Below are positions 1-64,000 of a DNA stretch of 64,000 nt, piece after piece. The notes under the pieces were generated by a model that was not told the DNA's origin, searched no databases, and saw nothing but the letters and a program-made list of their open reading frames with translations. The stretch's first letter is position 1, and every line of letters starts with the position of its first letter. A program made the translations under genes and the position numbers. Source of the stretch: Halegenticoccus soli (GTDB taxonomy: Archaea; Halobacteriota; Halobacteria; Halobacteriales; Haloferacaceae); the NCBI RefSeq assembly GCF_002844195.1, contig NZ_PEND01000001.1, positions 806,001 through 870,000 on the forward strand, read 5' to 3'.

Positions 1-1303
1 CGTCCGCGCGCGCCGGTCGATTTGGCCGCTCGGAGAGGTCGACGCTCGCCGCGATCTCCTTTCGGTGCCCGAGAAGCCCTTTCGGCCGGGTTTGTACGAA
101 GTAGACGAGCACGACCCCCGCGAGAACGAAGCGGAGGGACGCGAGGTTCCCGAGCGCGTACGCGAGAAGCGGTGTGACGTCGAGCGAGGCGAGCGGTTCG
201 ACGGCGGCGACGAAGGTGTCCGGTGCGTCGCCCAGCGGGATCTGCTGTGCGACGAGCCGCCGGACGAACGTCGGCCCTTCGAACAGGAGTCCGACGAAGA
301 GCGCGCCGCCGATCACGCTGCCAGTGTTGGACCCCGAGCCGCCGATGATGAGCGCGATGAAGATGTAGAACGTCAAGATCGGGAGGAAGTTGTTCGGGCT
401 GACGTACGACTGGCTGCCCTGCCAGAGGATGCCGCCGAGGCCCATGAGCGCACAGCCGAGCATGAACGTCTTGATCTTGAACCGACCGGTGTCCTTTCCG
501 AGCGAGCGCGCGACGAGTTCGTCCTCGCGGATCGCCTTCAACACCCGGCCGAACGGCGAGTTGCCGACGCGGGACAGGAGCCGGTAGAACAGCCAGACGA
601 AGACGACGAGCACCAGCGTGTACGTCCAGTCGACGACGGTGGTGTGCTGGACGCCCGCCGCGCCGAAGAGACCGAACGCGGCCTCGCCGAGGGCGGTCGG
701 CGGCGACGCCGGGCTGCGGGCGTCGCTGTAGAACAGCGCGTTGATCGGATTCGTCGGCAGCGCCAGCCCCTGTGATCCGCCGGTGCCGAGGTCGACGCCG
801 GCGATCGAGAACGTCCGGAGGCTCGTGGAGTTGTACACGATCCGAATGATCTCCGACAGCGCCAGGGTGACGATCGCGAGGTAGTCCGCCTTCAACCGGA
901 GCGCGGGCAGCGCGGCGAGCGCGCCGACGAGCGCGGCGGCGAGCATCCCGCCGACGATTCCCACGGGGAGTGGCAGGCCGAGGCCGGGGAGCCCGCCGGT
1001 TCCGGGGTCCGTCGGCGCGGTGAGCATCGCCATCGTGTAGACGCCGACCGCCATGAAGCCGGCGACGCCGATGTTGAAGAGCCCCGCGTACCCCCACTGG
1101 AGGTTGAGCGCGAGCGCGAGGAGCGCGTAGACGGCCGCGAAGAAGGTGATCCGCTGGAGGGTGCTCGCCAGCCCGTTGGCGTCCAGTCCGAGGAGCACTC
1201 CGAGCAGCCCGAATCCGGCGTACAGCGCGAGGAACACGGCGAGGATCAGCGCGCCGTCGCCGCCGGGCAGGCGGGCCGAGAGTCGGTCGGCGCTCACGCC
1301 CAT
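1..1303 (-). CDS. livM: Branched-chain amino acid ABC transporter permease LivM (3' end beyond window)
   Basis: Inner permease of a LIV-type ABC importer in the cytoplasmic membrane. The frame stays open from the ATG at 1303 to the left edge, about 434 codons, so the C-terminus is missing here. It is very hydrophobic with many membrane segments and carries the family landmarks LQWGYAGLFNIGVAGF near the N-terminus, LRLKADYLAIVTLALSEI in the middle and QTRPKGLLGHR near the end. A strong Shine-Dalgarno (GGGGAGGTGA) sits six bases before the ATG. It lies 46 bases after livH on the same strand, so the two should form one operon and a heterodimeric channel. The ATPases and binding protein are probably outside the window. 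Confidence 0.93.
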   Translation of the reverse strand, partial: MGVSADRLSARLPGGDGALILAVFLALYAGFGLLGVLLGLDANGLASTLQRITFFAAVYALLALALNLQWGYAGLFNIGVAGFMAVGVYTMAMLTAPTDPGTGGLPGLGLPLPVGIVGGMLAAALVGALAALPALRLKADYLAIVTLALSEIIRIVYNSTSLRTFSIAGVDLGTGGSQGLALPTNPINALFYSDARSPASPPTALGEAAFGLFGAAGVQHTTVVDWTYTLVLVVFVWLFYRLLSRVGNSPFGRVLKAIREDELVARSLGKDTGRFKIKTFMLGCALMGLGGILWQGSQSYVSPNNFLPILTFYIFIALIIGGSGSNTGSVIGGALFVGLLFEGPTFVRRLVAQQIPLGDAPDTFVAAVEPLASLDVTPLLAYALGNLASLRFVLAGVVLVYFVQTRPKGLLGHRKEIAASVDLSERPNRPARAD

Positions 1304-1349
1304 CCGCCGTCACCTCCCCTCGCGCGGGCGTTCCGGGCGTGGATCGGGA

Positions 1350-2453
1350 TCACGCCGTCGTCACCCCGCTGAACAGCCCCGACGGTCTCGTGAGGAGGAT
1401 GAGTATCATCACGGCGAAGGCCGCCGCGTGCGTGAAGTCGGAGGGGATCCAGATCAGCGACAGCGTGCTGGCGATCCCGATGGTGAGCCCGCCGAGCATC
1501 GCGCCGTAGATCGAGCCGATCCCGCCGAGGATGACCGCCGCGAAGATCAAAAGGAGCAGCGTCCACCCGTAGTCGAACGAGATCGTTCCGGTCTCGAGCA
1601 CGACGAGGTACCCGGCCGCGCCCGTCAGTCCCCCGCCGATGATCCACGTCGCCCGGACGACCCGCTCGGTCGGAATGCCGGTCACGCGGGCGAGGTCGGG
1701 GTTGTCGGCCATGGCGCGCATCGCCTTGCCGAGTTTCGTCCGCCGGAGCAGCAGGTGTACCCCGCCCATCATCGCGAGCGCGGCGGCGACCAGCGCCAGT
1801 TCGTGGGCGTTGAAGATGAGGTCGATCACCGGCACCGTGTACGTCGGCAGCGTGCCGCCGGTGATCCCCGTCCGGCTCGTTCCGAAGACGAACGCCAGCA
1901 GGTATCGGAGCGCGAGCGCGACGCCGATGCTGGCAATCAGAAGCGAGATGGCTCCCTGGCCGCGCATGGGACGGTAGACGAGCCGGTCGAGCGCGAGCGC
2001 GAGCGCGACGCCGAACGCGACCGCGACGGCGAATCCGACGAGAACCGCCAGCGGCGTCGAAAAGACGCTCGCGCCGACGGTTCCGGCGTCGGCACCGCCG
2101 CTGACCCCCAGGAGAAACAGGTCGCCCGCGCTCACCGTTCCGGCTCCGGCGACGAGGTACGTCGCCACCCACCCGGCGAACGCGCCCGCAGTGAGATACT
2201 CCCCGTGAGCGAAGTTGGCGAAGTTCAAAATGCTGTACGTCATCGAGAGCCCGACGCCGGCGAGACCGATCACCAGTCCGATGACGATCCCGTCCTTGAG
2301 GAAGATCGAGAGCGTCAGGACGGTCACCGTCCCGTTCGCGAGCTTCGAGAGGAGATCGGCGACCAGCGCGACGCCGACCGTCAGGAGGACGAGTTCGAGC
2401 GGCCGTTCGACGAAGACCCGCTTGCCGCGAGAGTACGTGTCTGCCATTCCCAT
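1350..2453 (-). CDS. livH: Branched-chain amino acid ABC transporter permease LivH
   Basis: Partner permease of LivM (367 aa). Family landmarks are GLAGVGLSMTYSILNFANFAHGEYLTAGAF near residue 70, LDRLVYRPMRGQGAISLLIASIG in the middle, and the cytoplasmic coupling stretch NPDLARVTGIPTERV. The ATG at 2453 is preferred because GGAG lies about nine bases upstream; a GTG three codons earlier would overlap that site. No ATPase or solute-binding gene is near, so the substrate is inferred from the family only. The 277 bases upstream hold no gene and presumably the operon promoter. Confidence 0.93.
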   Translation of the reverse strand: MGMADTYSRGKRVFVERPLELVLLTVGVALVADLLSKLANGTVTVLTLSIFLKDGIVIGLVIGLAGVGLSMTYSILNFANFAHGEYLTAGAFAGWVATYLVAGAGTVSAGDLFLLGVSGGADAGTVGASVFSTPLAVLVGFAVAVAFGVALALALDRLVYRPMRGQGAISLLIASIGVALALRYLLAFVFGTSRTGITGGTLPTYTVPVIDLIFNAHELALVAAALAMMGGVHLLLRRTKLGKAMRAMADNPDLARVTGIPTERVVRATWIIGGGLTGAAGYLVVLETGTISFDYGWTLLLLIFAAVILGGIGSIYGAMLGGLTIGIASTLSLIWIPSDFTHAAAFAVMILILLTRPSGLFSGVTTA

Positions 2454-2730
2454 TGGTACCACTCCTCAGGGAATGAGGGGGTTCGTAGGGCAAATACCTT
2501 CGCCCCGAAACGTCGCGTTACGCCGTCCGTCGGCGCGCTTCGGACGACGCGGGCGGTTCACGCGGGAAGGGTTCGTCGAGGGGTCAGCGGCGTCGACCCA
2601 GACGACTCCGCAGGAGGGGGTGCGTCCGCGGGACCGCCTGTCGGATTCGAATCGCGTAGATAGCTTCCGTGAACGCGGCGGTCGAGACTCTCCGCGACGG
2701 CGTCCGCGATGCCGCGCGTCCCGACCCGGC

Positions 2731-3024
2731 TCAGGCGGGGACTTCGTTCTGCAGATACTGCTCTTCCCACTCGCGGCGCTCGCGCAACGCCTCACGCCCC
2801 TTCTCGGAGATCGTGTAGTAGTTCGTGCGGCGGTCGATCTGGCCCTTGTCCACGTACCCTTCCTTGACTAACACGTCGAGATTCGGGTACAGGCGGCCGT
2901 GGTTGATCTCTTCGTTCAGGTTCTCTTCGAGATCCGTCTTAACGTCCTGTCCCGAGGGGCGTTCGTGACCGGCGATGACGATCAGCAGGTCGCGCTGGAA
3001 GCCGCTGAGGTTGAAGAGATTCAT
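2731..3024 (-). CDS. PadR-family winged-helix transcriptional regulator
   Basis: A 97-residue PadR-type regulator, close to the usual length of the short haloarchaeal members. The winged helix spans most of the protein: helices around FQRDLLIVIAGHERPSG, the recognition region INHGRLYPNLDVLVKEGYV at about residues 40-60, and the wing DRRTNYYTISEKGREAL. A short charged tail follows where the dimerisation helix would be. It sits alone, upstream of the liv operon on the same strand but 277 bases away, so control of livHM is possible but not shown. Confidence 0.9.
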   Translation of the reverse strand: MNLFNLSGFQRDLLIVIAGHERPSGQDVKTDLEENLNEEINHGRLYPNLDVLVKEGYVDKGQIDRRTNYYTISEKGREALRERREWEEQYLQNEVPA

Positions 3025-3266
3025 CGTAGACTGGTCCGGCGGCCAGACACATAGCTATCAGCATCGTACCGCTTTCGAGTCATACGGATACGCGAGACCG
3101 TACCGGTCGCTGACACGCGCGGAGGCGATCGTCGTATCATCCGACGGTGAGTTTTCGGGCGGCCGTCCGTTCGCCGATTCGCCCCCTTTCGGACAACTCG
3201 CTCGCTCTCCCCGGGAACGGGCCGAACCGCTCGGTACCGCTCCGGCGCGAAACCGGCTCGGACGCC

Positions 3267-3599
3267 TCAGAAGTTGTCGCCGTGCGAGGGTGAGATCACG
3301 ACGGTCTCGTCGGGACGCACGCTGACGACGCATCCGAGGTATCGGAACGCGAGGACGCAATCGAACTCGTCGCGTCCGTCGCGCGGTTCGAACAGCGCGT
3401 CGAGCGATTCGAGGTCCAGGTAGTCCGAGAGCGGGTCGTCCTCGCACACCGTCCGCACGTCTTCGCCCGCGATGTCGGCGACCGCCAGGGTGATGGCCGA
3501 GCTGAGCGCGACGTTGTCGGTCGTTTTCGGACGGAGCGTGTACGAGTTCGTCGTCGGGCTGTACTCGATGTCCAGTTCGGGGACCGATCGTTGGTTCAT
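3267..3599 (-). CDS. HalOD1 output-domain protein
   Basis: A 110-residue protein resembling the haloarchaeal output domain HalOD1, a putative signalling output module found alone or attached to receivers. Matching features are the pattern SAITLAVADIAGEDV, an acidic middle DDPLSDYLDLESLDALF, and a C-terminal strand region ending RPDETVVISPS. The internal ATG at 3599 (MNQRSVPEL) is preferred because the 15 residues before it are Arg-rich and not family-like. A bacterio-opsin-type regulator follows downstream on the same strand after the opposite-facing gap. Its molecular function is unknown. Confidence 0.8.
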   Translation of the reverse strand: MNQRSVPELDIEYSPTTNSYTLRPKTTDNVALSSAITLAVADIAGEDVRTVCEDDPLSDYLDLESLDALFEPRDGRDEFDCVLAFRYLGCVVSVRPDETVVISPSHGDNF

Positions 3600-3752
3600 C
3601 GTTCTGAGGTGTCTCGTCGAAGCTACTGCGGGAACCACGCGCAAAGTGGAGGCCGCTCTCTGCGGAGGTCGTCTCCGCTCGCTTCTACCCGCTCGACGCG
3701 TATTACCGGGAAGGTTAGTCGATTAGGCGGTTTAAATAGCGACCCTCGAAGC

Positions 3753-4409
3753 TCACTCGGCGGAATCTTTCGCGAGCGTGTTGGCGACGAGGCTCCGGGT
3801 CGCTCTCCGCATGCGACCGGTCGCTGCGGCGCTCGATATCCCGAGTTCGGCCGCGAGGTCGCTCAGCGAGACGGCCCGCGGTTCGTCGAAGTAGCCGCGC
3901 CGGAACGCCGCGAGGAGCGCTTCGCGCTGCGGTTCGGTCAGCCCGTAGCTCTCCGCCGGATCCGCGTCGAGTTCGGTCGTGATCCTGTCCACGCGGACGT
4001 CGATCTCCTGCTCTCTCAGCTCCGACTGGAACCGCGAGACGTTTCCGTACTCGGGGAAGCGCAGTTCGAATCGCCACGCCTCGTCGTTTCCGACCGCCTC
4101 CACGATCGTCGCGCCGGCCCGCGCGATCGCCCGGACGAACTCGTCGACGCGTCTGTCCCACTTCACGCGGTAGAGGACGCCGTCTTCGAACCGTTCCACG
4201 GCGGTCAGATCCTCGATTTCGGGCTCTTCGCGGGCTTCCCGCTCGAAGGACTCGTAGTCCCCGCAGTTCCAGACGAAGAAAAACGGCATGCGCTCCTTCC
4301 GCGTCGGCACGGTCCGTTCGAGCTCGATCTCCATCTCGGAGTCCCGCTTGAGGGCTCTGCCGAGCGCGAACTCCTCGGCGGGGACCGTGAACTCGGCGAT
4401 GACGCTCAT
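3753..4409 (-). CDS. Bacterio-opsin activator-like HTH-10 regulator
   Basis: Haloarchaeal transcription regulator (218 aa) with an N-terminal sensory-like alpha/beta region (about 1-150) and a C-terminal HTH-10 domain. The HTH starts at LTEPQREALLAAFRRGYFDEPR (about 155) and continues through LSDLAAELGISSAAATGRMRRATRSLV, the DNA-reading helices. This is the architecture of Bat-type regulators without the PAS/GAF sensors of the larger members. It is monocistronic. The target cannot be inferred from the neighbours. Confidence 0.88.
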   Translation of the reverse strand: MSVIAEFTVPAEEFALGRALKRDSEMEIELERTVPTRKERMPFFFVWNCGDYESFEREAREEPEIEDLTAVERFEDGVLYRVKWDRRVDEFVRAIARAGATIVEAVGNDEAWRFELRFPEYGNVSRFQSELREQEIDVRVDRITTELDADPAESYGLTEPQREALLAAFRRGYFDEPRAVSLSDLAAELGISSAAATGRMRRATRSLVANTLAKDSAE

Positions 4410-4642
4410 CGACTACTCGGGGGTTCCACCGGGAGAAAACTCTCACGGCGGTGGTCTCTCCCTCGGATCGCGTCCGCTGACGGATCTTCGGCCGGCGCGC
4501 GGATTCGCTATCCCGACATGTCGTTTATCCGAGGCGGTGTCTCGCCCGGCTCGGCGGAAGTCGCTCTCCTTCGCGAAGGCCGCGTTCAGTCGCGTGAGCG
4601 GCGTCGCTCCTCGGAATCGAACGCCGACGAGAAAGGGGGCAA

Positions 4643-4804
4643 TCAGGCGGAGCTGTCGATGCCGTCGATCAGGATGAACCCGTAATCGCACTCGGTGCAG
4701 CGCCACTTCGTCTTCTCGCCGAGGTGAAGGTTCGTGCTCGCGGCGCGGTAGAACTCCCGCGGACCCCCGCACTCCGGGCAGTCGTGTTCCATTTCGAGGC
4801 TCAT
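4643..4804 (-). CDS. Small zinc-ribbon protein
   Basis: A 53-residue protein with two metal-binding knuckles, CPECGG near residue 9 and CTECDYG near residue 37, the spacing of a single zinc ribbon. Small CPxCG proteins of this type are abundant in haloarchaea and mostly uncharacterised. The ATG at 4804 (MSLEMEHDC) is chosen because upstream codons are not protein-like. It may bind nucleic acid or a protein partner; no function is assigned. Confidence 0.8.
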   Translation of the reverse strand: MSLEMEHDCPECGGPREFYRAASTNLHLGEKTKWRCTECDYGFILIDGIDSSA

Positions 4805-5251
4805 ACCCTTGGCTCGGGAAGGAGGCGTGTTGAAGATGTTGGTTCGCGCCGCGTGCGATTTGAATCGCCCGGGGGTCGGTGCAGACTCCACGCTCATCGG
4901 CGAGACGCCCGAGCAGTGCGGCCACGGCGTCGAAGTCGTCTCTCACGTTCGAACAGTGCGGGGGCGACGGAGCCGGGTGCTCGCCACTTCGCGGCTCGAC
5001 CGCCCCGCGATCGCCGGATTCGCTGCGGCGCTTCAGCGCGTCTCCGAGGCGGGCGGGAGAGACGCGGGGCGACCGCGTCCCGGTTTTCGAGAAAGGGTGC
5101 TCGATGACGCGCGTTCGGGCGGATGAATCCCATTTCGATATACTCAATCGCCCGTTGAGACGAGCTGGAGCCGCCAAAATAGAAGCGGGGCGGTCGGCCG
5201 GTTCGAAGATCAAGAGAAAAGCATTACTTAGTGATCCTCGAATCGTGCGCC
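4805..5251. other. Gene-free divergent intergenic region
   Basis: About 450 bases between two divergent genes. Overlapping frames on both strands are Arg/Ser-rich and look like GC shadows. An AT-rich patch near 5130-5146 and another at 5216-5230 are the likely promoter elements of the downstream antiporter. Confidence 0.6.
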
Positions 5252-6847
5252 ATGGCAACAGAGTTCGGTGCGCTGTCGCTCGTACCGCCGCTGCTCGCGA
5301 TCGCCCTCGCGATCGTGACGAGACGGGCGCTCCTGTCGCTGTTTCTCGGCGTCTGGATCGGCGGCATCATCGCCGTGCAGGGGCTCGGGATCGTACAGAC
5401 GTTCGACTGGATCATCTCGTCGATCACCTCCAGCTTCAACGCGCAGGTCATGGTGTTCATCTTCCTGCTCGGCGCGGGAATCGCGCTGATCTGGCGGATG
5501 GGGGGATCGCTCGCGGTGGCGAAGTGGGCGACCGAGCGGCTCGATTCGCACCGCAAGGTCGGCGTCGCCGCCTGGTTGCTCGGCATGGTCTGGTTCTTCG
5601 ACGACTACGCCAACACGGCGATCGTCGGAAGCTCGATGAAGAACATCGCCGACGAGATGCGGATGTCGCGCGAGAAGTTCGCGTACATCCTCGATTCGAC
5701 GGCCGCGCCGGTCGCCACGTTCGGCATCTCCAGCTGGGTGGCGTACCAGATCAGCATGATCAACACCGGCTACAAGGCGGCGGGGATCGCCGACACCGCA
5801 CCCTCCGCGTTCGTCACGTTCCTCCGGAGCATCCCCTACAACGTGTACTGCCTGCTCGCGGTGCTCATGGTCGGGATCATCGTCATCACGCGCCGGGACT
5901 TCGGCGAGATGCTCGACGCCGAGACGCGGGCGCAGCGGACGGGGAAGGTCACCCGCGACGACGCGAAGCCGCTTCAGAGCATGAAGGAGGAGCTCGGCAC
6001 CGTCGAGGTCGACCGGCCGATGCTCCGGCTGTTCGTCCTCCCGGTCGCGGCGCTGGTGGCCGTCGTCGTCGCCGGCGGCGTCTGGACCGGCTACGCCCCC
6101 GGGCGGGACGCGCTGGCGATGGCCGAGAACGCCGACTTCATCGGCGCGCTCGTCTGGGGCTCGTTCGCGATGGTCGCGACGGGGATCGTGCTCGCCCGCG
6201 CGTACGACATCCTGACGCTGGACGAGGCGATGGACACGGTCGTCGACGGCTTCGGCATGATGTTGAACGCCGTCAGCATCCTCGTGCTCGCGTGGTCCAT
6301 CGGCGCGGTCGCGGAGGCGCTCGGAACCGGGGCGTACGTCACCTCGCTCGCGGAGGGGATCGTCACGCCGACGCTGCTGCCGATCGTCATCCTCTTCGCC
6401 GCCGCGATGGTCTCCTTTTCGATCGGCACCTCCTGGGGGACGATGGCGCTCGTGACGCCCGTCGCGATTCAGATGGCCTGGGAGATCTCCGGGGGATCGG
6501 CCGAGATGCTCGCCGTCGCCTCGGGCGCCGTGTTCAGCGGCGCGATCTTCGGCGACCACTGCTCGCCCATCTCGGACACCACGATCCTCTCGTCGACGTT
6601 CGCCGGCTCCGACCACATCGACCACGTGCGGACGCAGATCTACTACGCGGTCACGGTCATCCTGGTGGCTGCGGTCGTCTACCTGCTCTACGGCGTGACC
6701 GGGCTCCCGCAGCTGGTGCTGCTGCCGGTCGGTCTCGGGCTCCTCGTCGCGACGGTGTACGCCCTCTCCGAGTGGGACGCCCGTCGCAAGGAGCTCTCGC
6801 CGACTTCCGCCTCGGGGCCCGTCGGGGAACGGGCCGGCGACGACTGA
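5252..6847 (+). CDS. nhaC: NhaC-family Na+/H+ antiporter
   Basis: Cytoplasmic-membrane ion antiporter (531 aa, about 12 membrane segments) of the ion-transporter superfamily. It shows LFLGVWIGGII near the N-terminus, the intramembrane WFFDDYANTAIVGSS motif and the hallmark FGDHCSPISDTTILSS at about residues 435-450. NhaC-like proteins exchange Na+ for protons and sometimes an organic substrate, so the substrate is not certain. A GTG lies seven codons upstream (5231); the ATG at 5252 (MATEFGALS) gives the expected family N-terminus. It is transcribed alone, and a small winged-helix gene follows on the same strand. Confidence 0.88.
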   Translation: MATEFGALSLVPPLLAIALAIVTRRALLSLFLGVWIGGIIAVQGLGIVQTFDWIISSITSSFNAQVMVFIFLLGAGIALIWRMGGSLAVAKWATERLDSHRKVGVAAWLLGMVWFFDDYANTAIVGSSMKNIADEMRMSREKFAYILDSTAAPVATFGISSWVAYQISMINTGYKAAGIADTAPSAFVTFLRSIPYNVYCLLAVLMVGIIVITRRDFGEMLDAETRAQRTGKVTRDDAKPLQSMKEELGTVEVDRPMLRLFVLPVAALVAVVVAGGVWTGYAPGRDALAMAENADFIGALVWGSFAMVATGIVLARAYDILTLDEAMDTVVDGFGMMLNAVSILVLAWSIGAVAEALGTGAYVTSLAEGIVTPTLLPIVILFAAAMVSFSIGTSWGTMALVTPVAIQMAWEISGGSAEMLAVASGAVFSGAIFGDHCSPISDTTILSSTFAGSDHIDHVRTQIYYAVTVILVAAVVYLLYGVTGLPQLVLLPVGLGLLVATVYALSEWDARRKELSPTSASGPVGERAGDD

Positions 6848-7076
6848 CGCGATCGCGTCGACCGCCGTCCGCTCGCCACCGCCGGCCGGCCGCGGGCGTT
6901 CCGGGTGCCGATCCCGAACCCGTTCGTGATCGCGGTTATCCGCGCGGACCCCCTCGTTCCGGAGAGATGCGATCCAGGGAGAGCCGGCGTTCGGACCCCC
7001 GGCGCGTGGTGACCTCGTCGACCGTTCCGCTCGCGGGCGAGCGGCCGCGACTGACGATCAGCGGCTCGTTCCAGTC

Positions 7077-7457
7077 GTGACGGCGCTGGACGTCGCTTCG
7101 GACGATGAGACGCCCGCGGTGCAGGCGGTGCTCGACGCCCTCGACGACGCGGACTGCCGGGCGATCGTCCGTCGCCTCGACGGGGCGATGACGGCGCGGG
7201 AACTCTCGGAGGCGTGCGACATCCCGCTGTCGACGGTCTACCGGAAGCTCGATCGGCTGACCGAGGCGTCGCTCGTCGACGAGCGGCTCGACCTCCGCGC
7301 CGACGGTCACCACACGAGGCGGTACCGGCTCGCCTTCGGGCGAGTGCGCTTCGCGCTCGGAGACGACCGCGGGCTGGAGGCGACGATCGCGCGGCCGTCC
7401 GACTCGGCGGACGAACGGCTCGCCCGCCTCTGGTCCGAGGTTCGGACGGGCCGGTGA
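7077..7457 (+). CDS. Winged-helix transcriptional regulator (ArsR-like)
   Basis: A 126-residue single-domain DNA-binding protein with a GTG start. The fold is read from VLDALDDADCRAIVRRLDGAMTARELSEACDIPLSTVYRKLDRLTEASLVDERLDL, a helix-turn-helix with recognition helix STVYRKLDRL, followed by a wing containing ADGHHTRRYRL. Haloarchaeal members of this group are often called ArsR or helix-turn-helix domain proteins. It faces the halocyanin gene across 73 bases (convergent), so control of either neighbour is only a guess. Confidence 0.78.
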   Translation: MTALDVASDDETPAVQAVLDALDDADCRAIVRRLDGAMTARELSEACDIPLSTVYRKLDRLTEASLVDERLDLRADGHHTRRYRLAFGRVRFALGDDRGLEATIARPSDSADERLARLWSEVRTGR

Positions 7458-7530
7458 CCGCGGCCGCGGTGCCGGACGTCGCGCATGCGCAGGGTCGGCT
7501 ACGCGACGACCGCGTACTCGAAGCGTCCGG

Positions 7531-8064
7531 CTACTCGACGACGACCGCGCCCTTCATCCCCATCGTCTCGTGCGGAACGCAGACGTACGTGTACGTTCCG
7601 GCGGCGTCGAACGTATGTTCGAAGGTGTACCCCTTCTCGTCGGTCATCTCGCTCTCGAAGCTCCCGTCCTCGGCGGCGACGTTGTGAGCGCCGCCCTCGC
7701 CGGTCCACTCCCAGACGACCGTCGTTCCCGTCGAAATCTCGACCGCGGGCGGGTCGAACGCGTACCCCCCGCCGTTTCCCTGCGCGCCGACCGTCACGGT
7801 CACGCTGTCCGACCCCGTCTCGTCGACGACGCCCGAGTAGTTGTCGACGCCCTCGAACCAGGCGTCGAGATCGGATCCGCCGCTCGATTCGCCGGCGGTC
7901 GAGTCCGTCGCGGGCTCGCCGGTCGCCCCGTCGGTCCCGGCGTCGTCGGTCGGCGACTGCCCGCCGTCCGATCCGGAACAGCCCGCGAGGAGCGTCCCGC
8001 CGATGGCGACCGCCGCGGTCGTCCGTACGAAGTTCCGCCTGCTGCGTGGGAGTTCGCCTGTCAT
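7531..8064 (-). CDS. Halocyanin-type blue copper lipoprotein
   Basis: Exported small copper protein (177 aa) that carries electrons outside the membrane, plausibly to nitrite reductase NirK. A Tat-type signal (SRRNFVRTT) leads to a lipobox ending LLAGC near residue 29, then an acidic Ser/Thr/Asp linker. The plastocyanin fold is at the C-terminus. Type-1 copper ligands are visible as His in GGAHNV, then Cys, His and Met in YVCVPHETMGM. Location about 700 bases from nirK supports a role in denitrification. Confidence 0.92.
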   Translation of the reverse strand: MTGELPRSRRNFVRTTAAVAIGGTLLAGCSGSDGGQSPTDDAGTDGATGEPATDSTAGESSGGSDLDAWFEGVDNYSGVVDETGSDSVTVTVGAQGNGGGYAFDPPAVEISTGTTVVWEWTGEGGAHNVAAEDGSFESEMTDEKGYTFEHTFDAAGTYTYVCVPHETMGMKGAVVVE

Positions 8065-8461
8065 GGTTCGTCTCCTCTACGGGTTAACGTAGCCGTCGAC
8101 CGGACATGTAGCCGGACGCCAATTCCCGGGCGGTGGGAATCGCCGGAGGTCGTTTCGGCCCCTCGATCGACCTCCAGTCCGCGGAGATCGATCGAACTCC
8201 CGTCCGCGAAGAGAGATCGAAACCGGCGAGGCGGGACGGACGAATCGGAACGGGTGGAACGAGGGGCGACCGTGGGCGGGCGGCGGCCGTCACCGCACAC
8301 CGCCGGACCGTCTCTCACCCCCTGTACGCGTTCTCACGCCGTGAGAAGCGGGACGGAGACTTTATCCATGGCGGTCGAACCTGAATCATACAGCGATCCA
8401 GGGGAGACGCGCGCGCTCGCCGCGGAACAGTCAGCGGATCGAAGAGGCGAATTCCGGAGCC
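8065..8461. other. Gene-free divergent intergenic region
   Basis: About 400 bases between the halocyanin gene and the broken small gene. No convincing frame was found. A TATA-like ctttatcc at about 8360 followed by an ATG opens a frame with no family-like sequence, so it is not called. Confidence 0.5.
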
Positions 8462-8677
8462 ATGTTAGACGACAACACCGACCGCGAACCGAACGGCGAT
8501 CCCGCGATCGACGGGGAGAACGGGTCCGAAACGGGAATCGCCGTGGCGACCGTCGAATCCGACGACGGCTCCGCGGAGTGTACGTTGTACCCCGCGGACG
8601 CTACCGGCATGGAGCTCATGACGACGTAGATCACGGCGGACGAAGGGTCGTTCGTCGACCTCGAATCCGTCCGGTGA
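8462..8677 (+). pseudogene. Small haloarchaeal protein gene interrupted by an in-frame TAG
   Basis: The ATG at 8462 starts a 55-codon frame ending ...TLYPADATGMELMTT at a TAG (8627-8629). The same frame then continues ITADEGSFVDLESVR to a TGA at 8675-8677. The joined product resembles a family of small haloarchaeal proteins (DUF7511-like, recalled from memory) whose core reads TTW-ITA-EGS. The TAG stands where that family has Trp (TGG), a one-base change. Read-through cannot be excluded, but TAG is an ordinary stop elsewhere in the window, so a nonsense mutation is the simplest reading. Confidence 0.6.
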
Positions 8678-8770
8678 CGCGCGGGTCGAAACGCCGGCCG
8701 AAGGAGGGGACCACTCGCACACCGGCAGGAGGTGGAGGATCCGAAAGCCGGGCGAAAGAAGCGCGGCCGA

Positions 8771-9835
8771 TTACCGCTTCGGGTTCGGATCGAAGACGTC
8801 GGGGTTCTCGGGTCCCTCGGCCCGCACGACCGCCATGCACCCTTTGCTCGCGACGCGGCTCAGCGCGTGATCGACCAGCTTGAAGTCGCCCGGCACCGGG
8901 AAGCTCATCGTCGCGATGGTCGTACTCCCCGGGGGGACGGGCGTCGTCTGGATGTGCGTCTGCGGCTCCGTCGTCAGCGACCCCTGCGGCCACAGCTCCT
9001 CCCAGACGCTCCCGATCGGGTGGAAGCTGCTCGTCAGGTTCGGCCCGCCGGTCACGAAGTAGACGCGCGCCGTCTCGCCCGTCTTCACCTTCATCGGTCC
9101 GTGGCGGTCGGGCGTGATGGCGTACGGTTCGCCGTTCATCAGCACGTGCGACGGCTCCTCGCGGGCCATCGCGTCAGCGTCGAACTGGAAGCCGCCGTCG
9201 CCCTCCTTCGCGTACAGTTCGTGCTGTCCGAGGTAGAACTCGTGGTCGACCTCGGGAAGCCCCTCCTCCGGCTCGACGAGGATGATCCCGAACATCCCCG
9301 CGCTGATGTGCATGTCGAGGTTCGGAACCGCGCAGTGGTAGATGTACGCGCCGGGGTAGGTCGCTTTGAACCGAAGGCGCTTCGTCTCGCCGGGCATCGC
9401 CATCGTCGCCTCAGCGCCGCCGCCGGGTCCGGCGACCGCGTGGAAGTCGACGTTGTGCGGCATCGCGTTCCCCTCCGGGTTCCGGAACGTGAGATTCACC
9501 GTGTCGCCCACGCGAACGCGGACGAACGGCCCCGGTATCTGCCCGCCGTACGTCATGTAGTCGAACGTCGTTCCGTCTTCGAGTTCGGCGGTCACCTCCT
9601 CCGCTTCGAGGGTGACGTCGACCGCCGCCGGTTCGCTCCGGTCGATCGGACCGGGGATGTCGGTCGGGTCCGCCGCCACCCTGTCGACGACGGGTTTCGT
9701 CGCCTTCCTCGACGGTTCCGCATCGGTAGTCGGGGTCGAGTCCGGCCCCGCGTTCGACGCGCTGCACCCCGCGACCGCGACCATTCCGCCCGCGCCGACG
9801 CCCTGAAGGACGCGCCGCCGCGTTGTTTCGAGCAT
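8771..9835 (-). CDS. nirK: Copper-containing nitrite reductase NirK
   Basis: Reduces nitrite to nitric oxide outside the membrane (354 aa, usual family length). An N-terminal RR signal ends in a lipobox VAVAGC near residue 24. Two cupredoxin domains follow. Type-1 copper ligands are seen in MPHNVDFH, in YIYHCAVP and in DMHISAGM. Type-2 and catalytic residues are the Asp and His of HNVDFH, the His before the Cys, and the domain-2 His in SSFHPIGSVWEE. A Shine-Dalgarno-like GAGGTGA precedes the ATG. The neighbours halocyanin, MoaD-like protein and nitric oxide reductase form a denitrification set. Two dyads lie upstream (9880-9927). Confidence 0.95.
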   Translation of the reverse strand: MLETTRRRVLQGVGAGGMVAVAGCSASNAGPDSTPTTDAEPSRKATKPVVDRVAADPTDIPGPIDRSEPAAVDVTLEAEEVTAELEDGTTFDYMTYGGQIPGPFVRVRVGDTVNLTFRNPEGNAMPHNVDFHAVAGPGGGAEATMAMPGETKRLRFKATYPGAYIYHCAVPNLDMHISAGMFGIILVEPEEGLPEVDHEFYLGQHELYAKEGDGGFQFDADAMAREEPSHVLMNGEPYAITPDRHGPMKVKTGETARVYFVTGGPNLTSSFHPIGSVWEELWPQGSLTTEPQTHIQTTPVPPGSTTIATMSFPVPGDFKLVDHALSRVASKGCMAVVRAEGPENPDVFDPNPKR

Positions 9836-9879
9836 TCGTAGTCACCTCACAGGCGTAGATTCGAGCCGAACCGGCTTCA

Positions 9880-9901
9880 AACTGGAAACTCGTTCCCAGT
9901 T
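9880..9901. promoter_or_regulatory. 22-bp imperfect dyad in the nirK leader
   Basis: The outer arms AACTGG and CCAGTT are perfectly inverted and the inner bases also pair, giving 18 of 22 positions symmetric. It lies 45-66 bases before the nirK ATG, downstream of a TATA-like gctataacg (minus strand, about 9938-9945). It could be an operator or an mRNA hairpin. No binding evidence. Confidence 0.45.
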
Positions 9902-9915
9902 GACGAGAAGGGGCG

Positions 9916-9927
9916 CGAACCGGTTCG
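9916..9927. promoter_or_regulatory. CGAAC-N2-GTTCG palindrome upstream of nirK
   Basis: Perfect 12-base palindrome CGAACCGGTTCG about 80-90 bases before nirK, one of three similar sites in the denitrification block (also 10430-10441 and 12976-12987). A CGAAC/GTTCG inverted repeat has, as I recall, been linked to the Haloferax regulator NarO, though with a wider spacer. Confidence 0.45.
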
Positions 9928-9987
9928 GGCGGGGCGTTATAGCCGTGTCGGCAGCGCGTAACACGCCCGGTCGGCGGACCGCGGCCG

Positions 9988-10392
9988 TCAACAGCAGAAC
10001 ATGAACGGGTACATCAGCGCGACGCGGTCCCCGTCGGCGAGCGCCGTGTCGAGGCCATCGAGGTTCTCGTTGAACCGGCCGTTCACGCAGACGCGGGCGT
10101 AGGCGCGCGTCTGATCGCCCTCGGGGTTCTTCCGCCACGTTCCGGGGAGTTCGTCCGGCGCCGGCGCCCACCCCCGCGCCGTGGCGTCGGCCTCCGTCTC
10201 CGCCATGAGGAGGTCTTCGACGTCGTGCTCCTCGAAGAACGCGTCGAGAAACTCCCGGAGCGTGGTCCCTCGAAAGGTGACGGTGAGCCGGGGGGTTCCG
10301 ACCGCCGACCGCACGTGTCCGGTACAGACCACCTCGACCGTCGTCTCTCGGTCGTCAGTCCGCGCCGCTCCGTCCGCCGTCGATCGGGCCAT
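9988..10392 (-). CDS. MoaD/ThiS-like (ubiquitin-fold) protein with a Cys-Cys C-terminus
   Basis: A 134-residue protein with the beta-grasp pattern of MoaD/ThiS sulfur carriers: VEVVCTGHVRSAV, the helix TLREFLDAFFEEHDVEDLL, then RAYARVCVNGRFNENLDGLDTALADGDRVALMYPFMFCC. Ordinary sulfur carriers end in Gly-Gly, which is adenylated and thiocarboxylated. This one ends FMFCC, so that chemistry is unlikely unless it works differently. It sits between nirK and the nitric oxide reductase, suggesting a denitrification-specific job such as cofactor or copper handling. That role is inference from context. Confidence 0.75.
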   Translation of the reverse strand: MARSTADGAARTDDRETTVEVVCTGHVRSAVGTPRLTVTFRGTTLREFLDAFFEEHDVEDLLMAETEADATARGWAPAPDELPGTWRKNPEGDQTRAYARVCVNGRFNENLDGLDTALADGDRVALMYPFMFCC

Positions 10393-10429
10393 ACCCCCGT
10401 TTCGCCGCCGCGATCCGAGAGCGGTGCGC

Positions 10430-10441
10430 CGAACGTGTTCG
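10430..10441. promoter_or_regulatory. CGAAC-N2-GTTCG palindrome upstream of the MoaD-like gene
   Basis: CGAACGTGTTCG, identical to the copy at 12976-12987, lying 38-49 bases before the ATG at 10392. That is where an archaeal activator would sit beside the promoter of a leaderless gene. Confidence 0.45.
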
Positions 10442-10527
10442 TCCCGGACCGCGGGAGCGATCGAACGGTCGACGAGCCGTCGCAGAGAAACAGGACCGGC
10501 GGAACTGGACGGGGCCGGAGAAACCGA

Positions 10528-12825
10528 TCAGTCGTCGCTCTCCGCGAGCACGCGATCGGCGATCGGCTGCTCCTCGGGCGCGCGTCCGGGCGCGGTGACC
10601 TCACGCTGGCCGAGGAGTTTGTGAACCACGTCGTAGCCGAAGAGCAGCGTTCCGACGATGATCAGAGTGTCGCCGGGCAGCCGCGCCCAGAACAGGAGCT
10701 GGACGAGTTCGCCGTTGTAGAAGGCGAGGCTGCGCGCGGCGGCGTAGCTCTCCGTGAACGCGGTTTCGAGCTGCAGGAAGCCCACCGGGAGGACGGAGAC
10801 GAACACCATGAGCGCCAGCCCGACGTTCCAGCACCAGAACGCCCAGCGGAGGCGGCGCTCGCTCCACGTTCCCCGCTCGGTCGTGATCCGGAGCATGTAC
10901 GTGGCCATGCCGAGCGCGAGGAAGCCGAACGCGCCGAACATGGCGGCGTGGGCGTGGCCGACCGTGAGGTACGTCCCGTGCTCGTAGTAGTTGACGAGCG
11001 GGAGGTTGATGAAGAATCCGAGCACGCCCGCGCCGACGAAGTTCCAGAACCCGCTGGCGATGATGAACGCGAAGGGCAGCGCGTACGGGAACGACTCGCC
11101 GCTGGTGGCGAGCGCCCGGTACTCGTTTATCGCCTCGAAGAGGATGAGCACGAGCGGGATGAGCTCCAGCGTCGAGAACACGGAGCCGAGCGGCACCCAC
11201 ACGTCGGGCTGGCCGATCCACCAGTAGTGGTGGGAGACGCCGATGACGCCGGAGCCCATCACGAAGAGCGCCTGGAACATCACCGCCTTCTCGGCCGAGC
11301 GCTTCGACAGGAGGTTCATGCTGACGAGCGTGAGGCCGACGATGGCGACGATGAAGAACTCGAAGGCGCCCTCGACCCACATGTGGACGACCCACCAGCG
11401 CCAGAACTCGGTGATCACGATGTTCGTCTTCGGGGTGTAGAACATCCCCGCGGTGAAAAGCAGCGCGATGGAGCCGCCGGCGTAGAGGATCATGTGCGCG
11501 AGGCCGTACGGCGACTCCCTGTCGAGGAGCGGCTTGAACCCCCGCGCGACGAGCGCGGCCCAGAAGACGAACCCGGCGAGGAGGCCGACCTGCCAGACCC
11601 GGCCCACTTCGAGGTATTCGAGCCCCTCGTTGCCGAGCAGCCACCACAGTTCGCCGCCGAGGTACCCGTTCGCGCCGAGCCAGATGCCGCCGAGGCCGCC
11701 GACGGCGACGACGACGACCGCGCCGAGCAGGAGGTTCACGAACGTCCGCTGGCGCTTCGGCTCCCTGCCGGTGAGAAGCGCCGGGAGGAACAGGCCGGCC
11801 CCGAGCCAGAGTGTCGCGATCCAGAGGATCCCGAGGTCGAGGTGCCAGGTCTTCGCGATGGAGAACGGGAACAGTCCGACGAAGTCGATCCCGAACAGCT
11901 CGCCGAGCCCGAAGAAACCGTCGCGCTCGACGTAGTAGTGCGCGAGCAGCGCGCCGAGGAACACCTGCGCGACGAACAGCAGGGCGGCGACGGGGACGAA
12001 CCGCACCGCGGCCGTCTGTCCGGGGAACAGGTCGATGTCGTCGGGGTGCGGCACGGTGATCCCCGCCGTGTCGGGTTCGGGGAGCTCCACCGACTTGTAG
12101 AGCCAGACGCCGATCCCCGCGCCCGCGACGAGCAGCACCATCGAGATGACGCTCCACGTCATGGACGAGGCGGGCGGGACGTTGCCGGCGGCGGGCTGGT
12201 ACGGCCAGTCGTTCGTGTAGGTGTGGTCGGTTCCGGGACGCTCGGTGTGGGAGATCCACGCGGTCCAGAGCGCGAAGTCGGCGAACCGGCGGGCGTCGGC
12301 CCCGGAGTCGATCGTCCCGGCGGGGACGCCGCGTTCGAGGTCGCCCTCGTGGTACCGGTCGACGTACTCCTCGCGCACCCGTTCGTGGGCGTACAGCTCC
12401 GCGGCGGAGTACTCGATCCGCTCTCCCGACCGACTGTCTTCGAGTTCGGCCCTGACCGCGGCGTCGATCACGGCCCGCCGATCGTCGCCGAGGTCCGCGT
12501 ACGCCCGGTCGTAGCGCTCCTGCGCGTAGTACTCGCGCATGTGCTGCACTTTGAGATCCAGGGCGTCCGCCGTGTAGTCCACGCCGAAGTACGCGCCGTT
12601 GCCGAGAATCGAACCGTGGTTCATCAGTCCGTTCGCCTGGAACGTCTCCTTGCCGTCGCGGACCTGCTCCGCCGTCACGACTGTTTCGCCGTCGGGGCCG
12701 ACGATCGTCTGCGGGATCGGCGGCGACTGCTGGTAGGAGTACCAGGCGCCGAACCCCATCACGACGAGGTTGAACACGAAGACCGCGACGAGGAGCTTCG
12801 CGAGGGTTTTCCGTCTCACTTTCAT
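10528..12825 (-). CDS. norB: Quinol-dependent nitric oxide reductase, large subunit (qNor type)
   Basis: Reduces NO to N2O in the membrane (765 aa). The length and the N-terminal extension (IVGPDGETVVTAEQVRDGKETFQANGLMNHGSILGNGAYFG) are typical of single-chain quinol-oxidising enzymes. About 14 membrane segments of the haem-copper oxidase fold follow. Haem and non-haem iron histidines are seen in TWHLDLGILWIATLW, WWVVHMWVEGAFEFF, GVSHHYWWIG and VGHAHAAMFGAFGFLALGM. The ATG at 12825 (MKVRRKTL) is chosen, since the 41 codons upstream are not membrane-protein-like. It removes the toxic product of NirK. Confidence 0.95.
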   Translation of the reverse strand: MKVRRKTLAKLLVAVFVFNLVVMGFGAWYSYQQSPPIPQTIVGPDGETVVTAEQVRDGKETFQANGLMNHGSILGNGAYFGVDYTADALDLKVQHMREYYAQERYDRAYADLGDDRRAVIDAAVRAELEDSRSGERIEYSAAELYAHERVREEYVDRYHEGDLERGVPAGTIDSGADARRFADFALWTAWISHTERPGTDHTYTNDWPYQPAAGNVPPASSMTWSVISMVLLVAGAGIGVWLYKSVELPEPDTAGITVPHPDDIDLFPGQTAAVRFVPVAALLFVAQVFLGALLAHYYVERDGFFGLGELFGIDFVGLFPFSIAKTWHLDLGILWIATLWLGAGLFLPALLTGREPKRQRTFVNLLLGAVVVVAVGGLGGIWLGANGYLGGELWWLLGNEGLEYLEVGRVWQVGLLAGFVFWAALVARGFKPLLDRESPYGLAHMILYAGGSIALLFTAGMFYTPKTNIVITEFWRWWVVHMWVEGAFEFFIVAIVGLTLVSMNLLSKRSAEKAVMFQALFVMGSGVIGVSHHYWWIGQPDVWVPLGSVFSTLELIPLVLILFEAINEYRALATSGESFPYALPFAFIIASGFWNFVGAGVLGFFINLPLVNYYEHGTYLTVGHAHAAMFGAFGFLALGMATYMLRITTERGTWSERRLRWAFWCWNVGLALMVFVSVLPVGFLQLETAFTESYAAARSLAFYNGELVQLLFWARLPGDTLIIVGTLLFGYDVVHKLLGQREVTAPGRAPEEQPIADRVLAESDD

Positions 12826-12920
12826 GCCGATTGGATGTCCCTCCGGGTTCGACTTGTACGGCGGTCGCGATTCCCAGTCGGTGAGAGCGCGCCCGAACTG
12901 ATTCGGCCGTTCGTTGACAC

Positions 12921-12962
12921 CCGTCGGTTCGCGTCCGCCGGTTCGCATCCGCCGGTTCGGCT
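12921..12962. repeat. Three 14-base tandem units upstream of norB
   Basis: Three consecutive units of the form CCGYCGGTTCGSNT lie between the norB start and the CGAAC palindrome. They may be binding sites or slippage-derived repeats. Confidence 0.5.
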
Positions 12963-12975
12963 CCGCGACGGTCGC

Positions 12976-12987
12976 CGAACGTGTTCG
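12976..12987. promoter_or_regulatory. CGAAC-N2-GTTCG palindrome between norB and the HemA-like gene
   Basis: CGAACGTGTTCG within a longer GCCGAACGTGTTCGGC dyad. It is 41-52 bases before the ATG at 13028 and about 150 bases before norB, so it may serve the HemA-like gene or both. Confidence 0.45.
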
Positions 12988-13027
12988 GCGGAAGCTTCGG
13001 GGCGGAGAGCGCAGAACGGACCGACGG

Positions 13028-13450
13028 ATGCCGGACAGTCGACAGGCCCGCGCTCGAAACGCCCGAGAGGCGATCGCCGAATTCGCCGAAGTCGGCCCGG
13101 GACGCCCCGGAGAGAACGGAGATCCGGGGAAGAGCGCTCCGGGGGTGGACGACCCGGAACCCGACTATCGCGCAGCCGCCCCGGACGCCGCCGCCGCAAT
13201 CGCCGCGATGGACGGGCGCGCGCGGCGAATCGCGGACGCCGAGGTCGACGCCGCGCTCGCGAAGCTGGAGGCGGCCGGCGGCGTGACGTCCGGACAGCGG
13301 GAGGCGGTCGAGGCCCTCGCGACCGGTATCGTCGCCGGTCTGCTCGACCCGCCTCGGCGTCGCGTTCTGGCGGCGGCCCGGCGCGGGGAAGGGGACGCGA
13401 TCGCCGCCGCCGTTCGGCTGTTCGCCGACGAGAGAGGCAGGGAGCGGTGA
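13028..13450 (+). CDS. Stand-alone glutamyl-tRNA reductase dimerisation-domain-like protein
   Basis: A 140-residue protein matching only the C-terminal dimerisation segment of HemA: ARRIADAEVDAALAKLEAAGGVTSGQREAVEALATGIVAGLLDPPRRRVLAAAR followed by an alpha-helical end with AVRLFADE. The catalytic and NADPH domains are absent, so it cannot be a reductase. The N-terminal 60 residues are low-complexity and Gly/Pro/Asp-rich. It lies divergent to norB. A role in haem supply or in a regulatory dimer is possible, but only context supports that. Confidence 0.72.
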   Translation: MPDSRQARARNAREAIAEFAEVGPGRPGENGDPGKSAPGVDDPEPDYRAAAPDAAAAIAAMDGRARRIADAEVDAALAKLEAAGGVTSGQREAVEALATGIVAGLLDPPRRRVLAAARRGEGDAIAAAVRLFADERGRER

Positions 13451-13590
13451 GTGAGCAGCGTCGGAAGACGCGAGAAGGCGTCGACGGCCGCGAGAAAGCG
13501 GCGTCGGGAGACGCGAGGGTGCGCCGGTTCGCAACGACCGCCGGCGGTCGGGGGAGAAGGTACTTGCCTCGCCCGCACCAACCGCGGGAT

Positions 13591-13833
13591 ATGTCCGTCA
13601 CCCTGTACGCGCTCGACGGGTGCCCGTACTGCGAGAAGGTACACGATGCCCTGCGGGACCGCGACGTCGACTACGAGACCGAGTGGGTCGAAGCGCTCCA
13701 CTCCGAACGCGACGAGGTGAAGCGGGTCAGCGGCCAGCGCGGCGTGCCGGTGCTCGTCGACGACGAGCGCGGCGTCACGATGGCCGAGAGCGAGAGGATC
13801 GTCGAGTACGTCGACGCGACGCTGGCGCGATGA
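13591..13833 (+). CDS. Glutaredoxin-family protein
   Basis: An 80-residue thioredoxin-fold protein with active site CPYC at residues 10-13 (ALDGCPYCEKV), the cis-Pro motif GVPVLV and the C-terminal helix ERIVEYVDATLA. These reduce disulfides or bind iron-sulfur clusters in the cytoplasm. Its TGA overlaps the ATG of the cobalamin adenosyltransferase (ATGA), so the two genes are translationally coupled. Confidence 0.9.
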   Translation: MSVTLYALDGCPYCEKVHDALRDRDVDYETEWVEALHSERDEVKRVSGQRGVPVLVDDERGVTMAESERIVEYVDATLAR

Positions 13834-14363
13834 CGATCTATACCCGCCGCGGCGACGAGGGGATGACCGACCTCCGGGACATGTCCCGCGTGTCGAAGAC
13901 GAGCCCGCGGATCGAGGCGTACGGCACCGTCGACGAGGCGAACGCCCTCGTCGGGACGATCCGACCGACGGGGCACGACGACGTCGACGAGACGCTCGCC
14001 GAGATACAGAACCACCTCCACGTGGTACAGGCGGACCTGGCGAACCCCTCGCCGGACGAGGACGACCCGCAAGTGCGCGAGGAGCACGTCGAGCGGCTGG
14101 AGTCGTGGATCGACGAGGCCGACGAGGAGCTCGACCCCCTGCGGTCGTTCATCCTCCCCGGCGGGAGCGAGTCGGGGGCGAAGCTCCACCACGCGCGTGC
14201 GGTCTGTCGGCGCGCCGAGCGCCGAGCGGTCGCGCTCGCGGCCGACGAACCGGTGAACGAACACGCGGTGGCGTACCTCAACCGCCTCTCCGACGCGCTG
14301 TTCACGCTCGCCAGGCTGGTGAACAAACGGGACGGCGTCAGAGAGGAGGCGCCGACGTACTGA
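13830..14363 (+). CDS. ATP:cob(I)alamin adenosyltransferase, PduO type
   Basis: Makes adenosylcobalamin from cob(I)alamin and ATP (177 aa, normal family size). The N-terminal ATP/cobalamin motif is YTRRGDEGMTDL, then RVSKTSPRIEAYGTVDEANALVG; the C-terminal catalytic stretch is SFILPGGSESGAKLHHARAVCRRAERR and LNRLSDALFTLARLVN. It is coupled to the glutaredoxin gene by a four-base overlap. The product feeds B12-dependent enzymes such as ribonucleotide reductase or methylmalonyl-CoA mutase, which links it indirectly to the propionyl-CoA carboxylase in this window. Confidence 0.93.
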   Translation: MTIYTRRGDEGMTDLRDMSRVSKTSPRIEAYGTVDEANALVGTIRPTGHDDVDETLAEIQNHLHVVQADLANPSPDEDDPQVREEHVERLESWIDEADEELDPLRSFILPGGSESGAKLHHARAVCRRAERRAVALAADEPVNEHAVAYLNRLSDALFTLARLVNKRDGVREEAPTY

Positions 14364-14539
14364 GGTCCGCGCCGCGCGAGCCGGTCGCTCCCGGTTCGTG
14401 CGACGCGAGAAGGATTGGGGATGGAAACCCGGCAGTCGGACCACTCGGTGATGCCCACGGTCCTCGTGCTTCGGGACAGACGCGATGCGCTTTTCTCCGG
14501 CGGACGCGCCGCCGCGCCCCGCCGTCGGCGCACCGTGTT

Positions 14540-14553
14540 TTAGGCTCGCCTAA
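14540..14553. promoter_or_regulatory. Candidate DtxR/Idr-type metal-regulator box
   Basis: TTAGGC-TC-GCCTAA, a palindrome with 6-base arms, closely resembles the iron-responsive DtxR/IdeR/Idr operator. It is about 100 bases before the small gene at 14651. A TATA-like ttaataag at 14621 is nearer that gene, so the box may also belong to a minor promoter. Confidence 0.5.
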
Positions 14554-14650
14554 CAACCGCAAAAACGTTCCGGTTTCGGTCGACCTAAAACGTCGGTCGA
14601 GTGCCACTCACCCACAAGGGTTAATAAGTGTCGTCGGCATAAGGTCAAAT

Positions 14651-14923
14651 ATGAACACTCACTTCAAAGACGCGTGGTACTACCTGCGACGCGCCGGAGA
14701 GCACGTGAAGATGGGTCTGACGGAGGAGCTCCGCCCCGTCGAGCGGCGGGTCCGGAAGCTCGCCGGACGGGAGCGCGCGCCCGAGCGGGGGCGGCTGGAG
14801 AAGGTCAAGACCGAACTGAAGGGCTTCGAAAAGCAGGCGGAGGGCGAGGCGAAGGAGGCCGTCGCGACCGCCAAGGAGCGCATCCGCACCTACCGCGGCG
14901 GACGGAAGCGAAAGGCGGCGTAG
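14651..14923 (+). CDS. Conserved small haloarchaeal protein (DUF7553-like), coiled coil
   Basis: A 90-residue, strongly charged, helix-forming protein: HFKDAWYYLRRAGEHVKMGL at the start, then a long heptad-like Lys/Glu region and a basic tail ending RGGRKRKAA. I recognise the type as a common haloarchaeal small protein (DUF7553-like, from memory) of unknown role. The start is well supported: TATA-like ttaataag lies 24-30 bases before the ATG, the leaderless arrangement. An iron-box-like palindrome lies further upstream. The basic tail could bind nucleic acid, but that is a guess. Confidence 0.7.
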   Translation: MNTHFKDAWYYLRRAGEHVKMGLTEELRPVERRVRKLAGRERAPERGRLEKVKTELKGFEKQAEGEAKEAVATAKERIRTYRGGRKRKAA

Positions 14924-14971
14924 CCCGACAAAGCAACTCTTAAGTTTCGACCGCGGGTACGAGTTCGTACC

Positions 14972-15046
14972 GGGTTGGTGATCTAGTCCGGTTATGATAC
15001 CTCCTTCACACGGAGGAAGTCGGCGGTTCAAATCCGCCCCAACCCA
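14972..15046 (+). tRNA. tRNA-Val (anticodon CAC)
   Basis: A 75-base cloverleaf with all arms paired: acceptor GGGTTGG/CCAACCC, anticodon stem CCTCC/GGAGG, loop TTCACAC with anticodon CAC at 15007-15009, T stem GGCGG/CCGCC with loop TTCAAAT, and discriminator A. CCA is not encoded and there is no intron. An AT-rich cttaagttt about 30 bases upstream is a plausible promoter box. No integrase gene or copy of the 3' end was seen nearby. Confidence 0.97.
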
Positions 15047-15256
15047 CTTCTACGCGGCAACCGACGAGGAGCGAAGCGGCGAGTCCGTGCCGCGGTGCGC
15101 GGTGTACCGGATCTGAACCAGGGGGCGAAGTGAGCGTAAGCGAGCGGAACGACCCCGCCGAAGAGGCGCTTGATGAGATGGCGCGCTCGTTTCGCACTTC
15201 CATGTGATAATTTCACAACCACTATATCGTCGGAAAGTTGCCCTCTCACACGCCCC

Positions 15257-15922
15257 ATGACGCAGGAAGTAGGTCCTCTCGCTCGAGAGTTATCGCTACC
15301 GTACTACGAAGAGGCCCTCCCCGCACACGACGTTTTCCACGCCAACCGGGTCTACGATTTGTCGGCTCGGTTAGCGAACGAGTGTGCCGAAACCGTCGAT
15401 AGGGATCTCCTCTCTGCAGCGGCCTGGTTACACGACATCGGTCGGCCGCTAGAGAGAACGGGGGAAATCGAAAATCACGGCGAATGGGCCGCGGTAGAAG
15501 CGGACGATCTTCTCGGGGCCGAGGGGGTGGAAGCCGACCGGATCGACGCTATCAAACACTGCATCCGAACCCACAGTATTCGGTCGAGTTCGCCGGAGCC
15601 AGAGACTCTCGAAGCGAAACTACTCTTCGACGCGGATAAATCGGAAGCGGCTGGAGCGCGCGGTATCGTTCGCCTGGCCTGCCTTGTCGGCGAGAGGCCG
15701 GGCCGAACGGGCGAAAGATACGCCGCGATCGACGATGCGTCGGCCCTTGGAGCGGATACCTCGGACGTTCCGGACATCACTCTCCTTCGAGAGTGGGCAA
15801 AGGAGCGCCTGGATAGGTTGTACACTCCGCCCGGACGCCGTCTTGGGGAGTCCCGGTGGGGGTTCATGGAGGGTTTCTTCGCACGGTTCGACAGTGAGAT
15901 CGGTATTGAAGGGGAGAGATAA
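15257..15922 (+). CDS. HD-domain metal-dependent phosphohydrolase
   Basis: A 221-residue HD-superfamily hydrolase. Metal-binding residues are visible as the His of HDVFHANRVYDLSARLA, then LLSAAAWLHDIGR (the HD pair), an active-site helix with IKHCIRTHS, and LLFDADKSEAAG. Members act on nucleotides or cyclic nucleotides; the substrate here is unknown. The start at 15257 follows a TATA-like actatatcg. Codon use is visibly less GC-rich than the neighbours (TTA, TTG and GAT occur), so it may be a recent arrival next to the tRNA gene. Confidence 0.85.
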   Translation: MTQEVGPLARELSLPYYEEALPAHDVFHANRVYDLSARLANECAETVDRDLLSAAAWLHDIGRPLERTGEIENHGEWAAVEADDLLGAEGVEADRIDAIKHCIRTHSIRSSSPEPETLEAKLLFDADKSEAAGARGIVRLACLVGERPGRTGERYAAIDDASALGADTSDVPDITLLREWAKERLDRLYTPPGRRLGESRWGFMEGFFARFDSEIGIEGER

Positions 15923-16009
15923 CCCGTTTCGGTCGCTCCGTTACACTCCTGAGGGGTGATACGCTAACGCACCACACGATACTTGATGCGCGGGCGCGTA
16001 CTACCGCCC

Positions 16010-16189
16010 ATGCCGATCCCGGGATACGACCCCGACGACCTCGACGCGGTGCTCGCGGAGCGAGTGGAAAAGCGGGGGGCCGAGTCGGTCCTGACGCCCG
16101 CCCAGCGGCGGGAGTACGAGTCCGGCGCCAGCTTAGTCGACCTCCTCGACGAGGAGGAGATCCGACGACTGTTACGCGGAGGAGAGTAG
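16010..16189 (+). CDS. Small acidic protein of unknown function
   Basis: A 59-residue frame, MPIPGYDPDDLDAVLAERV..., continuing with TPAQRREYESGASLVDLLDEEEIRRLL. Predicted mostly helical and acidic, as expected for a haloarchaeal cytoplasmic protein. I do not recognise the family. An alternative ATG nine codons upstream (15983) gives a less protein-like N-terminus. Confidence 0.6.
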   Translation: MPIPGYDPDDLDAVLAERVEKRGAESVLTPAQRREYESGASLVDLLDEEEIRRLLRGGE

Positions 16190-16522
16190 AGCGATCACCG
16201 GTCGGCGACGGCGAGGGGGAACTGCCGGCCGAGCGGTGAGCTCCGGACGCGGCGGTCCGCGTCCGCTGCGTTTCCCGGCGAACCGCGTCGACGGTTGCTT
16301 TTGCGAACGTTTCGGCGGGCCAGTCGGATATCTAACAAAAATGGTCGATCGACAGGTGGAGCGAATATCGGCGGTCGCGCCCCGTTCGAACCGAACGTGA
16401 TCCCGACGCTTCGATTCTTAACACAATTCTTGCTTTACCGAATATTAGTAAATTACTACTTTGTTTTACATCTACATCGTTAAAAAGATTTTAGTGTGTA
16501 GCCGAATGTCACGTACACCTGA
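16190..16522. other. Gene-free region with AT-rich promoter tract
   Basis: No supported gene. The last 120 bases (16405-16500) are unusually AT-rich and contain several possible TATA elements (gaatattag, gttaaaaag) before the DsbA-like gene. Confidence 0.6.
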
Positions 16523-17350
16523 ATGAGTCGACGTAACTCACGGAGGGCAGTGTTGAAGGGCTCGTTGGGCGTTCTCACGATCGGATTCAGCGGCTGTGCG
16601 GGACTCTCGGCGGACTCTTCCGGCGACGAGACCTCGACGTCCGGTGAACCGACCGAATCCGAGGCGGACGAGTCGACGACGTCGTCCGGGACCGAGACGC
16701 CGGCGGAGGGGACCGAAACCACCGACGAGTCGACTTCCGACGGGGAGTCCACGGAGACGGACGGTTCGGAGGACGGCGACTCGTCGTCCCTCGACCACCC
16801 GTCCGCCGAGGGCGCGGAGAAGAACGCGAAAGTCGGCCCGTCGATGGACGAGGCCGAGGGCGTGATGATCGCCTTCGAGGACCCCTCGTCCCCTTCGTGT
16901 GCGAAGTTCCACGAGGCCGTCTTCCCGAAGCTCAAGTCGCGCCTGATCGACTCGGGGTACGTCACGTTCGTGGCGAGGGCGTACCCGAACACGGAGGAGT
17001 GGGCGGAGACGGCGGTGCTGGCGCTCAAGGCGACGTACGACCGGGACGAGGGGGCGTACTGGGACCTCAAGGCACACTACTACGAGAACCAGGGCGACCT
17101 GAACGAGGAGAACGTCCTCGACGAGACGGAGGCGTTCCTCGACGACGAGACGAGCGTCGACGCCGGCGCGGTCGTCTCGGACGTCGAAGGGGGCGCCTAC
17201 GAGGACGCGCTGGCGAGCGACGTCGACGCCGCCGAGAACGCCGAGGTGAGCGACCTCCCCACCCTGTTCCTCTTCGAGGACGGCGAGTTCAAGACGGAAC
17301 TCACGGGCAAGCAGAGCTACGCCGTGCTGAAGAGCGTACTCGGCGAGTGA
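16523..17350 (+). CDS. DsbA-like thioredoxin-fold lipoprotein with a single active-site cysteine
   Basis: Exported protein (275 aa): Tat-type signal SRRAVLKG, lipobox GFSGC with Cys25, then a Ser/Thr/Glu/Asp-rich linker (about 28-100) and a DsbA/thioredoxin domain. The domain shows VMIAFEDPSSPSCAKFHEAVFPKL, the helical insertion ALKATYDRDEGAYWDLKAHYYENQ and a cis-Pro loop VSDLPTLFLF. Where relatives usually have CxxC this has S123-P-S-C126, so the nucleophilic first Cys is missing. Disulfide exchange by the usual route is therefore unlikely; a monothiol or chaperone role is possible. A nine-T run follows as terminator. Confidence 0.85.
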   Translation: MSRRNSRRAVLKGSLGVLTIGFSGCAGLSADSSGDETSTSGEPTESEADESTTSSGTETPAEGTETTDESTSDGESTETDGSEDGDSSSLDHPSAEGAEKNAKVGPSMDEAEGVMIAFEDPSSPSCAKFHEAVFPKLKSRLIDSGYVTFVARAYPNTEEWAETAVLALKATYDRDEGAYWDLKAHYYENQGDLNEENVLDETEAFLDDETSVDAGAVVSDVEGGAYEDALASDVDAAENAEVSDLPTLFLFEDGEFKTELTGKQSYAVLKSVLGE

Positions 17351-17406
17351 CGCGGCGGTCCGCCTCGGGCGACCCGCCGAACGGCCACTCCTAGCGGATC
17401 GGACTG

Positions 17407-17415
17407 TTTTTTTTT
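17407..17415 (+). terminator. Poly-T terminator after the DsbA-like gene
   Basis: A run of nine T residues 57 bases after the stop codon in otherwise GC-rich DNA is the expected form of an archaeal intrinsic terminator. Confidence 0.6.
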
Positions 17416-17791
17416 CGACCCGACGGGGAGCGAAGCGCCAGGCGATAGTCGGCGAACCGGCCAGCCTCGGTCGTCGATGCGGCCGTGGTCGTCGAATCGC
17501 CGCCGCGGGCGTCCTCGGCGCGATCGAGCGATATCGTCATCTCTGGCGCGAGATCCGCGGGGTCCGCGGGGTCCGCTCCGGTCGCACCCTGATCGTCCGT
17601 TCTCTCGAACGGGCTTTCGGGACCCGCCTTCGGCGCTCGATCGTCCGGTTCGGCGTCCGAACCCGCCTTTCGTTCGAGGGGGAGGCAGAGAGCTGAGACG
17701 GATCCTCGTTCGCACGCGGCGGTCGGCTCGGTGCGTCGGCGATTTCTCTCGAACGCCCACCGGCGATCTGTAACAACTTTTAATGTACGTC
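17416..17791. other. Gene-free intergenic region
   Basis: About 375 bases with no convincing gene; the frames present are Arg-rich shadows. A TATA-like cttttaatg at about 17777-17785 serves the downstream aminotransferase. Confidence 0.6.
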
Positions 17792-17810
17792 ATACACAGA
17801 GAGTGTGTAT
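17792..17810 (+). promoter_or_regulatory. Operator-like palindrome ATACACA-N5-TGTGTAT overlapping a start codon
   Basis: Two perfect 7-base inverted arms (17792-17798 and 17804-17810) separated by GAGAG. The right arm ends on the ATG (17809-17811) of the aminotransferase. With the TATA-like element about 26-33 bases before the ATG, a bound protein would cover the transcription start, which suggests repression. Nearly the same element sits at 28144-28162. Confidence 0.6.
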
Positions 17811-19149
17811 GGACAGGGACAGAGCGCAACCGGACGCGGGCGCGATTCCCGGACCGCGGGCCGAAAAGTGGGTCGAGTATCACGGGCGCCACGCCGCCCC
17901 GAGCGAGTACTCGCACGAGTTCGTCTGGGACGTCACCCGGGAGGCGGACGGTCCCTTCGTCACGGACGTGGACGGCAACGTCCTCCTGGATTTCACCTGT
18001 CACATCGGGGCGGCCCCGCTCGGGTACAACAACGACAAGATCCTCGACAAACTGCGCGAGTTCGTCCTGGTCGACCCGCTGAAGATCGCGGGGCAGGACA
18101 TGTACTTCGGGACGGGAGCGGTCCCCGACTCCGCCGAGCTCCCCGGGTCCGGCCACTTGATGGAAAAACTGACCGAGATATCCGGGCGGTACGGCATGGA
18201 CACGGTGTTCCTGTCGAACTCGGGCGCGGAGGCCGTCGAGAACGGCCTCAAGATCGCCTACGACGACGCGCCGGGGGCGAAGTACGGGTTCGCGTTCGAG
18301 GGGAGCTTCCACGGCCGGACCCTCGGGACGCTGTCCGTGACCCGGTCGAACGAGGTGTACACGCGACGGTATCCGGAGATCGCCGGCGTCAGGATGCTGC
18401 CCTTCTGCGACAGCAGGCGCTGCGGGGGCGACGCCTGCGACTGCGGCTTCTTCACGCGGGAGGGGTCCCGACTCCGCGACGTCCTCCACCCCGAGCGCGG
18501 GCACGTGAACCCCGAGGAGGTGGCGTTTCTCATCCTGGAGCCGATCCAGGGCGTCGGCGGCTACCGCTTCCCCAGCACCGCGTTCATGGAGGAGGTCCAG
18601 CGCGTCTGCGACGAGTGCGGGATCACGCTCGTCGTCGACGAGATCCAGTCGGGCGTGGGCCGAACCGGTGAGATGTGGGCCTCCGATCACTACCCCATCG
18701 AGCCCGACGTGATCGCGAGCGCGAAGGCGCTCCGCGTGGGGGCGACCATCTCGCGGTCCGACGTGTTCCCGGAGGAGAAAAACCGCCTGGGATCCACGTT
18801 CGGCGGCGGCGACATCCTCTCTTCGATGCAGGGAGTCTTCACGCTGGAGGCCATCGAGGAGCACGATCTCCTCGACAACGCCACCCGCCGCGGTCGGCAG
18901 GCGAAGGAGCTGCTGCGAGAGGGAGCGCCCGACCACGTCGTCGACGTGCGGGGCAAGGGGCTGATGCTCGCCGTCGAGTTCGACACCGGAGAGCGCCGCG
19001 ACGCCGTCGTGGAGGAGGCGCTGAAGCGGGGGCTCCTCACCCTCGGCTGCGGGGTCAAGACGCTCCGTCTGCTCCCCCCGCTGGACGCGACAGAGCGGGA
19101 GATCGAACTCGGGGTCGGGATCCTGCGCGAGGCCGTCGACGCGGTCTGA
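17809..19149 (+). CDS. Class III PLP-dependent aminotransferase
   Basis: A 446-residue class III aminotransferase (4-aminobutyrate/ornithine type). The PLP site is read from LSNSGAEAVENGLKIA, SFHGRTLGTLS, LVVDEIQSGVGRTG and the Schiff-base Lys306 in ASAKALRVG. A Cys cluster C200, C205, C210, C212 (CDSRRCGGDACDCGFF) looks like a small metal site and is not a general feature of the class. The substrate is unknown; an omega-amino acid or diamino acid is likely. The palindrome over its start codon links it to the gene at 27492. It opens the putative compatible-solute catabolic island. Confidence 0.88.
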   Translation: MDRDRAQPDAGAIPGPRAEKWVEYHGRHAAPSEYSHEFVWDVTREADGPFVTDVDGNVLLDFTCHIGAAPLGYNNDKILDKLREFVLVDPLKIAGQDMYFGTGAVPDSAELPGSGHLMEKLTEISGRYGMDTVFLSNSGAEAVENGLKIAYDDAPGAKYGFAFEGSFHGRTLGTLSVTRSNEVYTRRYPEIAGVRMLPFCDSRRCGGDACDCGFFTREGSRLRDVLHPERGHVNPEEVAFLILEPIQGVGGYRFPSTAFMEEVQRVCDECGITLVVDEIQSGVGRTGEMWASDHYPIEPDVIASAKALRVGATISRSDVFPEEKNRLGSTFGGGDILSSMQGVFTLEAIEEHDLLDNATRRGRQAKELLREGAPDHVVDVRGKGLMLAVEFDTGERRDAVVEEALKRGLLTLGCGVKTLRLLPPLDATEREIELGVGILREAVDAV

Positions 19150-19201
19150 GAGGTTCGGGGGAGTCGATTCGTACCCCCCGATCCGGGTTGCCGACTCGCA
19201 C

Positions 19202-20104
19202 TCACGCCGCCTGCACGCTCGCGGTTCCGGCGACGATGGCGACGACCGCGCCGAGAAGCACCGGCGACCGGGGGAGTTGGCGAGCCGCCGCGTACGCGGC
19301 CGCGGCGACCACGAGCGGGTACGTGCTGACGAGCGGCAGCACCGTCACGACGGAGCCGACCCGGAGGGCGGCGAACATCGCGTACCAGCCGACGGCCACG
19401 ACGACGCCCGCGGGCAGGAACAGCCCGACCGTTCGCGGATGGACGGCGCGGAGCCCCCGGCGGGTCCGCGTCGACCCCGCCGCGATCGGTGCGAGCGTCG
19501 CAAGCGCCGCGGTCTGGGTAAGCGCCGTCGCGGACAGCGCGTCGGGGTACTCCCCGAGGCCGATCTTCACGACGACGAACGCCGCCGCGAGCAGCGCCGT
19601 CGCGACGACCGGGTAGAGCGAGTCCCGCGGCGAGGCGTCCGCGAGTTCCCGGCGGATCGCGTCGGCCTCGACCCCGTCGTTCGACGGTCGAACGACCTGG
19701 AGCACGGCGATGCCCCCGACGACCAGCGCGAGCCCGACGGCTTCGCCGACCCCGAACGCCTCCCCGAGCACGGGAACCGCGATGACGGCGGCGACGGCCG
19801 GACTCCCCGCCGTGATGGCCGAGGCGACGGTCGGTCCGACGCGGTCGATCCCCTCGTAGTAGAACAGGCGGGTGAGCGCCGGGTCCGCGACGCCGGCGAG
19901 GAGAAACGGAGCGACGAGGGCGAGCGGCGCCGCCGGGACCCCGCGCCGGACGAAGACCACCGCCCACAGGAACGAGACGCTGCCGACGAGCGTCACCGCG
20001 GCCGCGCCGAGCGCGGTGGTATCGCCCCGATCCAAGCCGCGCTCGACCAGGAGGGTCTGGACGCCGAAACAGGCGGACGCGACGAGCGCGAGGAGGGCCG
20101 ACAT
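19202..20104 (-). CDS. EamA-family (DMT) transporter
   Basis: A 300-residue integral membrane protein of about 10 segments, two EamA repeats of five helices each: repeat one from LLALVASACFGVQTLLVERGL, repeat two from YPVVATALLAAAFVVVKIGLGE. DMT carriers usually export amino acids or metabolites. It ends the same-strand run of M20 deacylase, threonine dehydratase-like enzyme and exporter. The three-base gap to the dehydratase stop makes it part of that operon. The substrate may be an amino acid made or overflowing in this pathway. Confidence 0.88.
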   Translation of the reverse strand: MSALLALVASACFGVQTLLVERGLDRGDTTALGAAAVTLVGSVSFLWAVVFVRRGVPAAPLALVAPFLLAGVADPALTRLFYYEGIDRVGPTVASAITAGSPAVAAVIAVPVLGEAFGVGEAVGLALVVGGIAVLQVVRPSNDGVEADAIRRELADASPRDSLYPVVATALLAAAFVVVKIGLGEYPDALSATALTQTAALATLAPIAAGSTRTRRGLRAVHPRTVGLFLPAGVVVAVGWYAMFAALRVGSVVTVLPLVSTYPLVVAAAAYAAARQLPRSPVLLGAVVAIVAGTASVQAA

Positions 20105-20107
20105 CGC

Positions 20108-21412
20108 TCAGTCGGGGGACCGAGCCGTCGCGTCCGCCGGTTCGTCGGCGAGGGCGCGGTCGACCACCTCGACGCCCGCGACGTCGGCCAGCGCGTCGAG
20201 GACGTCGCCGAGGTGGTCGGGGCCGCTCCCCTCGATCCCGAGGCGGACCGGCGTGCGGTTCGGATCGTCCGCGCGCGTCCGCCGGGCGCGCTCCAGCGCG
20301 TCGAGTTCGGCCCCGCGGCTCTCCACCGCGTCCGCGACCCGGCCGACGGCCGTCGGCCAGTCGGCGACCGACAGGCGAACCTCCGCGTAGCGGCCGAGCT
20401 CCAGCAGGCCCGTCCGGACGAGTTCGGCGTGTCCCGTGAGGTTCGCGTTCCCCCCGGAGACGACGACGGCGACGTGCTCGCCCTCGACGTCGACCGCGCC
20501 CGAGAGCAGGGCCGCGAGCGGGGCCGCGCCCGCCGCCTCCGCGACCGTCTTCGCCCGCTCGGCGAGGAGCGTCACCGCGACGCTCATCTCGCGGTCGCTG
20601 ACGGCGACGACGTCGTCGACGCGCTCGCGGACGACGGCGAACGTCCTTTCGAGCAGGCGGGTGTCCGCGATCCCCTCCGCCGCGGTGTCGACCTCGGAGA
20701 GCTCGTGGATCTCGTCCCCTTCCAGCGACGGCTTGGCGTGGAACGCCCCCTCCGGCTGGACGCCGATCACCCGCACGTCCGGGTCGCGATCCTTCAGCAC
20801 GGTGGCGATCCCCGATATCAGGCCGCCGCCGCCGACGGCGACGAGGGCCGTGTCGACCTCCGGATACTGCTCAAGCAGTTCGAGGGCGACGGTGCCCTGC
20901 CCGGCGATGATGCGCTCGTCGTCGAACGGGTGGACGAACTCCCGCCCCTCCCGCTCGGCCAGTTCGAGCGCGCGCTCGTAGGAGCGCTCGTAGATGTCGC
21001 CCTCCACGACGACCTCGGCGCCGTAGCCGCGCGTCGCCTCGATCTTGGCGGCGGGTGTCACCTCCGGGACGACGATCGTCGCGTCCGCGCCGAGGAGCCG
21101 GCCGGCGAGGGCGACCCCCTGCGCGTGGTTCCCCGCGCTCGACGCGACGACGCCCCGCTCCAGCGTCTCCGGCGGCAGCTGCGACATGAGGTTGTACGCG
21201 CCCCGGATCTTGAACGATCCCGTCCGCTGCGCGTTCTCCAGCTTGAGACCGACCGAGGCGGCCCCGCTCAGCTCCGCGAACGTCGTCGAGCGGTCCAGCG
21301 GCGTCCGGTGGACGACGTCCGCGATGCGGTCCCCCGCGGCCTCGACGTCCGCGGGCGTCACCACGGAGTCGGCGCTCCGCCCCCCGTCCGGCGCTCGCTC
21401 AGGGTCGCTCAT
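20108..21412 (-). CDS. Threonine ammonia-lyase-like PLP enzyme
   Basis: Fold-type II PLP enzyme (434 aa) that by family deaminates threonine or serine to a 2-oxo acid through an enamine. The PLP Lys is in GSFKIRGAYN near residue 70, SSAGNHAQGVALA follows, the phosphate cradle is VAVGGGGLISG and the C-terminal end of the fold is VVVSGGNANL. A ~100-residue C-terminal part (from YAEVRLSVADW) looks like an ACT-type regulatory domain. By context it might instead act as the EutB-type dehydratase of hydroxyectoine use, but EutB proteins usually lack the extra domain. It overlaps the M20 gene by 14 bases, and a RidA gene is in the same island. Confidence 0.85.
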   Translation of the reverse strand: MSDPERAPDGGRSADSVVTPADVEAAGDRIADVVHRTPLDRSTTFAELSGAASVGLKLENAQRTGSFKIRGAYNLMSQLPPETLERGVVASSAGNHAQGVALAGRLLGADATIVVPEVTPAAKIEATRGYGAEVVVEGDIYERSYERALELAEREGREFVHPFDDERIIAGQGTVALELLEQYPEVDTALVAVGGGGLISGIATVLKDRDPDVRVIGVQPEGAFHAKPSLEGDEIHELSEVDTAAEGIADTRLLERTFAVVRERVDDVVAVSDREMSVAVTLLAERAKTVAEAAGAAPLAALLSGAVDVEGEHVAVVVSGGNANLTGHAELVRTGLLELGRYAEVRLSVADWPTAVGRVADAVESRGAELDALERARRTRADDPNRTPVRLGIEGSGPDHLGDVLDALADVAGVEVVDRALADEPADATARSPD

Positions 21413-22679
21413 CGGCGATCCGGAGGACGGTCTCGGTCAGCACGTCGACGCCGACGGGGATGCTCCGCTCGTCCACGTCGAACCGCGGCGTGTGGTGACT
21501 CCCGGGGTGGTCGGTCCCGACGACGAGGTACGCCGCCTCGCCGCCGTTCTCCTGGACCCGCCGCATCAGAAACGTCGCGTCCTCGCTCGCGCCGAAGTCG
21601 GCCCACGGGACCACCGAGTCGACGCCGTCGACCCCGGCGGCGACGTCGGAGACGAGAGCGACCAGCGCCTCGTCGCTGTCGGCCCGCGGCGACTCGCTGA
21701 CGATCCGGAAGTCGGCGTCGCAGCCGTGCATCTCGGCTGCCGCGCGCACGGTCCGTTCGAGTTCGGCCTTCGCGTACTCGCGGAGCGCGGTCGTCTCGCC
21801 GCGGACCTCGCCGGCCAGCGCGGCCCGCTCCGCGATGACGTTGCTCGCCGCGCCCGCTTCGACCCGCCCGACGTTGACGCGCGTCATCCCGGCCTCGTGC
21901 CGGGGGACGGCGTACGCGTTCTGTATCGCCGCTGCCAACGCCTGCACGGCGTTGTCCCCGGCGTTCGGCTCCTTCCCGGCGTGGGCGGACGTGCCGGTGA
22001 ACTCGACGGTGAGGTGGCTCATCGCCAGCGGCTTTCTGATGCCGGCCACCACCTCGCCCGTCGGGTGGTCGAGGCCGACGTGGACCGCGAGGAGGTAATC
22101 GAGGTCCGCGGCGAACCGGCTCTCGGCCATGGGCTTGCCGCCGCCCGACTCCTCCTCCGCCGGCTGGAAGAAGGCGGTGAACGTGCCGGGGAAGTCGCTC
22201 TTTTCGATCGCTTCGAGGACGCCCAGGCCGACGGTCATGTGGGCGTCGTGTCCGCAGGCGTGCATCGTCCCGTCGTGCTCCGACCGGAACCCCTCCGCGG
22301 CGGGAGCGTGGTCGTCGGCCGTCGACTCCTCGACGAACAGGCCGTCTATGTCGACGCGGAGCCCCACCGACGGCCCGTCTCCCCGTTCGATCACGGCGAC
22401 CGCGCCGGTCGTTCCGCCCGCCATCGCGTCGAGGAGTTCCCCGTCGACGCCGTCGGCCCGCGCCCAGTCGAGCCACCGGTCGAGTTCGTCGTCGTCGGGG
22501 ACGGCCATTCTGTCGTCCGGATCGTACGCCTCCGCGCCGACGGCGAGTTCGTCGACGCCGATCGACCGGATCTCCTCGACGAGCAGGCCCGTCGTGCGAA
22601 ACTCGCGCCAGGCCGGCTCCGGGCACCGGTGGAACGCCCGCCGGATCTCGGAGAACCGCTCGGCGATCGGTGCTGTCAT
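21399..22679 (-). CDS. M20-family amidohydrolase (N-acyl amino acid deacylase)
   Basis: Metal-dependent deacylase (426 aa) of the M20D/AbgA-HipO group. Metal-binding motifs are ACGHDAHMTVGLGVLEAI and FQPAEEESGGGKPM; the lid domain has VEFTGTSAHAGKEPNAGDNAV; a late metal His is in GSHHTPRFDV. It removes an acyl group from an amino acid. Beside an ectoine hydrolase it is the best candidate for deacetylating N-acetyl-diaminobutyrate, a step done in some bacteria by an M20 enzyme (DoeB2) and in others by an AstE-type DoeB. A TATA-like tattaag about 28 bases upstream gives a leaderless start, and TGTGTAC abuts it. Confidence 0.87.
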   Translation of the reverse strand: MTAPIAERFSEIRRAFHRCPEPAWREFRTTGLLVEEIRSIGVDELAVGAEAYDPDDRMAVPDDDELDRWLDWARADGVDGELLDAMAGGTTGAVAVIERGDGPSVGLRVDIDGLFVEESTADDHAPAAEGFRSEHDGTMHACGHDAHMTVGLGVLEAIEKSDFPGTFTAFFQPAEEESGGGKPMAESRFAADLDYLLAVHVGLDHPTGEVVAGIRKPLAMSHLTVEFTGTSAHAGKEPNAGDNAVQALAAAIQNAYAVPRHEAGMTRVNVGRVEAGAASNVIAERAALAGEVRGETTALREYAKAELERTVRAAAEMHGCDADFRIVSESPRADSDEALVALVSDVAAGVDGVDSVVPWADFGASEDATFLMRRVQENGGEAAYLVVGTDHPGSHHTPRFDVDERSIPVGVDVLTETVLRIADERP

Positions 22680-22703
22680 GGGCCGCGGTACGGCCCCCTG
22701 CCA

Positions 22704-22741
22704 CTTAATAGTACACAGCTACCGTTGACAGCGTGTACACA
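22704..22741. promoter_or_regulatory. Divergent promoter with two GTACACA elements
   Basis: Between the M20 gene (minus) and the hydroxyacid dehydrogenase (plus). GTACACA occurs at 22711-22717, directly against the minus-strand TATA-like tattaag, and again at 22735-22741, a 24-base step. The second forms part of the palindrome GTGTACAC. The motif matches half of the 7-5-7 operator at 17792 and 28144. Confidence 0.45.
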
Positions 22742-22893
22742 AAAAGGCTAAGTCTGCCAGTGACAATCACGGGGATACCGCGCCGACGGACGGTCCGGGA
22801 CGAACGCCCGAGACGGAGACGAAAAGCCGAAGACCGGGACGGGCGATCCGAGACGGACGCGACGCCGGAGGGCGGTCGCACGAGGTGAAATCC

Positions 22894-23865
22894 ATGGACG
22901 AAACCCACCCCGACGTCGTCGTTCTCCGCGAGGGGACGGAAGGGCTGCCGATGGAACCGTACGCGGACGCGCTGCGCGAGCGCCTGCCCGGAAGGGACGT
23001 TCGCCTCGCGCGGACGCCGCGAGAGGAGCGCGAACTGGTCGAGGGGGCGCGCGTCGTCACCGGCGTTTCGATCGACGAGAGCCTGCTCGATCGGGCCGGA
23101 GCGATCGAACTGTTCGCCTGCGCGTTCGCCGGAACGGACCACCTTCCGACGGACGCGCTCTCCGCGCGGGACGTCGCCGTGACGAACGCGGGCGGCATCC
23201 ACGCGCCGGGGATCGCCGAGCAGGCCATCGGCAACGTCCTCGTGTTCGCCCGGCGACTCCACGAGGGGTGGCGTCGGAAGCAAAATGCCGAGTGGCGGCA
23301 CTTTCAGTCGTACGAACTGCAGGGGAGCACCGTCACGATCGTCGGCCTCGGTTCGATCGGGACGGCCGTCGCCGAGCGCCTTCGGGGGTTCGGCGTCGAG
23401 ACGATCGGAGTCCGGTACTCGCCCGAGAAGGGCGGTCCGACCGACGAGGTCCTCGGCTTCGACCCGGACGACCTCCACGAGGCGCTCGCGCGGACCGACT
23501 ACCTGATCGTCGCCTGCCCGCTCACCGAGACGACCCGCGGGCTGATCGGCGAGGCGGAGTTCGCGACGCTGCCGCCGTCGGCCGTCGTGATCAACACGGC
23601 GCGCGGTCCCATCGTCGACACCGACGCGCTCGTGGACGCCCTCCGCTTCGAGAAGATCAGGGGCGCGGCGCTCGACGTGACCGATCCGGAGCCGCTCCCC
23701 GGCGATCACCCGCTGTGGAACCTCGAAAACTGCCTCGTCACGCCGCACACGGGCGGCCACACGCCGAAGCACTGGGAGCGGCTCGCCGACATCGTGGCGC
23801 GGAACGTCGACCGCCTCGATTCGGGCGAGGAGCTGGAGAACCTCGTGCTCGCGCCGGGGAACTAA
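22894..23865 (+). CDS. D-2-hydroxyacid dehydrogenase (NAD-dependent)
   Basis: A 323-residue dehydrogenase reducing a 2-oxo acid to a D-2-hydroxy acid or the reverse. The Rossmann motif is VGLGSIGTAVAERL; the catalytic triad is Arg in INTARGPIVDTDAL, Glu in TDPEPLP and His in TPHTGGHTPK. The ATG at 22894 is preceded by GAGGTG, so it is chosen over a GTG three codons earlier. A close paralogue lies at 54327. In this island it could act on the 2-oxo acid produced by the dehydratase, but the substrate is unknown. Confidence 0.9.
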   Translation: MDETHPDVVVLREGTEGLPMEPYADALRERLPGRDVRLARTPREERELVEGARVVTGVSIDESLLDRAGAIELFACAFAGTDHLPTDALSARDVAVTNAGGIHAPGIAEQAIGNVLVFARRLHEGWRRKQNAEWRHFQSYELQGSTVTIVGLGSIGTAVAERLRGFGVETIGVRYSPEKGGPTDEVLGFDPDDLHEALARTDYLIVACPLTETTRGLIGEAEFATLPPSAVVINTARGPIVDTDALVDALRFEKIRGAALDVTDPEPLPGDHPLWNLENCLVTPHTGGHTPKHWERLADIVARNVDRLDSGEELENLVLAPGN

Positions 23866-23933
23866 GCCGTCGCCTCGAACGGCGACGGACCCCGCCGTCG
23901 TCTCGAGCGGTGAAGAACCCGACCGCCACCGCC

Positions 23934-25112
23934 TCAGGCGGTGAAGAGCTCCCGGGGGAAGTCGGCGAGGACCTCCGCGCCGGTCTCCGTCACGCGGAAC
24001 GTCTCGCTGAGTTCGACGCCGAAGTCGTCGAACCAGAGGCCCGGGATCGCGTGAAACGTCATGTTCGGTTCGAGGACGGTCTCGTCGCCGGGCCGGAGAC
24101 TGGCGGTGTGTTCGCCCCAGTCCGGCGGGTAACCGAGCCCCATCGAGTAGCCGATCCGCTCCTCCTTTTCGATGTCGTACTTCGAGATCGTCTCGCGCCA
24201 GGCCCGCTCGACCGCCTCGCAGGTGACGCCGGGTTCCGCGGCGTCGAGCGCCGCGTTCAGCCCCTCGACGACGATCTCGGCCCGGCGCTCCATCTCCGCC
24301 GGCGGGTCGCCGACGAACGTCGTCCGGGCGAGCGGCGAGTGGTAGCGGTGCCGGCAGCCGGAGAGCTCGACGATGACGGGGTCGCCCCGCTCGAACGGCC
24401 GGTCCGTCCAGGTGAGGTGCGGCGTGCCCGTGTGGTCCCCCGACGGCATCAGCGGGACGATGGAGGGGTAGTCGCCGCCGTACTCGTCGGTTCCGTCGAC
24501 GAGCGCGTAGTAGATCTCCGCCGCCGCCTCGTACTCCGGGACGCCCTCCTCGACGGCGTCGAGACCGGCCCGCATCGCCCGCTCGGAGATGCGCGCGGCC
24601 TGCCGCATGTACTCCAGTTCGCGCTCCGACTTCGTGACGCGGACCCAGTTGACGAGAAGCGTCGCGTCCTCGAACTCCGCGTCGGGGAGGTTCTTCCGCA
24701 GGCGCGTGTACGACTTGGCCGTGAAGTAGTAGGCGTCCATCTCCAGCCCGATCCGCGCCTCGGCGACGTCCAGATCCGAGAGCACCTCGGCGAAGAAGTC
24801 CGTCGGGTGGAGGTCGTACGGCGAGTGGACGTGGTCGTCGCTGTACGCGCGGACGTTCTCCTCGTCGAGCCACGTCGTCGCCCGCGCGCCGTTCGCGTCC
24901 TGACCGCGGCCGACCCAGACCGGCTGGTCCCGGTCGAGCGTGACGACGACCGCCTGGTGTACGTAGAACGACCACCCGTCGTACCCGGAGAGGTAGTTCA
25001 TGTTCGCCGGATCCGCCACCACGAGCGCGTCCAACTCCCGCTCGCGCATCCGCTCTTTCGTCCGCGCTATCCGCCGTTCGTACTCGCTTCGATCGAACGC
25101 TGCCCGAGACAT
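23934..25112 (-). CDS. doeA: Ectoine hydrolase, DoeA/EutD type (M24 peptidase fold)
   Basis: Pita-bread-fold enzyme (392 aa) that by family opens the ectoine ring to N-acetyl-2,4-diaminobutyrate. It matches recalled bacterial DoeA throughout: GYDGWSFYVHQ (43-53), GRGQDANGA, YGGDYPSIVPLMPSG, HLTWTDRPFERG and GYPPDWGEHTASLRPGD (327-343). Ordinary M24 peptidases have metal-binding Asp residues in a DFG...D pattern; here that place reads IVELSGCRHRYHSPLART, with Glu249 where the DoeA/EutD catalytic Glu lies and no metal Asp. The ATG at 25112 is chosen over an upstream Arg-rich extension. It is divergent to the diaminobutyrate-type aminotransferase. A generic Xaa-Pro peptidase is the less likely alternative. 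Confidence 0.82.
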   Translation of the reverse strand: MSRAAFDRSEYERRIARTKERMRERELDALVVADPANMNYLSGYDGWSFYVHQAVVVTLDRDQPVWVGRGQDANGARATTWLDEENVRAYSDDHVHSPYDLHPTDFFAEVLSDLDVAEARIGLEMDAYYFTAKSYTRLRKNLPDAEFEDATLLVNWVRVTKSERELEYMRQAARISERAMRAGLDAVEEGVPEYEAAAEIYYALVDGTDEYGGDYPSIVPLMPSGDHTGTPHLTWTDRPFERGDPVIVELSGCRHRYHSPLARTTFVGDPPAEMERRAEIVVEGLNAALDAAEPGVTCEAVERAWRETISKYDIEKEERIGYSMGLGYPPDWGEHTASLRPGDETVLEPNMTFHAIPGLWFDDFGVELSETFRVTETGAEVLADFPRELFTA

Positions 25113-25148
25113 GGTAACGCTACTCAGATCGACGTTCGCGCGAGTCGC

Positions 25149-25189
25149 GTATAACTTTTTTGTGTACCGTGGGAACGAAAACTGTGTAT
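25149..25189. promoter_or_regulatory. TGTGTAY direct elements upstream of the ectoine hydrolase gene
   Basis: TGTGTAC at 25161-25167 and TGTGTAT at 25183-25189 lie 22 bases apart in the same orientation. The first is preceded by a degenerate partner arm GTATAAC and five T residues, as in the 7-5-7 operator; GTTATAC on the minus strand is also the likely TATA box of doeA. Confidence 0.42.
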
Positions 25190-25370
25190 GTCGTTTCGGC
25201 GAGTCGCGCCCCCGCCGCGTCGCCGATTCGAACCGCCTTCCGACGGCGCTTCCGTCGCCTTCGCGGCTTCCGCGGCGCGATAGCGTCCGCCTTCGCCGCC
25301 GACCCCTCTCCGTCGTCCGGTCCGCCCACCGCCCGTGCACCTCCGTCGATTACGGGTCTCCGGCAGGGCC

Positions 25371-25420
25371 GTATCAGAAATTGTGTACGCTATCAATGGT
25401 AATCGTGGACAAATTATTTA
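25371..25420 (+). promoter_or_regulatory. Promoter of the diaminobutyrate-type aminotransferase
   Basis: GTATCA-GAAAT-TGTGTAC (25371-25388) is another imperfect copy of the island operator. A TATA-like ttattta at 25414-25420 lies 25-31 bases before the ATG at 25445, giving a leaderless transcript. Confidence 0.45.
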
Positions 25421-25444
25421 TGATCGTTCCGCATGGGTTGGCGT

Positions 25445-26827
25445 ATGACCGCCGGCCCACCGATCGAAGAACTGCACTTCGAGGACGCACCGAACGTCGA
25501 GACGGTACCTGGACCCCGATCGCGGGAACTGCTCGAAAAGCAGCGGCGGATCGACAGCAGCGCCGTGGCGTATCCGGAGGACATCCCGATCGCCTTCGAG
25601 GAGGGGCGGGGCGCGACGGTCCGCGACGTCGACGGGAACACCTTCATCGACATGTTCGCTGGCATCGGCGTGTTGAACGTCGGCCACGCCAACCCGTACG
25701 TGCTGGAGGCCGTCCACGAGCAGGCCGACAAGCTCGTCCACACGGTCGACTTCCCGAGCGAGGCGCGGCTCGAACTGATCGAGAAGCTCGACGAGATCGC
25801 GCCGGGCGACCTCCGGGGGAACAACCGCGTCGTCTTCGGCGGCCCGACCGGCAGCGACGCGATCGAGGCCTCCATCAAGCTCGCGAAGTACAACACCGAC
25901 GGCGACGGGCTCGTCGCGTTCCGCGGGGCCTACCACGGCGCGACCAGCGGCGCGATGAGCCTCACGTCGAACAGGGGCTTCAAGGGCCACTACACGCCGC
26001 TCCTCTCGGACGTCGTCCACGCGCCGTACCCGTACCCCTTCGACCAGGACAAGGATCCGCAGGAGGCGGTCGATCACGCGCTGGAGGAGGTGCAGGCCAT
26101 CGTCGAGGACCCCTACGGCGGCCTCGCCAACCCCGCGGGCATCTTCGTCGAGCCGATCCAGGGCGAGGGCGGCGTCGTCGTCCCGCCGGAGGGCTTCCTG
26201 AAGGGGCTCCGGGACGTCGCCGACGACAACGGGATCCCGCTCGTATTCGACGAGATCCAGAGCGGCTTCGGTCGCTCCGGGCGCTGGTTCGCCTCGGAGT
26301 GGTACGGCGTCACGCCCGACGCGATGACCACGGCGAAGGCCCTCGGCGGCGTCGGCTTCCCGCTGTCGGCGACGGTGTACCGCGAGGAGCTCGACACGTG
26401 GGGGTCGGGCGACCACGCGGGGACGTACCGCGGACACGTCGTCGCCATGCGCGCCGGAACCCGGGCGATCGAGTACGTGCAGGAGCACGACCTGCTCGCG
26501 CACGCCCGGGAGCTCGGCGAGTACGTCCGAGCGCGGCTCTCCGAGGCGGCGGCGGACAATCCGGGCCTCGCGGAGGTTCGCGGGAAGGGGCTCTTCGTCG
26601 GCGCGGAGTTCGTCGACGAGGAGGGGAATCCGGACGGCGACGCGGTCGACGCGCTCCAGCGGTACTGTTACGAGCGCGGCGTTCTCGTGTGGACCGCCGG
26701 TCGCCACGGGAGCGTCCTCCGCCTCCTCCCGCCGCTCGTGCTCACCCGCGACCTCGCCGAGACGGCGCTCGACGTCGTCGTCGAGGGCATCGAGCGCGTG
26801 ACCGCGGAGACGCGGCGGGCCGCCTGA
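25445..26827 (+). CDS. Diaminobutyrate--2-oxoglutarate-type class III aminotransferase (DoeD-like)
   Basis: A 460-residue PLP aminotransferase. Features: [32 protein letters not shown] at the N-terminus, [31 protein letters not shown], the PLP-binding [14 protein letters not shown] and Lys298 in TTAKALGG. The N-terminal block and the GGPTGSDA motif are those of 2,4-diaminobutyrate transaminases, so conversion of diaminobutyrate to aspartate semialdehyde is the expected reaction. It stands head-to-head with the ectoine hydrolase. The ATG at 25445 fits the TATA spacing better than the one at 25433. RidA follows 100 bases downstream. Confidence 0.87.
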
Positions 26828-26832
26828 GGGCG

Positions 26833-26926
26833 GTCGACCGAACCACTGACCGAGATCCGTCGATCGGATCCGCAAACCGAAACCCACCGACCGAGATCCA
26901 CCGACCGAAACCTATCGACCAAAATC
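26833..26926 (+). repeat. Degenerate short tandem repeats upstream of ridA
   Basis: About eight imperfect copies of an 11-12-base unit resembling ACCGACCGARAYC fill the gap between the aminotransferase and ridA. Similar stretches occur in other gaps of the window (for example 41888-41990 and 54171-54255). Confidence 0.6.
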
Positions 26927-26927
26927 C

Positions 26928-27314
26928 ATGAGCCGAAAACCGATCACCACGGACGAAGCACCGCGCAACGACAACCCCTACTCGCAGGGCATCGTGGCCG
27001 GCGACACCCTGTACGTGTCGGGCTACGGCCCGGTCGATCCCGACACCGGCGAGGCGGTCGACGGCGACATCCGGACGCAGACCGAGCGGGTGCTCGACAA
27101 CGTCGCCGCGGTCGTCGAGGAGGCGGGCGGCGACGGCCTCGACGCCGTCGTCAAGGTGACCGTCTACCTCACCGACCTCGACGACTACGAGCGGGTGAAC
27201 GAGGCCTACGGGGCGAAGTTCTCCGGCGACCCGCCCGCGCGCGTCTGCATCGAGGTGTCCCGGCTGCCGGACGACGTCGCCGTCGAGATGGATGCCGTCG
27301 CCCACCTCGGCTGA
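26928..27314 (+). CDS. ridA: RidA-family enamine/imine deaminase
   Basis: A 128-residue cytoplasmic RidA protein that hydrolyses reactive enamines/imines released by PLP enzymes such as threonine dehydratase. Landmarks: NDNPYSQGIVAGDTLYVSGYGPVDP, TERVLDNVAAVVEEAGG, VKVTVYLTDLDDYERVNEAYGAKF and the key Arg in DPPARVCIEVSRLP. Its position after the aminotransferase fits a pathway that makes 2-aminoacrylate or similar imines, consistent with the dehydratase-like gene at 20108. Confidence 0.93.
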   Translation: MSRKPITTDEAPRNDNPYSQGIVAGDTLYVSGYGPVDPDTGEAVDGDIRTQTERVLDNVAAVVEEAGGDGLDAVVKVTVYLTDLDDYERVNEAYGAKFSGDPPARVCIEVSRLPDDVAVEMDAVAHLG

Positions 27315-27491
27315 CCCGCGAGGGGACCCCGCTGGCGCGCCCCGGCACCTCCGCCGAATTCGACTCGGCCCGGCCGTCCGTCGGCGGCGATCCGCGATCT
27401 TCCTGGCCACGTCGTCGGCTCGATCGTTCAGTCGACCACCCGTTCGATCGTTCAATCGACCATCCGTTCGGCCGATCAGCCGTTCAGCCCT

Positions 27492-28145
27492 TCAGTCGTT
27501 CAGTTCTTCGACGCGGCGATCGCGGCGTTCCGCGGCCTCGGTGACTCGTTCCATGAACTCCGTCATCTGCTCTTTCATCTCCGACCGCATCGACGTCGCC
27601 GAGAAGTCCTCCGACTCGGCGAGCAGCCTGACGAACGCGCGGAGCTCCTCGTCGGTGATCTCGTCGAAGTCGCCGAACTCCAGCTTGTCGATGACCTCGT
27701 CGACGTCGATCTGTCCGACCGGGTCGACGTTGAAGTCGACCGTCACCATGCGGTAGTCCGACCCGGCGAGTTCCTGCTCGGCCCTGTTCACGCCCTGCGC
27801 GAGCATGTCCTTGAACGGGACGTAGTACCCCATGGTTCCGAGGTGGAGGAAGCCCAGCATGTCGGTGATCCCCTGCGTGTACGCCTCGCGCGCCTCGTCC
27901 TCGGGGTTGAAGACGGTCTCTCGGTCCCGGTCTTCGAGGTGGTCGAAGAGGATGGTGAAATCGAGGATGGCGTTCCTGAGCCGGCGGCGGATCCGATTGC
28001 GCTTCTGCTTCTTCGAGTGCTCCGTGTAGTCGGTCTTCCGCCCGAGGAGGAACTCGCGGTCGCTCGGCGTGAGAATCCCCCGCCCGCGGTCCGGCGAGTA
28101 CGCGAGGTTCTCGCCGGGCTCTCCCTCTCCGTCTCCTGACGTCAT
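27492..28145 (-). CDS. Conserved haloarchaeal protein of unknown function, operator over its start codon
   Basis: A 217-residue protein starting with an acidic stretch and the motif RGILTPSDREFLLGRKTDYTEHSKKQKRNRIRRRLRNAILDFTILFDHL. This N-terminal motif belongs to a family that I recall as repeated in haloarchaeal genomes without a known function. A helical C-terminus rich in Arg/Glu follows (AERRDRRVEELND). A palindrome ATACACA-N5-TGTATAT lies directly on its ATG (28143-28145), as at the aminotransferase 17809, so it may be self-regulated and could be the island regulator. No clear HTH was found, so that remains a guess. Confidence 0.7.
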   Translation of the reverse strand: MTSGDGEGEPGENLAYSPDRGRGILTPSDREFLLGRKTDYTEHSKKQKRNRIRRRLRNAILDFTILFDHLEDRDRETVFNPEDEAREAYTQGITDMLGFLHLGTMGYYVPFKDMLAQGVNRAEQELAGSDYRMVTVDFNVDPVGQIDVDEVIDKLEFGDFDEITDEELRAFVRLLAESEDFSATSMRSEMKEQMTEFMERVTEAAERRDRRVEELND

Positions 28146-28162
28146 ATACAGATTGTGTGTAT
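28144..28162 (-). promoter_or_regulatory. Operator-like palindrome overlapping the start codon of the 27492 gene
   Basis: ATATACA-GATTG-TGTGTAT on the plus strand; 6 of the 7 arm positions pair. On the gene's strand the arm ends on its ATG exactly as in the 17792-17810 element. A TATA-like cttaac lies about 27-32 bases upstream of the start. Confidence 0.58.
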
Positions 28163-28500
28163 GTTTTGGGTTAAGACTTACGGGTGTGTTCGATTACTGT
28201 CGGGTGAAAACCGTATTGTTCACGTTCGACTCGGTATCGGTGGGGATGGCGCGTCCACTCCCGCTCGTTCTCCGCCGCAGGTTCACAGAATACGTTTACC
28301 CGGTCTACGACGGATTGTCCCCGTCGAACGACGTACTGCCCGACTATTCGTTTATCGCGTACACGGATTCTGTCTTAAAACGAGTCTGATCAACGCAATT
28401 CGTAGATAAGGGTGACAATAACCGTAACGTTTAACCGGGTGATTCCCGACAGAGGTGATGTACGGCAACAAGTGACACGACAAATGTGAGGATACCACCA
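28163..28500. other. Gene-free region upstream of the BCCT carrier
   Basis: About 340 bases with moderate AT content and no supported frame. Possible TATA elements are gtcttaaaa near 28371-28379 and cgtttaacc near 28428-28436. Confidence 0.5.
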
Positions 28501-28662
28501 ATGAAAGGCACACAGGGACGCGGCGACGGACGGCCACCTGCTCGCGGGGCGGACTCTCGTCGGCGACGGCGAGCGGTCACTTCGGAACGCACCCGCTTCG
28601 GACAGTTCGGAGAGACGCATCGCGCGGACGGGGATCCGTCCGACCGACCTTCGGAACGATGA
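28501..28662 (+). CDS. Possible 53-codon leader ORF coupled to the BCCT gene
   Basis: An ATG at 28501, about 12 bases after a GAGG, opens a 53-codon Arg-rich frame (MKGTQGRGDGRPPARGADSR...). Its TGA overlaps the ATG of the transporter (ATGA). The composition is that of a GC shadow, so it is not a clear protein. The overlap, typical of translational coupling, is the only support. Confidence 0.3.
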   Translation: MKGTQGRGDGRPPARGADSRRRRRAVTSERTRFGQFGETHRADGDPSDRPSER

Positions 28663-30284
28663 GCGGAGCGGACGAACGCGGCCTCGTCGGGACCTTCCTG
28701 GAGGAGATCGAGCCGACCGTCTTCGCGTTCGGCGCGGGCATCACGCTGCTTTTCGTGGCGGTCTTCGCGCTCAACCCGACGGCTGCGGCGAACATCGTCG
28801 CCGGGGCGAACGAGTTCGTGCTCGCGCACTTCAACTGGGCGTTCCTCATCGTCATGCTCGGCTTCGTCCTCTTTCTGGGATACCTCATCGTCGGCCCGTG
28901 GGGCAACCTGCGGCTGGGCGACGACCCGCCGGAGTTCAGCTACCTCTCGTACTTCGCGATGATGTACTCCGCGGGGCTCGCAGCCGGGATCGTCTTCTGG
29001 GGGCCCGCGGAGGCGCTGCTCCACTACTCGAGCGTCCCCCCGCTGTACGACGTTCCCAACGAGTCGGCGGCGGCGATGCCCATCGCCATCCAGTACTCGC
29101 TGTTCCACTGGAGCGTCACCCAGTGGTCGTGTTTCACGGTGATGGGTCTCGGCATCGGGTACTTCGTCTACAACCGCGGCGCGCCGCTGCGCGTCTCCGC
29201 CGTCCTGACGCCGTTCCTCGGCGCCGACAACGTCGACGGCTTCTGGGGGAAGCTCATCGACACCCTCGCGGTGTTCGCGACCCTCGGCGGCGTCGCGACC
29301 TCGCTCGGCTTCATCGGGAGTCAGTTCCTCACCGGCCTCCAGTACCAGTGGGGAATCCAGCTCGGCGACGCCGGGACGATCGCCGTCATCACCGGGATGA
29401 CGGTCATCTTCACCGCCTCGCTGCTGCTCGGCGTCGACCGCGGCATCCGCCGGTTGTCGAACTTCAACATGGCGATGTTCGCGGTCCTGATGGTGGGGAC
29501 GCTCGTCCTCGGCCCGACGTGGTTCATCCTCGAACTCGGGACGCAGGCGATGGGCGGCTTCATCGACGACTTCTTCCAGATGAGCCTGTTCACGCACGCC
29601 TCCCAGGGCGGCGAGTGGTCGAACGCGTGGACGGTGTTCTACTGGGCGTGGCCCCTCGCGTGGTCGCCGTTCGCCGGGCTGTTCATCGCGCGCATCTCGC
29701 GGGGGCGATCCGTCCGCGAGGTCGCCTTCACCGGCATCGGCGCGACGGCGATGGCGACCATCCCCTGGTTCGTCGTCCTCGGCGGAACCGGGATCTGGGT
29801 GCAACACACCGGCGTCGCCAACGTCCTCGGCCCCATCACGAACCCGCAGCTCGGGGAGGCGGTCTCCGGGTACGTCCTCTTCGGGGCGCTGCCGTTCGGT
29901 CAGCTGCTGCTGTTCGGCTTTCTCGTCCTCGTGACGACGTTCTTCGTCACGTCGGCCGACTCCTCGACGCTCGCCGTCTCGATGATGACGACCGGCGGGG
30001 AGGAACACCCCTCGTCGATCAACCGCATCTTCTGGGCGGTCCTCCAGGGCGCGGTCGCGTCCATCCTGATGGTCATCGGCGGCGCGGAGGCGCTCCAGTC
30101 GGCGGCGATCATCACCGGCGGCCCGTTCGCCGTCGTCTGCACCGTCACGGTTCTCGGACTGGTGAAGACGTTCAGCGATCAGTACGGCAGCGTTCTCCTG
30201 CAGGAGGAGACGACGCTCATCGGCCGCGGGAGCGTCGACGAAGTGGTCGCCAGAAAGCCGGCGATGAAGTCCGACGACGACTGA
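28659..30284 (+). CDS. BCCT-family betaine/choline/ectoine carrier
   Basis: Secondary transporter (541 aa, 12 membrane segments) for quaternary ammonium compounds or related solutes, normally Na+- or H+-driven. Landmarks: YFAMMYSAGLAAGIVFWGPAEALLHY, HWSVTQWSCFTVMGLGIGYF (the helix-4 Trp motif) and AWTVFYWAWPLAWSPFAGLF. In the last, the usual WxWW signature has Pro in place of the second Trp (FYWAWP), an altered position in the Trp box that binds the cationic head group. In this island ectoine or a related solute is the likely cargo. Confidence 0.9.
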   Translation: MSGADERGLVGTFLEEIEPTVFAFGAGITLLFVAVFALNPTAAANIVAGANEFVLAHFNWAFLIVMLGFVLFLGYLIVGPWGNLRLGDDPPEFSYLSYFAMMYSAGLAAGIVFWGPAEALLHYSSVPPLYDVPNESAAAMPIAIQYSLFHWSVTQWSCFTVMGLGIGYFVYNRGAPLRVSAVLTPFLGADNVDGFWGKLIDTLAVFATLGGVATSLGFIGSQFLTGLQYQWGIQLGDAGTIAVITGMTVIFTASLLLGVDRGIRRLSNFNMAMFAVLMVGTLVLGPTWFILELGTQAMGGFIDDFFQMSLFTHASQGGEWSNAWTVFYWAWPLAWSPFAGLFIARISRGRSVREVAFTGIGATAMATIPWFVVLGGTGIWVQHTGVANVLGPITNPQLGEAVSGYVLFGALPFGQLLLFGFLVLVTTFFVTSADSSTLAVSMMTTGGEEHPSSINRIFWAVLQGAVASILMVIGGAEALQSAAIITGGPFAVVCTVTVLGLVKTFSDQYGSVLLQEETTLIGRGSVDEVVARKPAMKSDDD

Positions 30285-30359
30285 CGGGCGGCGGGTCCTC
30301 GCGGATCCGAACCGCGGGTCTCCGTCACACACTAAACGACTCCGGCCGTGATACACCCC

Positions 30360-30650
30360 ATGGAACTCGTCTTCCGCCTCGCGGTGGCGGCGTTCGTCAT
30401 CGTCGCGCCCTCGGCGCTGTTCCTCGGCCTCTGGCGCGGGCTTCACGCCCTGCGGGACGACAGACTGATCGAACGGATGGCGGCCGAGACGGGCACCCGA
30501 CCCGCCGACCTCGTTCCGAACCCCGCCCGCCTGCTCCCCGACGGCGAGCGGGGGCCCAACGGAACCGATCTCGCGATCTGCGCGGCCTGCGGCGCGCCCA
30601 ACCCGGCCGACGTGACGTTCTGTCACGACTGCCTCTCCCGGGTCCGGTAG
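30360..30650 (+). CDS. Membrane-anchored zinc-ribbon protein (DUF7577-like)
   Basis: A 96-residue protein with one N-terminal membrane helix (FRLAVAAFVIVAPSALFLGLW) and a C-terminal zinc knuckle pair CAACGAPNPADVTFCHDCL. The combination of a short membrane anchor and a CxxC-CxxC ribbon occurs in several haloarchaeal small proteins; I recall the C-terminal part as DUF7577-like. Role unknown. It follows the BCCT carrier by 75 bases on the same strand but may have its own promoter. Confidence 0.75.
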   Translation: MELVFRLAVAAFVIVAPSALFLGLWRGLHALRDDRLIERMAAETGTRPADLVPNPARLLPDGERGPNGTDLAICAACGAPNPADVTFCHDCLSRVR

Positions 30651-30927
30651 CCGCGGTCGCCCGAGGACCCCGCCTCGCGGGTTCCGGTTCCGGCCCGAGC
30701 GCCCCGTCCCTCTCGGCCGCCCGCTCCGATCGGCCGACGGGTCGAGACCGTGTCAGCGCCGTGTCCCTAACCGCGTTCTTCGTACCGTGACTGTCATCTA
30801 TTCGGACAGAAACGGGGTCGAGAGACAGTGAGCCTCGGTCACACGCCGGAAGCAACTGTCGTGTACATCCGTGACATAAGTGTCAGTAGAGCATAAAACT
30901 CTTAAGCGAGTAAATCCTAGGGTGAGT

Positions 30928-31035
30928 ATGAACTGGACGCACAAGCGCAACCGCAGGAAAGCCGACCGCAAGAAAGAGGAAGCCGGTAGCGGCACCAGCT
31001 GGTCGTTCGTCGCCGCCGCGACGGTCATCGCGTAA
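30928..31035 (+). CDS. Possible 35-residue basic small protein
   Basis: ATG at 30928 after a GGTGAG and an AT-rich tract (cataaaactcttaag) that could hold a TATA box. The frame has a Lys/Arg-rich first half (KRNRRKADRKKEEA) and a hydrophobic end (WSFVAAATVIA), like a tiny membrane-tethered peptide. Coding status is unproven, but the promoter-like context is better than for most frames of this size. Confidence 0.4.
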   Translation: MNWTHKRNRRKADRKKEEAGSGTSWSFVAAATVIA

Positions 31036-31125
31036 GCTCCGACGCCCGTCGCGCGGTCCCCGAACCGCCCGTCCCCTCCCCCGTAGGTTCCGCCCGGTCC
31101 CGTCGCTGACGCGAAGGAGAGGACG

Positions 31126-31131
31126 AAAAAA
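31126..31131 (-). terminator. Poly-T terminator of sucCD
   Basis: On the minus strand a run of six T residues lies 50 bases after the sucD stop. A shorter T5 on the plus strand (31142-31146) could end a rightward transcript. Confidence 0.4.
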
Positions 31132-31180
31132 TCGAACCGCCTTTTTCCGGCAGCTCCGTCGACGAGCGACCGCGCCGTCC

Positions 31181-32050
31181 TCAGAGGAAGTCTTCGATGT
31201 GGTCCGCGACTTCCTCCGGCGTGTCCCCGACGGGGACGCCGGCGTCGTTCAGGGCGTCGATCTTCGACTCCGCCGTCCCGGTGCCGGATCCGGAGACGAT
31301 GGCGCCCGCGTGGCCCATTCGCTTGCCCGGCGGGGCCGTGCGGCCGGCGATGAAGCCCGCGACCGGCGTGTCCATGTACTCGGCGATGTACGCCGCGGCC
31401 TCCTCCTCGTCCTCGCCGCCGATCTCGCCGCACATGACGACCGCTTCCGTCTCCTCGTCCCCCTCGAACAGTTCGAGCGCGTCGATGAAGCTCGTCCCGA
31501 TGATCGGGTCGCCGCCGATGCCGATGGCGGTCGTCTGACCGACGCCTCGCCCCGTGAGGTTGTCGACGACCTGGTAGGTGAGCGTCCCCGAGCGGGAGAC
31601 GAGACCGACGTTGCCGTCCGCGAAGATGTTGCCGGGCAGGATGCCGAGTTTCGCCTCGCCGGGCGTGATGATGCCGGGGCAGTTCGGGCCGATGAGCCGG
31701 GTGTCGACCTCCGAGAGGCGCTTTTTCACCTTCGCCATGTCCTGCGTGGGGATGCCCTCGGTGATGGCGACGACGAGGTCGAGGTCCGTGTCGAGCGCCT
31801 CGAACAGCGCGTCGGCGGCGAACGCCGGCGGCACGAAGACGACGGAGGCGTTCGCGTCCTCCTCCTCGACCGCCTCGTCCACGGTGTCGTAGACGGGGAC
31901 GCCCTCGACCTCCTGGCCGCCCCTGCCCGGAACGGCGCCGGCGACGACGTTCGTCCCGTACTCCATCATCTGTTCGGTGTGGAACTTGCCCTCCCCACCG
32001 GTGATGCCCTGTACGACCACCCGCGTGTTTTCGTCGACGAGAATGCTCAT
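31181..32050 (-). CDS. sucD: Succinyl-CoA synthetase, ADP-forming, alpha subunit
   Basis: Alpha subunit (289 aa) of the TCA-cycle enzyme converting succinyl-CoA, ADP and Pi to succinate, CoA and ATP. CoA-binding Rossmann region: [35 protein letters not shown]. The phosphorylated His is in [20 protein letters not shown] near the C-terminus. The ATG overlaps the stop of sucC by four bases (ATGA), the typical coupled pair. Its reverse reaction product also serves the end of propionyl-CoA breakdown, linking it with the carboxylase genes in the window. Confidence 0.97.
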
Positions 32051-33195
32051 TCGTTACTCACCTCGTCCGCGTATTCGACCGCGCGCTGGACCGCGTCTTC
32101 GAGCGTCTCTTCGACCGTGACGAGTTCGTCGTTCAGGATCTCGCGGCCCTCCTCGGCGTTCGTGCCGGCGAGGCGAACGACGACCGGCTTCGGGATCTCC
32201 TCGAACGCTTCGAGCGCCTCGTTGATCCCCTTCGCCACCTCGTCGCCGCGGGTGATGCCGCCGAAGATGTTGAACACGACCGCGTCGACGTTCGAGTCGG
32301 AGAAGACCATGTCGAGCGCGTTCGTCACCCGCTCGGCCTTCGCGCCGCCGCCGATGTCGAGGAAGTTCGCGGGCGCGCCGCCGTAGTAGTCCACGAGGTC
32401 GAGCGTCGTCATGACGAGCCCCGCGCCGTTGCCGATGATGCCGACGTTGCCGTCGAGGCGGACGTAGTCGAAGCCGTACTCGCCGGCCTTCCGCTCCAGG
32501 TCGTCCTCGTAGGTCTCGTCTTCGAGCTCGGCGAGTTCGGGCTGGCGGAACAGCGCGTCGTCGTCGATGTTCATGACCGCGTCGGCGGCGACGACCTCGT
32601 CGTCGGACGTGATCATGACGGGGTTGATCTCGATGTCGCTGGCGTCGCGCTCCTCGTAGAGGTCGTACAGCGTCGTGAGGATCGAGGCAACGTCCATCGC
32701 CACCTCGCGGGGGATGCCCGCCTCGAAGACGACCTTGCGCGCCTGGTAGGGGTGCAGGCCGAACGCGGGGTCGACGTGCTCGCGGGCGATCGCCTCGGGC
32801 GTCTCTTCGGCGACCGCCTCGATGTCGACGCCGCCCTGCGTCGAGACCATCGCGACCGGCTTGCCCTCGCCGCGGTCCATCGTGACGCCGACGTAGAGTT
32901 CGTTCGTGAAGTCGACGCCGGCCTCGACGAGCACCTGTTCGACGGTGTACCCCTTGAGGTCCATCCCGAGGATCTCGTCGGCGTACTGGCGGGCCTCGTC
33001 CCCGTCCGAGGCGATCTTGATGCCGCCGGCCTTGCCGCGGCCGCCGACGTGGACCTGTGCCTTGATGGCGACCGGATACCCGACCTCCTCGGCCGCGTCA
33101 ACGGCCTCGTCGACGCTCGTCGCGAGCCGGGATTCGGGTACGGGGATCCCGGCGTCGGCGAAGATTTCCTTCGCCTGATACTCGTGGAGCTTCAT
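32047..33195 (-). CDS. sucC: Succinyl-CoA synthetase, ADP-forming, beta subunit
   Basis: Beta subunit (382 aa) with an ATP-grasp domain: [25 protein letters not shown], then [18 protein letters not shown] (nucleotide grip), a middle metal-binding region DIEINPVMI, and the C-terminal ligase domain with [26 protein letters not shown] and [14 protein letters not shown]-like gatttaagc lies about 27-34 bases before the ATG, so the mRNA is leaderless. It is co-transcribed with sucD. Confidence 0.97.
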
Positions 33196-33303
33196 GCGTT
33201 TGGGGAAGCGTCGGACGGGCGCTTAAATCCCGTTCATCCGGGTCACGGACTGTCACATTTGCCGCTTCTCGAAAATCGGAACTCGGACCGGAGTAACCGA
33301 TTT

Positions 33304-33600
33304 TCAGGGCTCGGCCAGCGCGTCCCTGGCGATTCCGATACCGCCGACCAGCACGCCGGCGACGAGGAGGAGGAGGCCGACGCCGACGCCGGCGTTCGTC
33401 ACCATCGTGTTGCAGCCGTCGCTGTAGACGACGCCGAGGAACTCGGCGCTGAAGCCGAGGATCGAGTACTCCGGTTCGGGCCCCGGACAGGCCGCGGCGG
33501 TACTCGCCGCGTTGAACCCCGCGACGGACAGCACGGCCGCGATGCTCCCGACGAACAACCCGACGCCGAACAGCGCCATTCCGATCCGCTTTACGCCCAT
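33304..33600 (-). CDS. Small two-helix membrane protein of unknown function
   Basis: A 98-residue protein with two hydrophobic segments (MALFGVGLFVGSIAAVLSVAGF and AGVGVGLLLLVAGVLVGGIGIA) flanking a loop of about 40 residues that contains two Cys (ACPGPEP and DGCNTM), possibly disulfide-bonded outside the cell. Not recognised. It is monocistronic between sucC and a small zinc-ribbon gene. Confidence 0.7.
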   Translation of the reverse strand: MGVKRIGMALFGVGLFVGSIAAVLSVAGFNAASTAAACPGPEPEYSILGFSAEFLGVVYSDGCNTMVTNAGVGVGLLLLVAGVLVGGIGIARDALAEP

Positions 33601-33651
33601 GTCGTCGGACTCGCCGGGCGGGAAGAAAGACGTTCGGGATGCGCCGCGGGG

Positions 33652-33876
33652 CTACGACTCCCCGTCCGCGTCCACGTAGAACCGCACCAGCCCGCACTCG
33701 GGACAGACGTACCCGTATGGCTGCACCGTCTCCTTCAGCCCGAGCGACCCGAGGATCCCCTTCTTCGGCTCGTCGGTCCGGAGCCTGAGCACCTCCCCGT
33801 CGACGGAGGTGACGGGCGTGACGCGCTCCATCGCGACGCCGCAGTCGGGGCAGCGCCGCTGCGTTTCGGTCGGCAT
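33652..33876 (-). CDS. Small zinc-ribbon protein
   Basis: A 74-residue protein with two CxxC knuckles, CPDCGVAME near the start and CPECGLVRFY near the end, separated by about 45 residues that form the middle of a ribbon-like fold (KGILGSLGLKETVQPYGYV). Haloarchaeal proteins of this type are uncharacterised. The ATG at 33876 (MPTETQRR) is chosen because upstream codons are Arg-rich shadow. Confidence 0.75.
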   Translation of the reverse strand: MPTETQRRCPDCGVAMERVTPVTSVDGEVLRLRTDEPKKGILGSLGLKETVQPYGYVCPECGLVRFYVDADGES

Positions 33877-34047
33877 GTCCGATACGACGCGCCGCGCGGG
33901 GATAAGCCCCCGCGCGATCGGACGGCGGCGGTCGGGGAGTCGCCGTCCGCGCCGGTCGGCTGTTCGCCGATCCGGACGATCGGAACGATTCCTCCGCTTT
34001 CCGCATCTGTCGGTTTTATCCGCAGAGCGCCCGTGACGGTCGGTACC

Positions 34048-35010
34048 ATGCGTGCAGTTCGGTTCCACGAGCACGGCGGTCCGGAGGTACTGCGGGTGGA
34101 CGAGGTCGACCGGCCGGGGGCGACGGGCCACGACGTGGTCGTCGAAGTCGACGGCGCGGGGGTCAACCCCGTGGACACGTACTTCCGCGAAGGATCGTAC
34201 GAACCCTTCGCGATGCCGATGATCCCGGGCGTCGACGCGGCCGGCGAGGTCGTCGAGGTGAGCGAGTACGTCGAGGAGTTCGAAGAGGGCGACCTCGTGT
34301 ACGGCACCGGCCTGAGCAAGGAGCACTACGGCGCGTACGCCGAGTACGCCGCGGTCCCGACGGACCGGCTCGCGAAGCTCCCCGAGGGCGTCGACCCGGT
34401 CGCCGCCGGGGGCGCGGGCGTCGTCGCCGTGACGGCCTGGCGCGCGCTGATCGACCACGCCGGCCTCGAACCCGCCGAGACGGCCCTTATCCACGGCGGC
34501 AGCGGCGGCGTCGGCCACGTCGCGGTCCAGATCGCCGCCGCCGCGGGCGCGCGGGTCGTCGCGACCGCCGCGCCCGAGTACCACGACCGCCTGCGCGAAC
34601 TCGGCGCGGACGCGGTGCTCGACTACGGCCGCGACGACCTCGCTGACGCGGTGCGGGAGGCGGGCGACGGCGGCGCGGACGTGATCCTCGACCACCGCCT
34701 CGACGACTACCTCCAGTTCGACGCCGACGTGGCCAACGTCGGCGCGCGGGTCGTCGGAATCGGCGAGAACGACCCCGAAGTCGGCTTCGAGCGGTCCCCC
34801 GCGGCCCGCTCGAAGGACCTCCGGGTCACGATGATGAGCATGTTCAACACGCCCGACCTGAGCGCTCCGCTCCGGAGGCTCGCCTACCTGCTGGGCGAAG
34901 GGGAGTTGGAGATCGAGATCGCGCGCACGTACGGCCTCGACGAGGCCGGCGAAGCCCAGCGCGCGGTGATGGAGGACAGCTTCCTCGGGAAGCTCGTCGT
35001 CGAACCCTGA
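34048..35010 (+). CDS. Zinc-independent quinone oxidoreductase / MDR-family NADPH dehydrogenase
   Basis: Medium-chain dehydrogenase (320 aa) of the quinone-oxidoreductase group. N-terminal GroES-like domain: MRAVRFHEHGGPEVLRV and GAGVNPVDTYFREG; nucleotide fold: LIHGGSGGVGHVAVQIAAAAGARVVATA. The Cys/His zinc ligands of alcohol dehydrogenases are missing, as expected for the class. It probably reduces quinones or enones with NADPH. No operon partner is obvious, and the SDR gene 170 bases downstream may be separate. Confidence 0.9.
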   Translation: MRAVRFHEHGGPEVLRVDEVDRPGATGHDVVVEVDGAGVNPVDTYFREGSYEPFAMPMIPGVDAAGEVVEVSEYVEEFEEGDLVYGTGLSKEHYGAYAEYAAVPTDRLAKLPEGVDPVAAGGAGVVAVTAWRALIDHAGLEPAETALIHGGSGGVGHVAVQIAAAAGARVVATAAPEYHDRLRELGADAVLDYGRDDLADAVREAGDGGADVILDHRLDDYLQFDADVANVGARVVGIGENDPEVGFERSPAARSKDLRVTMMSMFNTPDLSAPLRRLAYLLGEGELEIEIARTYGLDEAGEAQRAVMEDSFLGKLVVEP

Positions 35011-35179
35011 GCGGACGCCGAGACGGGAGTCGAATCGGACGCCGGTATCGAGAGCCGAACCGGACGGGATCGGGAGCCGAATCGAGCGGCCGTATCGGAA
35101 CCGCCGCGCGGTCCGCCGCCGGCGGATCGGTCCGCGGGGCGCGGGCGGCTTTATGCGCCTGCCGGACGATACGTCACCC

Positions 35180-35890
35180 ATGTCTGCCACCTTCGACTTC
35201 GGCGACAGGGTCGCACTCGTAACCGGCGCGAGCGGCGCGCTCGGCAGCGCCGCGGCGGCCGTCTTCCGCGACGCGGGCGCGACCGTCGCGGCGTCGGACG
35301 TCGTCGACCCCGACGACGAGGACGCGCTGCTCGACCCCGACTCCGGGATCCACTTCTACCGGGGGGACTTCACGGACGAGGACGACGTGGCGCGGATCGT
35401 CTCGGAGGTCGTCGACGACCACGGCCGGCTCGACTTCCTGTTGAACATCGCGGGCACCTGGCGCGGCGGGACCCCGATCGACGAGACGGACGCCGACACC
35501 TTCGACCTCCTCTTCGACGTGAACCTGAAGACGATGTTCCTCGCGTCGAAGCACGCGCTTCCGCACCTCCGCGAGGCGGGGGGCGCGATCGTCAGCGTCT
35601 CCGCCCGCGCCTCGCTGGAGGGCGGCGAGGGCGACGGCCCCTACCGCGCCTCGAAGGCGGGCGTGCGCCTCCTGACCGAGACCATCGCGGAGGAGAACCT
35701 CGGGACCGTCCGCGCGAACGCGGTGATGCCGAGCGTCATCGACACGCCGGCCAACCGCGAGATGATGCCCGACGCCGACCACAACGCGTGGGTCGACCCC
35801 GCGGAGATCGGTCGCGTGATGCTCTTTCTGTGTAGCGACGCCGCCGAGGTGACGAGCGGGGCCGCCGTGCCGGTGTACGGCGAGGCCTGA
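35180..35890 (+). CDS. Short-chain dehydrogenase/reductase
   Basis: NAD(P)-dependent oxidoreductase (236 aa) with the cofactor motif VTGASGALGSAAAAVFRDAG, the NIAG-type strand LLNIAGTWRGG, Ser in IVSVSARASL and the catalytic Tyr-x3-Lys in PYRASKAGVRLL. A C-terminal DTPANREMMPDADH follows. The ATG at 35180 (MSATFDFGD) is chosen over one nine codons upstream. Substrate unknown. Confidence 0.9.
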   Translation: MSATFDFGDRVALVTGASGALGSAAAAVFRDAGATVAASDVVDPDDEDALLDPDSGIHFYRGDFTDEDDVARIVSEVVDDHGRLDFLLNIAGTWRGGTPIDETDADTFDLLFDVNLKTMFLASKHALPHLREAGGAIVSVSARASLEGGEGDGPYRASKAGVRLLTETIAEENLGTVRANAVMPSVIDTPANREMMPDADHNAWVDPAEIGRVMLFLCSDAAEVTSGAAVPVYGEA

Positions 35891-36025
35891 CGCCGGACGC
35901 GTCCGGCGTCCGGAGGCGTGCGGGGGCGGCCGCACTCGGGACCGACGCGGTAGCGGACGGGCGGATCGACGGCTGCTCGTTCGGGCTCCGCGGAAAAATC
36001 GGAAAGCGGCTCGGTCGTAAGCCGG

Positions 36026-37354
36026 CTATAGGACCGTCTCCTGCAGGGTCGTGATCACGTCCTGGGTGCCGAGGTACAGCGTCACGGCGAGGACGGCGAT
36101 CACGAGGGTCCGAACGACCCAGATCCAGGGCGTCGAGAGGGACGCCGAACTGCCCGCTCCGCGCACGAACTCGTCGAGGGATCCCTCCGCGTACACCCAG
36201 CCGACGAAGATCGAGAGCAACAGCCCGCCCAGGATGAGCAGGATGTTGTTCGCGACCGCGTCGTAGGCGGTGAGCACGTTCAGGTCGAGCGCCGTCGGGA
36301 TGCCGATGACGAACAGGATCGCGGCGATCGCGATCGTCCCGACCTTGCGGTCGACGCCGAAGTTGTCGATGAGGAACGAGACGATCACTTCGAGGATGCT
36401 GAACGCGCTCGTGAGCGCCGCGATCCCGAGCATGAAGAAGAAGACGACGCCGAGGATCCGTCCCGCGGGAAGCTGTGCGAACGCGGTGGCGAGGCTGATG
36501 AACACCGCGCCGACGCCGCCTTCGCCCGGATCGACGCCCTGCGTGAACAGGAACGGGAACACGACGAGGCCCGCGAGGAAGGCGACCATCGTGTCGATGG
36601 CGACGACCGTCAGCCCGTCGGAGACGAGGTTCCGGTCTTCGCCGAGGTACGAGGAGTAAGTGATCATCACGCCCATCCCGAGCGATAGCGTGAAGAACGC
36701 CTGTCCCGCCGCCGCGGGGAGGATGGACAGGAGGTTACCGCTCAGTTCTCCGAGATCGGGCGCGAGGTAGTACGAGTATGCCTCGCTCGCGCCGGAGAGC
36801 GTCGCGCCGTAGGCGGCCAGGATCACGAGCAGGACGATCACGCTCGGAACCATCACCTTGGCCGCGCGTTCGAGCCCGTCGCGGATGCCGACCGCGACGA
36901 CCCCGGCGACGAGCGCCATGAAGACGGCGTGGTACGCCACGGCGTCCGTCCCGGTCGCGACCGTCTCGAAGTAGGCGGCGGGGTCGGCGAAGTACGCCCC
37001 GGTCGCGCTCGCGATGATGTATCGCAGCACCCAGCCGCCGACGACGCTGTAGTACGACAGGATGACGAACCCCGCGAGCGCGCCGATCACCCCCGCGAAC
37101 GTCCAGGCCGGCTTCCCGAGGCGCTCGAACGCGTTCACCGGGTTCCGCTCGGACCGCCGGCCGATGACGAACTCGACCAGGAGGACCGGAAACCCGATGA
37201 ACGCGACGAAGAGCAGGTAGACGACGAGGAACGCCGCCCCGCCCGAGTCGCTCGTCAGGAAGGGGAACCGCCAGATGTTTCCGAGCCCGACGGCGCTACC
37301 TACCGCCGCCAGGATGAAGCCGATTCGCGTCGCCCACGTTTCTCGTGCAGGCAT
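36026..37354 (-). CDS. Sodium:neurotransmitter symporter family (NSS/SNF) transporter 1
   Basis: Na+-coupled amino-acid-type transporter (442 aa, LeuT fold, about 11-12 helices). N-terminal signature ETWATRIGFILAAVGSAVGLGNIWRFPF is the TM1 unwound region binding Na+ and substrate. Further motifs: VEFVIGRRSERNPVNAF and the TM6-8 region AFFTLSLGMGVMITYSSYLGEDRNL. ATG at 37354 (MPARETW) is chosen over an upstream alternative. It is divergent to the second NSS gene; the 245-base gap contains a strong AT-rich tract (tataataat at about 37430). Confidence 0.9.
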   Translation of the reverse strand: MPARETWATRIGFILAAVGSAVGLGNIWRFPFLTSDSGGAAFLVVYLLFVAFIGFPVLLVEFVIGRRSERNPVNAFERLGKPAWTFAGVIGALAGFVILSYYSVVGGWVLRYIIASATGAYFADPAAYFETVATGTDAVAYHAVFMALVAGVVAVGIRDGLERAAKVMVPSVIVLLVILAAYGATLSGASEAYSYYLAPDLGELSGNLLSILPAAAGQAFFTLSLGMGVMITYSSYLGEDRNLVSDGLTVVAIDTMVAFLAGLVVFPFLFTQGVDPGEGGVGAVFISLATAFAQLPAGRILGVVFFFMLGIAALTSAFSILEVIVSFLIDNFGVDRKVGTIAIAAILFVIGIPTALDLNVLTAYDAVANNILLILGGLLLSIFVGWVYAEGSLDEFVRGAGSSASLSTPWIWVVRTLVIAVLAVTLYLGTQDVITTLQETVL

Positions 37355-37598
37355 GATACCAACTCTCTGTGGCATGTGTTATAAACTCTCAGATTTAGAA
37401 ACGTGTTTGGTGCACGCCATAACGCGTCTGATATAATAATTCGACGGCGGATCGCCCCGAGAAAGCGGCGGCGTCCACGGGCGACGACCCCCCGCCGGAA
37501 CGAGCGGGAGCCGACATCTCATCCCCCGGAGACGAGCGTTCGCGACCGAGCGCGCGGACTCGAAACCGATTTTAACCGGACGCCGGGAGTGAACGACG

Positions 37599-38963
37599 AT
37601 GACGAGAGAGACGTGGACCACGAGAGTCGGCTTCATCCTCGCCGCCGTGGGGAGCGCCGTCGGGCTCGGGAACATCTGGCAGTTCCCCTTCAAGACGGCC
37701 GAGTTCGGCGGGGCGACGTTTCTCGTCGTCTACCTCCTCGCCGCCCTGTGTATCGGGTTGCCCGCCATCCTCGCGGAGTTCGTCGTCGGCCGGCGGGCGA
37801 ACCTCAACGTCGTCGGCGCGTTCCGCGGACTCGGTCACCCCCGGTGGCGCTTCGTCGGCGTCGTCGGACTGTTCACCGGCTTCTGGATCCTGTCGTACTA
37901 CAGCGTCGTCGGGGGATGGGTCCTCCGGTACGTGGCCGGCAGCGCGACCGGGGCGTACTTCGCCGACCCCGCCGCCTACTTCGGCGCAATCTCGGCCGGA
38001 CTCGACGCGCTCGCGCTCCACGCCGTTTTCATGGTGCTCGTCGCCGGGATCGTCGCGCTCGGCGTCGAAGACGGCATCGAGAAGGCGACCAGGCTGATGG
38101 TCCCGAGCATCGTCGTCATCCTGCTCGCGCTCGCGCTCTGGGCGGTCACGATCCCCGGCGCGGGCGCGGGGTACACGTACTACCTCTCGCCGAACTTCGG
38201 CGAACTCGCGTCCGACATCGACGAGATCGTCCCCTTCGCGGTCGGGCAGGCGTTCTTCTCGCTCTCGCTCGGGATGGGCGCGATGATCACCTACTCCTCG
38301 TACCTCGACGGGGACGACAGCCTCGCTGCCGACGGGGCGACGATCGTCCTCTTCAACACGTTCGTCGGCGTCCTGGCCGGCTTCGTCGTCTTCCCGCTGC
38401 TCTTCGCGCAGGGGATCGCGCCCGACGAGAGCGGTCCGGGCGCGGTGTTCGTCAGCCTCGCCACCGCGTTTTCGGAGCTCCCGGCCGGTCGGGTCCTCGG
38501 GGTCGCGTTCTTCCTCGTCGTCCTGATCGCGGCGCTGTCGAGCGCCATCAGCCTGCTCGAAGTCGTCGTCTCGTACGTCATCGACAACTACGACGTCGGG
38601 CGCGCGCCGACCGCGGCCGGCCTCGGTGCCGCGATATTCCTGCTCGGCGTCCCGTCGGCCCTCGACGTCGCCTGGCTCGGCTGGTTCGACGCGCTCACGT
38701 ACAACCTCTACCTGCCGCTGTCCGTCCTCCTCGTGCTGGTGTTCGTCGGCTGGGTGCTCGGCGCGGACGCGGTCGACGAGGTGCGGAAGGGGACCGGCGG
38801 GGCCGAGACGCCGGCCGTCGCGTGGCTGTGGACCGTCCGCGTCGTCGTCCTCCTCGCCGTGTTCGGGACGCTGGCGCTCGGGCTGCAGACGCTCTTTCTC
38901 GAGGGCGGTATCGTCCCGCCGATCGACTTCGACCCCGACGTGCTGATACGTTACGAATCGTAA
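37599..38963 (+). CDS. Sodium:neurotransmitter symporter family (NSS/SNF) transporter 2
   Basis: Paralogue of the neighbouring carriers (454 aa). Signature TRETWTTRVGFILAAVGSAVGLGNIWQFPF with Gln where the others have Arg in WRFPF, an outside-facing gate position. Also LAEFVVGRRANLNVVGAFRG and the conserved QAFFSLSLGMGAMITYSSYLDGDDSL. The substrate probably differs from its siblings. It is followed by NSS 3 after 130 bases, with a T5 run at 38974. Confidence 0.9.
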   Translation: MTRETWTTRVGFILAAVGSAVGLGNIWQFPFKTAEFGGATFLVVYLLAALCIGLPAILAEFVVGRRANLNVVGAFRGLGHPRWRFVGVVGLFTGFWILSYYSVVGGWVLRYVAGSATGAYFADPAAYFGAISAGLDALALHAVFMVLVAGIVALGVEDGIEKATRLMVPSIVVILLALALWAVTIPGAGAGYTYYLSPNFGELASDIDEIVPFAVGQAFFSLSLGMGAMITYSSYLDGDDSLAADGATIVLFNTFVGVLAGFVVFPLLFAQGIAPDESGPGAVFVSLATAFSELPAGRVLGVAFFLVVLIAALSSAISLLEVVVSYVIDNYDVGRAPTAAGLGAAIFLLGVPSALDVAWLGWFDALTYNLYLPLSVLLVLVFVGWVLGADAVDEVRKGTGGAETPAVAWLWTVRVVVLLAVFGTLALGLQTLFLEGGIVPPIDFDPDVLIRYES

Positions 38964-39093
38964 CCGGATCGGGTTTTTCGCCGATGGATCCGCTCCGAAT
39001 TACGGCGACTCAGCGTCGGAAAACCGTTATCATTGCCGGTTGAAGGTTTTCGACCCGAAAGTAACTTTAGCGGGACCGAGCCAACGCATAGCA

Positions 39094-40515
39094 ATGACAC
39101 GAGAAACCTGGGCGACCCGGATCGGATTCATCCTCGCCGCCGTGGGGAGCGCGGTCGGCCTCGGGAACATCTGGCGGTTCCCGTGGGTAACGGCCGAAAA
39201 CGGCGGCAGCGCGTTCCTCGTCGTGTACCTGTTCATCGTCCTCGCGATCGGCGTTCCCGGTCTGCTCGGGGAGTTCGTCATCGGCCGCCGGGCGAAGCGG
39301 AATCCCGTCGGGGCGCTCGAATCGCTCTCCGGTTCCAGGGCGTGGGGGTACGTCGGCGGACTGAGCGTCGTGACCGCGGTCGCGCTGCTGTCGTTTTACA
39401 GCGTCGTCGGCGGGTGGATCCTCCGGTACTTCGTAGAAAGCGTCGCTGCCGTCGGAACCGCCGGGGGCGCGCCCTTCTTCGCCGATCCCGGGCCGTACTT
39501 CGACGGGGCGGCCTTCGGCGCGCAGGCGGTCGCGTACCACCTCCTGTTTCTCGCGCTGACGGCCGGCATCGTCGTCGCCGGGGTCCGGCGCGGCATCGAA
39601 CTGGGAACCAAGGCGATGATGCCCGCGATCGTCGTCCTGCTCGTCGCGCTCGCCGTCTGGGCGGCCACGCGGCCGAACGCCGCCGCGGGCTACGCCTTCT
39701 ACCTCCGGTTCGACCTCGCCACGGTCCGCGAGAACTTCTTTTCGATCCTCGGCCCCGCCGCCGGTCAGGCGCTCTTCACCCTCTCCGTCGGCGCCGGGAC
39801 GATGATCACCTACGCGTCCTACCTCGGCGAGGACCAGTCGCTCCCGATGGACGCGACGACCATCGCCGTGCTCAACACGTTCGTCGGCGTCCTCGCGGGG
39901 CTGGTCGTCTTCCCGCTGCTCTTCGCACAGGGGATCGACCCCGCCAGCACCGGCACGGGCGAGGGGGCGCTCTTCGTCGGCCTCGCCGGCGCGTTCGCAC
40001 AGCTCCCGGCCGGGTCGCTCATCGCGGCCGCCTTCTTCGGCGTCGTCACGCTCGCCGCGCTGTCGAGCTCGATCAGCATGCTCGAGATCCCCGTCGCCGT
40101 GCTCGTCGACGAGTACGACCTCACGCGCCGCCGCGCGACCGCGGCCCTGTTCGGACTCATCGCCGTCACCGGGGCCGTCAACGGGCTCGCGCCCGCCGTG
40201 TTCGGGTTCGTCGCTGGGACGCTCGTCGATCTGCTGCTCACCGCGGGGCTCGCGGCGTTCCTCCTGTTCGTCGGCTGGGTGCTCGGCCGCGACGCGCTCG
40301 CGGAGTTCGAAACGGGGGCCGGCCCGCTGGCCCGGCGGTTCGCCACCCCGTGGCTGTTCGCCGCCGGCGTCGCCATCCCGCTGTTTCTCGTGTTCACGCT
40401 CCTGACCGGCTTCGGCCTCAGAGCCGCCGTCGGCTTCTGGCCGACGGTCGCCCTCGCGGTCGTCGTCGGCGTCGCGACGTTCGCCGGGCTCCGCGGGCAG
40501 AAATCGGTGGTCTGA
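39094..40515 (+). CDS. Sodium:neurotransmitter symporter family (NSS/SNF) transporter 3
   Basis: Third NSS paralogue (473 aa) with ETWATRIGFILAAVGSAVGLGNIWRFPW, then GEFVIGRRAKRNPVGALESL and QALFTLSVGAGTMITYASYLGEDQSL. The ATG at 39094 (MTRETWATR) gives the conserved start shared with NSS 2; the ORF upstream of it is not family-like. Three adjacent paralogues suggest local duplication, with divergence in the gate (WRFPW versus WQFPF). Confidence 0.9.
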   Translation: MTRETWATRIGFILAAVGSAVGLGNIWRFPWVTAENGGSAFLVVYLFIVLAIGVPGLLGEFVIGRRAKRNPVGALESLSGSRAWGYVGGLSVVTAVALLSFYSVVGGWILRYFVESVAAVGTAGGAPFFADPGPYFDGAAFGAQAVAYHLLFLALTAGIVVAGVRRGIELGTKAMMPAIVVLLVALAVWAATRPNAAAGYAFYLRFDLATVRENFFSILGPAAGQALFTLSVGAGTMITYASYLGEDQSLPMDATTIAVLNTFVGVLAGLVVFPLLFAQGIDPASTGTGEGALFVGLAGAFAQLPAGSLIAAAFFGVVTLAALSSSISMLEIPVAVLVDEYDLTRRRATAALFGLIAVTGAVNGLAPAVFGFVAGTLVDLLLTAGLAAFLLFVGWVLGRDALAEFETGAGPLARRFATPWLFAAGVAIPLFLVFTLLTGFGLRAAVGFWPTVALAVVVGVATFAGLRGQKSVV

Positions 40516-40663
40516 CGGCGCGGCGAGGACGCGACTTCCGGTCGCCGCCGACCCGTCGCCGGGAGCCGTCAGCCTGCCGCCAGTCTGCCGCCAGTAGCCG
40601 CCGACCCGGCGGCTCGCCCCCGCGGGCGACGGTTTTTATCCGATCGGGTCGAACTTCCGACCA

Positions 40664-41887
40664 GTGATCACGATCAAAGACAGCGTCCACGACCACATCG
40701 AGGTCAAGGGCGTCGCCGAGGCGCTCTTGGACACGCCCGAGATGCAGCGCCTCCGGCACATCAAACAGCTGGGCACGGTTCAGCTCGTTTACCCCTCCGC
40801 CAACCACACGCGGTTCGAACACAGCCTCGGCGTCTACCACCTCGCGGATCGCGCGCTCTCCCACCTCGGCGTCGAGGGGAGACAGGCGGAGCGAATCTGC
40901 GCCGCGGCCCTCCTCCACGACGTGGGTCACGGCCCCTTCAGCCACAACATCGAGTCGCTCACCCACCGCCACACGGGCAAGTACCACGACGACGTCGAGG
41001 AGCTTCTGGCGGCCGGGGCCGTCGGCGCCGTGCTGCGCGAACACGACCTCGACCCGAAGTACGTCGCCGGCCTCGTCGCTGGCGAGGGCAAGTACGGCCA
41101 GCTCGTCTCGGGCGAACTCGACGTGGACCGGATGGACTACCTCGTGCGCGACGCCCACCACACCGGCGTTCCGTACGGAACCATCGACCACGAGCGGCTC
41201 GTGCGCGAGCTGACGTTCGTCGACGGCGAGCTTGTTCTCGCGGAGGGGAACGTCCAGACGGCCGAGAGTCTGCTCCTCGCGCGCGCGTTGATGAACCCGA
41301 CCGTCTACCAGCACCACGTGGCCCGGATCAGCAAGGCGATGCTCCGCCGCGCCTCCGAGGGGCTGCTCGACGGGTCGGACGTCACCGCCGAGGAGCTCCG
41401 GCGGATGGACGACCACGACCTCCTGGTCGCCCTCCGGACGACGCCCGCGACGCGCGAGTTCGCAGAGCGCCTCGGCAACCGGAACCTGTACAAGCGGGGA
41501 GTGTGGGCGGAGCTGTCCGACGTTCCGGAGAGCGTGCTGGAGGCCCCGCACCGGGAGATCGTGGAGTTCGAAGAAGAGGTGGCGGCGCGCGTCGGGGTCG
41601 AGCCGAGCGAGGTGATCGTCGACGTGCCCCCGAAACCGTCGATCACGGAGTCGTCCTCGCGGGTCGTCGTCAACGGCGACATCCGTCAGCTCGACCGCCA
41701 GTCGCCGCTCGTGAGCGCGCTCCGGACCGCCCAGCGCAACCAGTGGCGGCTCGGCGTCTACGCTCCACGAGACGTCGCAGAACGCGTCGGCCGCGAGGCG
41801 GTCGAGTCCATGGGGCTCGACATCGAGGGCGCGCTCGTCAGCGACGTCCGGCGGGGGCTGCGGACCACCCTCGACGAGTTCGACTGA
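40664..41887 (+). CDS. HD-domain phosphohydrolase (dGTPase/SAMHD1-like)
   Basis: A 407-residue HD hydrolase with a GTG start; TATA-like gtttttatc lies about 25-33 bases upstream (leaderless). N-terminal signature IKDSVHDHIEVKGVAEALLDTPEMQRLRHIKQLGTVQLVYPSANHTRFEHSLGVYHLADR, the metal HD pair in AALLHDVGHGPFSHNIE, then SGELDVDRMDYLVRDAHHTG. These are marks of the archaeal SAMHD1-like group acting on nucleotides. A C-terminal ~100 residues extend the core. Substrate not determinable. Confidence 0.9.
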   Translation: MITIKDSVHDHIEVKGVAEALLDTPEMQRLRHIKQLGTVQLVYPSANHTRFEHSLGVYHLADRALSHLGVEGRQAERICAAALLHDVGHGPFSHNIESLTHRHTGKYHDDVEELLAAGAVGAVLREHDLDPKYVAGLVAGEGKYGQLVSGELDVDRMDYLVRDAHHTGVPYGTIDHERLVRELTFVDGELVLAEGNVQTAESLLLARALMNPTVYQHHVARISKAMLRRASEGLLDGSDVTAEELRRMDDHDLLVALRTTPATREFAERLGNRNLYKRGVWAELSDVPESVLEAPHREIVEFEEEVAARVGVEPSEVIVDVPPKPSITESSSRVVVNGDIRQLDRQSPLVSALRTAQRNQWRLGVYAPRDVAERVGREAVESMGLDIEGALVSDVRRGLRTTLDEFD

Positions 41888-41990
41888 CCGTCGCGGCGCG
41901 ACCGACCACGCCGACCAGATCGATCGACCGGTCGACCGGACTGATCGGACCGGCCACGCCGACCGGGTCGATCGGGCCGACGGCGTGAAC
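41888..41990. repeat. Degenerate short tandem repeats between HD and amidohydrolase genes
   Basis: Imperfect copies of GACCGRYCGACCRG-like units, rich in gatcg and ccgac, fill the intergenic space. Same style as the stretches at 26833-26926 and 54171-54255. Confidence 0.5.
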
Positions 41991-42061
41991 GGACCGGTCC
42001 GGCCGACCCGCTCCGCCGTCGTCCGAGAGCTTCAAGCACCCGGCCCGTCAGAACCCAGACG

Positions 42062-43075
42062 ATGAAGATCGAGGGGACGATCCTCGTCGGCGAGGAGTTC
42101 GAGCCGGTGGAGGGTCGGGTGGTCGTACGGGACGGGACGATCCGGGAGATCGAGGAGACGGCGACGGACTCGACCGACGTCGTCCTCCCGGCGTTCGTGA
42201 ACGCGCACACGCACATCGGCGACTCCATCGCCAAGGAGGCCGGCGCGGGACTGAGCCTCGACGAACTCGTCGCGCCGCCGGACGGGCTGAAACACCGCCT
42301 CCTCCGGGCGGCGGACGCGGGCGAGAAAGTGGCGGCGATGCGCCGGTCGCTCCGGTTCATGGAGTCGGGCGGCACCGCCGCGTTCGTCGAGTTCCGCGAG
42401 GGCGGCGTCGAGGGCGTCGACGCGATCCAGCAGGCGATGGGCGGTCTCGACGTCGAGGGCGTCGTGCTCGGGCGGGAGTCGGCGGCGGCGATGCGCGAGG
42501 CCGACGGCTTCGGCGCGAGCGGCGCGCGCGACGGGGACTTCGATCAGGTCCGAAACGCCACCCGCGGGGCCGGTAAGCTGTTCGGCATCCACGCCGGCGA
42601 GCGCGACGCGACCGACATCAACCCGGCGCTCGATCTCGACCCGGACTTCCTCGTCCACATGGTCCACCCGGAGGAGCTGCACCTCGAACGCCTCGAAGAC
42701 AGCGCCCTCCCGGTCGTCGTCTGTCCGCGTTCGAACCTCGTCACCGGCGTCGGCTTCCCGCCGATCCGCGAACTGGTCGACCGGACCACCGTCGCGCTCG
42801 GGACGGACAACGTCATGCTCAACAGCCCGTCGATGTTCCGGGAGATGGAGTTCGCGGCGAAGCTCGCGGACGTTTCCGCCGCGGAGGTGCTCCGGATGGC
42901 GACCGTCAACGGGGCGGAGATCGCCGGCCTGAACTGCGGGCTCGTGGCTCCCGGCCGCGACGCGAAGCTGCTCGTGCTCGACGGGGACTCGGACAACCTC
43001 TGCGGCGCGCGGGACCCCGTCCGCGCCGTCGTCCGGCGGGCCGGACACGCGGACGTGAAGCGGGTCGTCCTCTGA
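42062..43075 (+). CDS. Amidohydrolase-superfamily deaminase (SAH/chlorohydrolase-like)
   Basis: Metal-dependent hydrolase (337 aa). The HxH motif is in VVLPAFVNAHTHIGDS; later metal-ligand positions are HAG in GKLFGIHAGERD, His in MVHPEELHLE, and Asp in LGTDNVMLNSPSMF. The fold is that of atrazine chlorohydrolase/S-adenosylhomocysteine deaminases, whose members deaminate purine- or pterin-like bases. It is shorter than most (about 440 aa), so the beta-sandwich part is trimmed. It is transcribed before uspA but with a 110-base gap. Confidence 0.85.
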   Translation: MKIEGTILVGEEFEPVEGRVVVRDGTIREIEETATDSTDVVLPAFVNAHTHIGDSIAKEAGAGLSLDELVAPPDGLKHRLLRAADAGEKVAAMRRSLRFMESGGTAAFVEFREGGVEGVDAIQQAMGGLDVEGVVLGRESAAAMREADGFGASGARDGDFDQVRNATRGAGKLFGIHAGERDATDINPALDLDPDFLVHMVHPEELHLERLEDSALPVVVCPRSNLVTGVGFPPIRELVDRTTVALGTDNVMLNSPSMFREMEFAAKLADVSAAEVLRMATVNGAEIAGLNCGLVAPGRDAKLLVLDGDSDNLCGARDPVRAVVRRAGHADVKRVVL

Positions 43076-43184
43076 GGGGTCAGCGACGGCCGCGCCGCTC
43101 GCCGCGCCCCGCGCCGGATCGCGGGTCGGTCGATTTCGCGCGAAGAGTTATTAGCCGCCGCCGGCTACCGTGCCATAGATACGC

Positions 43185-43646
43185 ATGGGGTTGTACGATC
43201 GGATCCTCGTCCCGACCGACGGCTCGGAGGAGGGAGAGCGCGCCGTCTCGCACGCGATCGACCTCGCGGCCGTCCACGGAGCGACCGTCCACGCGCTGTA
43301 CGTGATAAACACCGGGAGCTTCGCGGGGCTGCCGATGGAGTCGTCGTGGGAGGGGATCGACGAGATGCTGCGGCGCGACGCCGAGAAGGCGATCGACCGG
43401 ATGGAGGCGCTCGCGTCCGAGCGGAACGTGCCGGTCGAGACGGCCATCGCCGAGGGATCGCCGAGCAGGGAGATCGTCCGGTACGCGGAGCGCCGGGAGT
43501 GCGACCTCGTCGTGATGGGGACGCACGGCCGGGGCGGCATCGACCGGCTCCTCCTCGGGAGCGTCGCGGAGAAGGTCGTCCGCGGCTCGAAGATCCCCGT
43601 GATGACCGTCCACGTCGGCGCGGAGACGGCGGCGCGGTCCGAGTGA
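43185..43646 (+). CDS. Universal stress protein (UspA family)
   Basis: A 153-residue ATP-binding-type Usp: MGLYDRILVPTDGSEEGERAVSHAIDLAAVHGATVHALYV at the N-terminus and the ATP motif GTHGRGGIDRLLLGSVAEKVVRGSKIPVMTV at the C-terminus. A TATA-like gagttatta lies about 32-40 bases before the ATG. Homologues respond to stress or starvation. Confidence 0.93.
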   Translation: MGLYDRILVPTDGSEEGERAVSHAIDLAAVHGATVHALYVINTGSFAGLPMESSWEGIDEMLRRDAEKAIDRMEALASERNVPVETAIAEGSPSREIVRYAERRECDLVVMGTHGRGGIDRLLLGSVAEKVVRGSKIPVMTVHVGAETAARSE

Positions 43647-43674
43647 CGGGTCGCCGAGCCGCGCCGACGACGGT

Positions 43675-44667
43675 TCAGACCGGACGGAGGTGTTCGCAGT
43701 CGCCCGCGTAGATCGTCACGTCGCCGGCGTCGGTCCGCACGACGAGCGCGCCGGGGAACTCCACGTCGACGGCCTCGCCCTCGACCGGGCCGTCGGGCGT
43801 CTCGACGCGCACCCGCCGACCGAGCGTCGCGGCGTACTCGCGCCACGCCGGGAGCACCTCCTCCGGCCGCCCGCGGAGGCGGTGGAACTCCTCCAGCAGC
43901 CGCTGGACGAACGCCCGGCGGTCCACCGGCTCGCCCCGCTCGGCGAGGAGGCTCGTCGCCCCCGCCGGGAGGTCGGCCGCCTCCACGTTCGCGTTCACGC
44001 CGATGCCGACGACGAGCCACGAGACGCGATCCGACTCGCCCTCCATCTCGGTGAGGATCCCCGCGAGCTTCTTCCCGCCGCGGTCGCGCTCGCCGACGGT
44101 CGACGCGTCGCCGGATTTTCTCTCCGACGTGCCCTCGTTCGCTTCGCTCACGAGGACGTCGTTCGGCCACTTGATCCGCGCGTCGACGCCGGCCTCGCGC
44201 GCCGCGCGGGTCGTTGCCGCGGCCGCCGCGAGGGTGAACGCGGGGACGTGCGCGGGGGGTCGCGTCGGCCGCAGCGCGAGGGACAGCCAGACGCCGCCGG
44301 GCGGCGAGGTCCAGGGTCGGTTGAGCCGCCCGCGGCTCCCCGTCTGCTCGTCGGCGACGACGGCGACGTTCTCCGCCCCGTCGGCCGCCAGCTCCCGCGC
44401 GCGGTCGTTCGTGCTTCCGATCCGGTCGTGGTACTCGACGGCGAAGGGCGCTTCGAGGCCGAACTCGATCGCGCCGCCGCCGTACTCGGGGACGGCGACG
44501 ACCTCGTACCCCGAGTCCGCGCTCTCGATCTCGAACCCCTCCCCGCGGAGCGCCTCGACCTGCTTCCAGACGGCCGCCCGCGAGACGCCGAGGCGGTCGG
44601 CGAGCTCGGGACCCGAGACCGGGCCGGAGGCGAGCGCGTCGAGGAGCGCGCGTCGCGTGTCGGTCAT
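43675..44667 (-). CDS. birA: Biotin--[acetyl-CoA-carboxylase] ligase / biotin operon repressor
   Basis: Bifunctional BirA (330 aa): N-terminal winged helix (LADRLGVSRAAVWKQVEALRGEGFEI) and a catalytic biotin-ligase domain with GSRGRLNRPWTSPPGGVWLSLALRP (biotinyl-AMP loop) and IKWPNDV. A C-terminal SH3-like domain follows. A ~30-residue insert rich in Ser/Glu/Lys (SEANEGTSERKSGDASTVGERDRGGKK) after the KWPNDV motif is unusual. It biotinylates Lys of the neighbouring carboxylase subunit, and the operon-like arrangement (150 bases downstream of pccA) supports this. Confidence 0.93.
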   Translation of the reverse strand: MTDTRRALLDALASGPVSGPELADRLGVSRAAVWKQVEALRGEGFEIESADSGYEVVAVPEYGGGAIEFGLEAPFAVEYHDRIGSTNDRARELAADGAENVAVVADEQTGSRGRLNRPWTSPPGGVWLSLALRPTRPPAHVPAFTLAAAAATTRAAREAGVDARIKWPNDVLVSEANEGTSERKSGDASTVGERDRGGKKLAGILTEMEGESDRVSWLVVGIGVNANVEAADLPAGATSLLAERGEPVDRRAFVQRLLEEFHRLRGRPEEVLPAWREYAATLGRRVRVETPDGPVEGEAVDVEFPGALVVRTDAGDVTIYAGDCEHLRPV

Positions 44668-44816
44668 GCGGGTCCGTAGGTGAAGGTGGGATAAGAACGA
44701 TCCGACCCCGATCGGCGGTTCGAAGCCGTCGGTGCGGGGCCCTCCGTCGGTCGAACCGCCGCCGTCTAGGGCCTGCTCGCCCGCTGGGACAGCGAGGTTC
44801 GCGCGCGCCCGAGCGG

Positions 44817-46613
<1,797 letters not shown>

Positions 46614-46800
46614 CGTTTTCCCTCCGAATTAGAGATGTCATCAGACCTTTCTGGTATTTAGTACGGTTTTTACTGAACGTTGCGTGGCGTCTCATTTTCG
46701 GACGAGCTACCTCACTCTGTCGGTCCGTTCCGGCCCGCCGCGGGCGGCGGCGGTTCCGGCCGCGGCGCTGGATCGAGGCGGGAACGAGCGGGCGCACGGC

Positions 46801-47091
46801 TCAGAACCTGTCCGTCCGGCCCGCGGCCGCCCACGCGTCCGTCGGCGCGCCGTCGGGAACGCGGACCGTCCGCGCCTGTAACTGCCGGATCCGTCCGGCG
46901 AAGGTCCACTTCTCGCCGTCCCAGGAGTCCTCTCCGCCGGCGGCCGCGGCCGCGGCGAGTTCTTGGTCCCGCAGGTGCGCGCCGATCGCGGCGACGATGG
47001 CCGCGGCCTCCTCCGAGTCGGCGTCCGTCGGGAGGTCGAGCCCGTCGAGCAGCGCGTCGACGTCCGGCACCTCAGATCGGAAGGTTGCCAT
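46801..47091 (-). CDS. pccX: Propionyl-CoA carboxylase small subunit PccX
   Basis: A 96-residue protein, the third subunit reported for haloarchaeal propionyl-CoA carboxylase (Haloferax). It is Ala/Glu-rich ([49 protein letters not shown]) and carries no catalytic motif. Its start overlaps the end of pccB by 20 bases, and pccA follows 187 bases downstream. A structural or stabilising role is known of the family; here it is assigned from position and length. Confidence 0.85.
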
Positions 47092-48622
47092 GTTTCTTGT
47101 CCGGGTACGACTTGCGCTTGCTCTTGAACACGTGGAGATCGTCGATGAGCCGGGCGCGGGTCTCCGGCGGTTCGATCACGTCGTCGAGGAAGCCGCGGTC
47201 GGCCGCGGTGTACGGGTTGGCGAACTCCTCGCGGTACTCGTCGATGAGCTCCTGGCGGCGCGCGTCGGGGTCGTCCGCCTCCTTCAGCTCCTTCCGGTAG
47301 AGGATGTTCACCGCGCCCTGCGGGCCCATCACGGCGATCTCGGCGGTCGGCCACGCGTAGTTCACGTCCGCGCCGAGATGCTTCGAAGCCATCACGTCGT
47401 ACGCGCCGCCGTAGGCCTTCCGCGTGATGACCGTCAGCAGGGGCACGGTCGCCTCCGAGTAGGCGTACAGGAGCTTCGCGCCGTGGCGGATGATCCCGCC
47501 GTGCTCCTGGTCGGTTCCGGGGAGGAAGCCGGGGACGTCGACGAGCGTCAGGATCGGAACGTTGAACGCGTCGCAGAAGCGGACGAACCGCGCGCCCTTC
47601 TCGCTCGCCTCGATGTCGAGCGTGCCGGCGTTGACCCGGGGCTGGTTGGCGACGACGCCGACCGAGTGCCCGTCGAGCCGGGCGAAGCCCACGACGATGT
47701 TCTGCGCGAAGTCGCCGTGGACCTCGAAGAACGAGCCCTCGTCGACGATGTGCCCGACGACGGTCGTCATGTCGTACGGTTTCCGCGGCTGGTCCGGGAC
47801 GACCGTGTTGAGCTCCTCGTCGGCGCGCTCGGGGTCGTCCCACGGGTCCACCCGCGGCGGATCCTCGACGTTGTTCTGGGGCAGGTACGACAGCAGGAGG
47901 GCGATCTTGTCGAGCGCCTCCTCCTCGGAGTCGACTGCGAAGTGCGCGACGCCGCTCGTCGAACTGTGGGCCACCGCGCCGCCCAGCTCCTCGAAGGAGA
48001 CCTCCTCGCCCGTGACCGTCTTGATCACGTCGGGGCCGGTGATGAACATGTGGCTCGTGTCCTTCACCATGAAGACGAAGTCGGTGATGCCGGGCGAGTA
48101 GACCGCCCCGCCGGCGCACGGCCCCATGATGGCCGAGATCTGCGGCACGACGCCGCTCGCCTCCGTGTTTCGGCGGAAGATCTCGCCGAACCCGCCGAGC
48201 GACGAGACGCCCTCCTGGATGCGGGCCCCGGCCGAGTCGTTGAGCCCGACGACCGGCGCGCCGACCTCCATCGCCTTGTCCATCACCTTGCAGACCTTCT
48301 CGGCGAACACCTCGCCGAGCGACCCGCCGAAGACGGTGAAGTCGTGGGCGAAGACGAACACGGTCCGGCCGTTCACCTCGCCGTATCCGGTGACGACGCC
48401 GTCGCCGTACAGCTGTTTCTCCTCCATGCCGAACTTGTGGGTTCGGTGCGTGCGGAACTGATCGAACTCGCGGAAGGTGCCGTCGTCGAGGAAGTAGTCG
48501 ATCCGCTCGCGGGCGGTCATCTTCCCCTTGTCGTGCTGCGACTCGATCCGCTCTTCGCCGCCGCCCTTCCGAGCCTCCTCGCGCCGGTCTCGGAGCTCGT
48601 CGATCCGATCATCCATCGTCAC
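47072..48622 (-). CDS. pccB: Propionyl/acetyl-CoA carboxylase beta subunit (carboxyltransferase)
   Basis: A 516-residue carboxyltransferase of the crotonase fold. Motifs: [21 protein letters not shown], the oxyanion region [19 protein letters not shown] and SRGGG-type loop, [85 protein letters not shown], and [13 protein letters not shown]. It transfers CO2 from carboxybiotin to propionyl-CoA. It is the first gene of pccB-pccX-pccA. Confidence 0.95.
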
Positions 48623-48823
48623 GCCGGATCACCTTCGATCATTGGGGGACAGATGCAGGACGCGGGCGGAAAAGGGTTCCGCAAGTCGGCAAACTGGAAC
48701 CCGCGGACGGGCGCGGGTTCTCAGCCGGCGAGAACGGGTCGGGCGCGAACGAGCCGATTTTCCGGCCCGGCGGCGCTTCGGCTCACGGGCGGGGAGAACT
48801 GCTCTCGGAGACGCGTCGCAGAA

Positions 48824-49018
48824 CTACGCTTCGGCCTGCGCGCCGGCCTTCTTGCGCGTGACGTAGCCGGCGATGCGGTTGCGGACTTCCTTCGACTCGA
48901 CATTGGTCAGCTTCGCGACGTTCTCCTTGTTCGTCTCGAAGTCGGAGTTGAACGCCTGCGGGTACCGCTCCAGCAGCAGGTTCCCCAGCTGCTTCACGTA
49001 CTTCGGTTTGATCGCCAT
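48824..49018 (-). CDS. rps17e: 30S ribosomal protein S17e
   Basis: Archaeal ribosomal protein S17e (64 aa): MAIKPKYVKQLGNLLLERYPQAFNSDFETNKENVAKLTNVESKEVRNRIAGYVTRKK. The ATG at 49018 is chosen (not the one two codons upstream) because a TATA-like gttttag lies 25-32 bases before it, the leaderless pattern. Basic helical small-subunit protein. Confidence 0.97.
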   Translation of the reverse strand: MAIKPKYVKQLGNLLLERYPQAFNSDFETNKENVAKLTNVESKEVRNRIAGYVTRKKAGAQAEA

Positions 49019-49194
49019 GTCCAAGGGTTTCCCGGAGAGCCACTAAAACGATTCGTTCCGCGTCCCGCGCCGAGCGCCGCGGTTTCGCGGGTCGCGCCGC
49101 GGTGTTCGGCGTTCACGCAACGCCCGCCCCGCCGCCCGTCGGCCGAGCCGCGATCCGGCGGTCGTCGTTCGCCGCGCACCTCACCGGCCGCCGA

Positions 49195-49824
49195 TCACCG
49201 CCCGCGCAGGCTCCGCCAGTCGGTGACCTCGCTCAGCCGTTCGAACGCCTCGACCTCGGCGGGGCCGCCGCACGTTCGAACCGTCTCCTCGAAGTACGTC
49301 AGCCGATCGAGCAGCGCCGCGGTGTCGTACGCCGCGACGTCGAGCCGCGAGGCGGCCACGGTGGCGTCGACGACGGCGCAAAAGCCGCGGTTGATCGTCG
49401 GCACCCGCTCGCGCAGTACCGCGCTGTCGACGGGCGCGAGCGCCCACCGCTCCCAGCGCGTGCCGTCCGACTCGCCCGAGTCGACGCGCTCCGCCCGCAC
49501 TTCGACCCACGCGTCCGCCCCCGGCAGCACGGGGTCGTCCTCCTCGCGGATCGTCAGCGCCGCGTCGACGAACTCCCGGGGGTCCGACGTGAACTGGACG
49601 ACGCCCCCGCCCCGGCGTCGGAAGTTCCGCCGGGTCCGCGTGTCGCCCCACGTCGTCGCGGTGACCGGTTCCCCCTCGGAATCGGGGGCGCGAAGTCCGA
49701 GCGCGGCCGCGTTCCACAGCCCGTTCGGTCCGAGCGTCGCGGCGATCGACTCGGTGACGCCGCGGAGGTCGACCGGCCACTCCCGGCCGGACGCTCCGGG
49801 ATCGTCACCGTCGTCCCCGCTCAC
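49195..49824 (-). CDS. DUF447-family protein
   Basis: A 209-residue protein resembling the archaeal DUF447 family (PF04289, from memory): RGVTESIAATLGPNGLWNAAALGL at the N-terminus, then VTATTWGDTRTRRNFRRRGGG (a possible flavin/nucleotide-like pocket), PTINRGFCAVVDATVAASRLD and ETVRTCGGPAEVEAFERL. It begins at a GTG (49824) that overlaps the TGA of the CitG-like gene, so it is translationally coupled. DUF447 genes are reported beside tetrahydromethanopterin-type cofactor genes; its activity is unknown. Confidence 0.85.
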   Translation of the reverse strand: MSGDDGDDPGASGREWPVDLRGVTESIAATLGPNGLWNAAALGLRAPDSEGEPVTATTWGDTRTRRNFRRRGGGVVQFTSDPREFVDAALTIREEDDPVLPGADAWVEVRAERVDSGESDGTRWERWALAPVDSAVLRERVPTINRGFCAVVDATVAASRLDVAAYDTAALLDRLTYFEETVRTCGGPAEVEAFERLSEVTDWRSLRGR

Positions 49825-50708
49825 ACCGGGACCCCCCGTTCGAGCGCGACGAAGAGCGCGGCGGCGGTGACGTCCGCGGTCGTTCCGGGGTTGTGACCGT
49901 CGGCGACGAGGTCGTCCGCGAGCGCCGCGACCGCGTCGGGGTCGCCCCGCGCCTCCGCGGCCCGCCGGCTGACCGCCTCGGCGACGGCGTCGCCGTGCTG
50001 GGTCGCGACGAGCGTGTCCGGCTCCTCGGCGAGGAGGGTGAGGAACGCGCGGGCCGCCCGGTCGAGAACCGGCCCGTCGTCCGCGAGGATCGCCTCCGCG
50101 GCGCCGAACGTTCGTCGGAACCCGCCGATCCACTCGCGGGCGTTCCCGTCGCGGTCGGCGCTCAGTTCCATCACGCCGTACAGCGTCAGTTCGCGCTTCC
50201 GGAGCGCCGGGATCGCCTCCCCGCCCCGGCGCACGTCCAGGTCGTCCGCGCCCTCCGGCGGGTCGCCGACGGTCACGTTCGCGTGCTCGAACGCCCGGTA
50301 GAAGCCGACGGCGTCCTCGACGGTCGTCGACTCGGCGACGTCGGCGGCCCCCTCGGGCGTGAGATTCCCCTCGTCCGCCGCCCGGACGAGCGGTACGAGG
50401 AGCAGGAGGCAACCGAACTGGGTGTTGCCGCCGCGCTGGCGTTCGGCCATGCCCGCGACGGCGCGCTCGAACGCCTCGCCGACGGGCGCGCCGTCGGCGG
50501 CGAGGTCGAGTCCCCGCCGCGCGCCCACCGCGCCCGCGAGGAAGTGTTCGAACCGGAGGTCGGCGAAGTCGCGGCGACGGTCGACGTTCCCCGGCTTGGG
50601 CGTGCCCGCGACTTCGAGCAGGAGGGCGAGCTCGGCGTGTTCGGCGGGCGAAAACGGCGCCTCGTTCCGATCGGCGCCGTCGTCCGTCATCGCGTCGTCG
50701 TCCGTCAT
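49821..50708 (-). CDS. Triphosphoribosyl-dephospho-CoA synthase-like (CitG family) protein
   Basis: A 295-residue CitG-like protein: AELALLLEVAGTPKPGNVDRRRDFADLRFEHFLAGAVGARRG, RGGNTQFGCLLLLVPLVRAADEGNLTP, and HNPGTTADVTAAALFVALERGV. CitG makes the prosthetic-group precursor of citrate lyase in bacteria, but archaeal homologues sit in cofactor gene clusters. The ATG overlaps the previous gene's TGA (ATGA). Probable role: phosphoribosyl transfer in cofactor synthesis (inference). Confidence 0.85.
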   Translation of the reverse strand: MTDDDAMTDDGADRNEAPFSPAEHAELALLLEVAGTPKPGNVDRRRDFADLRFEHFLAGAVGARRGLDLAADGAPVGEAFERAVAGMAERQRGGNTQFGCLLLLVPLVRAADEGNLTPEGAADVAESTTVEDAVGFYRAFEHANVTVGDPPEGADDLDVRRGGEAIPALRKRELTLYGVMELSADRDGNAREWIGGFRRTFGAAEAILADDGPVLDRAARAFLTLLAEEPDTLVATQHGDAVAEAVSRRAAEARGDPDAVAALADDLVADGHNPGTTADVTAAALFVALERGVPV

Positions 50709-51493
50709 CTCGTCGCCTCCGATCCCGCCCTCGTCTCGGCCTCGGGTCTCCCGTCGAACCACTCGTCGGCGGCCGCCCGGACGCGGCGGAGCACCGCCCG
50801 GTCGTCGCTCGGCCGCCCGACGCTCACCGCGTCCGCGCCGTGGTCGAGGTACTCGCGGACGGTCGCGCGGTCGCGGACGCCGTTGTTGGCGATCACGAAC
50901 AGATCCGTCTCCGAGGCGGCGTCGACCACGTCTGCGACGACCGCCTCCGAGTCCATCGCGTCGACGTGAATCGCCGCCGCGCCGGCCCCGGCGACGGCCC
51001 GAGCCGTCGCCGGGAGGGAGACCCCGGGGACCTCCGCGCGGACCTTCACGCTCACCGTCGCGCCCGCGTCGGCGGCCGCCGAGACGTACTGGCACAGGCG
51101 ATCCGCGTCGCGCAGGAGCGCCTCGCCGCAGCCGGCGGCGCACAGCTCCGCCTGGCGGCAGTGGGCGTTGATCTCCAGGACGGCGTCGCGGTCGGCGCAG
51201 ATCCGGGCCGCCCGTCGGATCGGGTCGACCGTCGCGCTGCGGACGTTGAAGCCGGCCCGCAGGGGCGCGCCGTCCAGCTTCGACAGCTCCCGGTCCAGAA
51301 ACGCGAACGGGTCGTCGGGGAGGAACTCCGTCCGGTCGCGGTCCGCGACCATCGCGGCGGCGGCCGCGCGGGACTCCCCGTCAAGCGCGATCCCGCCGAG
51401 GAAGGCGATCCCCGCGTAGTTCGCCGCGTTCAGCGCCCAGGCGGCGTCGGCCTCCCCGCTCAGGCTCGCGAGCGCGACGCGCGGCTCGAACAC
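50705..51493 (-). CDS. Dihydrouridine-synthase-like flavoprotein
   Basis: A 262-residue TIM-barrel protein annotated in archaea as tRNA-dihydrouridine synthase. The core region LEINAHCRQAELCAAGCGEALL corresponds to the NxGCP catalytic loop, with a Cys at the expected place; also IHVDAMDSEAVVADVV, LFVIANNGVRDRATVREYLDHGADAVSVGRP. A GTG start at 51493 lies three bases after the cofD TAG. Lack of the tRNA-binding C-terminal domain suggests a non-tRNA role within the cofactor operon. Confidence 0.8.
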   Translation of the reverse strand: MFEPRVALASLSGEADAAWALNAANYAGIAFLGGIALDGESRAAAAAMVADRDRTEFLPDDPFAFLDRELSKLDGAPLRAGFNVRSATVDPIRRAARICADRDAVLEINAHCRQAELCAAGCGEALLRDADRLCQYVSAAADAGATVSVKVRAEVPGVSLPATARAVAGAGAAAIHVDAMDSEAVVADVVDAASETDLFVIANNGVRDRATVREYLDHGADAVSVGRPSDDRAVLRRVRAAADEWFDGRPEAETRAGSEATR

Positions 51494-51495
51494 GG

Positions 51496-52488
51496 CTAGG
51501 CGACCTCCCGGAGCGCCTCGTCGACCGCGCGGGCGACGCGGCGCGCGTCGTCGGGGTCGTTCATCCGGGTGTCCGTCCGGACGACGGGCCGGTCGAGATC
51601 GGTGCCGTCCGCCTCGTCGAGCACGAACGCGTCGGCGAAGGGGTACGCCTCCGCGACGCCCGCGGTGCTCGCCTCGTAGCCGACGCCGCGCATGAGCTCC
51701 GCGGCGGGGCCGGAGAAGACGCGGTCCTCGACGAACGGCGAGACGGCGATCACGGGCGTCGCGTCGAGCGCCTCCCGGATGCCCGGAACGGCGAGCATCG
51801 GTCCGATGCTGGTGACGGGGTTCGACGGGCCGACGACGACCGGATCGTCGAGGGCGGCGAGCGTCTCCGGCGTCGGGTCGGCCGAGTCGGCCCCGCTGAA
51901 CTCCACGCCCTCCACTGCCGGACCGGCCCGCCGCGCGACCCAGTACTCCTGGAAGTGCATCTCGCCCTCGTCCGTGCGGACGATCGTCGCCACGGGGTCG
52001 TCGCTCATCGGCAGCAGGTCGATTTCGAGCCCGAATGCGTCGGCGAGCGTCCGGGTGACCTCGGTGAGCGTACGCCCCTCGTCGAGGAGGCTCGTCCGGG
52101 TGACGTGGACCGCGCGGTCGCGGTCGCCGATCGTCATGAACTCCGCGACGCCGGAGAACCGCCGCCAGCGGGCGATGTCGCGGCCGCTCGTCTGTGCCTC
52201 CGCGGGGAGGTACCTGGGTCCGCGTTCGAGTCCCGCCGCGTCGGCGAGGCGGAGCAGCTCCGCATTCGTCTCGCGGGTGTCGCCGTCGATCCCCCACCAC
52301 GTCTCGCGGTCGAGGACGCCGCCGCCGTGAAAGAGCACCGTGTCGAGGTCCGGACAGACCAGCAGCCCGCCGAGCTCGACGTCGTCGCCGGTGTTGCCGA
52401 CGACGGCGACGGAGGCGGGGTCGAACACCTCGGTCGCCCCGTCGAGGAGCTTCGGGGTGCCGGTCCCCCCGGCGAGAAACGTGACCAT
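51496..52488 (-). CDS. cofD: 2-phospho-L-lactate transferase (F420 biosynthesis)
   Basis: CofD (330 aa) joins 2-phospho-L-lactate to the deazaflavin FO to form F420-0. N-terminal pattern [22 protein letters not shown], then [27 protein letters not shown] and [26 protein letters not shown]. It ends with TAG. First gene of cofD-dus-citG-DUF447; the four overlap or nearly touch, so they are co-transcribed. Confidence 0.95.
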
Positions 52489-52667
52489 GCACCGGCGTTG
52501 GACGGGCGACGATTTGTATCCTGCCTTTGTGCCGACGCCGTCGCGCCGACCGTCCGTTTACCACCGTCGCCGTCGCCGCCAGTCGCTCGGCGTCACCGTC
52601 GCCGTCACACGGTTCCTCGCGCGGCGGCTCCGCTCCGGCGGGCCGCTCGGTAGACTTCGGCCGGTCG

Positions 52668-54059
52668 CTAGTAGACGTACTCGGATTCCCGCAGCTGCAC
52701 GTACCGCCCCTTCCGGAACTTGTACCGCCGGCGCTTGTACGCGCCGACCAGCCGCATCGCGCTCATGCCGGCTTTGACCTTGCTCGTCTCGAACAGCTTG
52801 ATCCCCTCTCCCTCGACCATCAGGTCGCGGGCGGTTCTGAACGCCCAGTCCCAGTCGGACGGGCCGTAGTCACGCACCACGTCGGCCATCGCGACGTTCC
52901 GGAGCACCTCGTCGCCGATGGCCTCCTTCCACGCGTCGTTGTACCCGGAGAGGTCGCCGCGGGCGGCGAGTTCCCCCGCGATGGTGCCCGTCCGGACCGC
53001 GACGTGATCGCCGCCCTCGTGGAACGCCGAGGTGGCGCCCATCGCGCCGCCGACGACGGCGACGCCGGCCGCCGTCGGCGAGTCGATTGGGCGGGTCGAG
53101 GAGATGGGGTACGTCTCCGTCCCCTTCGACTTGCCGCGGTCCTCGACGAGCGGGAAGTCGGCCTCGACGTCGTACTCGTCGCCGTACTCCCGTTCGAGCA
53201 GGCGGCGGACGTACTCGCGGCCCGGCGGGATCCGCTCGTCGTCGGGGCGGAGCAGTTTGTACTCGTCCCGATCCGCCACCTCGTCGAGGTCGAGCCCGAT
53301 CGGCATCGTCAGCCCGATCCGCGCCACGCCGTCGTCGTTCGGGAAGATCCACGGGTAGGCGGTGTGACCCGGCATGTACCCCCACCAGAATCGGATCGCG
53401 CCGCTCACCTCCTCGTAGACGTCCGGCGGCAGCCGCCGGTGCTCCTGATACGCGATGTGGTTCGCGCGCGTGGACGCCAGTCGCTCGGAGGCCTTCTGGC
53501 CGTCCGGGAGGAAGCCGTCGAGAACCCGGTTCGTCACCGTCCGCTGCGGCCCGTCGGCGAGGATCAGCGCGTCCGCGCCGACCGCCGTGCCGTCCCTGAG
53601 GCGGACGACGTGCCGCGGCTCGGAGCCGGTCGCGTCGAGGTCGACGTCGACGCCCGCGACCGACGCTCTGACCCGGTACTCCGCCCCGGCGTCCTCGGCG
53701 CGCTCGCGGAGCCAGTCGTCGAAGCGGGCGCGGTGGAACGTGTAGCCGAACCCGTCGTAGGACGCCTCCATGCCGGTCTTCCGGAGCGTCAGCGACTCGC
53801 TCGGGCCGACGAACTCCGCGCGGTCCAGCTCGTGCAGGACGACCCCGTCGGGCAGGTCGTCCGGGTGGACGCCCATGATGTCGACCCAGTAATCGAGGAT
53901 GCCGGCCGCGTCCGTCGAGTCCGGGCCGAGCCCCTCGCGGTCCGCCCGCGGGACCCCCTTCTCGAGGACGACGGCCTCCGCGCCGGCCGACGCGGCGGCG
54001 TACGCCGCGGATGAGCCGGCGGGACCGCCGCCCACGATGGCCACGTCTACCTGCTTCAT
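52668..54059 (-). CDS. Geranylgeranyl reductase-family FAD enzyme
   Basis: A 463-residue flavoprotein: FAD-binding GGGPAGSSAAYAAASAG, PDSTDAAGILDYWVDIMG, GAIRFWWGYMPGHTAYPWIFP, GVAVVGGAMGATSAFHEGGDHVA. Haloarchaeal members reduce the geranylgeranyl chains of ether lipids (digeranylgeranylglycerol phospholipid reductase-like) or related prenyl groups. A TATA-like ctttaatac lies about 27-33 bases before the ATG, so the transcript is leaderless. Confidence 0.9.
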   Translation of the reverse strand: MKQVDVAIVGGGPAGSSAAYAAASAGAEAVVLEKGVPRADREGLGPDSTDAAGILDYWVDIMGVHPDDLPDGVVLHELDRAEFVGPSESLTLRKTGMEASYDGFGYTFHRARFDDWLRERAEDAGAEYRVRASVAGVDVDLDATGSEPRHVVRLRDGTAVGADALILADGPQRTVTNRVLDGFLPDGQKASERLASTRANHIAYQEHRRLPPDVYEEVSGAIRFWWGYMPGHTAYPWIFPNDDGVARIGLTMPIGLDLDEVADRDEYKLLRPDDERIPPGREYVRRLLEREYGDEYDVEADFPLVEDRGKSKGTETYPISSTRPIDSPTAAGVAVVGGAMGATSAFHEGGDHVAVRTGTIAGELAARGDLSGYNDAWKEAIGDEVLRNVAMADVVRDYGPSDWDWAFRTARDLMVEGEGIKLFETSKVKAGMSAMRLVGAYKRRRYKFRKGRYVQLRESEYVY

Positions 54060-54170
54060 ACACTCTACCCGGTTCGGGGCCGGTATTAAAGATCCGAAAG
54101 CCGCTCAAAACGAACGACTGTCGTCCGCTGAAGGACGAATTCGGGCGGAGGCGATCGACGGCGTCGACGC

Positions 54171-54255
54171 GACTGGGGACGGATCAGGGACGGGCCAGGG
54201 ACGGACTGGAGAGGGACTGGAGATGGACCGGGGACGGACCGGAGACGGACCGGAT
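54171..54255. repeat. Degenerate GGGACGGAC-type tandem repeats
   Basis: Five to seven imperfect copies of about 10-12 bases (ctggagacggaccgg-like) upstream of the second hydroxyacid dehydrogenase. They are part of a recurring style of intergenic repeats in this window. Confidence 0.6.
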
Positions 54256-54326
54256 CCGCGGCGGCGGAAGGGGCCGCAAATGCCGAAGCAGGTGCACTCT
54301 TAACCCGCCTCGCGAAATCGTCCCCC

Positions 54327-55274
54327 ATGACCGACCCGGACATCGTCGTCCTGCGGCAGAAGATCCACGGCATGCCCGCCGCCGACTACGCCGACGCGAT
54401 CCGCGAGCGCCTCCCCGGCAAGGAGGTCGCCCTCGCGCGAACGCCCGAGGAGGAGCGCGATCTGCTGACCCGAACCCCCGTCGCGACCGGGTACGCCGTC
54501 GAGCCGGACCTGCTCGACGCGTCGGATCTCGACCTGTTCGCGTGCGTCTTCGCCGGCACAGGGCACCTCCCACTCGACGAGTTCGAGGCGCGGGGCGTCG
54601 CGGTCACGAACGCCTCCGGCGTCCACGGCCCCAACATCGCAGAACACGTCGTCGGGAACATCCTGCTCTTCGTCCGGGGGTTCGATCGGGCGTGGCGGCA
54701 GAAGGAGCGCCGCGAGTGGCGGTCGTTCCAGGCGCGCGAACTCGCCGGCGGCACCGTCGCCGTCGTCGGACTGGGCGCGATCGGCGAGACGATCGTCGAC
54801 CGACTGGAACCGTTCGGCGTCGAGACGATCGGGGTCCGGTACTCGCCGGAGAAGGGCGGCCCGACCGACGAGGTACTCGGCTACGGCGACCTGCACGACG
54901 CGCTCGCCCGGAGCGACTACGTCGTGATCGCCGCGCCGCTCACCGAGACGACGGAGGGGCTGTTCGACGACGAGGCGTTCCGGACGATGAAGCCCGACGC
55001 CGTGGTCGTCAACGTCGGCCGGGGCCCCATCGTCGACACCGACGCGCTCCTCGACGCGCTCCGGACCAACGCGATCCGCGGCGCGGCGCTCGACGTGACC
55101 GACCCCGAACCGCTCCCGGAGGACCACGCGCTCTGGAACCTCGACAACGTGTTCATCACGCCGCACAACGCCGGCCACACCCCGGAGTACTGGAACCGGC
55201 TGGCCGACGTCCTCGCCGAGAACGTCCGCCGCCTCGACGCTGGCGAGGAAGACCTCGAAAACCGGGTCGTCTGA
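54327..55274 (+). CDS. D-2-hydroxyacid dehydrogenase (NAD-dependent), second paralogue
   Basis: A 315-residue paralogue of the gene at 22894, with the same NAD motif VGLGAIGETIVDRL, Arg in VNVGRGPIVDTDALLDAL, Glu in TDPEPLP and His in TPHNAGHTPE. Both share the block GVRYSPEKGGPTDEVLG, so they arose from one ancestor. A TATA-like ctcttaac about 21-29 bases before the ATG gives a leaderless start. Its reaction and substrate remain open. It lies tail-to-tail with the FAH-family gene. Confidence 0.9.
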   Translation: MTDPDIVVLRQKIHGMPAADYADAIRERLPGKEVALARTPEEERDLLTRTPVATGYAVEPDLLDASDLDLFACVFAGTGHLPLDEFEARGVAVTNASGVHGPNIAEHVVGNILLFVRGFDRAWRQKERREWRSFQARELAGGTVAVVGLGAIGETIVDRLEPFGVETIGVRYSPEKGGPTDEVLGYGDLHDALARSDYVVIAAPLTETTEGLFDDEAFRTMKPDAVVVNVGRGPIVDTDALLDALRTNAIRGAALDVTDPEPLPEDHALWNLDNVFITPHNAGHTPEYWNRLADVLAENVRRLDAGEEDLENRVV

Positions 55275-55322
55275 GCGTTCCGAACCGCGGTCGACCCGAC
55301 GGAGCGCGGGCGACCGCTCGGC

Positions 55323-56048
55323 TCACCGCTCCGCCGGGTCGACGACGCGGTTCCGGAGCGTCCCGACGCCCTCGTAGGTGATCTCGACGACGTCGCCCGG
55401 CTGTATCAGTCCGGGGTTCGCCGGGCTGCCGAAGGCCACGACGTCGCCCGGGCGGAAGGTGAACCGCTCGGAGAGGAAGGCGACGACCTCGAACGGGTCG
55501 AACAGCATCAGCTCCGTGTTCGCCTCCTGTCGCCGCTCGCCGTTGATCTCGGTGTGCATGTCGAGGCCGGTCGGGTCGACGTCGGTCTCGATCCACGGGC
55601 CGAGCGGCCCGGAACCGTCGAACGCCTTGCGGGCCGTCCGTCCGGGCTGGTCGAGCGCGTCGACGTCGTTCACGATCGTGTACCCGCGGACGACCTCCGG
55701 AACCTCCGCCGGCGCGAGGTCCCGGCAGCGCTCGCCGATCACGGCCGCCAGTTCGCCGGCGTAGGTGAGTTCCCCGGTGAACGAGGGGTACGGGACGGGC
55801 TCTTCGTGCGCGATGACCGACGCCGGCGGCTTGATGAAGAAGTCCGGTTCCTCGGGGCGCTCGTACGCCATCTGCTCCAGCGTCTCCGCGTAGTTCCGCC
55901 CGACGCAGTACAGTGCCGACGGCTCGCACGGCGCGAGCAACGCCGCGTCGGTCCCCACGGCGTACTCGTTCCCGTCGGTGACGACGACTCCGTCCCGGTA
56001 CTCGCCTGTGACGACTCCGTCCGGGGTCGACGCGCGAGCGATTCGCAT
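55323..56048 (-). CDS. Fumarylacetoacetate hydrolase-family enzyme
   Basis: A 241-residue FAH-superfamily protein acting on beta-diketo or oxo-acid compounds such as acylpyruvate or 2-hydroxyhepta-dienedioate (precise substrate unknown). Signature LYCVGRNYAETLEQM, metal-binding Glu pair in FTGELTYAGELAAVIGERC, Asp in TIVNDVDALD and the C-terminal VVAFGSPANPGLIQPGDVVEITYEGVG, where relatives usually have TGTPxGVGP. Convergent with the dehydrogenase; possible role in clearing oxo acids such as oxaloacetate enol. Confidence 0.87.
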   Translation of the reverse strand: MRIARASTPDGVVTGEYRDGVVVTDGNEYAVGTDAALLAPCEPSALYCVGRNYAETLEQMAYERPEEPDFFIKPPASVIAHEEPVPYPSFTGELTYAGELAAVIGERCRDLAPAEVPEVVRGYTIVNDVDALDQPGRTARKAFDGSGPLGPWIETDVDPTGLDMHTEINGERRQEANTELMLFDPFEVVAFLSERFTFRPGDVVAFGSPANPGLIQPGDVVEITYEGVGTLRNRVVDPAER

Positions 56049-56097
56049 ACCGAACGGTCGGAAGTGTCCGTTAAATGCGTGTCGGGACCGCGCGGGT

Positions 56098-56160
56098 CCG
56101 ATCCGCTACCGATCAGTCGGCCGCGCGCAACCGATCCGCTACTGATCGATCGGCCGCGCG
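56098..56160. repeat. Two 30-base imperfect direct repeats
   Basis: Units at 56098-56127 and 56131-56160 (gatccgctaccgatcagtcgg versus a gatccgctactgatcgatcgg variant), separated by three bases; about 27 of 30 positions identical. Just after asd. Only two units, so not CRISPR. Confidence 0.7.
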
Positions 56161-56171
56161 GCGGACGCCAT

Positions 56172-57212
56172 CTACACCCAGCCGTTCTCGACGAGCAGTT
56201 CGCCGTTGAGGACGCTCGCGCCGGCCGCGCCGCGGATCGTGTTGTGCGACAGGCAGTTGTACTTCACGCCCCGGGCCGTCTCCTGGATCCCGCCGGCGGA
56301 GACCTGCATCCCCCGGCCGCGCATGCGGTCGAGCCGCGGCTGCGGGCGGTCGGGTTCGTCCGGGCCGAAGACGTGGATGAGTCGATCGGGCGAACTCGGG
56401 AGGTCGAGCCCCTCCGTCGAGCGCATCGCGTCCGCCACCTCGTCGGCGCTCGGGCGCTCCGCGAGGTCCGCGAAGACGTTCTCCAGGTGCCCGTCGAGCG
56501 ACGGGACGCGGTTGCAGGACGCGGAAACCTCCACGTCGTGCCACGTCACCGCTGCGCCGTCGAACGTTCCGAGGAGCTTCCGGCTCTCGGTCTCCATCTT
56601 CTCCTCCTCGCCGCCGATGTGGGGGAGGACGTTGTCGATGATCTCCATCGAGGTGACCCCGGAGTAGCCCGCGCCGGAGACGGCCTGGAGCGTCGAAACG
56701 TGCGCGCGCTTTAGCCCGAAGTCGTCGAGCGCGGCGAGCGTCGGGACCATCGTGATGGTCGAGCAGTTCGGGTTCTTGATAAGCGCGCCGTCCCAGCCCC
56801 GCTCGTCGCGCTGGACCTCGATGAGGTCGAGGTGGTCCGCGTTGACTTCGGGGATGGTGAGGGGCACGTCGTCGGCCGTTCGCTCGTTCGAGGAGTTCGA
56901 GGAGATCACGAAGCCGGCCTCCGCCAGCTCCGGTTCGACGGCCTCCGCGACGCTCGACGGCAGCGACGAAAAGAGGAGATCGACGTCGTCGGGGACGTCC
57001 TCCGCGGCGGTCCGCCGGACGGTGAGATCCGCCACGTCCTCCGGGATGGGCGTGTCGACGCGCCACTTCGCCGCCTCGCGGTACGGCTTGCCCGCGCTGT
57101 CGTCGCTCGCGGTCACGGTCGCGAGTTCGAACGTCGGGTGATCGTCGAGGAGCTGGATGAACCGCTGTCCGACTGCACCGGTGGCGCCGAGGATGCCGAC
57201 TCGTACTGACAT
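56172..57212 (-). CDS. asd: Aspartate-semialdehyde dehydrogenase
   Basis: Makes L-aspartate-4-semialdehyde from aspartyl phosphate for lysine, threonine and methionine synthesis (346 aa). Landmarks: MSVRVGILGATGAVGQRFIQLL, VISSNSSNERTADDVPLTIPEVN, NPNCSTITMVPTLAAL and active-site Cys in VEVSASCNRVPSLDGHLE. The ATG at 57212 (MSVRVGI) is chosen. Its substrate is the product expected from the DoeD-like aminotransferase at 25445, so semialdehyde made by ectoine breakdown can enter or leave metabolism here. Ends in TAG. Confidence 0.95.
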   Translation of the reverse strand: MSVRVGILGATGAVGQRFIQLLDDHPTFELATVTASDDSAGKPYREAAKWRVDTPIPEDVADLTVRRTAAEDVPDDVDLLFSSLPSSVAEAVEPELAEAGFVISSNSSNERTADDVPLTIPEVNADHLDLIEVQRDERGWDGALIKNPNCSTITMVPTLAALDDFGLKRAHVSTLQAVSGAGYSGVTSMEIIDNVLPHIGGEEEKMETESRKLLGTFDGAAVTWHDVEVSASCNRVPSLDGHLENVFADLAERPSADEVADAMRSTEGLDLPSSPDRLIHVFGPDEPDRPQPRLDRMRGRGMQVSAGGIQETARGVKYNCLSHNTIRGAAGASVLNGELLVENGWV

Positions 57213-57541
57213 TGCCGTGTGGTTGGGTGGCACGAGCATAAGGGGGTTTGGATTCGCGCCGATCTTCGCCGTCCCCTCCCCGCGTTTCGCGGGTCGACGA
57301 CGGCGGGGCGGCGCGGCCGAGAGATCGACGCGAAACGGATCGATCCGCCGTCGATCGGCCGCCCGAAGCGGTCGCAGCCCGACGTATCTGCGATCCCTCC
57401 GCCGCTCGTTCGTCGGCGCCCGTCGACCGTCTCGCTCGCGTCGCCGCTCCGCGGTTCGCCCCCATCCGGTCGGCCGTTCCGGAAAAAATTTTGCGGGGGC
57501 GGATGAGACACTTTATCTGGTTCGCCCCGGTGGACCGAGGC
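57213..57541. other. Gene-free intergenic region
   Basis: About 330 bases between divergent genes. An AT-rich tract ggaaaaaattttg (about 57480-57492) and the TATA-like ctttatctg at about 57510-57517 form the likely promoter of the receiver-PAS gene. Confidence 0.6.
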
Positions 57542-58648
57542 ATGGCTTGTCGGATGACCGTCCTGCTCGTGGACGACGAGCCGGGGTTGGCGGATCTCGC
57601 GGCGTCCTTCCTCGAACGCCACCTCCACGGGATCGAGACGCGCACGGCGACCACCGTCGACGCCGCGCTCTCCGCCGTTCGATCGGCGGACGCGATCGAC
57701 TGCGTCGTGAGCGACTACGACCTCGGCGAGCGGACCGGACTCGACCTCCTCGACGGCGTCCGTTCGGCGGGCGTCGAGGTCCCGTTCGTGCTCTTCACGG
57801 GGAAGGGAAGCGAGGAGATCGCGAGCGACGCCCTGCGCGCGGGGGTCACGGATTACCTCCGGAAGGAGGCGGGCACGGAACAGTACCGGGTGCTGGCGAA
57901 CCGCGTCGAACGGGCGGTCGCGGCGCGGCGGGCCGAGCGCGCCGCGCGCCGGAACGAGGCGCTGCTGCGCGGCGCTGTCGACGCGCTCGACGACGTCTTC
58001 TACCTGTTCGACCGGGACGGCTCGTTCGTCCTCTGGAACGACGCGCTGAGCGACGCGACCGGCTACGGCGACGCCGAGATCGAGTCGATGTCGCCGACGG
58101 ACTTCTTCGACGGCGAGGCGAAGGACCGCGTCGCGGAGGCGATCGAGACCGCCTTCGACCGGGGGCGGGTGACGATCGAGACGGAGCTCTCGACGAAGGG
58201 CGGGCGGCGGATCCCCTACGAGTTCACCGGTGCGCGCCTCACGGACGGGGACGGGGCGGAGATCGGCGTCTGCGGCGTCGGCCGCGACATCTCCCGCCGA
58301 ACCACCCTGGAACGGGAACTCGACGCCCTGCTGAACCGCGTGACGGACGCGTTTCTCGGTCTCGACGCGGACTGGCGGTACACGTACCTGAACCGTCGGG
58401 CGGAGGAGCTGCTCGGCCGCACCGGCGACGACCTCCTCGGGCGGCGCGTCTGGGACGCCTTCCCGGAACTGCGCGACAGCCGGATCGGCGCGGCGATGCG
58501 GCGGGCGGTGGAGACCGGCGACCAGCTCACGGTCGAGGGGTACTACGAGCCGCTCGAAACCGGGTTCGCCTGCCACCTTTACCCGTCGGAGACGGGACTT
58601 TCCGTCTACTTCCGCGAGGTTTCGAGCGCGAACGGCGGCGACGGCTGA
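57542..58648 (+). CDS. Receiver-PAS-PAS signalling protein
   Basis: A 368-residue protein: receiver domain (residues 6-120) with acidic pocket LLVDDEPG and probable phospho-Asp58 in VVSDYDLGERTG, Thr in VLFTGKGSEEI and Lys in DYLRKEAG; PAS 1 (about 140-250, VDALDDVFYLFDRDGSFVLWNDALSDATGY, GVGRDIS); PAS 2 (about 265-360, VTDAFLGLDADWRYTYLNRRAEELLGRTG). No histidine kinase domain follows, so it senses through PAS and relays without phosphotransfer, or partners with a separate kinase. A TATA-like ctttatctg 25-33 bases before the ATG supports the 57542 start. Confidence 0.9.
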   Translation: MACRMTVLLVDDEPGLADLAASFLERHLHGIETRTATTVDAALSAVRSADAIDCVVSDYDLGERTGLDLLDGVRSAGVEVPFVLFTGKGSEEIASDALRAGVTDYLRKEAGTEQYRVLANRVERAVAARRAERAARRNEALLRGAVDALDDVFYLFDRDGSFVLWNDALSDATGYGDAEIESMSPTDFFDGEAKDRVAEAIETAFDRGRVTIETELSTKGGRRIPYEFTGARLTDGDGAEIGVCGVGRDISRRTTLERELDALLNRVTDAFLGLDADWRYTYLNRRAEELLGRTGDDLLGRRVWDAFPELRDSRIGAAMRRAVETGDQLTVEGYYEPLETGFACHLYPSETGLSVYFREVSSANGGDG

Positions 58649-59004
58649 GCGGCGGTCCGCCGGAGCAAAGAGCGGGGAAGAACGCCGCGCCCGACGCGGT
58701 ACCGGCCCGGCGTCCCTCGCCCGGCCACCCCGAGTTCCGCTCTCGTTCCCCCGCACGCGCCCTTCGAAACCAGTTTACGTCCCGGCGACCTAGTTCGACG
58801 AGCGTGCCTCTAGTCCCCGCCCGAGTCGTCCCGTCACGGGAGCGATGACCGCGCGGCGAACCCGGGCACGCGACATCGCGGTCTTCGGACCGCGGGTGCC
58901 GTCCGCCACCGCCCGCGGACCGCCCGGCACGAGGGTTTCCCGGCCGACTCGGCGCGCCGCCAGGAGTGACGCCGGCCGTTAGTGTTCCGGGCGTACACTT
59001 TCGA
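58649..59004. other. Gene-free region ending in a repeat
   Basis: About 355 bases. Nothing gene-like found. Its right end (58980-58998) carries repeat copy R1 of the toxin-antitoxin cassette array. Confidence 0.55.
58980..58998 (+). repeat. Direct repeat R1 (tagtgttccgggcgtacac)
   Basis: A 19-base copy just left of the first HTH-MazF module. Related copies R2 and R3 are at 59754-59804 and 60751-60809. Confidence 0.6.
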
Positions 59005-59334
59005 TCATCGTAGATACGTCGCTATCGCGTCCACGACTTCATCGACGAACTCCTCCGTGACTCGGCCCTGCCACGCAATCAGATCCTCGATACGCGGCGA
59101 GTGGACTGCCCACGGAGAAACGAACGACTCCCGGGGAACGCCACCGATTTCCCAGACCTCATCGTCGAGTGGTAGGGATACGTCGTACGCTTTCGTAGAC
59201 ACCGCAACCGCGACGAACTGTTCGTGGCCGAACGGATGCGAATCGTTGTTCACGATGACCCACGGCCGCTGGCGGTCGTCACCGAGTTTGAACGGGTCGC
59301 TACTCCGAACGACGTCACCGCGCTCCGGTTGCAT
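59005..59334 (-). CDS. MazF/PemK-like toxin
   Basis: A 109-residue PemK-type endoribonuclease-like protein: MQPERGDVVRSSDPFKLGDDRQRPWVIVNNDSHPFGHEQFVAVAVSTKAYDVSLPL, with the first-strand motif RGDVV and the conserved hydrophobic core of the SH3-like fold, VSPWAVHSPRIEDLIAWQGRVTE. It follows the HTH gene by three bases in the same direction. Module 1 of two. Toxicity is inference by fold only. Confidence 0.85.
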   Translation of the reverse strand: MQPERGDVVRSSDPFKLGDDRQRPWVIVNNDSHPFGHEQFVAVAVSTKAYDVSLPLDDEVWEIGGVPRESFVSPWAVHSPRIEDLIAWQGRVTEEFVDEVVDAIATYLR

Positions 59335-59337
59335 CGG

Positions 59338-59697
59338 TCAGCCGTCCTCACTTGGATGCGGGCTATCGGGCGCAGCTGCGTCCCAGTCGCCGGTATCGAT
59401 GCCGCCGTCCGACTCGTCGAGCCGTTCGCTCGTCCGATGGAGGTCGTACGCGGCGGCGACGCGCTCCTGATCGTTCGTAATCGCCCAGTATTGGCCCCTA
59501 TGTCGGACGAGTTCACGCTCTTTTAGTCGTGTGAGGGCGGTTCCAACCACGTTCGGGTCTTCGTCGATAGCGGTAGCGATCTCCGAACGTGTGAATGCCT
59601 GGTCGCGGTGCGTGTAGAGATACGTGGCCACTTGCTCCGGCACGCTCGGCCCCTCCGGGAGGTTACCCGATTCGAACTCGTCGATACTCACCGGCAT
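59338..59697 (-). CDS. Winged-helix antitoxin-like regulator (module 1)
   Basis: A 119-residue DNA-binding protein: VPEQVATYLYTHRDQAFTRSEIATAIDEDPNVVGTALTRLKERELVRHRGQYWAITND, a MarR-like winged helix, then an acidic C-terminal tail of about 45 residues (SDGGIDTGDWDAAAPDSPHP) that may interact with the toxin. It precedes the toxin with a three-base gap. ATG at 59697 is preceded by two tgcgtaa direct repeats (59700-59706 and 59743-59749) that could be its operator. Confidence 0.85.
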   Translation of the reverse strand: MPVSIDEFESGNLPEGPSVPEQVATYLYTHRDQAFTRSEIATAIDEDPNVVGTALTRLKERELVRHRGQYWAITNDQERVAAAYDLHRTSERLDESDGGIDTGDWDAAAPDSPHPSEDG

Positions 59698-59753
59698 ACT
59701 GCGTAATTGACGTTCTGAGGTAATGAGTGTACTGCCGTACTTTGCGTAACGAG

Positions 59754-59804
59754 CTACTAGCGGATTCTCGCTCGGTAGTGTTCCGGGCGCACATCGACCT
59801 TTTA
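59754..59804 (+). repeat. Direct repeat R2 between the two HTH-MazF modules
   Basis: Contains ctactagcggattctcgctcgg followed by tagtgttccgggcgcacat and a cttttac end. R3 matches across the whole length with a small internal insertion. Confidence 0.65.
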
Positions 59805-59985
59805 CGCTGCGCGCAGGCGGAGCCTGCGCTCGGTAACCTACTAGGAGATCTCGACCTCTCGATGTGGAGGGGATTCTCTGTGTCTCCTCGGGCCGTCCGG
59901 TTCGCAGAGCCAAGCGAGCGTCCGTAGCAGTTGAAGATCGAACACCGGCAGAAGTGCTTAGTACATCCGATACAAAGTAGTACAC

Positions 59986-60348
59986 ATGCCTATCAGCGCG
60001 GATCGATTCGAGCGTATCGACGACGGGGACGACGGTCCGAAACCCGGAACGAACGCAAACGAGATACTCTCGTTTCTCGCAGAACACGCCGATCAAGCGT
60101 TCACGCAGACCGAAATCGCAGAAGCCACCGGCGTCAACCGGGGTTCCGTCGGACCGACGTTGGTCCGACTTCGGGAAGACGGTCGGGTAGATCACAGGGG
60201 GACGTACTGGAGGATTAGCGACCACGTTCGCAGTGTAGACGCGGCGGTGGCTCACGCGAACGCCGTCGCTGCGAGCTACGAGGACGAACCGTTAGCGTAC
60301 GACGAGTGGCAGGAACACGCGGTCGATCCGCGTGAGGAACGTGAGTGA
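59986..60348 (+). CDS. Winged-helix antitoxin-like regulator (module 2)
   Basis: A 120-residue paralogue of the module-1 regulator: ANEILSFLAEHADQAFTQTEIAEATGVNRGSVGPTLVRLREDGRVDHRGTYWRISD, then an acidic C-terminal tail (AVAASYEDEPLAYDEWQEH). Divergent from module 1 with 288 bases between. Its TGA lies within the start region of the toxin gene, coupling the two. Confidence 0.85.
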   Translation: MPISADRFERIDDGDDGPKPGTNANEILSFLAEHADQAFTQTEIAEATGVNRGSVGPTLVRLREDGRVDHRGTYWRISDHVRSVDAAVAHANAVAASYEDEPLAYDEWQEHAVDPREERE

Positions 60349-60694
60349 CGCGTATCGGAAGGGAGATGTCTTTTGGGCACCCGACCCGTTCAGACAGGGC
60401 TCCAATCCTCGACTCTGGTTAGTTCTCGCCTCGGAGATGCTTCCGTATCCGGGCGAGGAATACGTCTGTGCCGCGCTCACGACGAGCGACCTGCCGGCGA
60501 ATTTCGAAGTCGGAGATGCGTGGGTAACCGGACGAAATCCGGATAAAACGTCCTACTGTTCACCCTGGGTCGTTGGGACCATCAAACATCGAGCAGTGGC
60601 GAACCCACAGGGGAGGATTACGACCGCGTTCACCGACCGGATGATCGAGCGATGCGAGGAATTTCTCGATTCGTCGGATTCCTCCCACGGCTAA
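60332..60694 (+). CDS. MazF-like toxin (module 2), C-terminus formed by a hairpin
   Basis: A 120-residue MazF-like protein: AYRKGDVFWAPDPFRQGSNPRLWLVLASEMLPYPGEEYVCAALTTSDL, then TSYCSPWVVGTIKHRAVANPQGRITTAFTDRMIERCEEFLD. Start could be GTG 60332 or GTG 60341, both overlapping the HTH stop. The last residues SSDSSHG and the TAA come from a perfect hairpin (60684-60703) typical of IS1341-type element ends, so the original end was probably replaced. Confidence 0.8.
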   Translation: MRNVSDAYRKGDVFWAPDPFRQGSNPRLWLVLASEMLPYPGEEYVCAALTTSDLPANFEVGDAWVTGRNPDKTSYCSPWVVGTIKHRAVANPQGRITTAFTDRMIERCEEFLDSSDSSHG

Positions 60695-60703
60695 AGCCGT
60701 GGG
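60684..60703. repeat. IS-end-like hairpin CCCACGGC-TAAA-GCCGTGGG
   Basis: A perfect 8-base-arm hairpin with loop TAAA. It supplies the stop codon of the module-2 toxin (TAA at 60692-60694). Hairpins of this kind are known at ends of haloarchaeal IS200/IS605-type elements. Confidence 0.6.
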
Positions 60704-60750
60704 CTTCCTCCTCGCATCTCTGTGAATCGGATTCACGAGGCCTTGTCGAT

Positions 60751-60809
60751 CTACTGGCGGATTCTCGCACGGTAGTGTTCCGGGTGTACATTTCACAGGT
60801 CCTTTTACT
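60751..60809 (+). repeat. Direct repeat R3 (right of module 2)
   Basis: Carries ctactggcggattctcgcacgg and tagtgttccgggtgtacat, then tttcacaggtccttttac. Same orientation as R1 and R2, so modules 1 and 2 are each delimited by copies. Confidence 0.65.
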
Positions 60810-60857
60810 ATGTAACCGGAGATACGATTGACATCCTCCACGCGCCTAAAGGCGTCC

Positions 60858-60906
60858 CCAGAACGCTTCGCGTTCTGGTGTGCGGACGAGACGCTCCGCG
60901 TCTCGT
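60858..60906. repeat. Two perfect hairpins at the tnpB 3' end
   Basis: Hairpin 1 at 60858-60878 (arms CCAGAACGC/GCGTTCTGG, loop TTC). Hairpin 2 at 60886-60906 (arms ACGAGACGC/GCGTCTCGT, loop TCC). Both are inside the element end, where the omega-RNA of a TnpB system would be encoded. Confidence 0.6.
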
Positions 60907-61046
60907 CAACGCGGGAATCCTCGCGCTCGGGGTCAGGTATCAGCGCCACCCCCGACGCGAGCGACTTTCTCCTATCCGCGGATACTCCGGTTTGTGCGTA
61001 CTTCTTTGGGACGGTGAGAGCGTGGTGACTCCAGCCACTCGTGGCT

Positions 61047-61082
<36 letters not shown>

Positions 61083-61103
61083 TGGTACGTCGGTGTGCCG
61101 TTG

Positions 61104-61124
61104 ACGAGACACTCCGTGTCTCGT
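61104..61124. repeat. Hairpin inside tnpB, close relative of the 60886 hairpin
   Basis: Arms ACGAGACAC/GTGTCTCGT, loop TCC. It differs from the 60886-60906 hairpin at one arm pair. It sits in frame in the tnpB C-terminus. Confidence 0.6.
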
Positions 61125-61576
61125 TCGCCAATCAGACCTCGAAGAGTTCTGATGACGTCTCAGGAACGACTCCGAGGCTACGAGGTCGGCGTGTCCTTCG
61201 AACCCGCACGAACACGTGAGCGTGTCCTGATGCCGAATCGTGTCCGTGGTCGAACCACAGTTCGGACACGTCTGACTCGTCCACGCCTCCGACCGGACTT
61301 CGACCGTGATGCCGTATTCCTCGGCGGTACACGCGAGTCGGTCGAGAAACGCCCGGAACGCCCAGAAGTTGTGCGTTTTCTCGTTGGCTCGAACCGACCA
61401 GTGCGTCTCCAGTACGTCGGTGAGGTCGCCGACGTACACCGTTGAAACGCCCTCCTCGTACAGGCGTTCGAGGAGGTCGCGCACCAGCGCGTTCTGTGCG
61501 TGGTCGCGCCGTCGCGTCCGGCCATGGTACAGTTGCCGAATCCGCTTCGAGGAGTAGCGTCCCTCGCGGAGTCGTC

Positions 61577-61621
61577 CGGAAGACGAAGTCTTCCGTGATT
61601 CCGAGAGATTTCGTCTCTCGG
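61577..61621. repeat. Two in-frame hairpins in the middle of tnpB
   Basis: Hairpin A 61577-61595 (arms CGGAAGAC/GTCTTCCG, loop GAA) and hairpin B 61601-61621 (arms CCGAGAGA/TCTCTCGG, loop TTTCG). They encode the Ser/Arg-rich stretch [13 protein letters not shown], which is not a usual TnpB motif and may be inserted. Confidence 0.55.
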
Positions 61622-62395
61622 GCAACTTCGATTGGAGCCGGGCAATCTCTCGCGTGGTGTCGTGGAACTGGTCGAACAGGTCGCGTCCGTGGTACAGGTA
61701 CTGTTGGCCAGTCGTGGTCGTACAGGCGACGAGGTTGTTCGCACCAATATCCAGAGCGGCTTCTTCCGAAGCCAGTGGTATATCCAGTCGAGAATCGTCC
61801 ACGGTGACTGGCTGAAAGGCCCTGAATTGGTTCGAAGACTGGTCGTAGTACAGTTCCAACCGACCCTGTTTGCCGTCCTACTTTGGAACGCCCGCCACTT
61901 CGAGGCGAAGACGCTCGGTGTAGCCGAGGTCGTACTTCTCTTTGAGTTCTTTCCCGACGGGGATTTCGAGGCGGGAGCGATCGCCCATCTCCAGCGTGTA
62001 CTGGTCGTTGCGGATGTACGTGCGGAGTGTTCGACCGTCGTCCTCGTTGCCCCAGTATCCGGGTGGGGAACAGTGTTCGCCCTTCTCTTTGAGCGAGAAG
62101 AACGATTTCCACGCGCGCTTGCTCTTGCGGATGAGTTGTTGAGCGGCGGCACTTCCGAGAACACCAACGTACTGTTTGCGGTAGTCTGCGGTGTCCCAGA
62201 CGGATTTGCCGTCGAAGTAGTTCTGGCGGTGTTCGTAGGTGAGTTCGTTCCAGAGGCTGGCTGAGGCGTCCAACAGTTCGTGGAGCAACTCCGCGTCCTG
62301 TTCGGAGCGGGGTCGGACGACGAAGGTGTTGGTTCGCCTCATCAACAACTGGTTGTACCGGGACGCACATAACTGTTCAGTTCGTGTGATACTGT

Positions 62396-62533
62396 ATGGT
62401 CGCTATCCGAATCGAGTTTGACGACGATGAACAGTACGAGCGGTTGAAGGAACTGAAGAAGCACCGTGGACTGACGTGGAAAGGGTTGCTCCTCGAAGGT
62501 GAGAGACGGGTTCTGGAACAGACCCCGGACTGA
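62396..62533 (+). CDS. Small accessory protein of IS1341-type elements (RHH-like)
   Basis: A 45-residue frame divergent to tnp[26 protein letters not shown], then [20 protein letters not shown]. The strand-helix-helix outline resembles ribbon-helix-helix proteins, and a small gene like it commonly accompanies tnpB in haloarchaea (from memory). It may control the element. The tail matches the usual WKGLL motif. Confidence 0.7.
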
Positions 62534-62601
62534 GCGTCGTCGGTGGATTGCGTAGTACTGTGGTCGCTCGACCCTCGCCTGAAGGTGGGGCATGCGCTTG
62601 A

Positions 62602-62790
62602 TTATCTGTCACCGATGTTCCCGTTCACTCCGTTCAGTCCGTACGAAACACGTTCTCGAACCTCTTCGGGAGGGAGTACCGCCGAGCCGTCGTGTACGCG
62701 GACGCCGACGGGGAGACGGTTCTCCACGAGGGGGCCGTCCACCACGTCGACGTCCGGTCGGACGAGTCTGCCGGCCGCGGAAGCCGCTGA
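62602..62790 (+). pseudogene. Possible 5'-truncated gene remnant beside the IS
   Basis: An open frame without an ATG, from just after a TGA (62599-62601) to a TGA at 62788-62790. Its second half reads NTFSNLFGREYRRAVVYADADGETVLHEGAVHHVDVRSDESAGRGSR, which looks like a genuine protein end. The missing start falls about where the IS would have inserted, suggesting truncation. Confidence 0.35.
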
Positions 62791-62867
62791 TTCGGTCGGC
62801 GGCGAGACGCGGATCTCCGGCCGCGCCGGAGCGCAACCCACATTTCCCAGCGCCGTTTGCGGAGCGT

Positions 62868-63080
62868 ATGGACCGCTCGCAGTTCGTCCGCCTCTCGCTT
62901 CTCGCGTTCGGGCTCGTCCTCCTGAGTTTTCTCGTCCTCGGCACGACGCGGATCGTCCTCCCGTTCCGCGTCGCACAGCTCCTGGCCGCGCCGGTCGTCG
63001 CGGCGGCGTTCCTCCTCGTGGTCTTCCTGTTCGTCCGCGCCGTGCTCGCGGCGACGGGCGTGCTCCCGATCGAGGAGTGA
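62868..63080 (+). CDS. Small two-helix membrane protein
   Basis: A 70-residue protein: MDRSQFVRLSLLAFGLVLLSFLVLGTTRIVLPFRVAQLLAAPVVAAAFLLVVFLFVRAVLAATGVLPIEE. Two membrane helices separated by a short RIVLPFR loop. Not recognised; similar tiny membrane proteins are common in haloarchaea. ATG at 62868. Confidence 0.75.
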   Translation: MDRSQFVRLSLLAFGLVLLSFLVLGTTRIVLPFRVAQLLAAPVVAAAFLLVVFLFVRAVLAATGVLPIEE

Positions 63081-63159
63081 CCGGTCCGCCTCCGAACCGA
63101 CCCATCGACCGCTGTCGTGGGATGGAAACCGTTTTTCGCCCGCCGGGCGAAGCCCGCCC

Positions 63160-64000
63160 ATGAACGTGCGGAAGATCGCGGACCTCGGGCCGGACGAGCG
63201 CGCCGCGCTGTTCGAGCGCGACGCCGGCATCGAGGCCGTCCGCGGCGACGTCCGGACGATCGTGGAACGCGTCCGCGACGAGGGCGACGTCGCGATCAGG
63301 GAGTTCTGCCGGGAGTTCGACGGCGTCGAGGTCGGCAACCTGGACGTCACGGGCGACGCCGAGCGCGCCGCCGAGGCCGTCGACGACGAGATCCGCGGGG
63401 CGATCCGCGACGCGGCGGCGAACGTCAGGGAGTTCCACGAGCGGCAGGTGCCCGAGGACTGGCGCGAGACGATCGGCGGGCGGGAGCTCGGCCGCCGGTT
63501 CCGGCCGCTCGAACGCGTCGGGGTGTACGCGCCGGGCGGGACCGCCGCCTACCCGTCCAGCGTCCTGATGGGGGTCATCCCGGCGAAGGTCGCGGGCGTC
63601 GAACACGTCGCGGTGACGACCCCGCCGGCGGAGAAGATCAACCCGGTGACGCTCGCCGCCGCTCACGAGGCGGGGGCGGACGCGGTCTACAGCGTCGGCG
63701 GCGCGCAGGCCGTCGCCGCGCTCGCCCACGGGACCGAGACGGTCAAGGCGGTCCAGAAGGTCGTCGGGCCGGGGAACAGGTGGGTCACCGCCGCGAAGGC
63801 CGAGATCAGGGGCGACGTCGAGATCGACTTCCTCGCGGGGCCGAGCGAGATCCTGGTGCTGGCCGACGAGACGGCCGAACCGGCGTTCGTCGCCGCCGAC
63901 CTCGTCGCGCAGGCCGAGCACGACCCGAACGCCTCCGTCGTCGCCGTCACGGACGACCCCGGGACCGCGGAGGCGATCGTCGCCGAGGTCGAGTCGCAGA
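63160..64000 (+). CDS. hisD: Histidinol dehydrogenase (3' end beyond window)
   Basis: Catalyses the last two steps of histidine synthesis, L-histidinol to L-histidine with two NAD+. About 280 codons are visible. Landmarks: MNVRKIADLGPDERAALFERD, VGVYAPGGTAAYPSSVLMGVIPAKVAGV, AVYSVGGAQAVAALAHGTETVKAVQKVVGPGNRWVTAAKAEI, DVEIDFLAGPSEILVLADETA and LVAQAEHDPNASVVAVTD (zinc and histidinol-binding region). The start at 63160 is the first in-frame ATG and gives the family N-terminus. Confidence 0.95.
   Translation, partial: MNVRKIADLGPDERAALFERDAGIEAVRGDVRTIVERVRDEGDVAIREFCREFDGVEVGNLDVTGDAERAAEAVDDEIRGAIRDAAANVREFHERQVPEDWRETIGGRELGRRFRPLERVGVYAPGGTAAYPSSVLMGVIPAKVAGVEHVAVTTPPAEKINPVTLAAAHEAGADAVYSVGGAQAVAALAHGTETVKAVQKVVGPGNRWVTAAKAEIRGDVEIDFLAGPSEILVLADETAEPAFVAADLVAQAEHDPNASVVAVTDDPGTAEAIVAEVESQ

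Follow-up and report, generated by a model that had tools for sequence, protein, structure and literature searches.

An in-frame TAG interrupts a DUF7511 gene

The window, by which we mean the whole stretch of 64,000 nucleotides of the Halegenticoccus soli genome analysed here, contains a short gene of the DUF7511 family (Pfam PF24351), a family of unknown function, which lies among genes related to nitrite and nitric oxide reduction (Table 1). Translation from the ATG at 8462 yields 55 residues, the TAG, a further 15 residues (ITADEGSFVDLESVR) and the TGA at 8675-8677, which stands at the usual C-terminus of the family; the TAG is the sole stop inside this frame before the TGA. With the stop read as X, the frame matches the Pfam DUF7511 profile at 66.4 bits (residues 28-71, profile positions 4-47 of 47), while the 55 residues alone reach 37.3 bits (residues 28-55, profile positions 4-31 of 47), and the frame thus scores above the curated cut-off of 27 bits with or without its tail. 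This bears out the original prediction that the frame continues through the TAG with family-like sequence on both sides, and since the tail adds 29 bits of DUF7511-like sequence it is not a chance open frame. A complete domain is not encoded, as the TAG occupies the codon of the invariant tryptophan. Judged from its sequence, the frame is a broken DUF7511 copy, whose 55-residue product would not be a complete member of the family, and the point matters for annotation in that the open frame gives a truncated 55-residue protein. No family was matched in NCBIfam, and a literature search for "DUF7511" returned no paper naming it.

Table 1. Features of the window in the neighbourhood of the DUF7511 gene
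Feature	Position	Strand	Remark
Na+/H+ antiporter gene (PF03553)	5231-6847	+	In G001, the orthologous gene directly precedes the DUF7511 gene
HTH, halocyanin-like copper protein, copper nitrite reductase (nirK), MoaD-like and nitric oxide reductase (norB-like) genes	7077-12948		On both sides of the DUF7511 gene
Palindrome TTCTCACGCCGTGAGAA	8331-8347		Precedes the DUF7511 gene; a near-identical copy precedes the G001 orthologue
DUF7511 (PF24351) gene	8462-8677	+	72 codons with the closing TGA counted; the TAG is codon 56
In-frame TAG at the invariant tryptophan position of the family	8627-8629	+	
Conserved tail, C-terminal third of the DUF7511 domain	8630-8677	+	15 codons and TGA
Glutaredoxin-like gene	13591-13833	+	In G001, the orthologous gene directly follows the DUF7511 gene

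Tryptophan stands at the TAG position in all relatives read

The codon was compared in 47 relatives, six from the same genome (two of the six, L013 and L014, retained although they fall under the DUF7511 cut-off) and 41 from elsewhere in the taxonomic family. These were drawn from 61 fetched loci, of which 14 were omitted: our gene's own copies (L001, L009), duplicates (L004, L005, L010, L011, L040, L050, L054), a Nitrococcus contig of doubtful relation (L007) and weak matches under the cut-off (L015 to L018). Sixteen residues from the C-terminus, 47/47 carry a tryptophan encoded by TGG, and neither a TAG at this codon nor a natural C-terminal end at this point occurs in any of them. The expected conservation of a tryptophan at the TAG position is therefore confirmed, as is its "TTW-ITA" context, the congener G001 reading MDLMTTWITAGEGSFVDLDSVR; the proposed single-base change is likewise supported, the TGG of the relatives being one base away from TAG, and the family alignment that had been called for gave no relative stopping naturally where the window's frame does. 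DUF7511 proteins share a CT.YP core, a W.(S/T)A segment and an L-rich C-terminal end, all recognisable in the window frame, which differs from every relative read in its TAG for the invariant tryptophan.

An alignment of 34 of the 47 relatives has five invariant columns, and the part lost after the TAG carries three of them (W62, A65 and L73 in the numbering of the G001 orthologue). That loss, together with the absence of naturally short members among the 47, argues against the 55-residue product being a functional short form in a copy that no longer needs its tail. We consider such a short form improbable, even though the part before the TAG alone exceeds the Pfam cut-off and the palindrome upstream of the gene is kept.

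A congener carries an intact orthologue in a shared neighbourhood

G001, the only congener compared, encodes an intact 77-residue DUF7511 orthologue (L062:8272-8505) that starts with MLDD like the window gene and has a nearly identical C-terminus. It is flanked by a Na+/H+ antiporter gene and a glutaredoxin-like gene, 83.6% and 82.5% identical, respectively, to their counterparts in the window. The three genes are direct neighbours in G001 and their order, antiporter - DUF7511 - glutaredoxin, is kept in the window. The two loci differ in that the G001 gene is intact and stands without the surrounding nirK, norB and halocyanin genes: none of the five HTH, halocyanin-like, nirK, MoaD-like and norB-like genes had a match in L062 (19 kb of G001 compared). 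Several haloarchaeal plasmids carry relatives of nirK and norB, and the names nirK and MoaD are themselves taken from plasmid annotations. G039, from a different genus within the family, likewise has a DUF7511 gene near an antiporter gene, 43.7% identical (L064:9419-11772), and the DUF7511-antiporter neighbourhood may be older than the window's genus. Separately, the glutamyl-tRNA reductase dimerisation domain is the lone match (37.2 bits) of a 178-residue ORF at 12914-13450, whose first 35 bases lie over the beginning of the norB-like gene on the opposite strand.

The palindrome TTCTCACGCCGTGAGAA occurs at a single place in the genome when up to one mismatch is allowed. Its loose form, TTCTC-N5to8-GAGAA, was found upstream of 5/45 DUF7511 genes, a count that includes the G001 orthologue from which the loose form was taken, and in 0/45 downstream control stretches. 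On this pattern, the palindrome is a possible, putative operator.

An AlphaFold model of the G001 orthologue, built on the 34-sequence alignment (mean pLDDT 69.2, pTM 0.41), predicts strands at 33-38 and 44-49, a helix at 55-60, a strand at 64-66 and a helix at 73-76. The stop maps to residue 62 of the orthologue, ahead of the last predicted strand and helix, and with moderate confidence the short product would be without both. The model did not point to a function by its fold, as neither a PDB fold search (best E 0.23) nor a sequence search with the orthologue alignment for a solved relative (best E 0.36) gave a convincing match.

TAG regularly ends genes in this genome

Of 31 picked gene anchors in the window, 30 end inside it, with TGA in 21 cases, TAG in seven and TAA in two; the seven include the halocyanin-like gene beside the DUF7511 gene. 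The DUF7511 paralogues L003 and L008 also end in TAG directly after the family C-terminus, and so do the weaker relatives L013 and L014 of the same genome. TAG is thus an ordinary stop codon in this genome.

Neither PylS nor a CUA tRNA, the machinery expected for UAG recoding, was found in the genome search. The best PylS match scored 22.3 bits against a cut-off of 178.15, which was exceeded by one of 14 control genomes. A CUA anticodon was absent from the 46 of 47 Rfam tRNA matches to which ARAGORN assigned an anticodon (some with introns allowed), two of which, L116 and the second match of L106, are odd tRNA-like elements of doubtful anticodon; the remaining match, at L117, has no CTA within its 85 bases. 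The tRNA-Trp gene, located by pattern, carries the anticodon CCA and a 101-base intron, presumably the reason why the Rfam search did not list it, and other tRNAs with long introns could be missed in the same way. Decoding of the UAG by pyrrolysine or a suppressor tRNA was rejected on these results. A structured read-through element was rejected as well, since the RNA after the UAG (8630-8730) folds no better than its shuffles (z -0.15, 200 shuffles, folded without pseudoknots). As a side observation, L116:153-249, L106:338-427 and L117:154-238 are tRNA-like and have common acceptor, D and T arms with differing anticodon and variable arms; they may be decayed or mobile tRNA-like genes.

The original prediction had offered read-through as one option, by which a suppressor tRNA, pyrrolysine or a programmed event would give some full-length protein. 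The conserved tail and a frame that runs on to a stop at the usual family C-terminus would fit it, and an in-frame UAG followed by conserved sequence recalls the pyrrolysine read-through of methylamine methyltransferases. Here, in contrast, the protein family is another one and the relatives have tryptophan, in addition to the PylS and tRNA results above. Passages of a review on archaeal recoding name selenocysteine and pyrrolysine for stop read-through (PMC8211752). With TAG ending nearby genes and paralogues, and with ordinary RNA downstream, the option is not supported; the in-genome controls argue against recoding in this case, and we regard read-through as very unlikely. Partial read-through by a non-pyrrolysine route, which would make this a haloarchaeon producing both a short and a full-length DUF7511 protein, is if anything slightly less likely still.

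The tail has kept its protein sequence

Compared with G001, the 15 codons of the tail retain 13 residues and show 11 base differences, 10 of them at third positions. The 34 domain codons before the TAG retain 20 residues, with 28 base differences (13 third-position), and the 21 aligned N-terminal codons retain seven residues; in the antiporter gene 446/531 residues are kept and 155/256 base differences fall at third positions. Expressed per codon, third-position differences are more frequent in the tail (10/15) than in the domain before the TAG (13/34) or the antiporter (155/531), though the numbers are small. The residues kept in spite of these third-position differences show that selection on the protein sequence acted on the tail until recently, over most of the period that followed the split from the congener. 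As the tail has not yet decayed, the stop would be young relative to this split, and the freshness of the break that had been proposed is in line with the 13/15 residues kept. Tail conservation as such is compatible with any of three cases: the mutation is recent, the sequence is in error, or the tail is still translated.

A recent nonsense mutation is the favoured explanation

A sequence or assembly error would mean that the strain's gene is intact and the deposited base wrong. It would account for an intact start and tail, for a codon one base away from that of the relatives and for the lack of visible further decay. Good assemblies seldom contain isolated substitution errors, which counts against it, and there is no clear excess of broken genes in the window. 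When G001 ORFs (L062 and L118 to L121) were compared with the window, 8/40 best matches, at most partly overlapping and coming only from L062, L119 and L120, included a stop. Besides DUF7511, five of the seven others had no Pfam match (E 1e-5) and may be shadow ORFs; in the remaining two the stop precedes the first Pfam domain and is thus probably ahead of the true start. Further stops (TGA, TAG and TAA) were seen in ORFs overlying stronger matches, which were taken as shadow ORFs. No other Pfam-domain gene is cut by a stop among the genes common to the window and the G001 pieces compared, and the nature of the seven other matches led us to reject stop errors or recoding as a general feature of the window. 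Altogether, we hold an error at this base to be rather unlikely, more probable all the same than a functional short form.

The explanation that we favour, and consider probable, is that a recent nonsense mutation inactivated one of the five DUF7511 copies of this haloarchaeon. The mutation would have turned the TGG of the invariant tryptophan into TAG, and translation would be expected to end there, as it does at TAG elsewhere in the genome. The resulting 55-residue product would be without the last third of the domain, that is the invariant tryptophan, the predicted third strand and the predicted C-terminal helix, and would probably be unstable or inactive; the event itself appears to be young when set against the divergence from the congener. 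As in a nonsense pseudogene, the frame holds an internal stop where close relatives carry the gene intact, and the locus resembles other nonsense-interrupted prokaryotic pseudogenes in having one in-frame stop and two recognisable halves. It differs from them in that no further decay is visible. Against a recent nonsense mutation stand the lack of a second disruption and the still conserved upstream region with its palindrome, which would fit an error in the sequence, or a gene that remains in use, equally well, and the higher third-position divergence after the TAG (10/15 codons), for which the mutation does not account. Either a fresh break of the gene or an error in the sequence most likely lies behind the TAG. 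The locus is otherwise unremarkable, a nonsense-interrupted member of a small-protein family with several copies, and the interruption, if real, is recent.

Of the five places in the genome that score above the DUF7511 cut-off, only the window's has an internal stop, so that the four other, intact copies could make the loss of this one tolerable. On its own, a single broken copy in a small-protein family that is uncharacterised and has four other members above the cut-off in this genome is of small significance. DUF7511 is also represented in Haloferax volcanii, which served as a control in the genome search. Among the matches listed from 170 genomes, which do not include the window's own row, no DUF7511 row has an internal stop, and a DUF7511 match is present in 146 of the 170 genomes searched.
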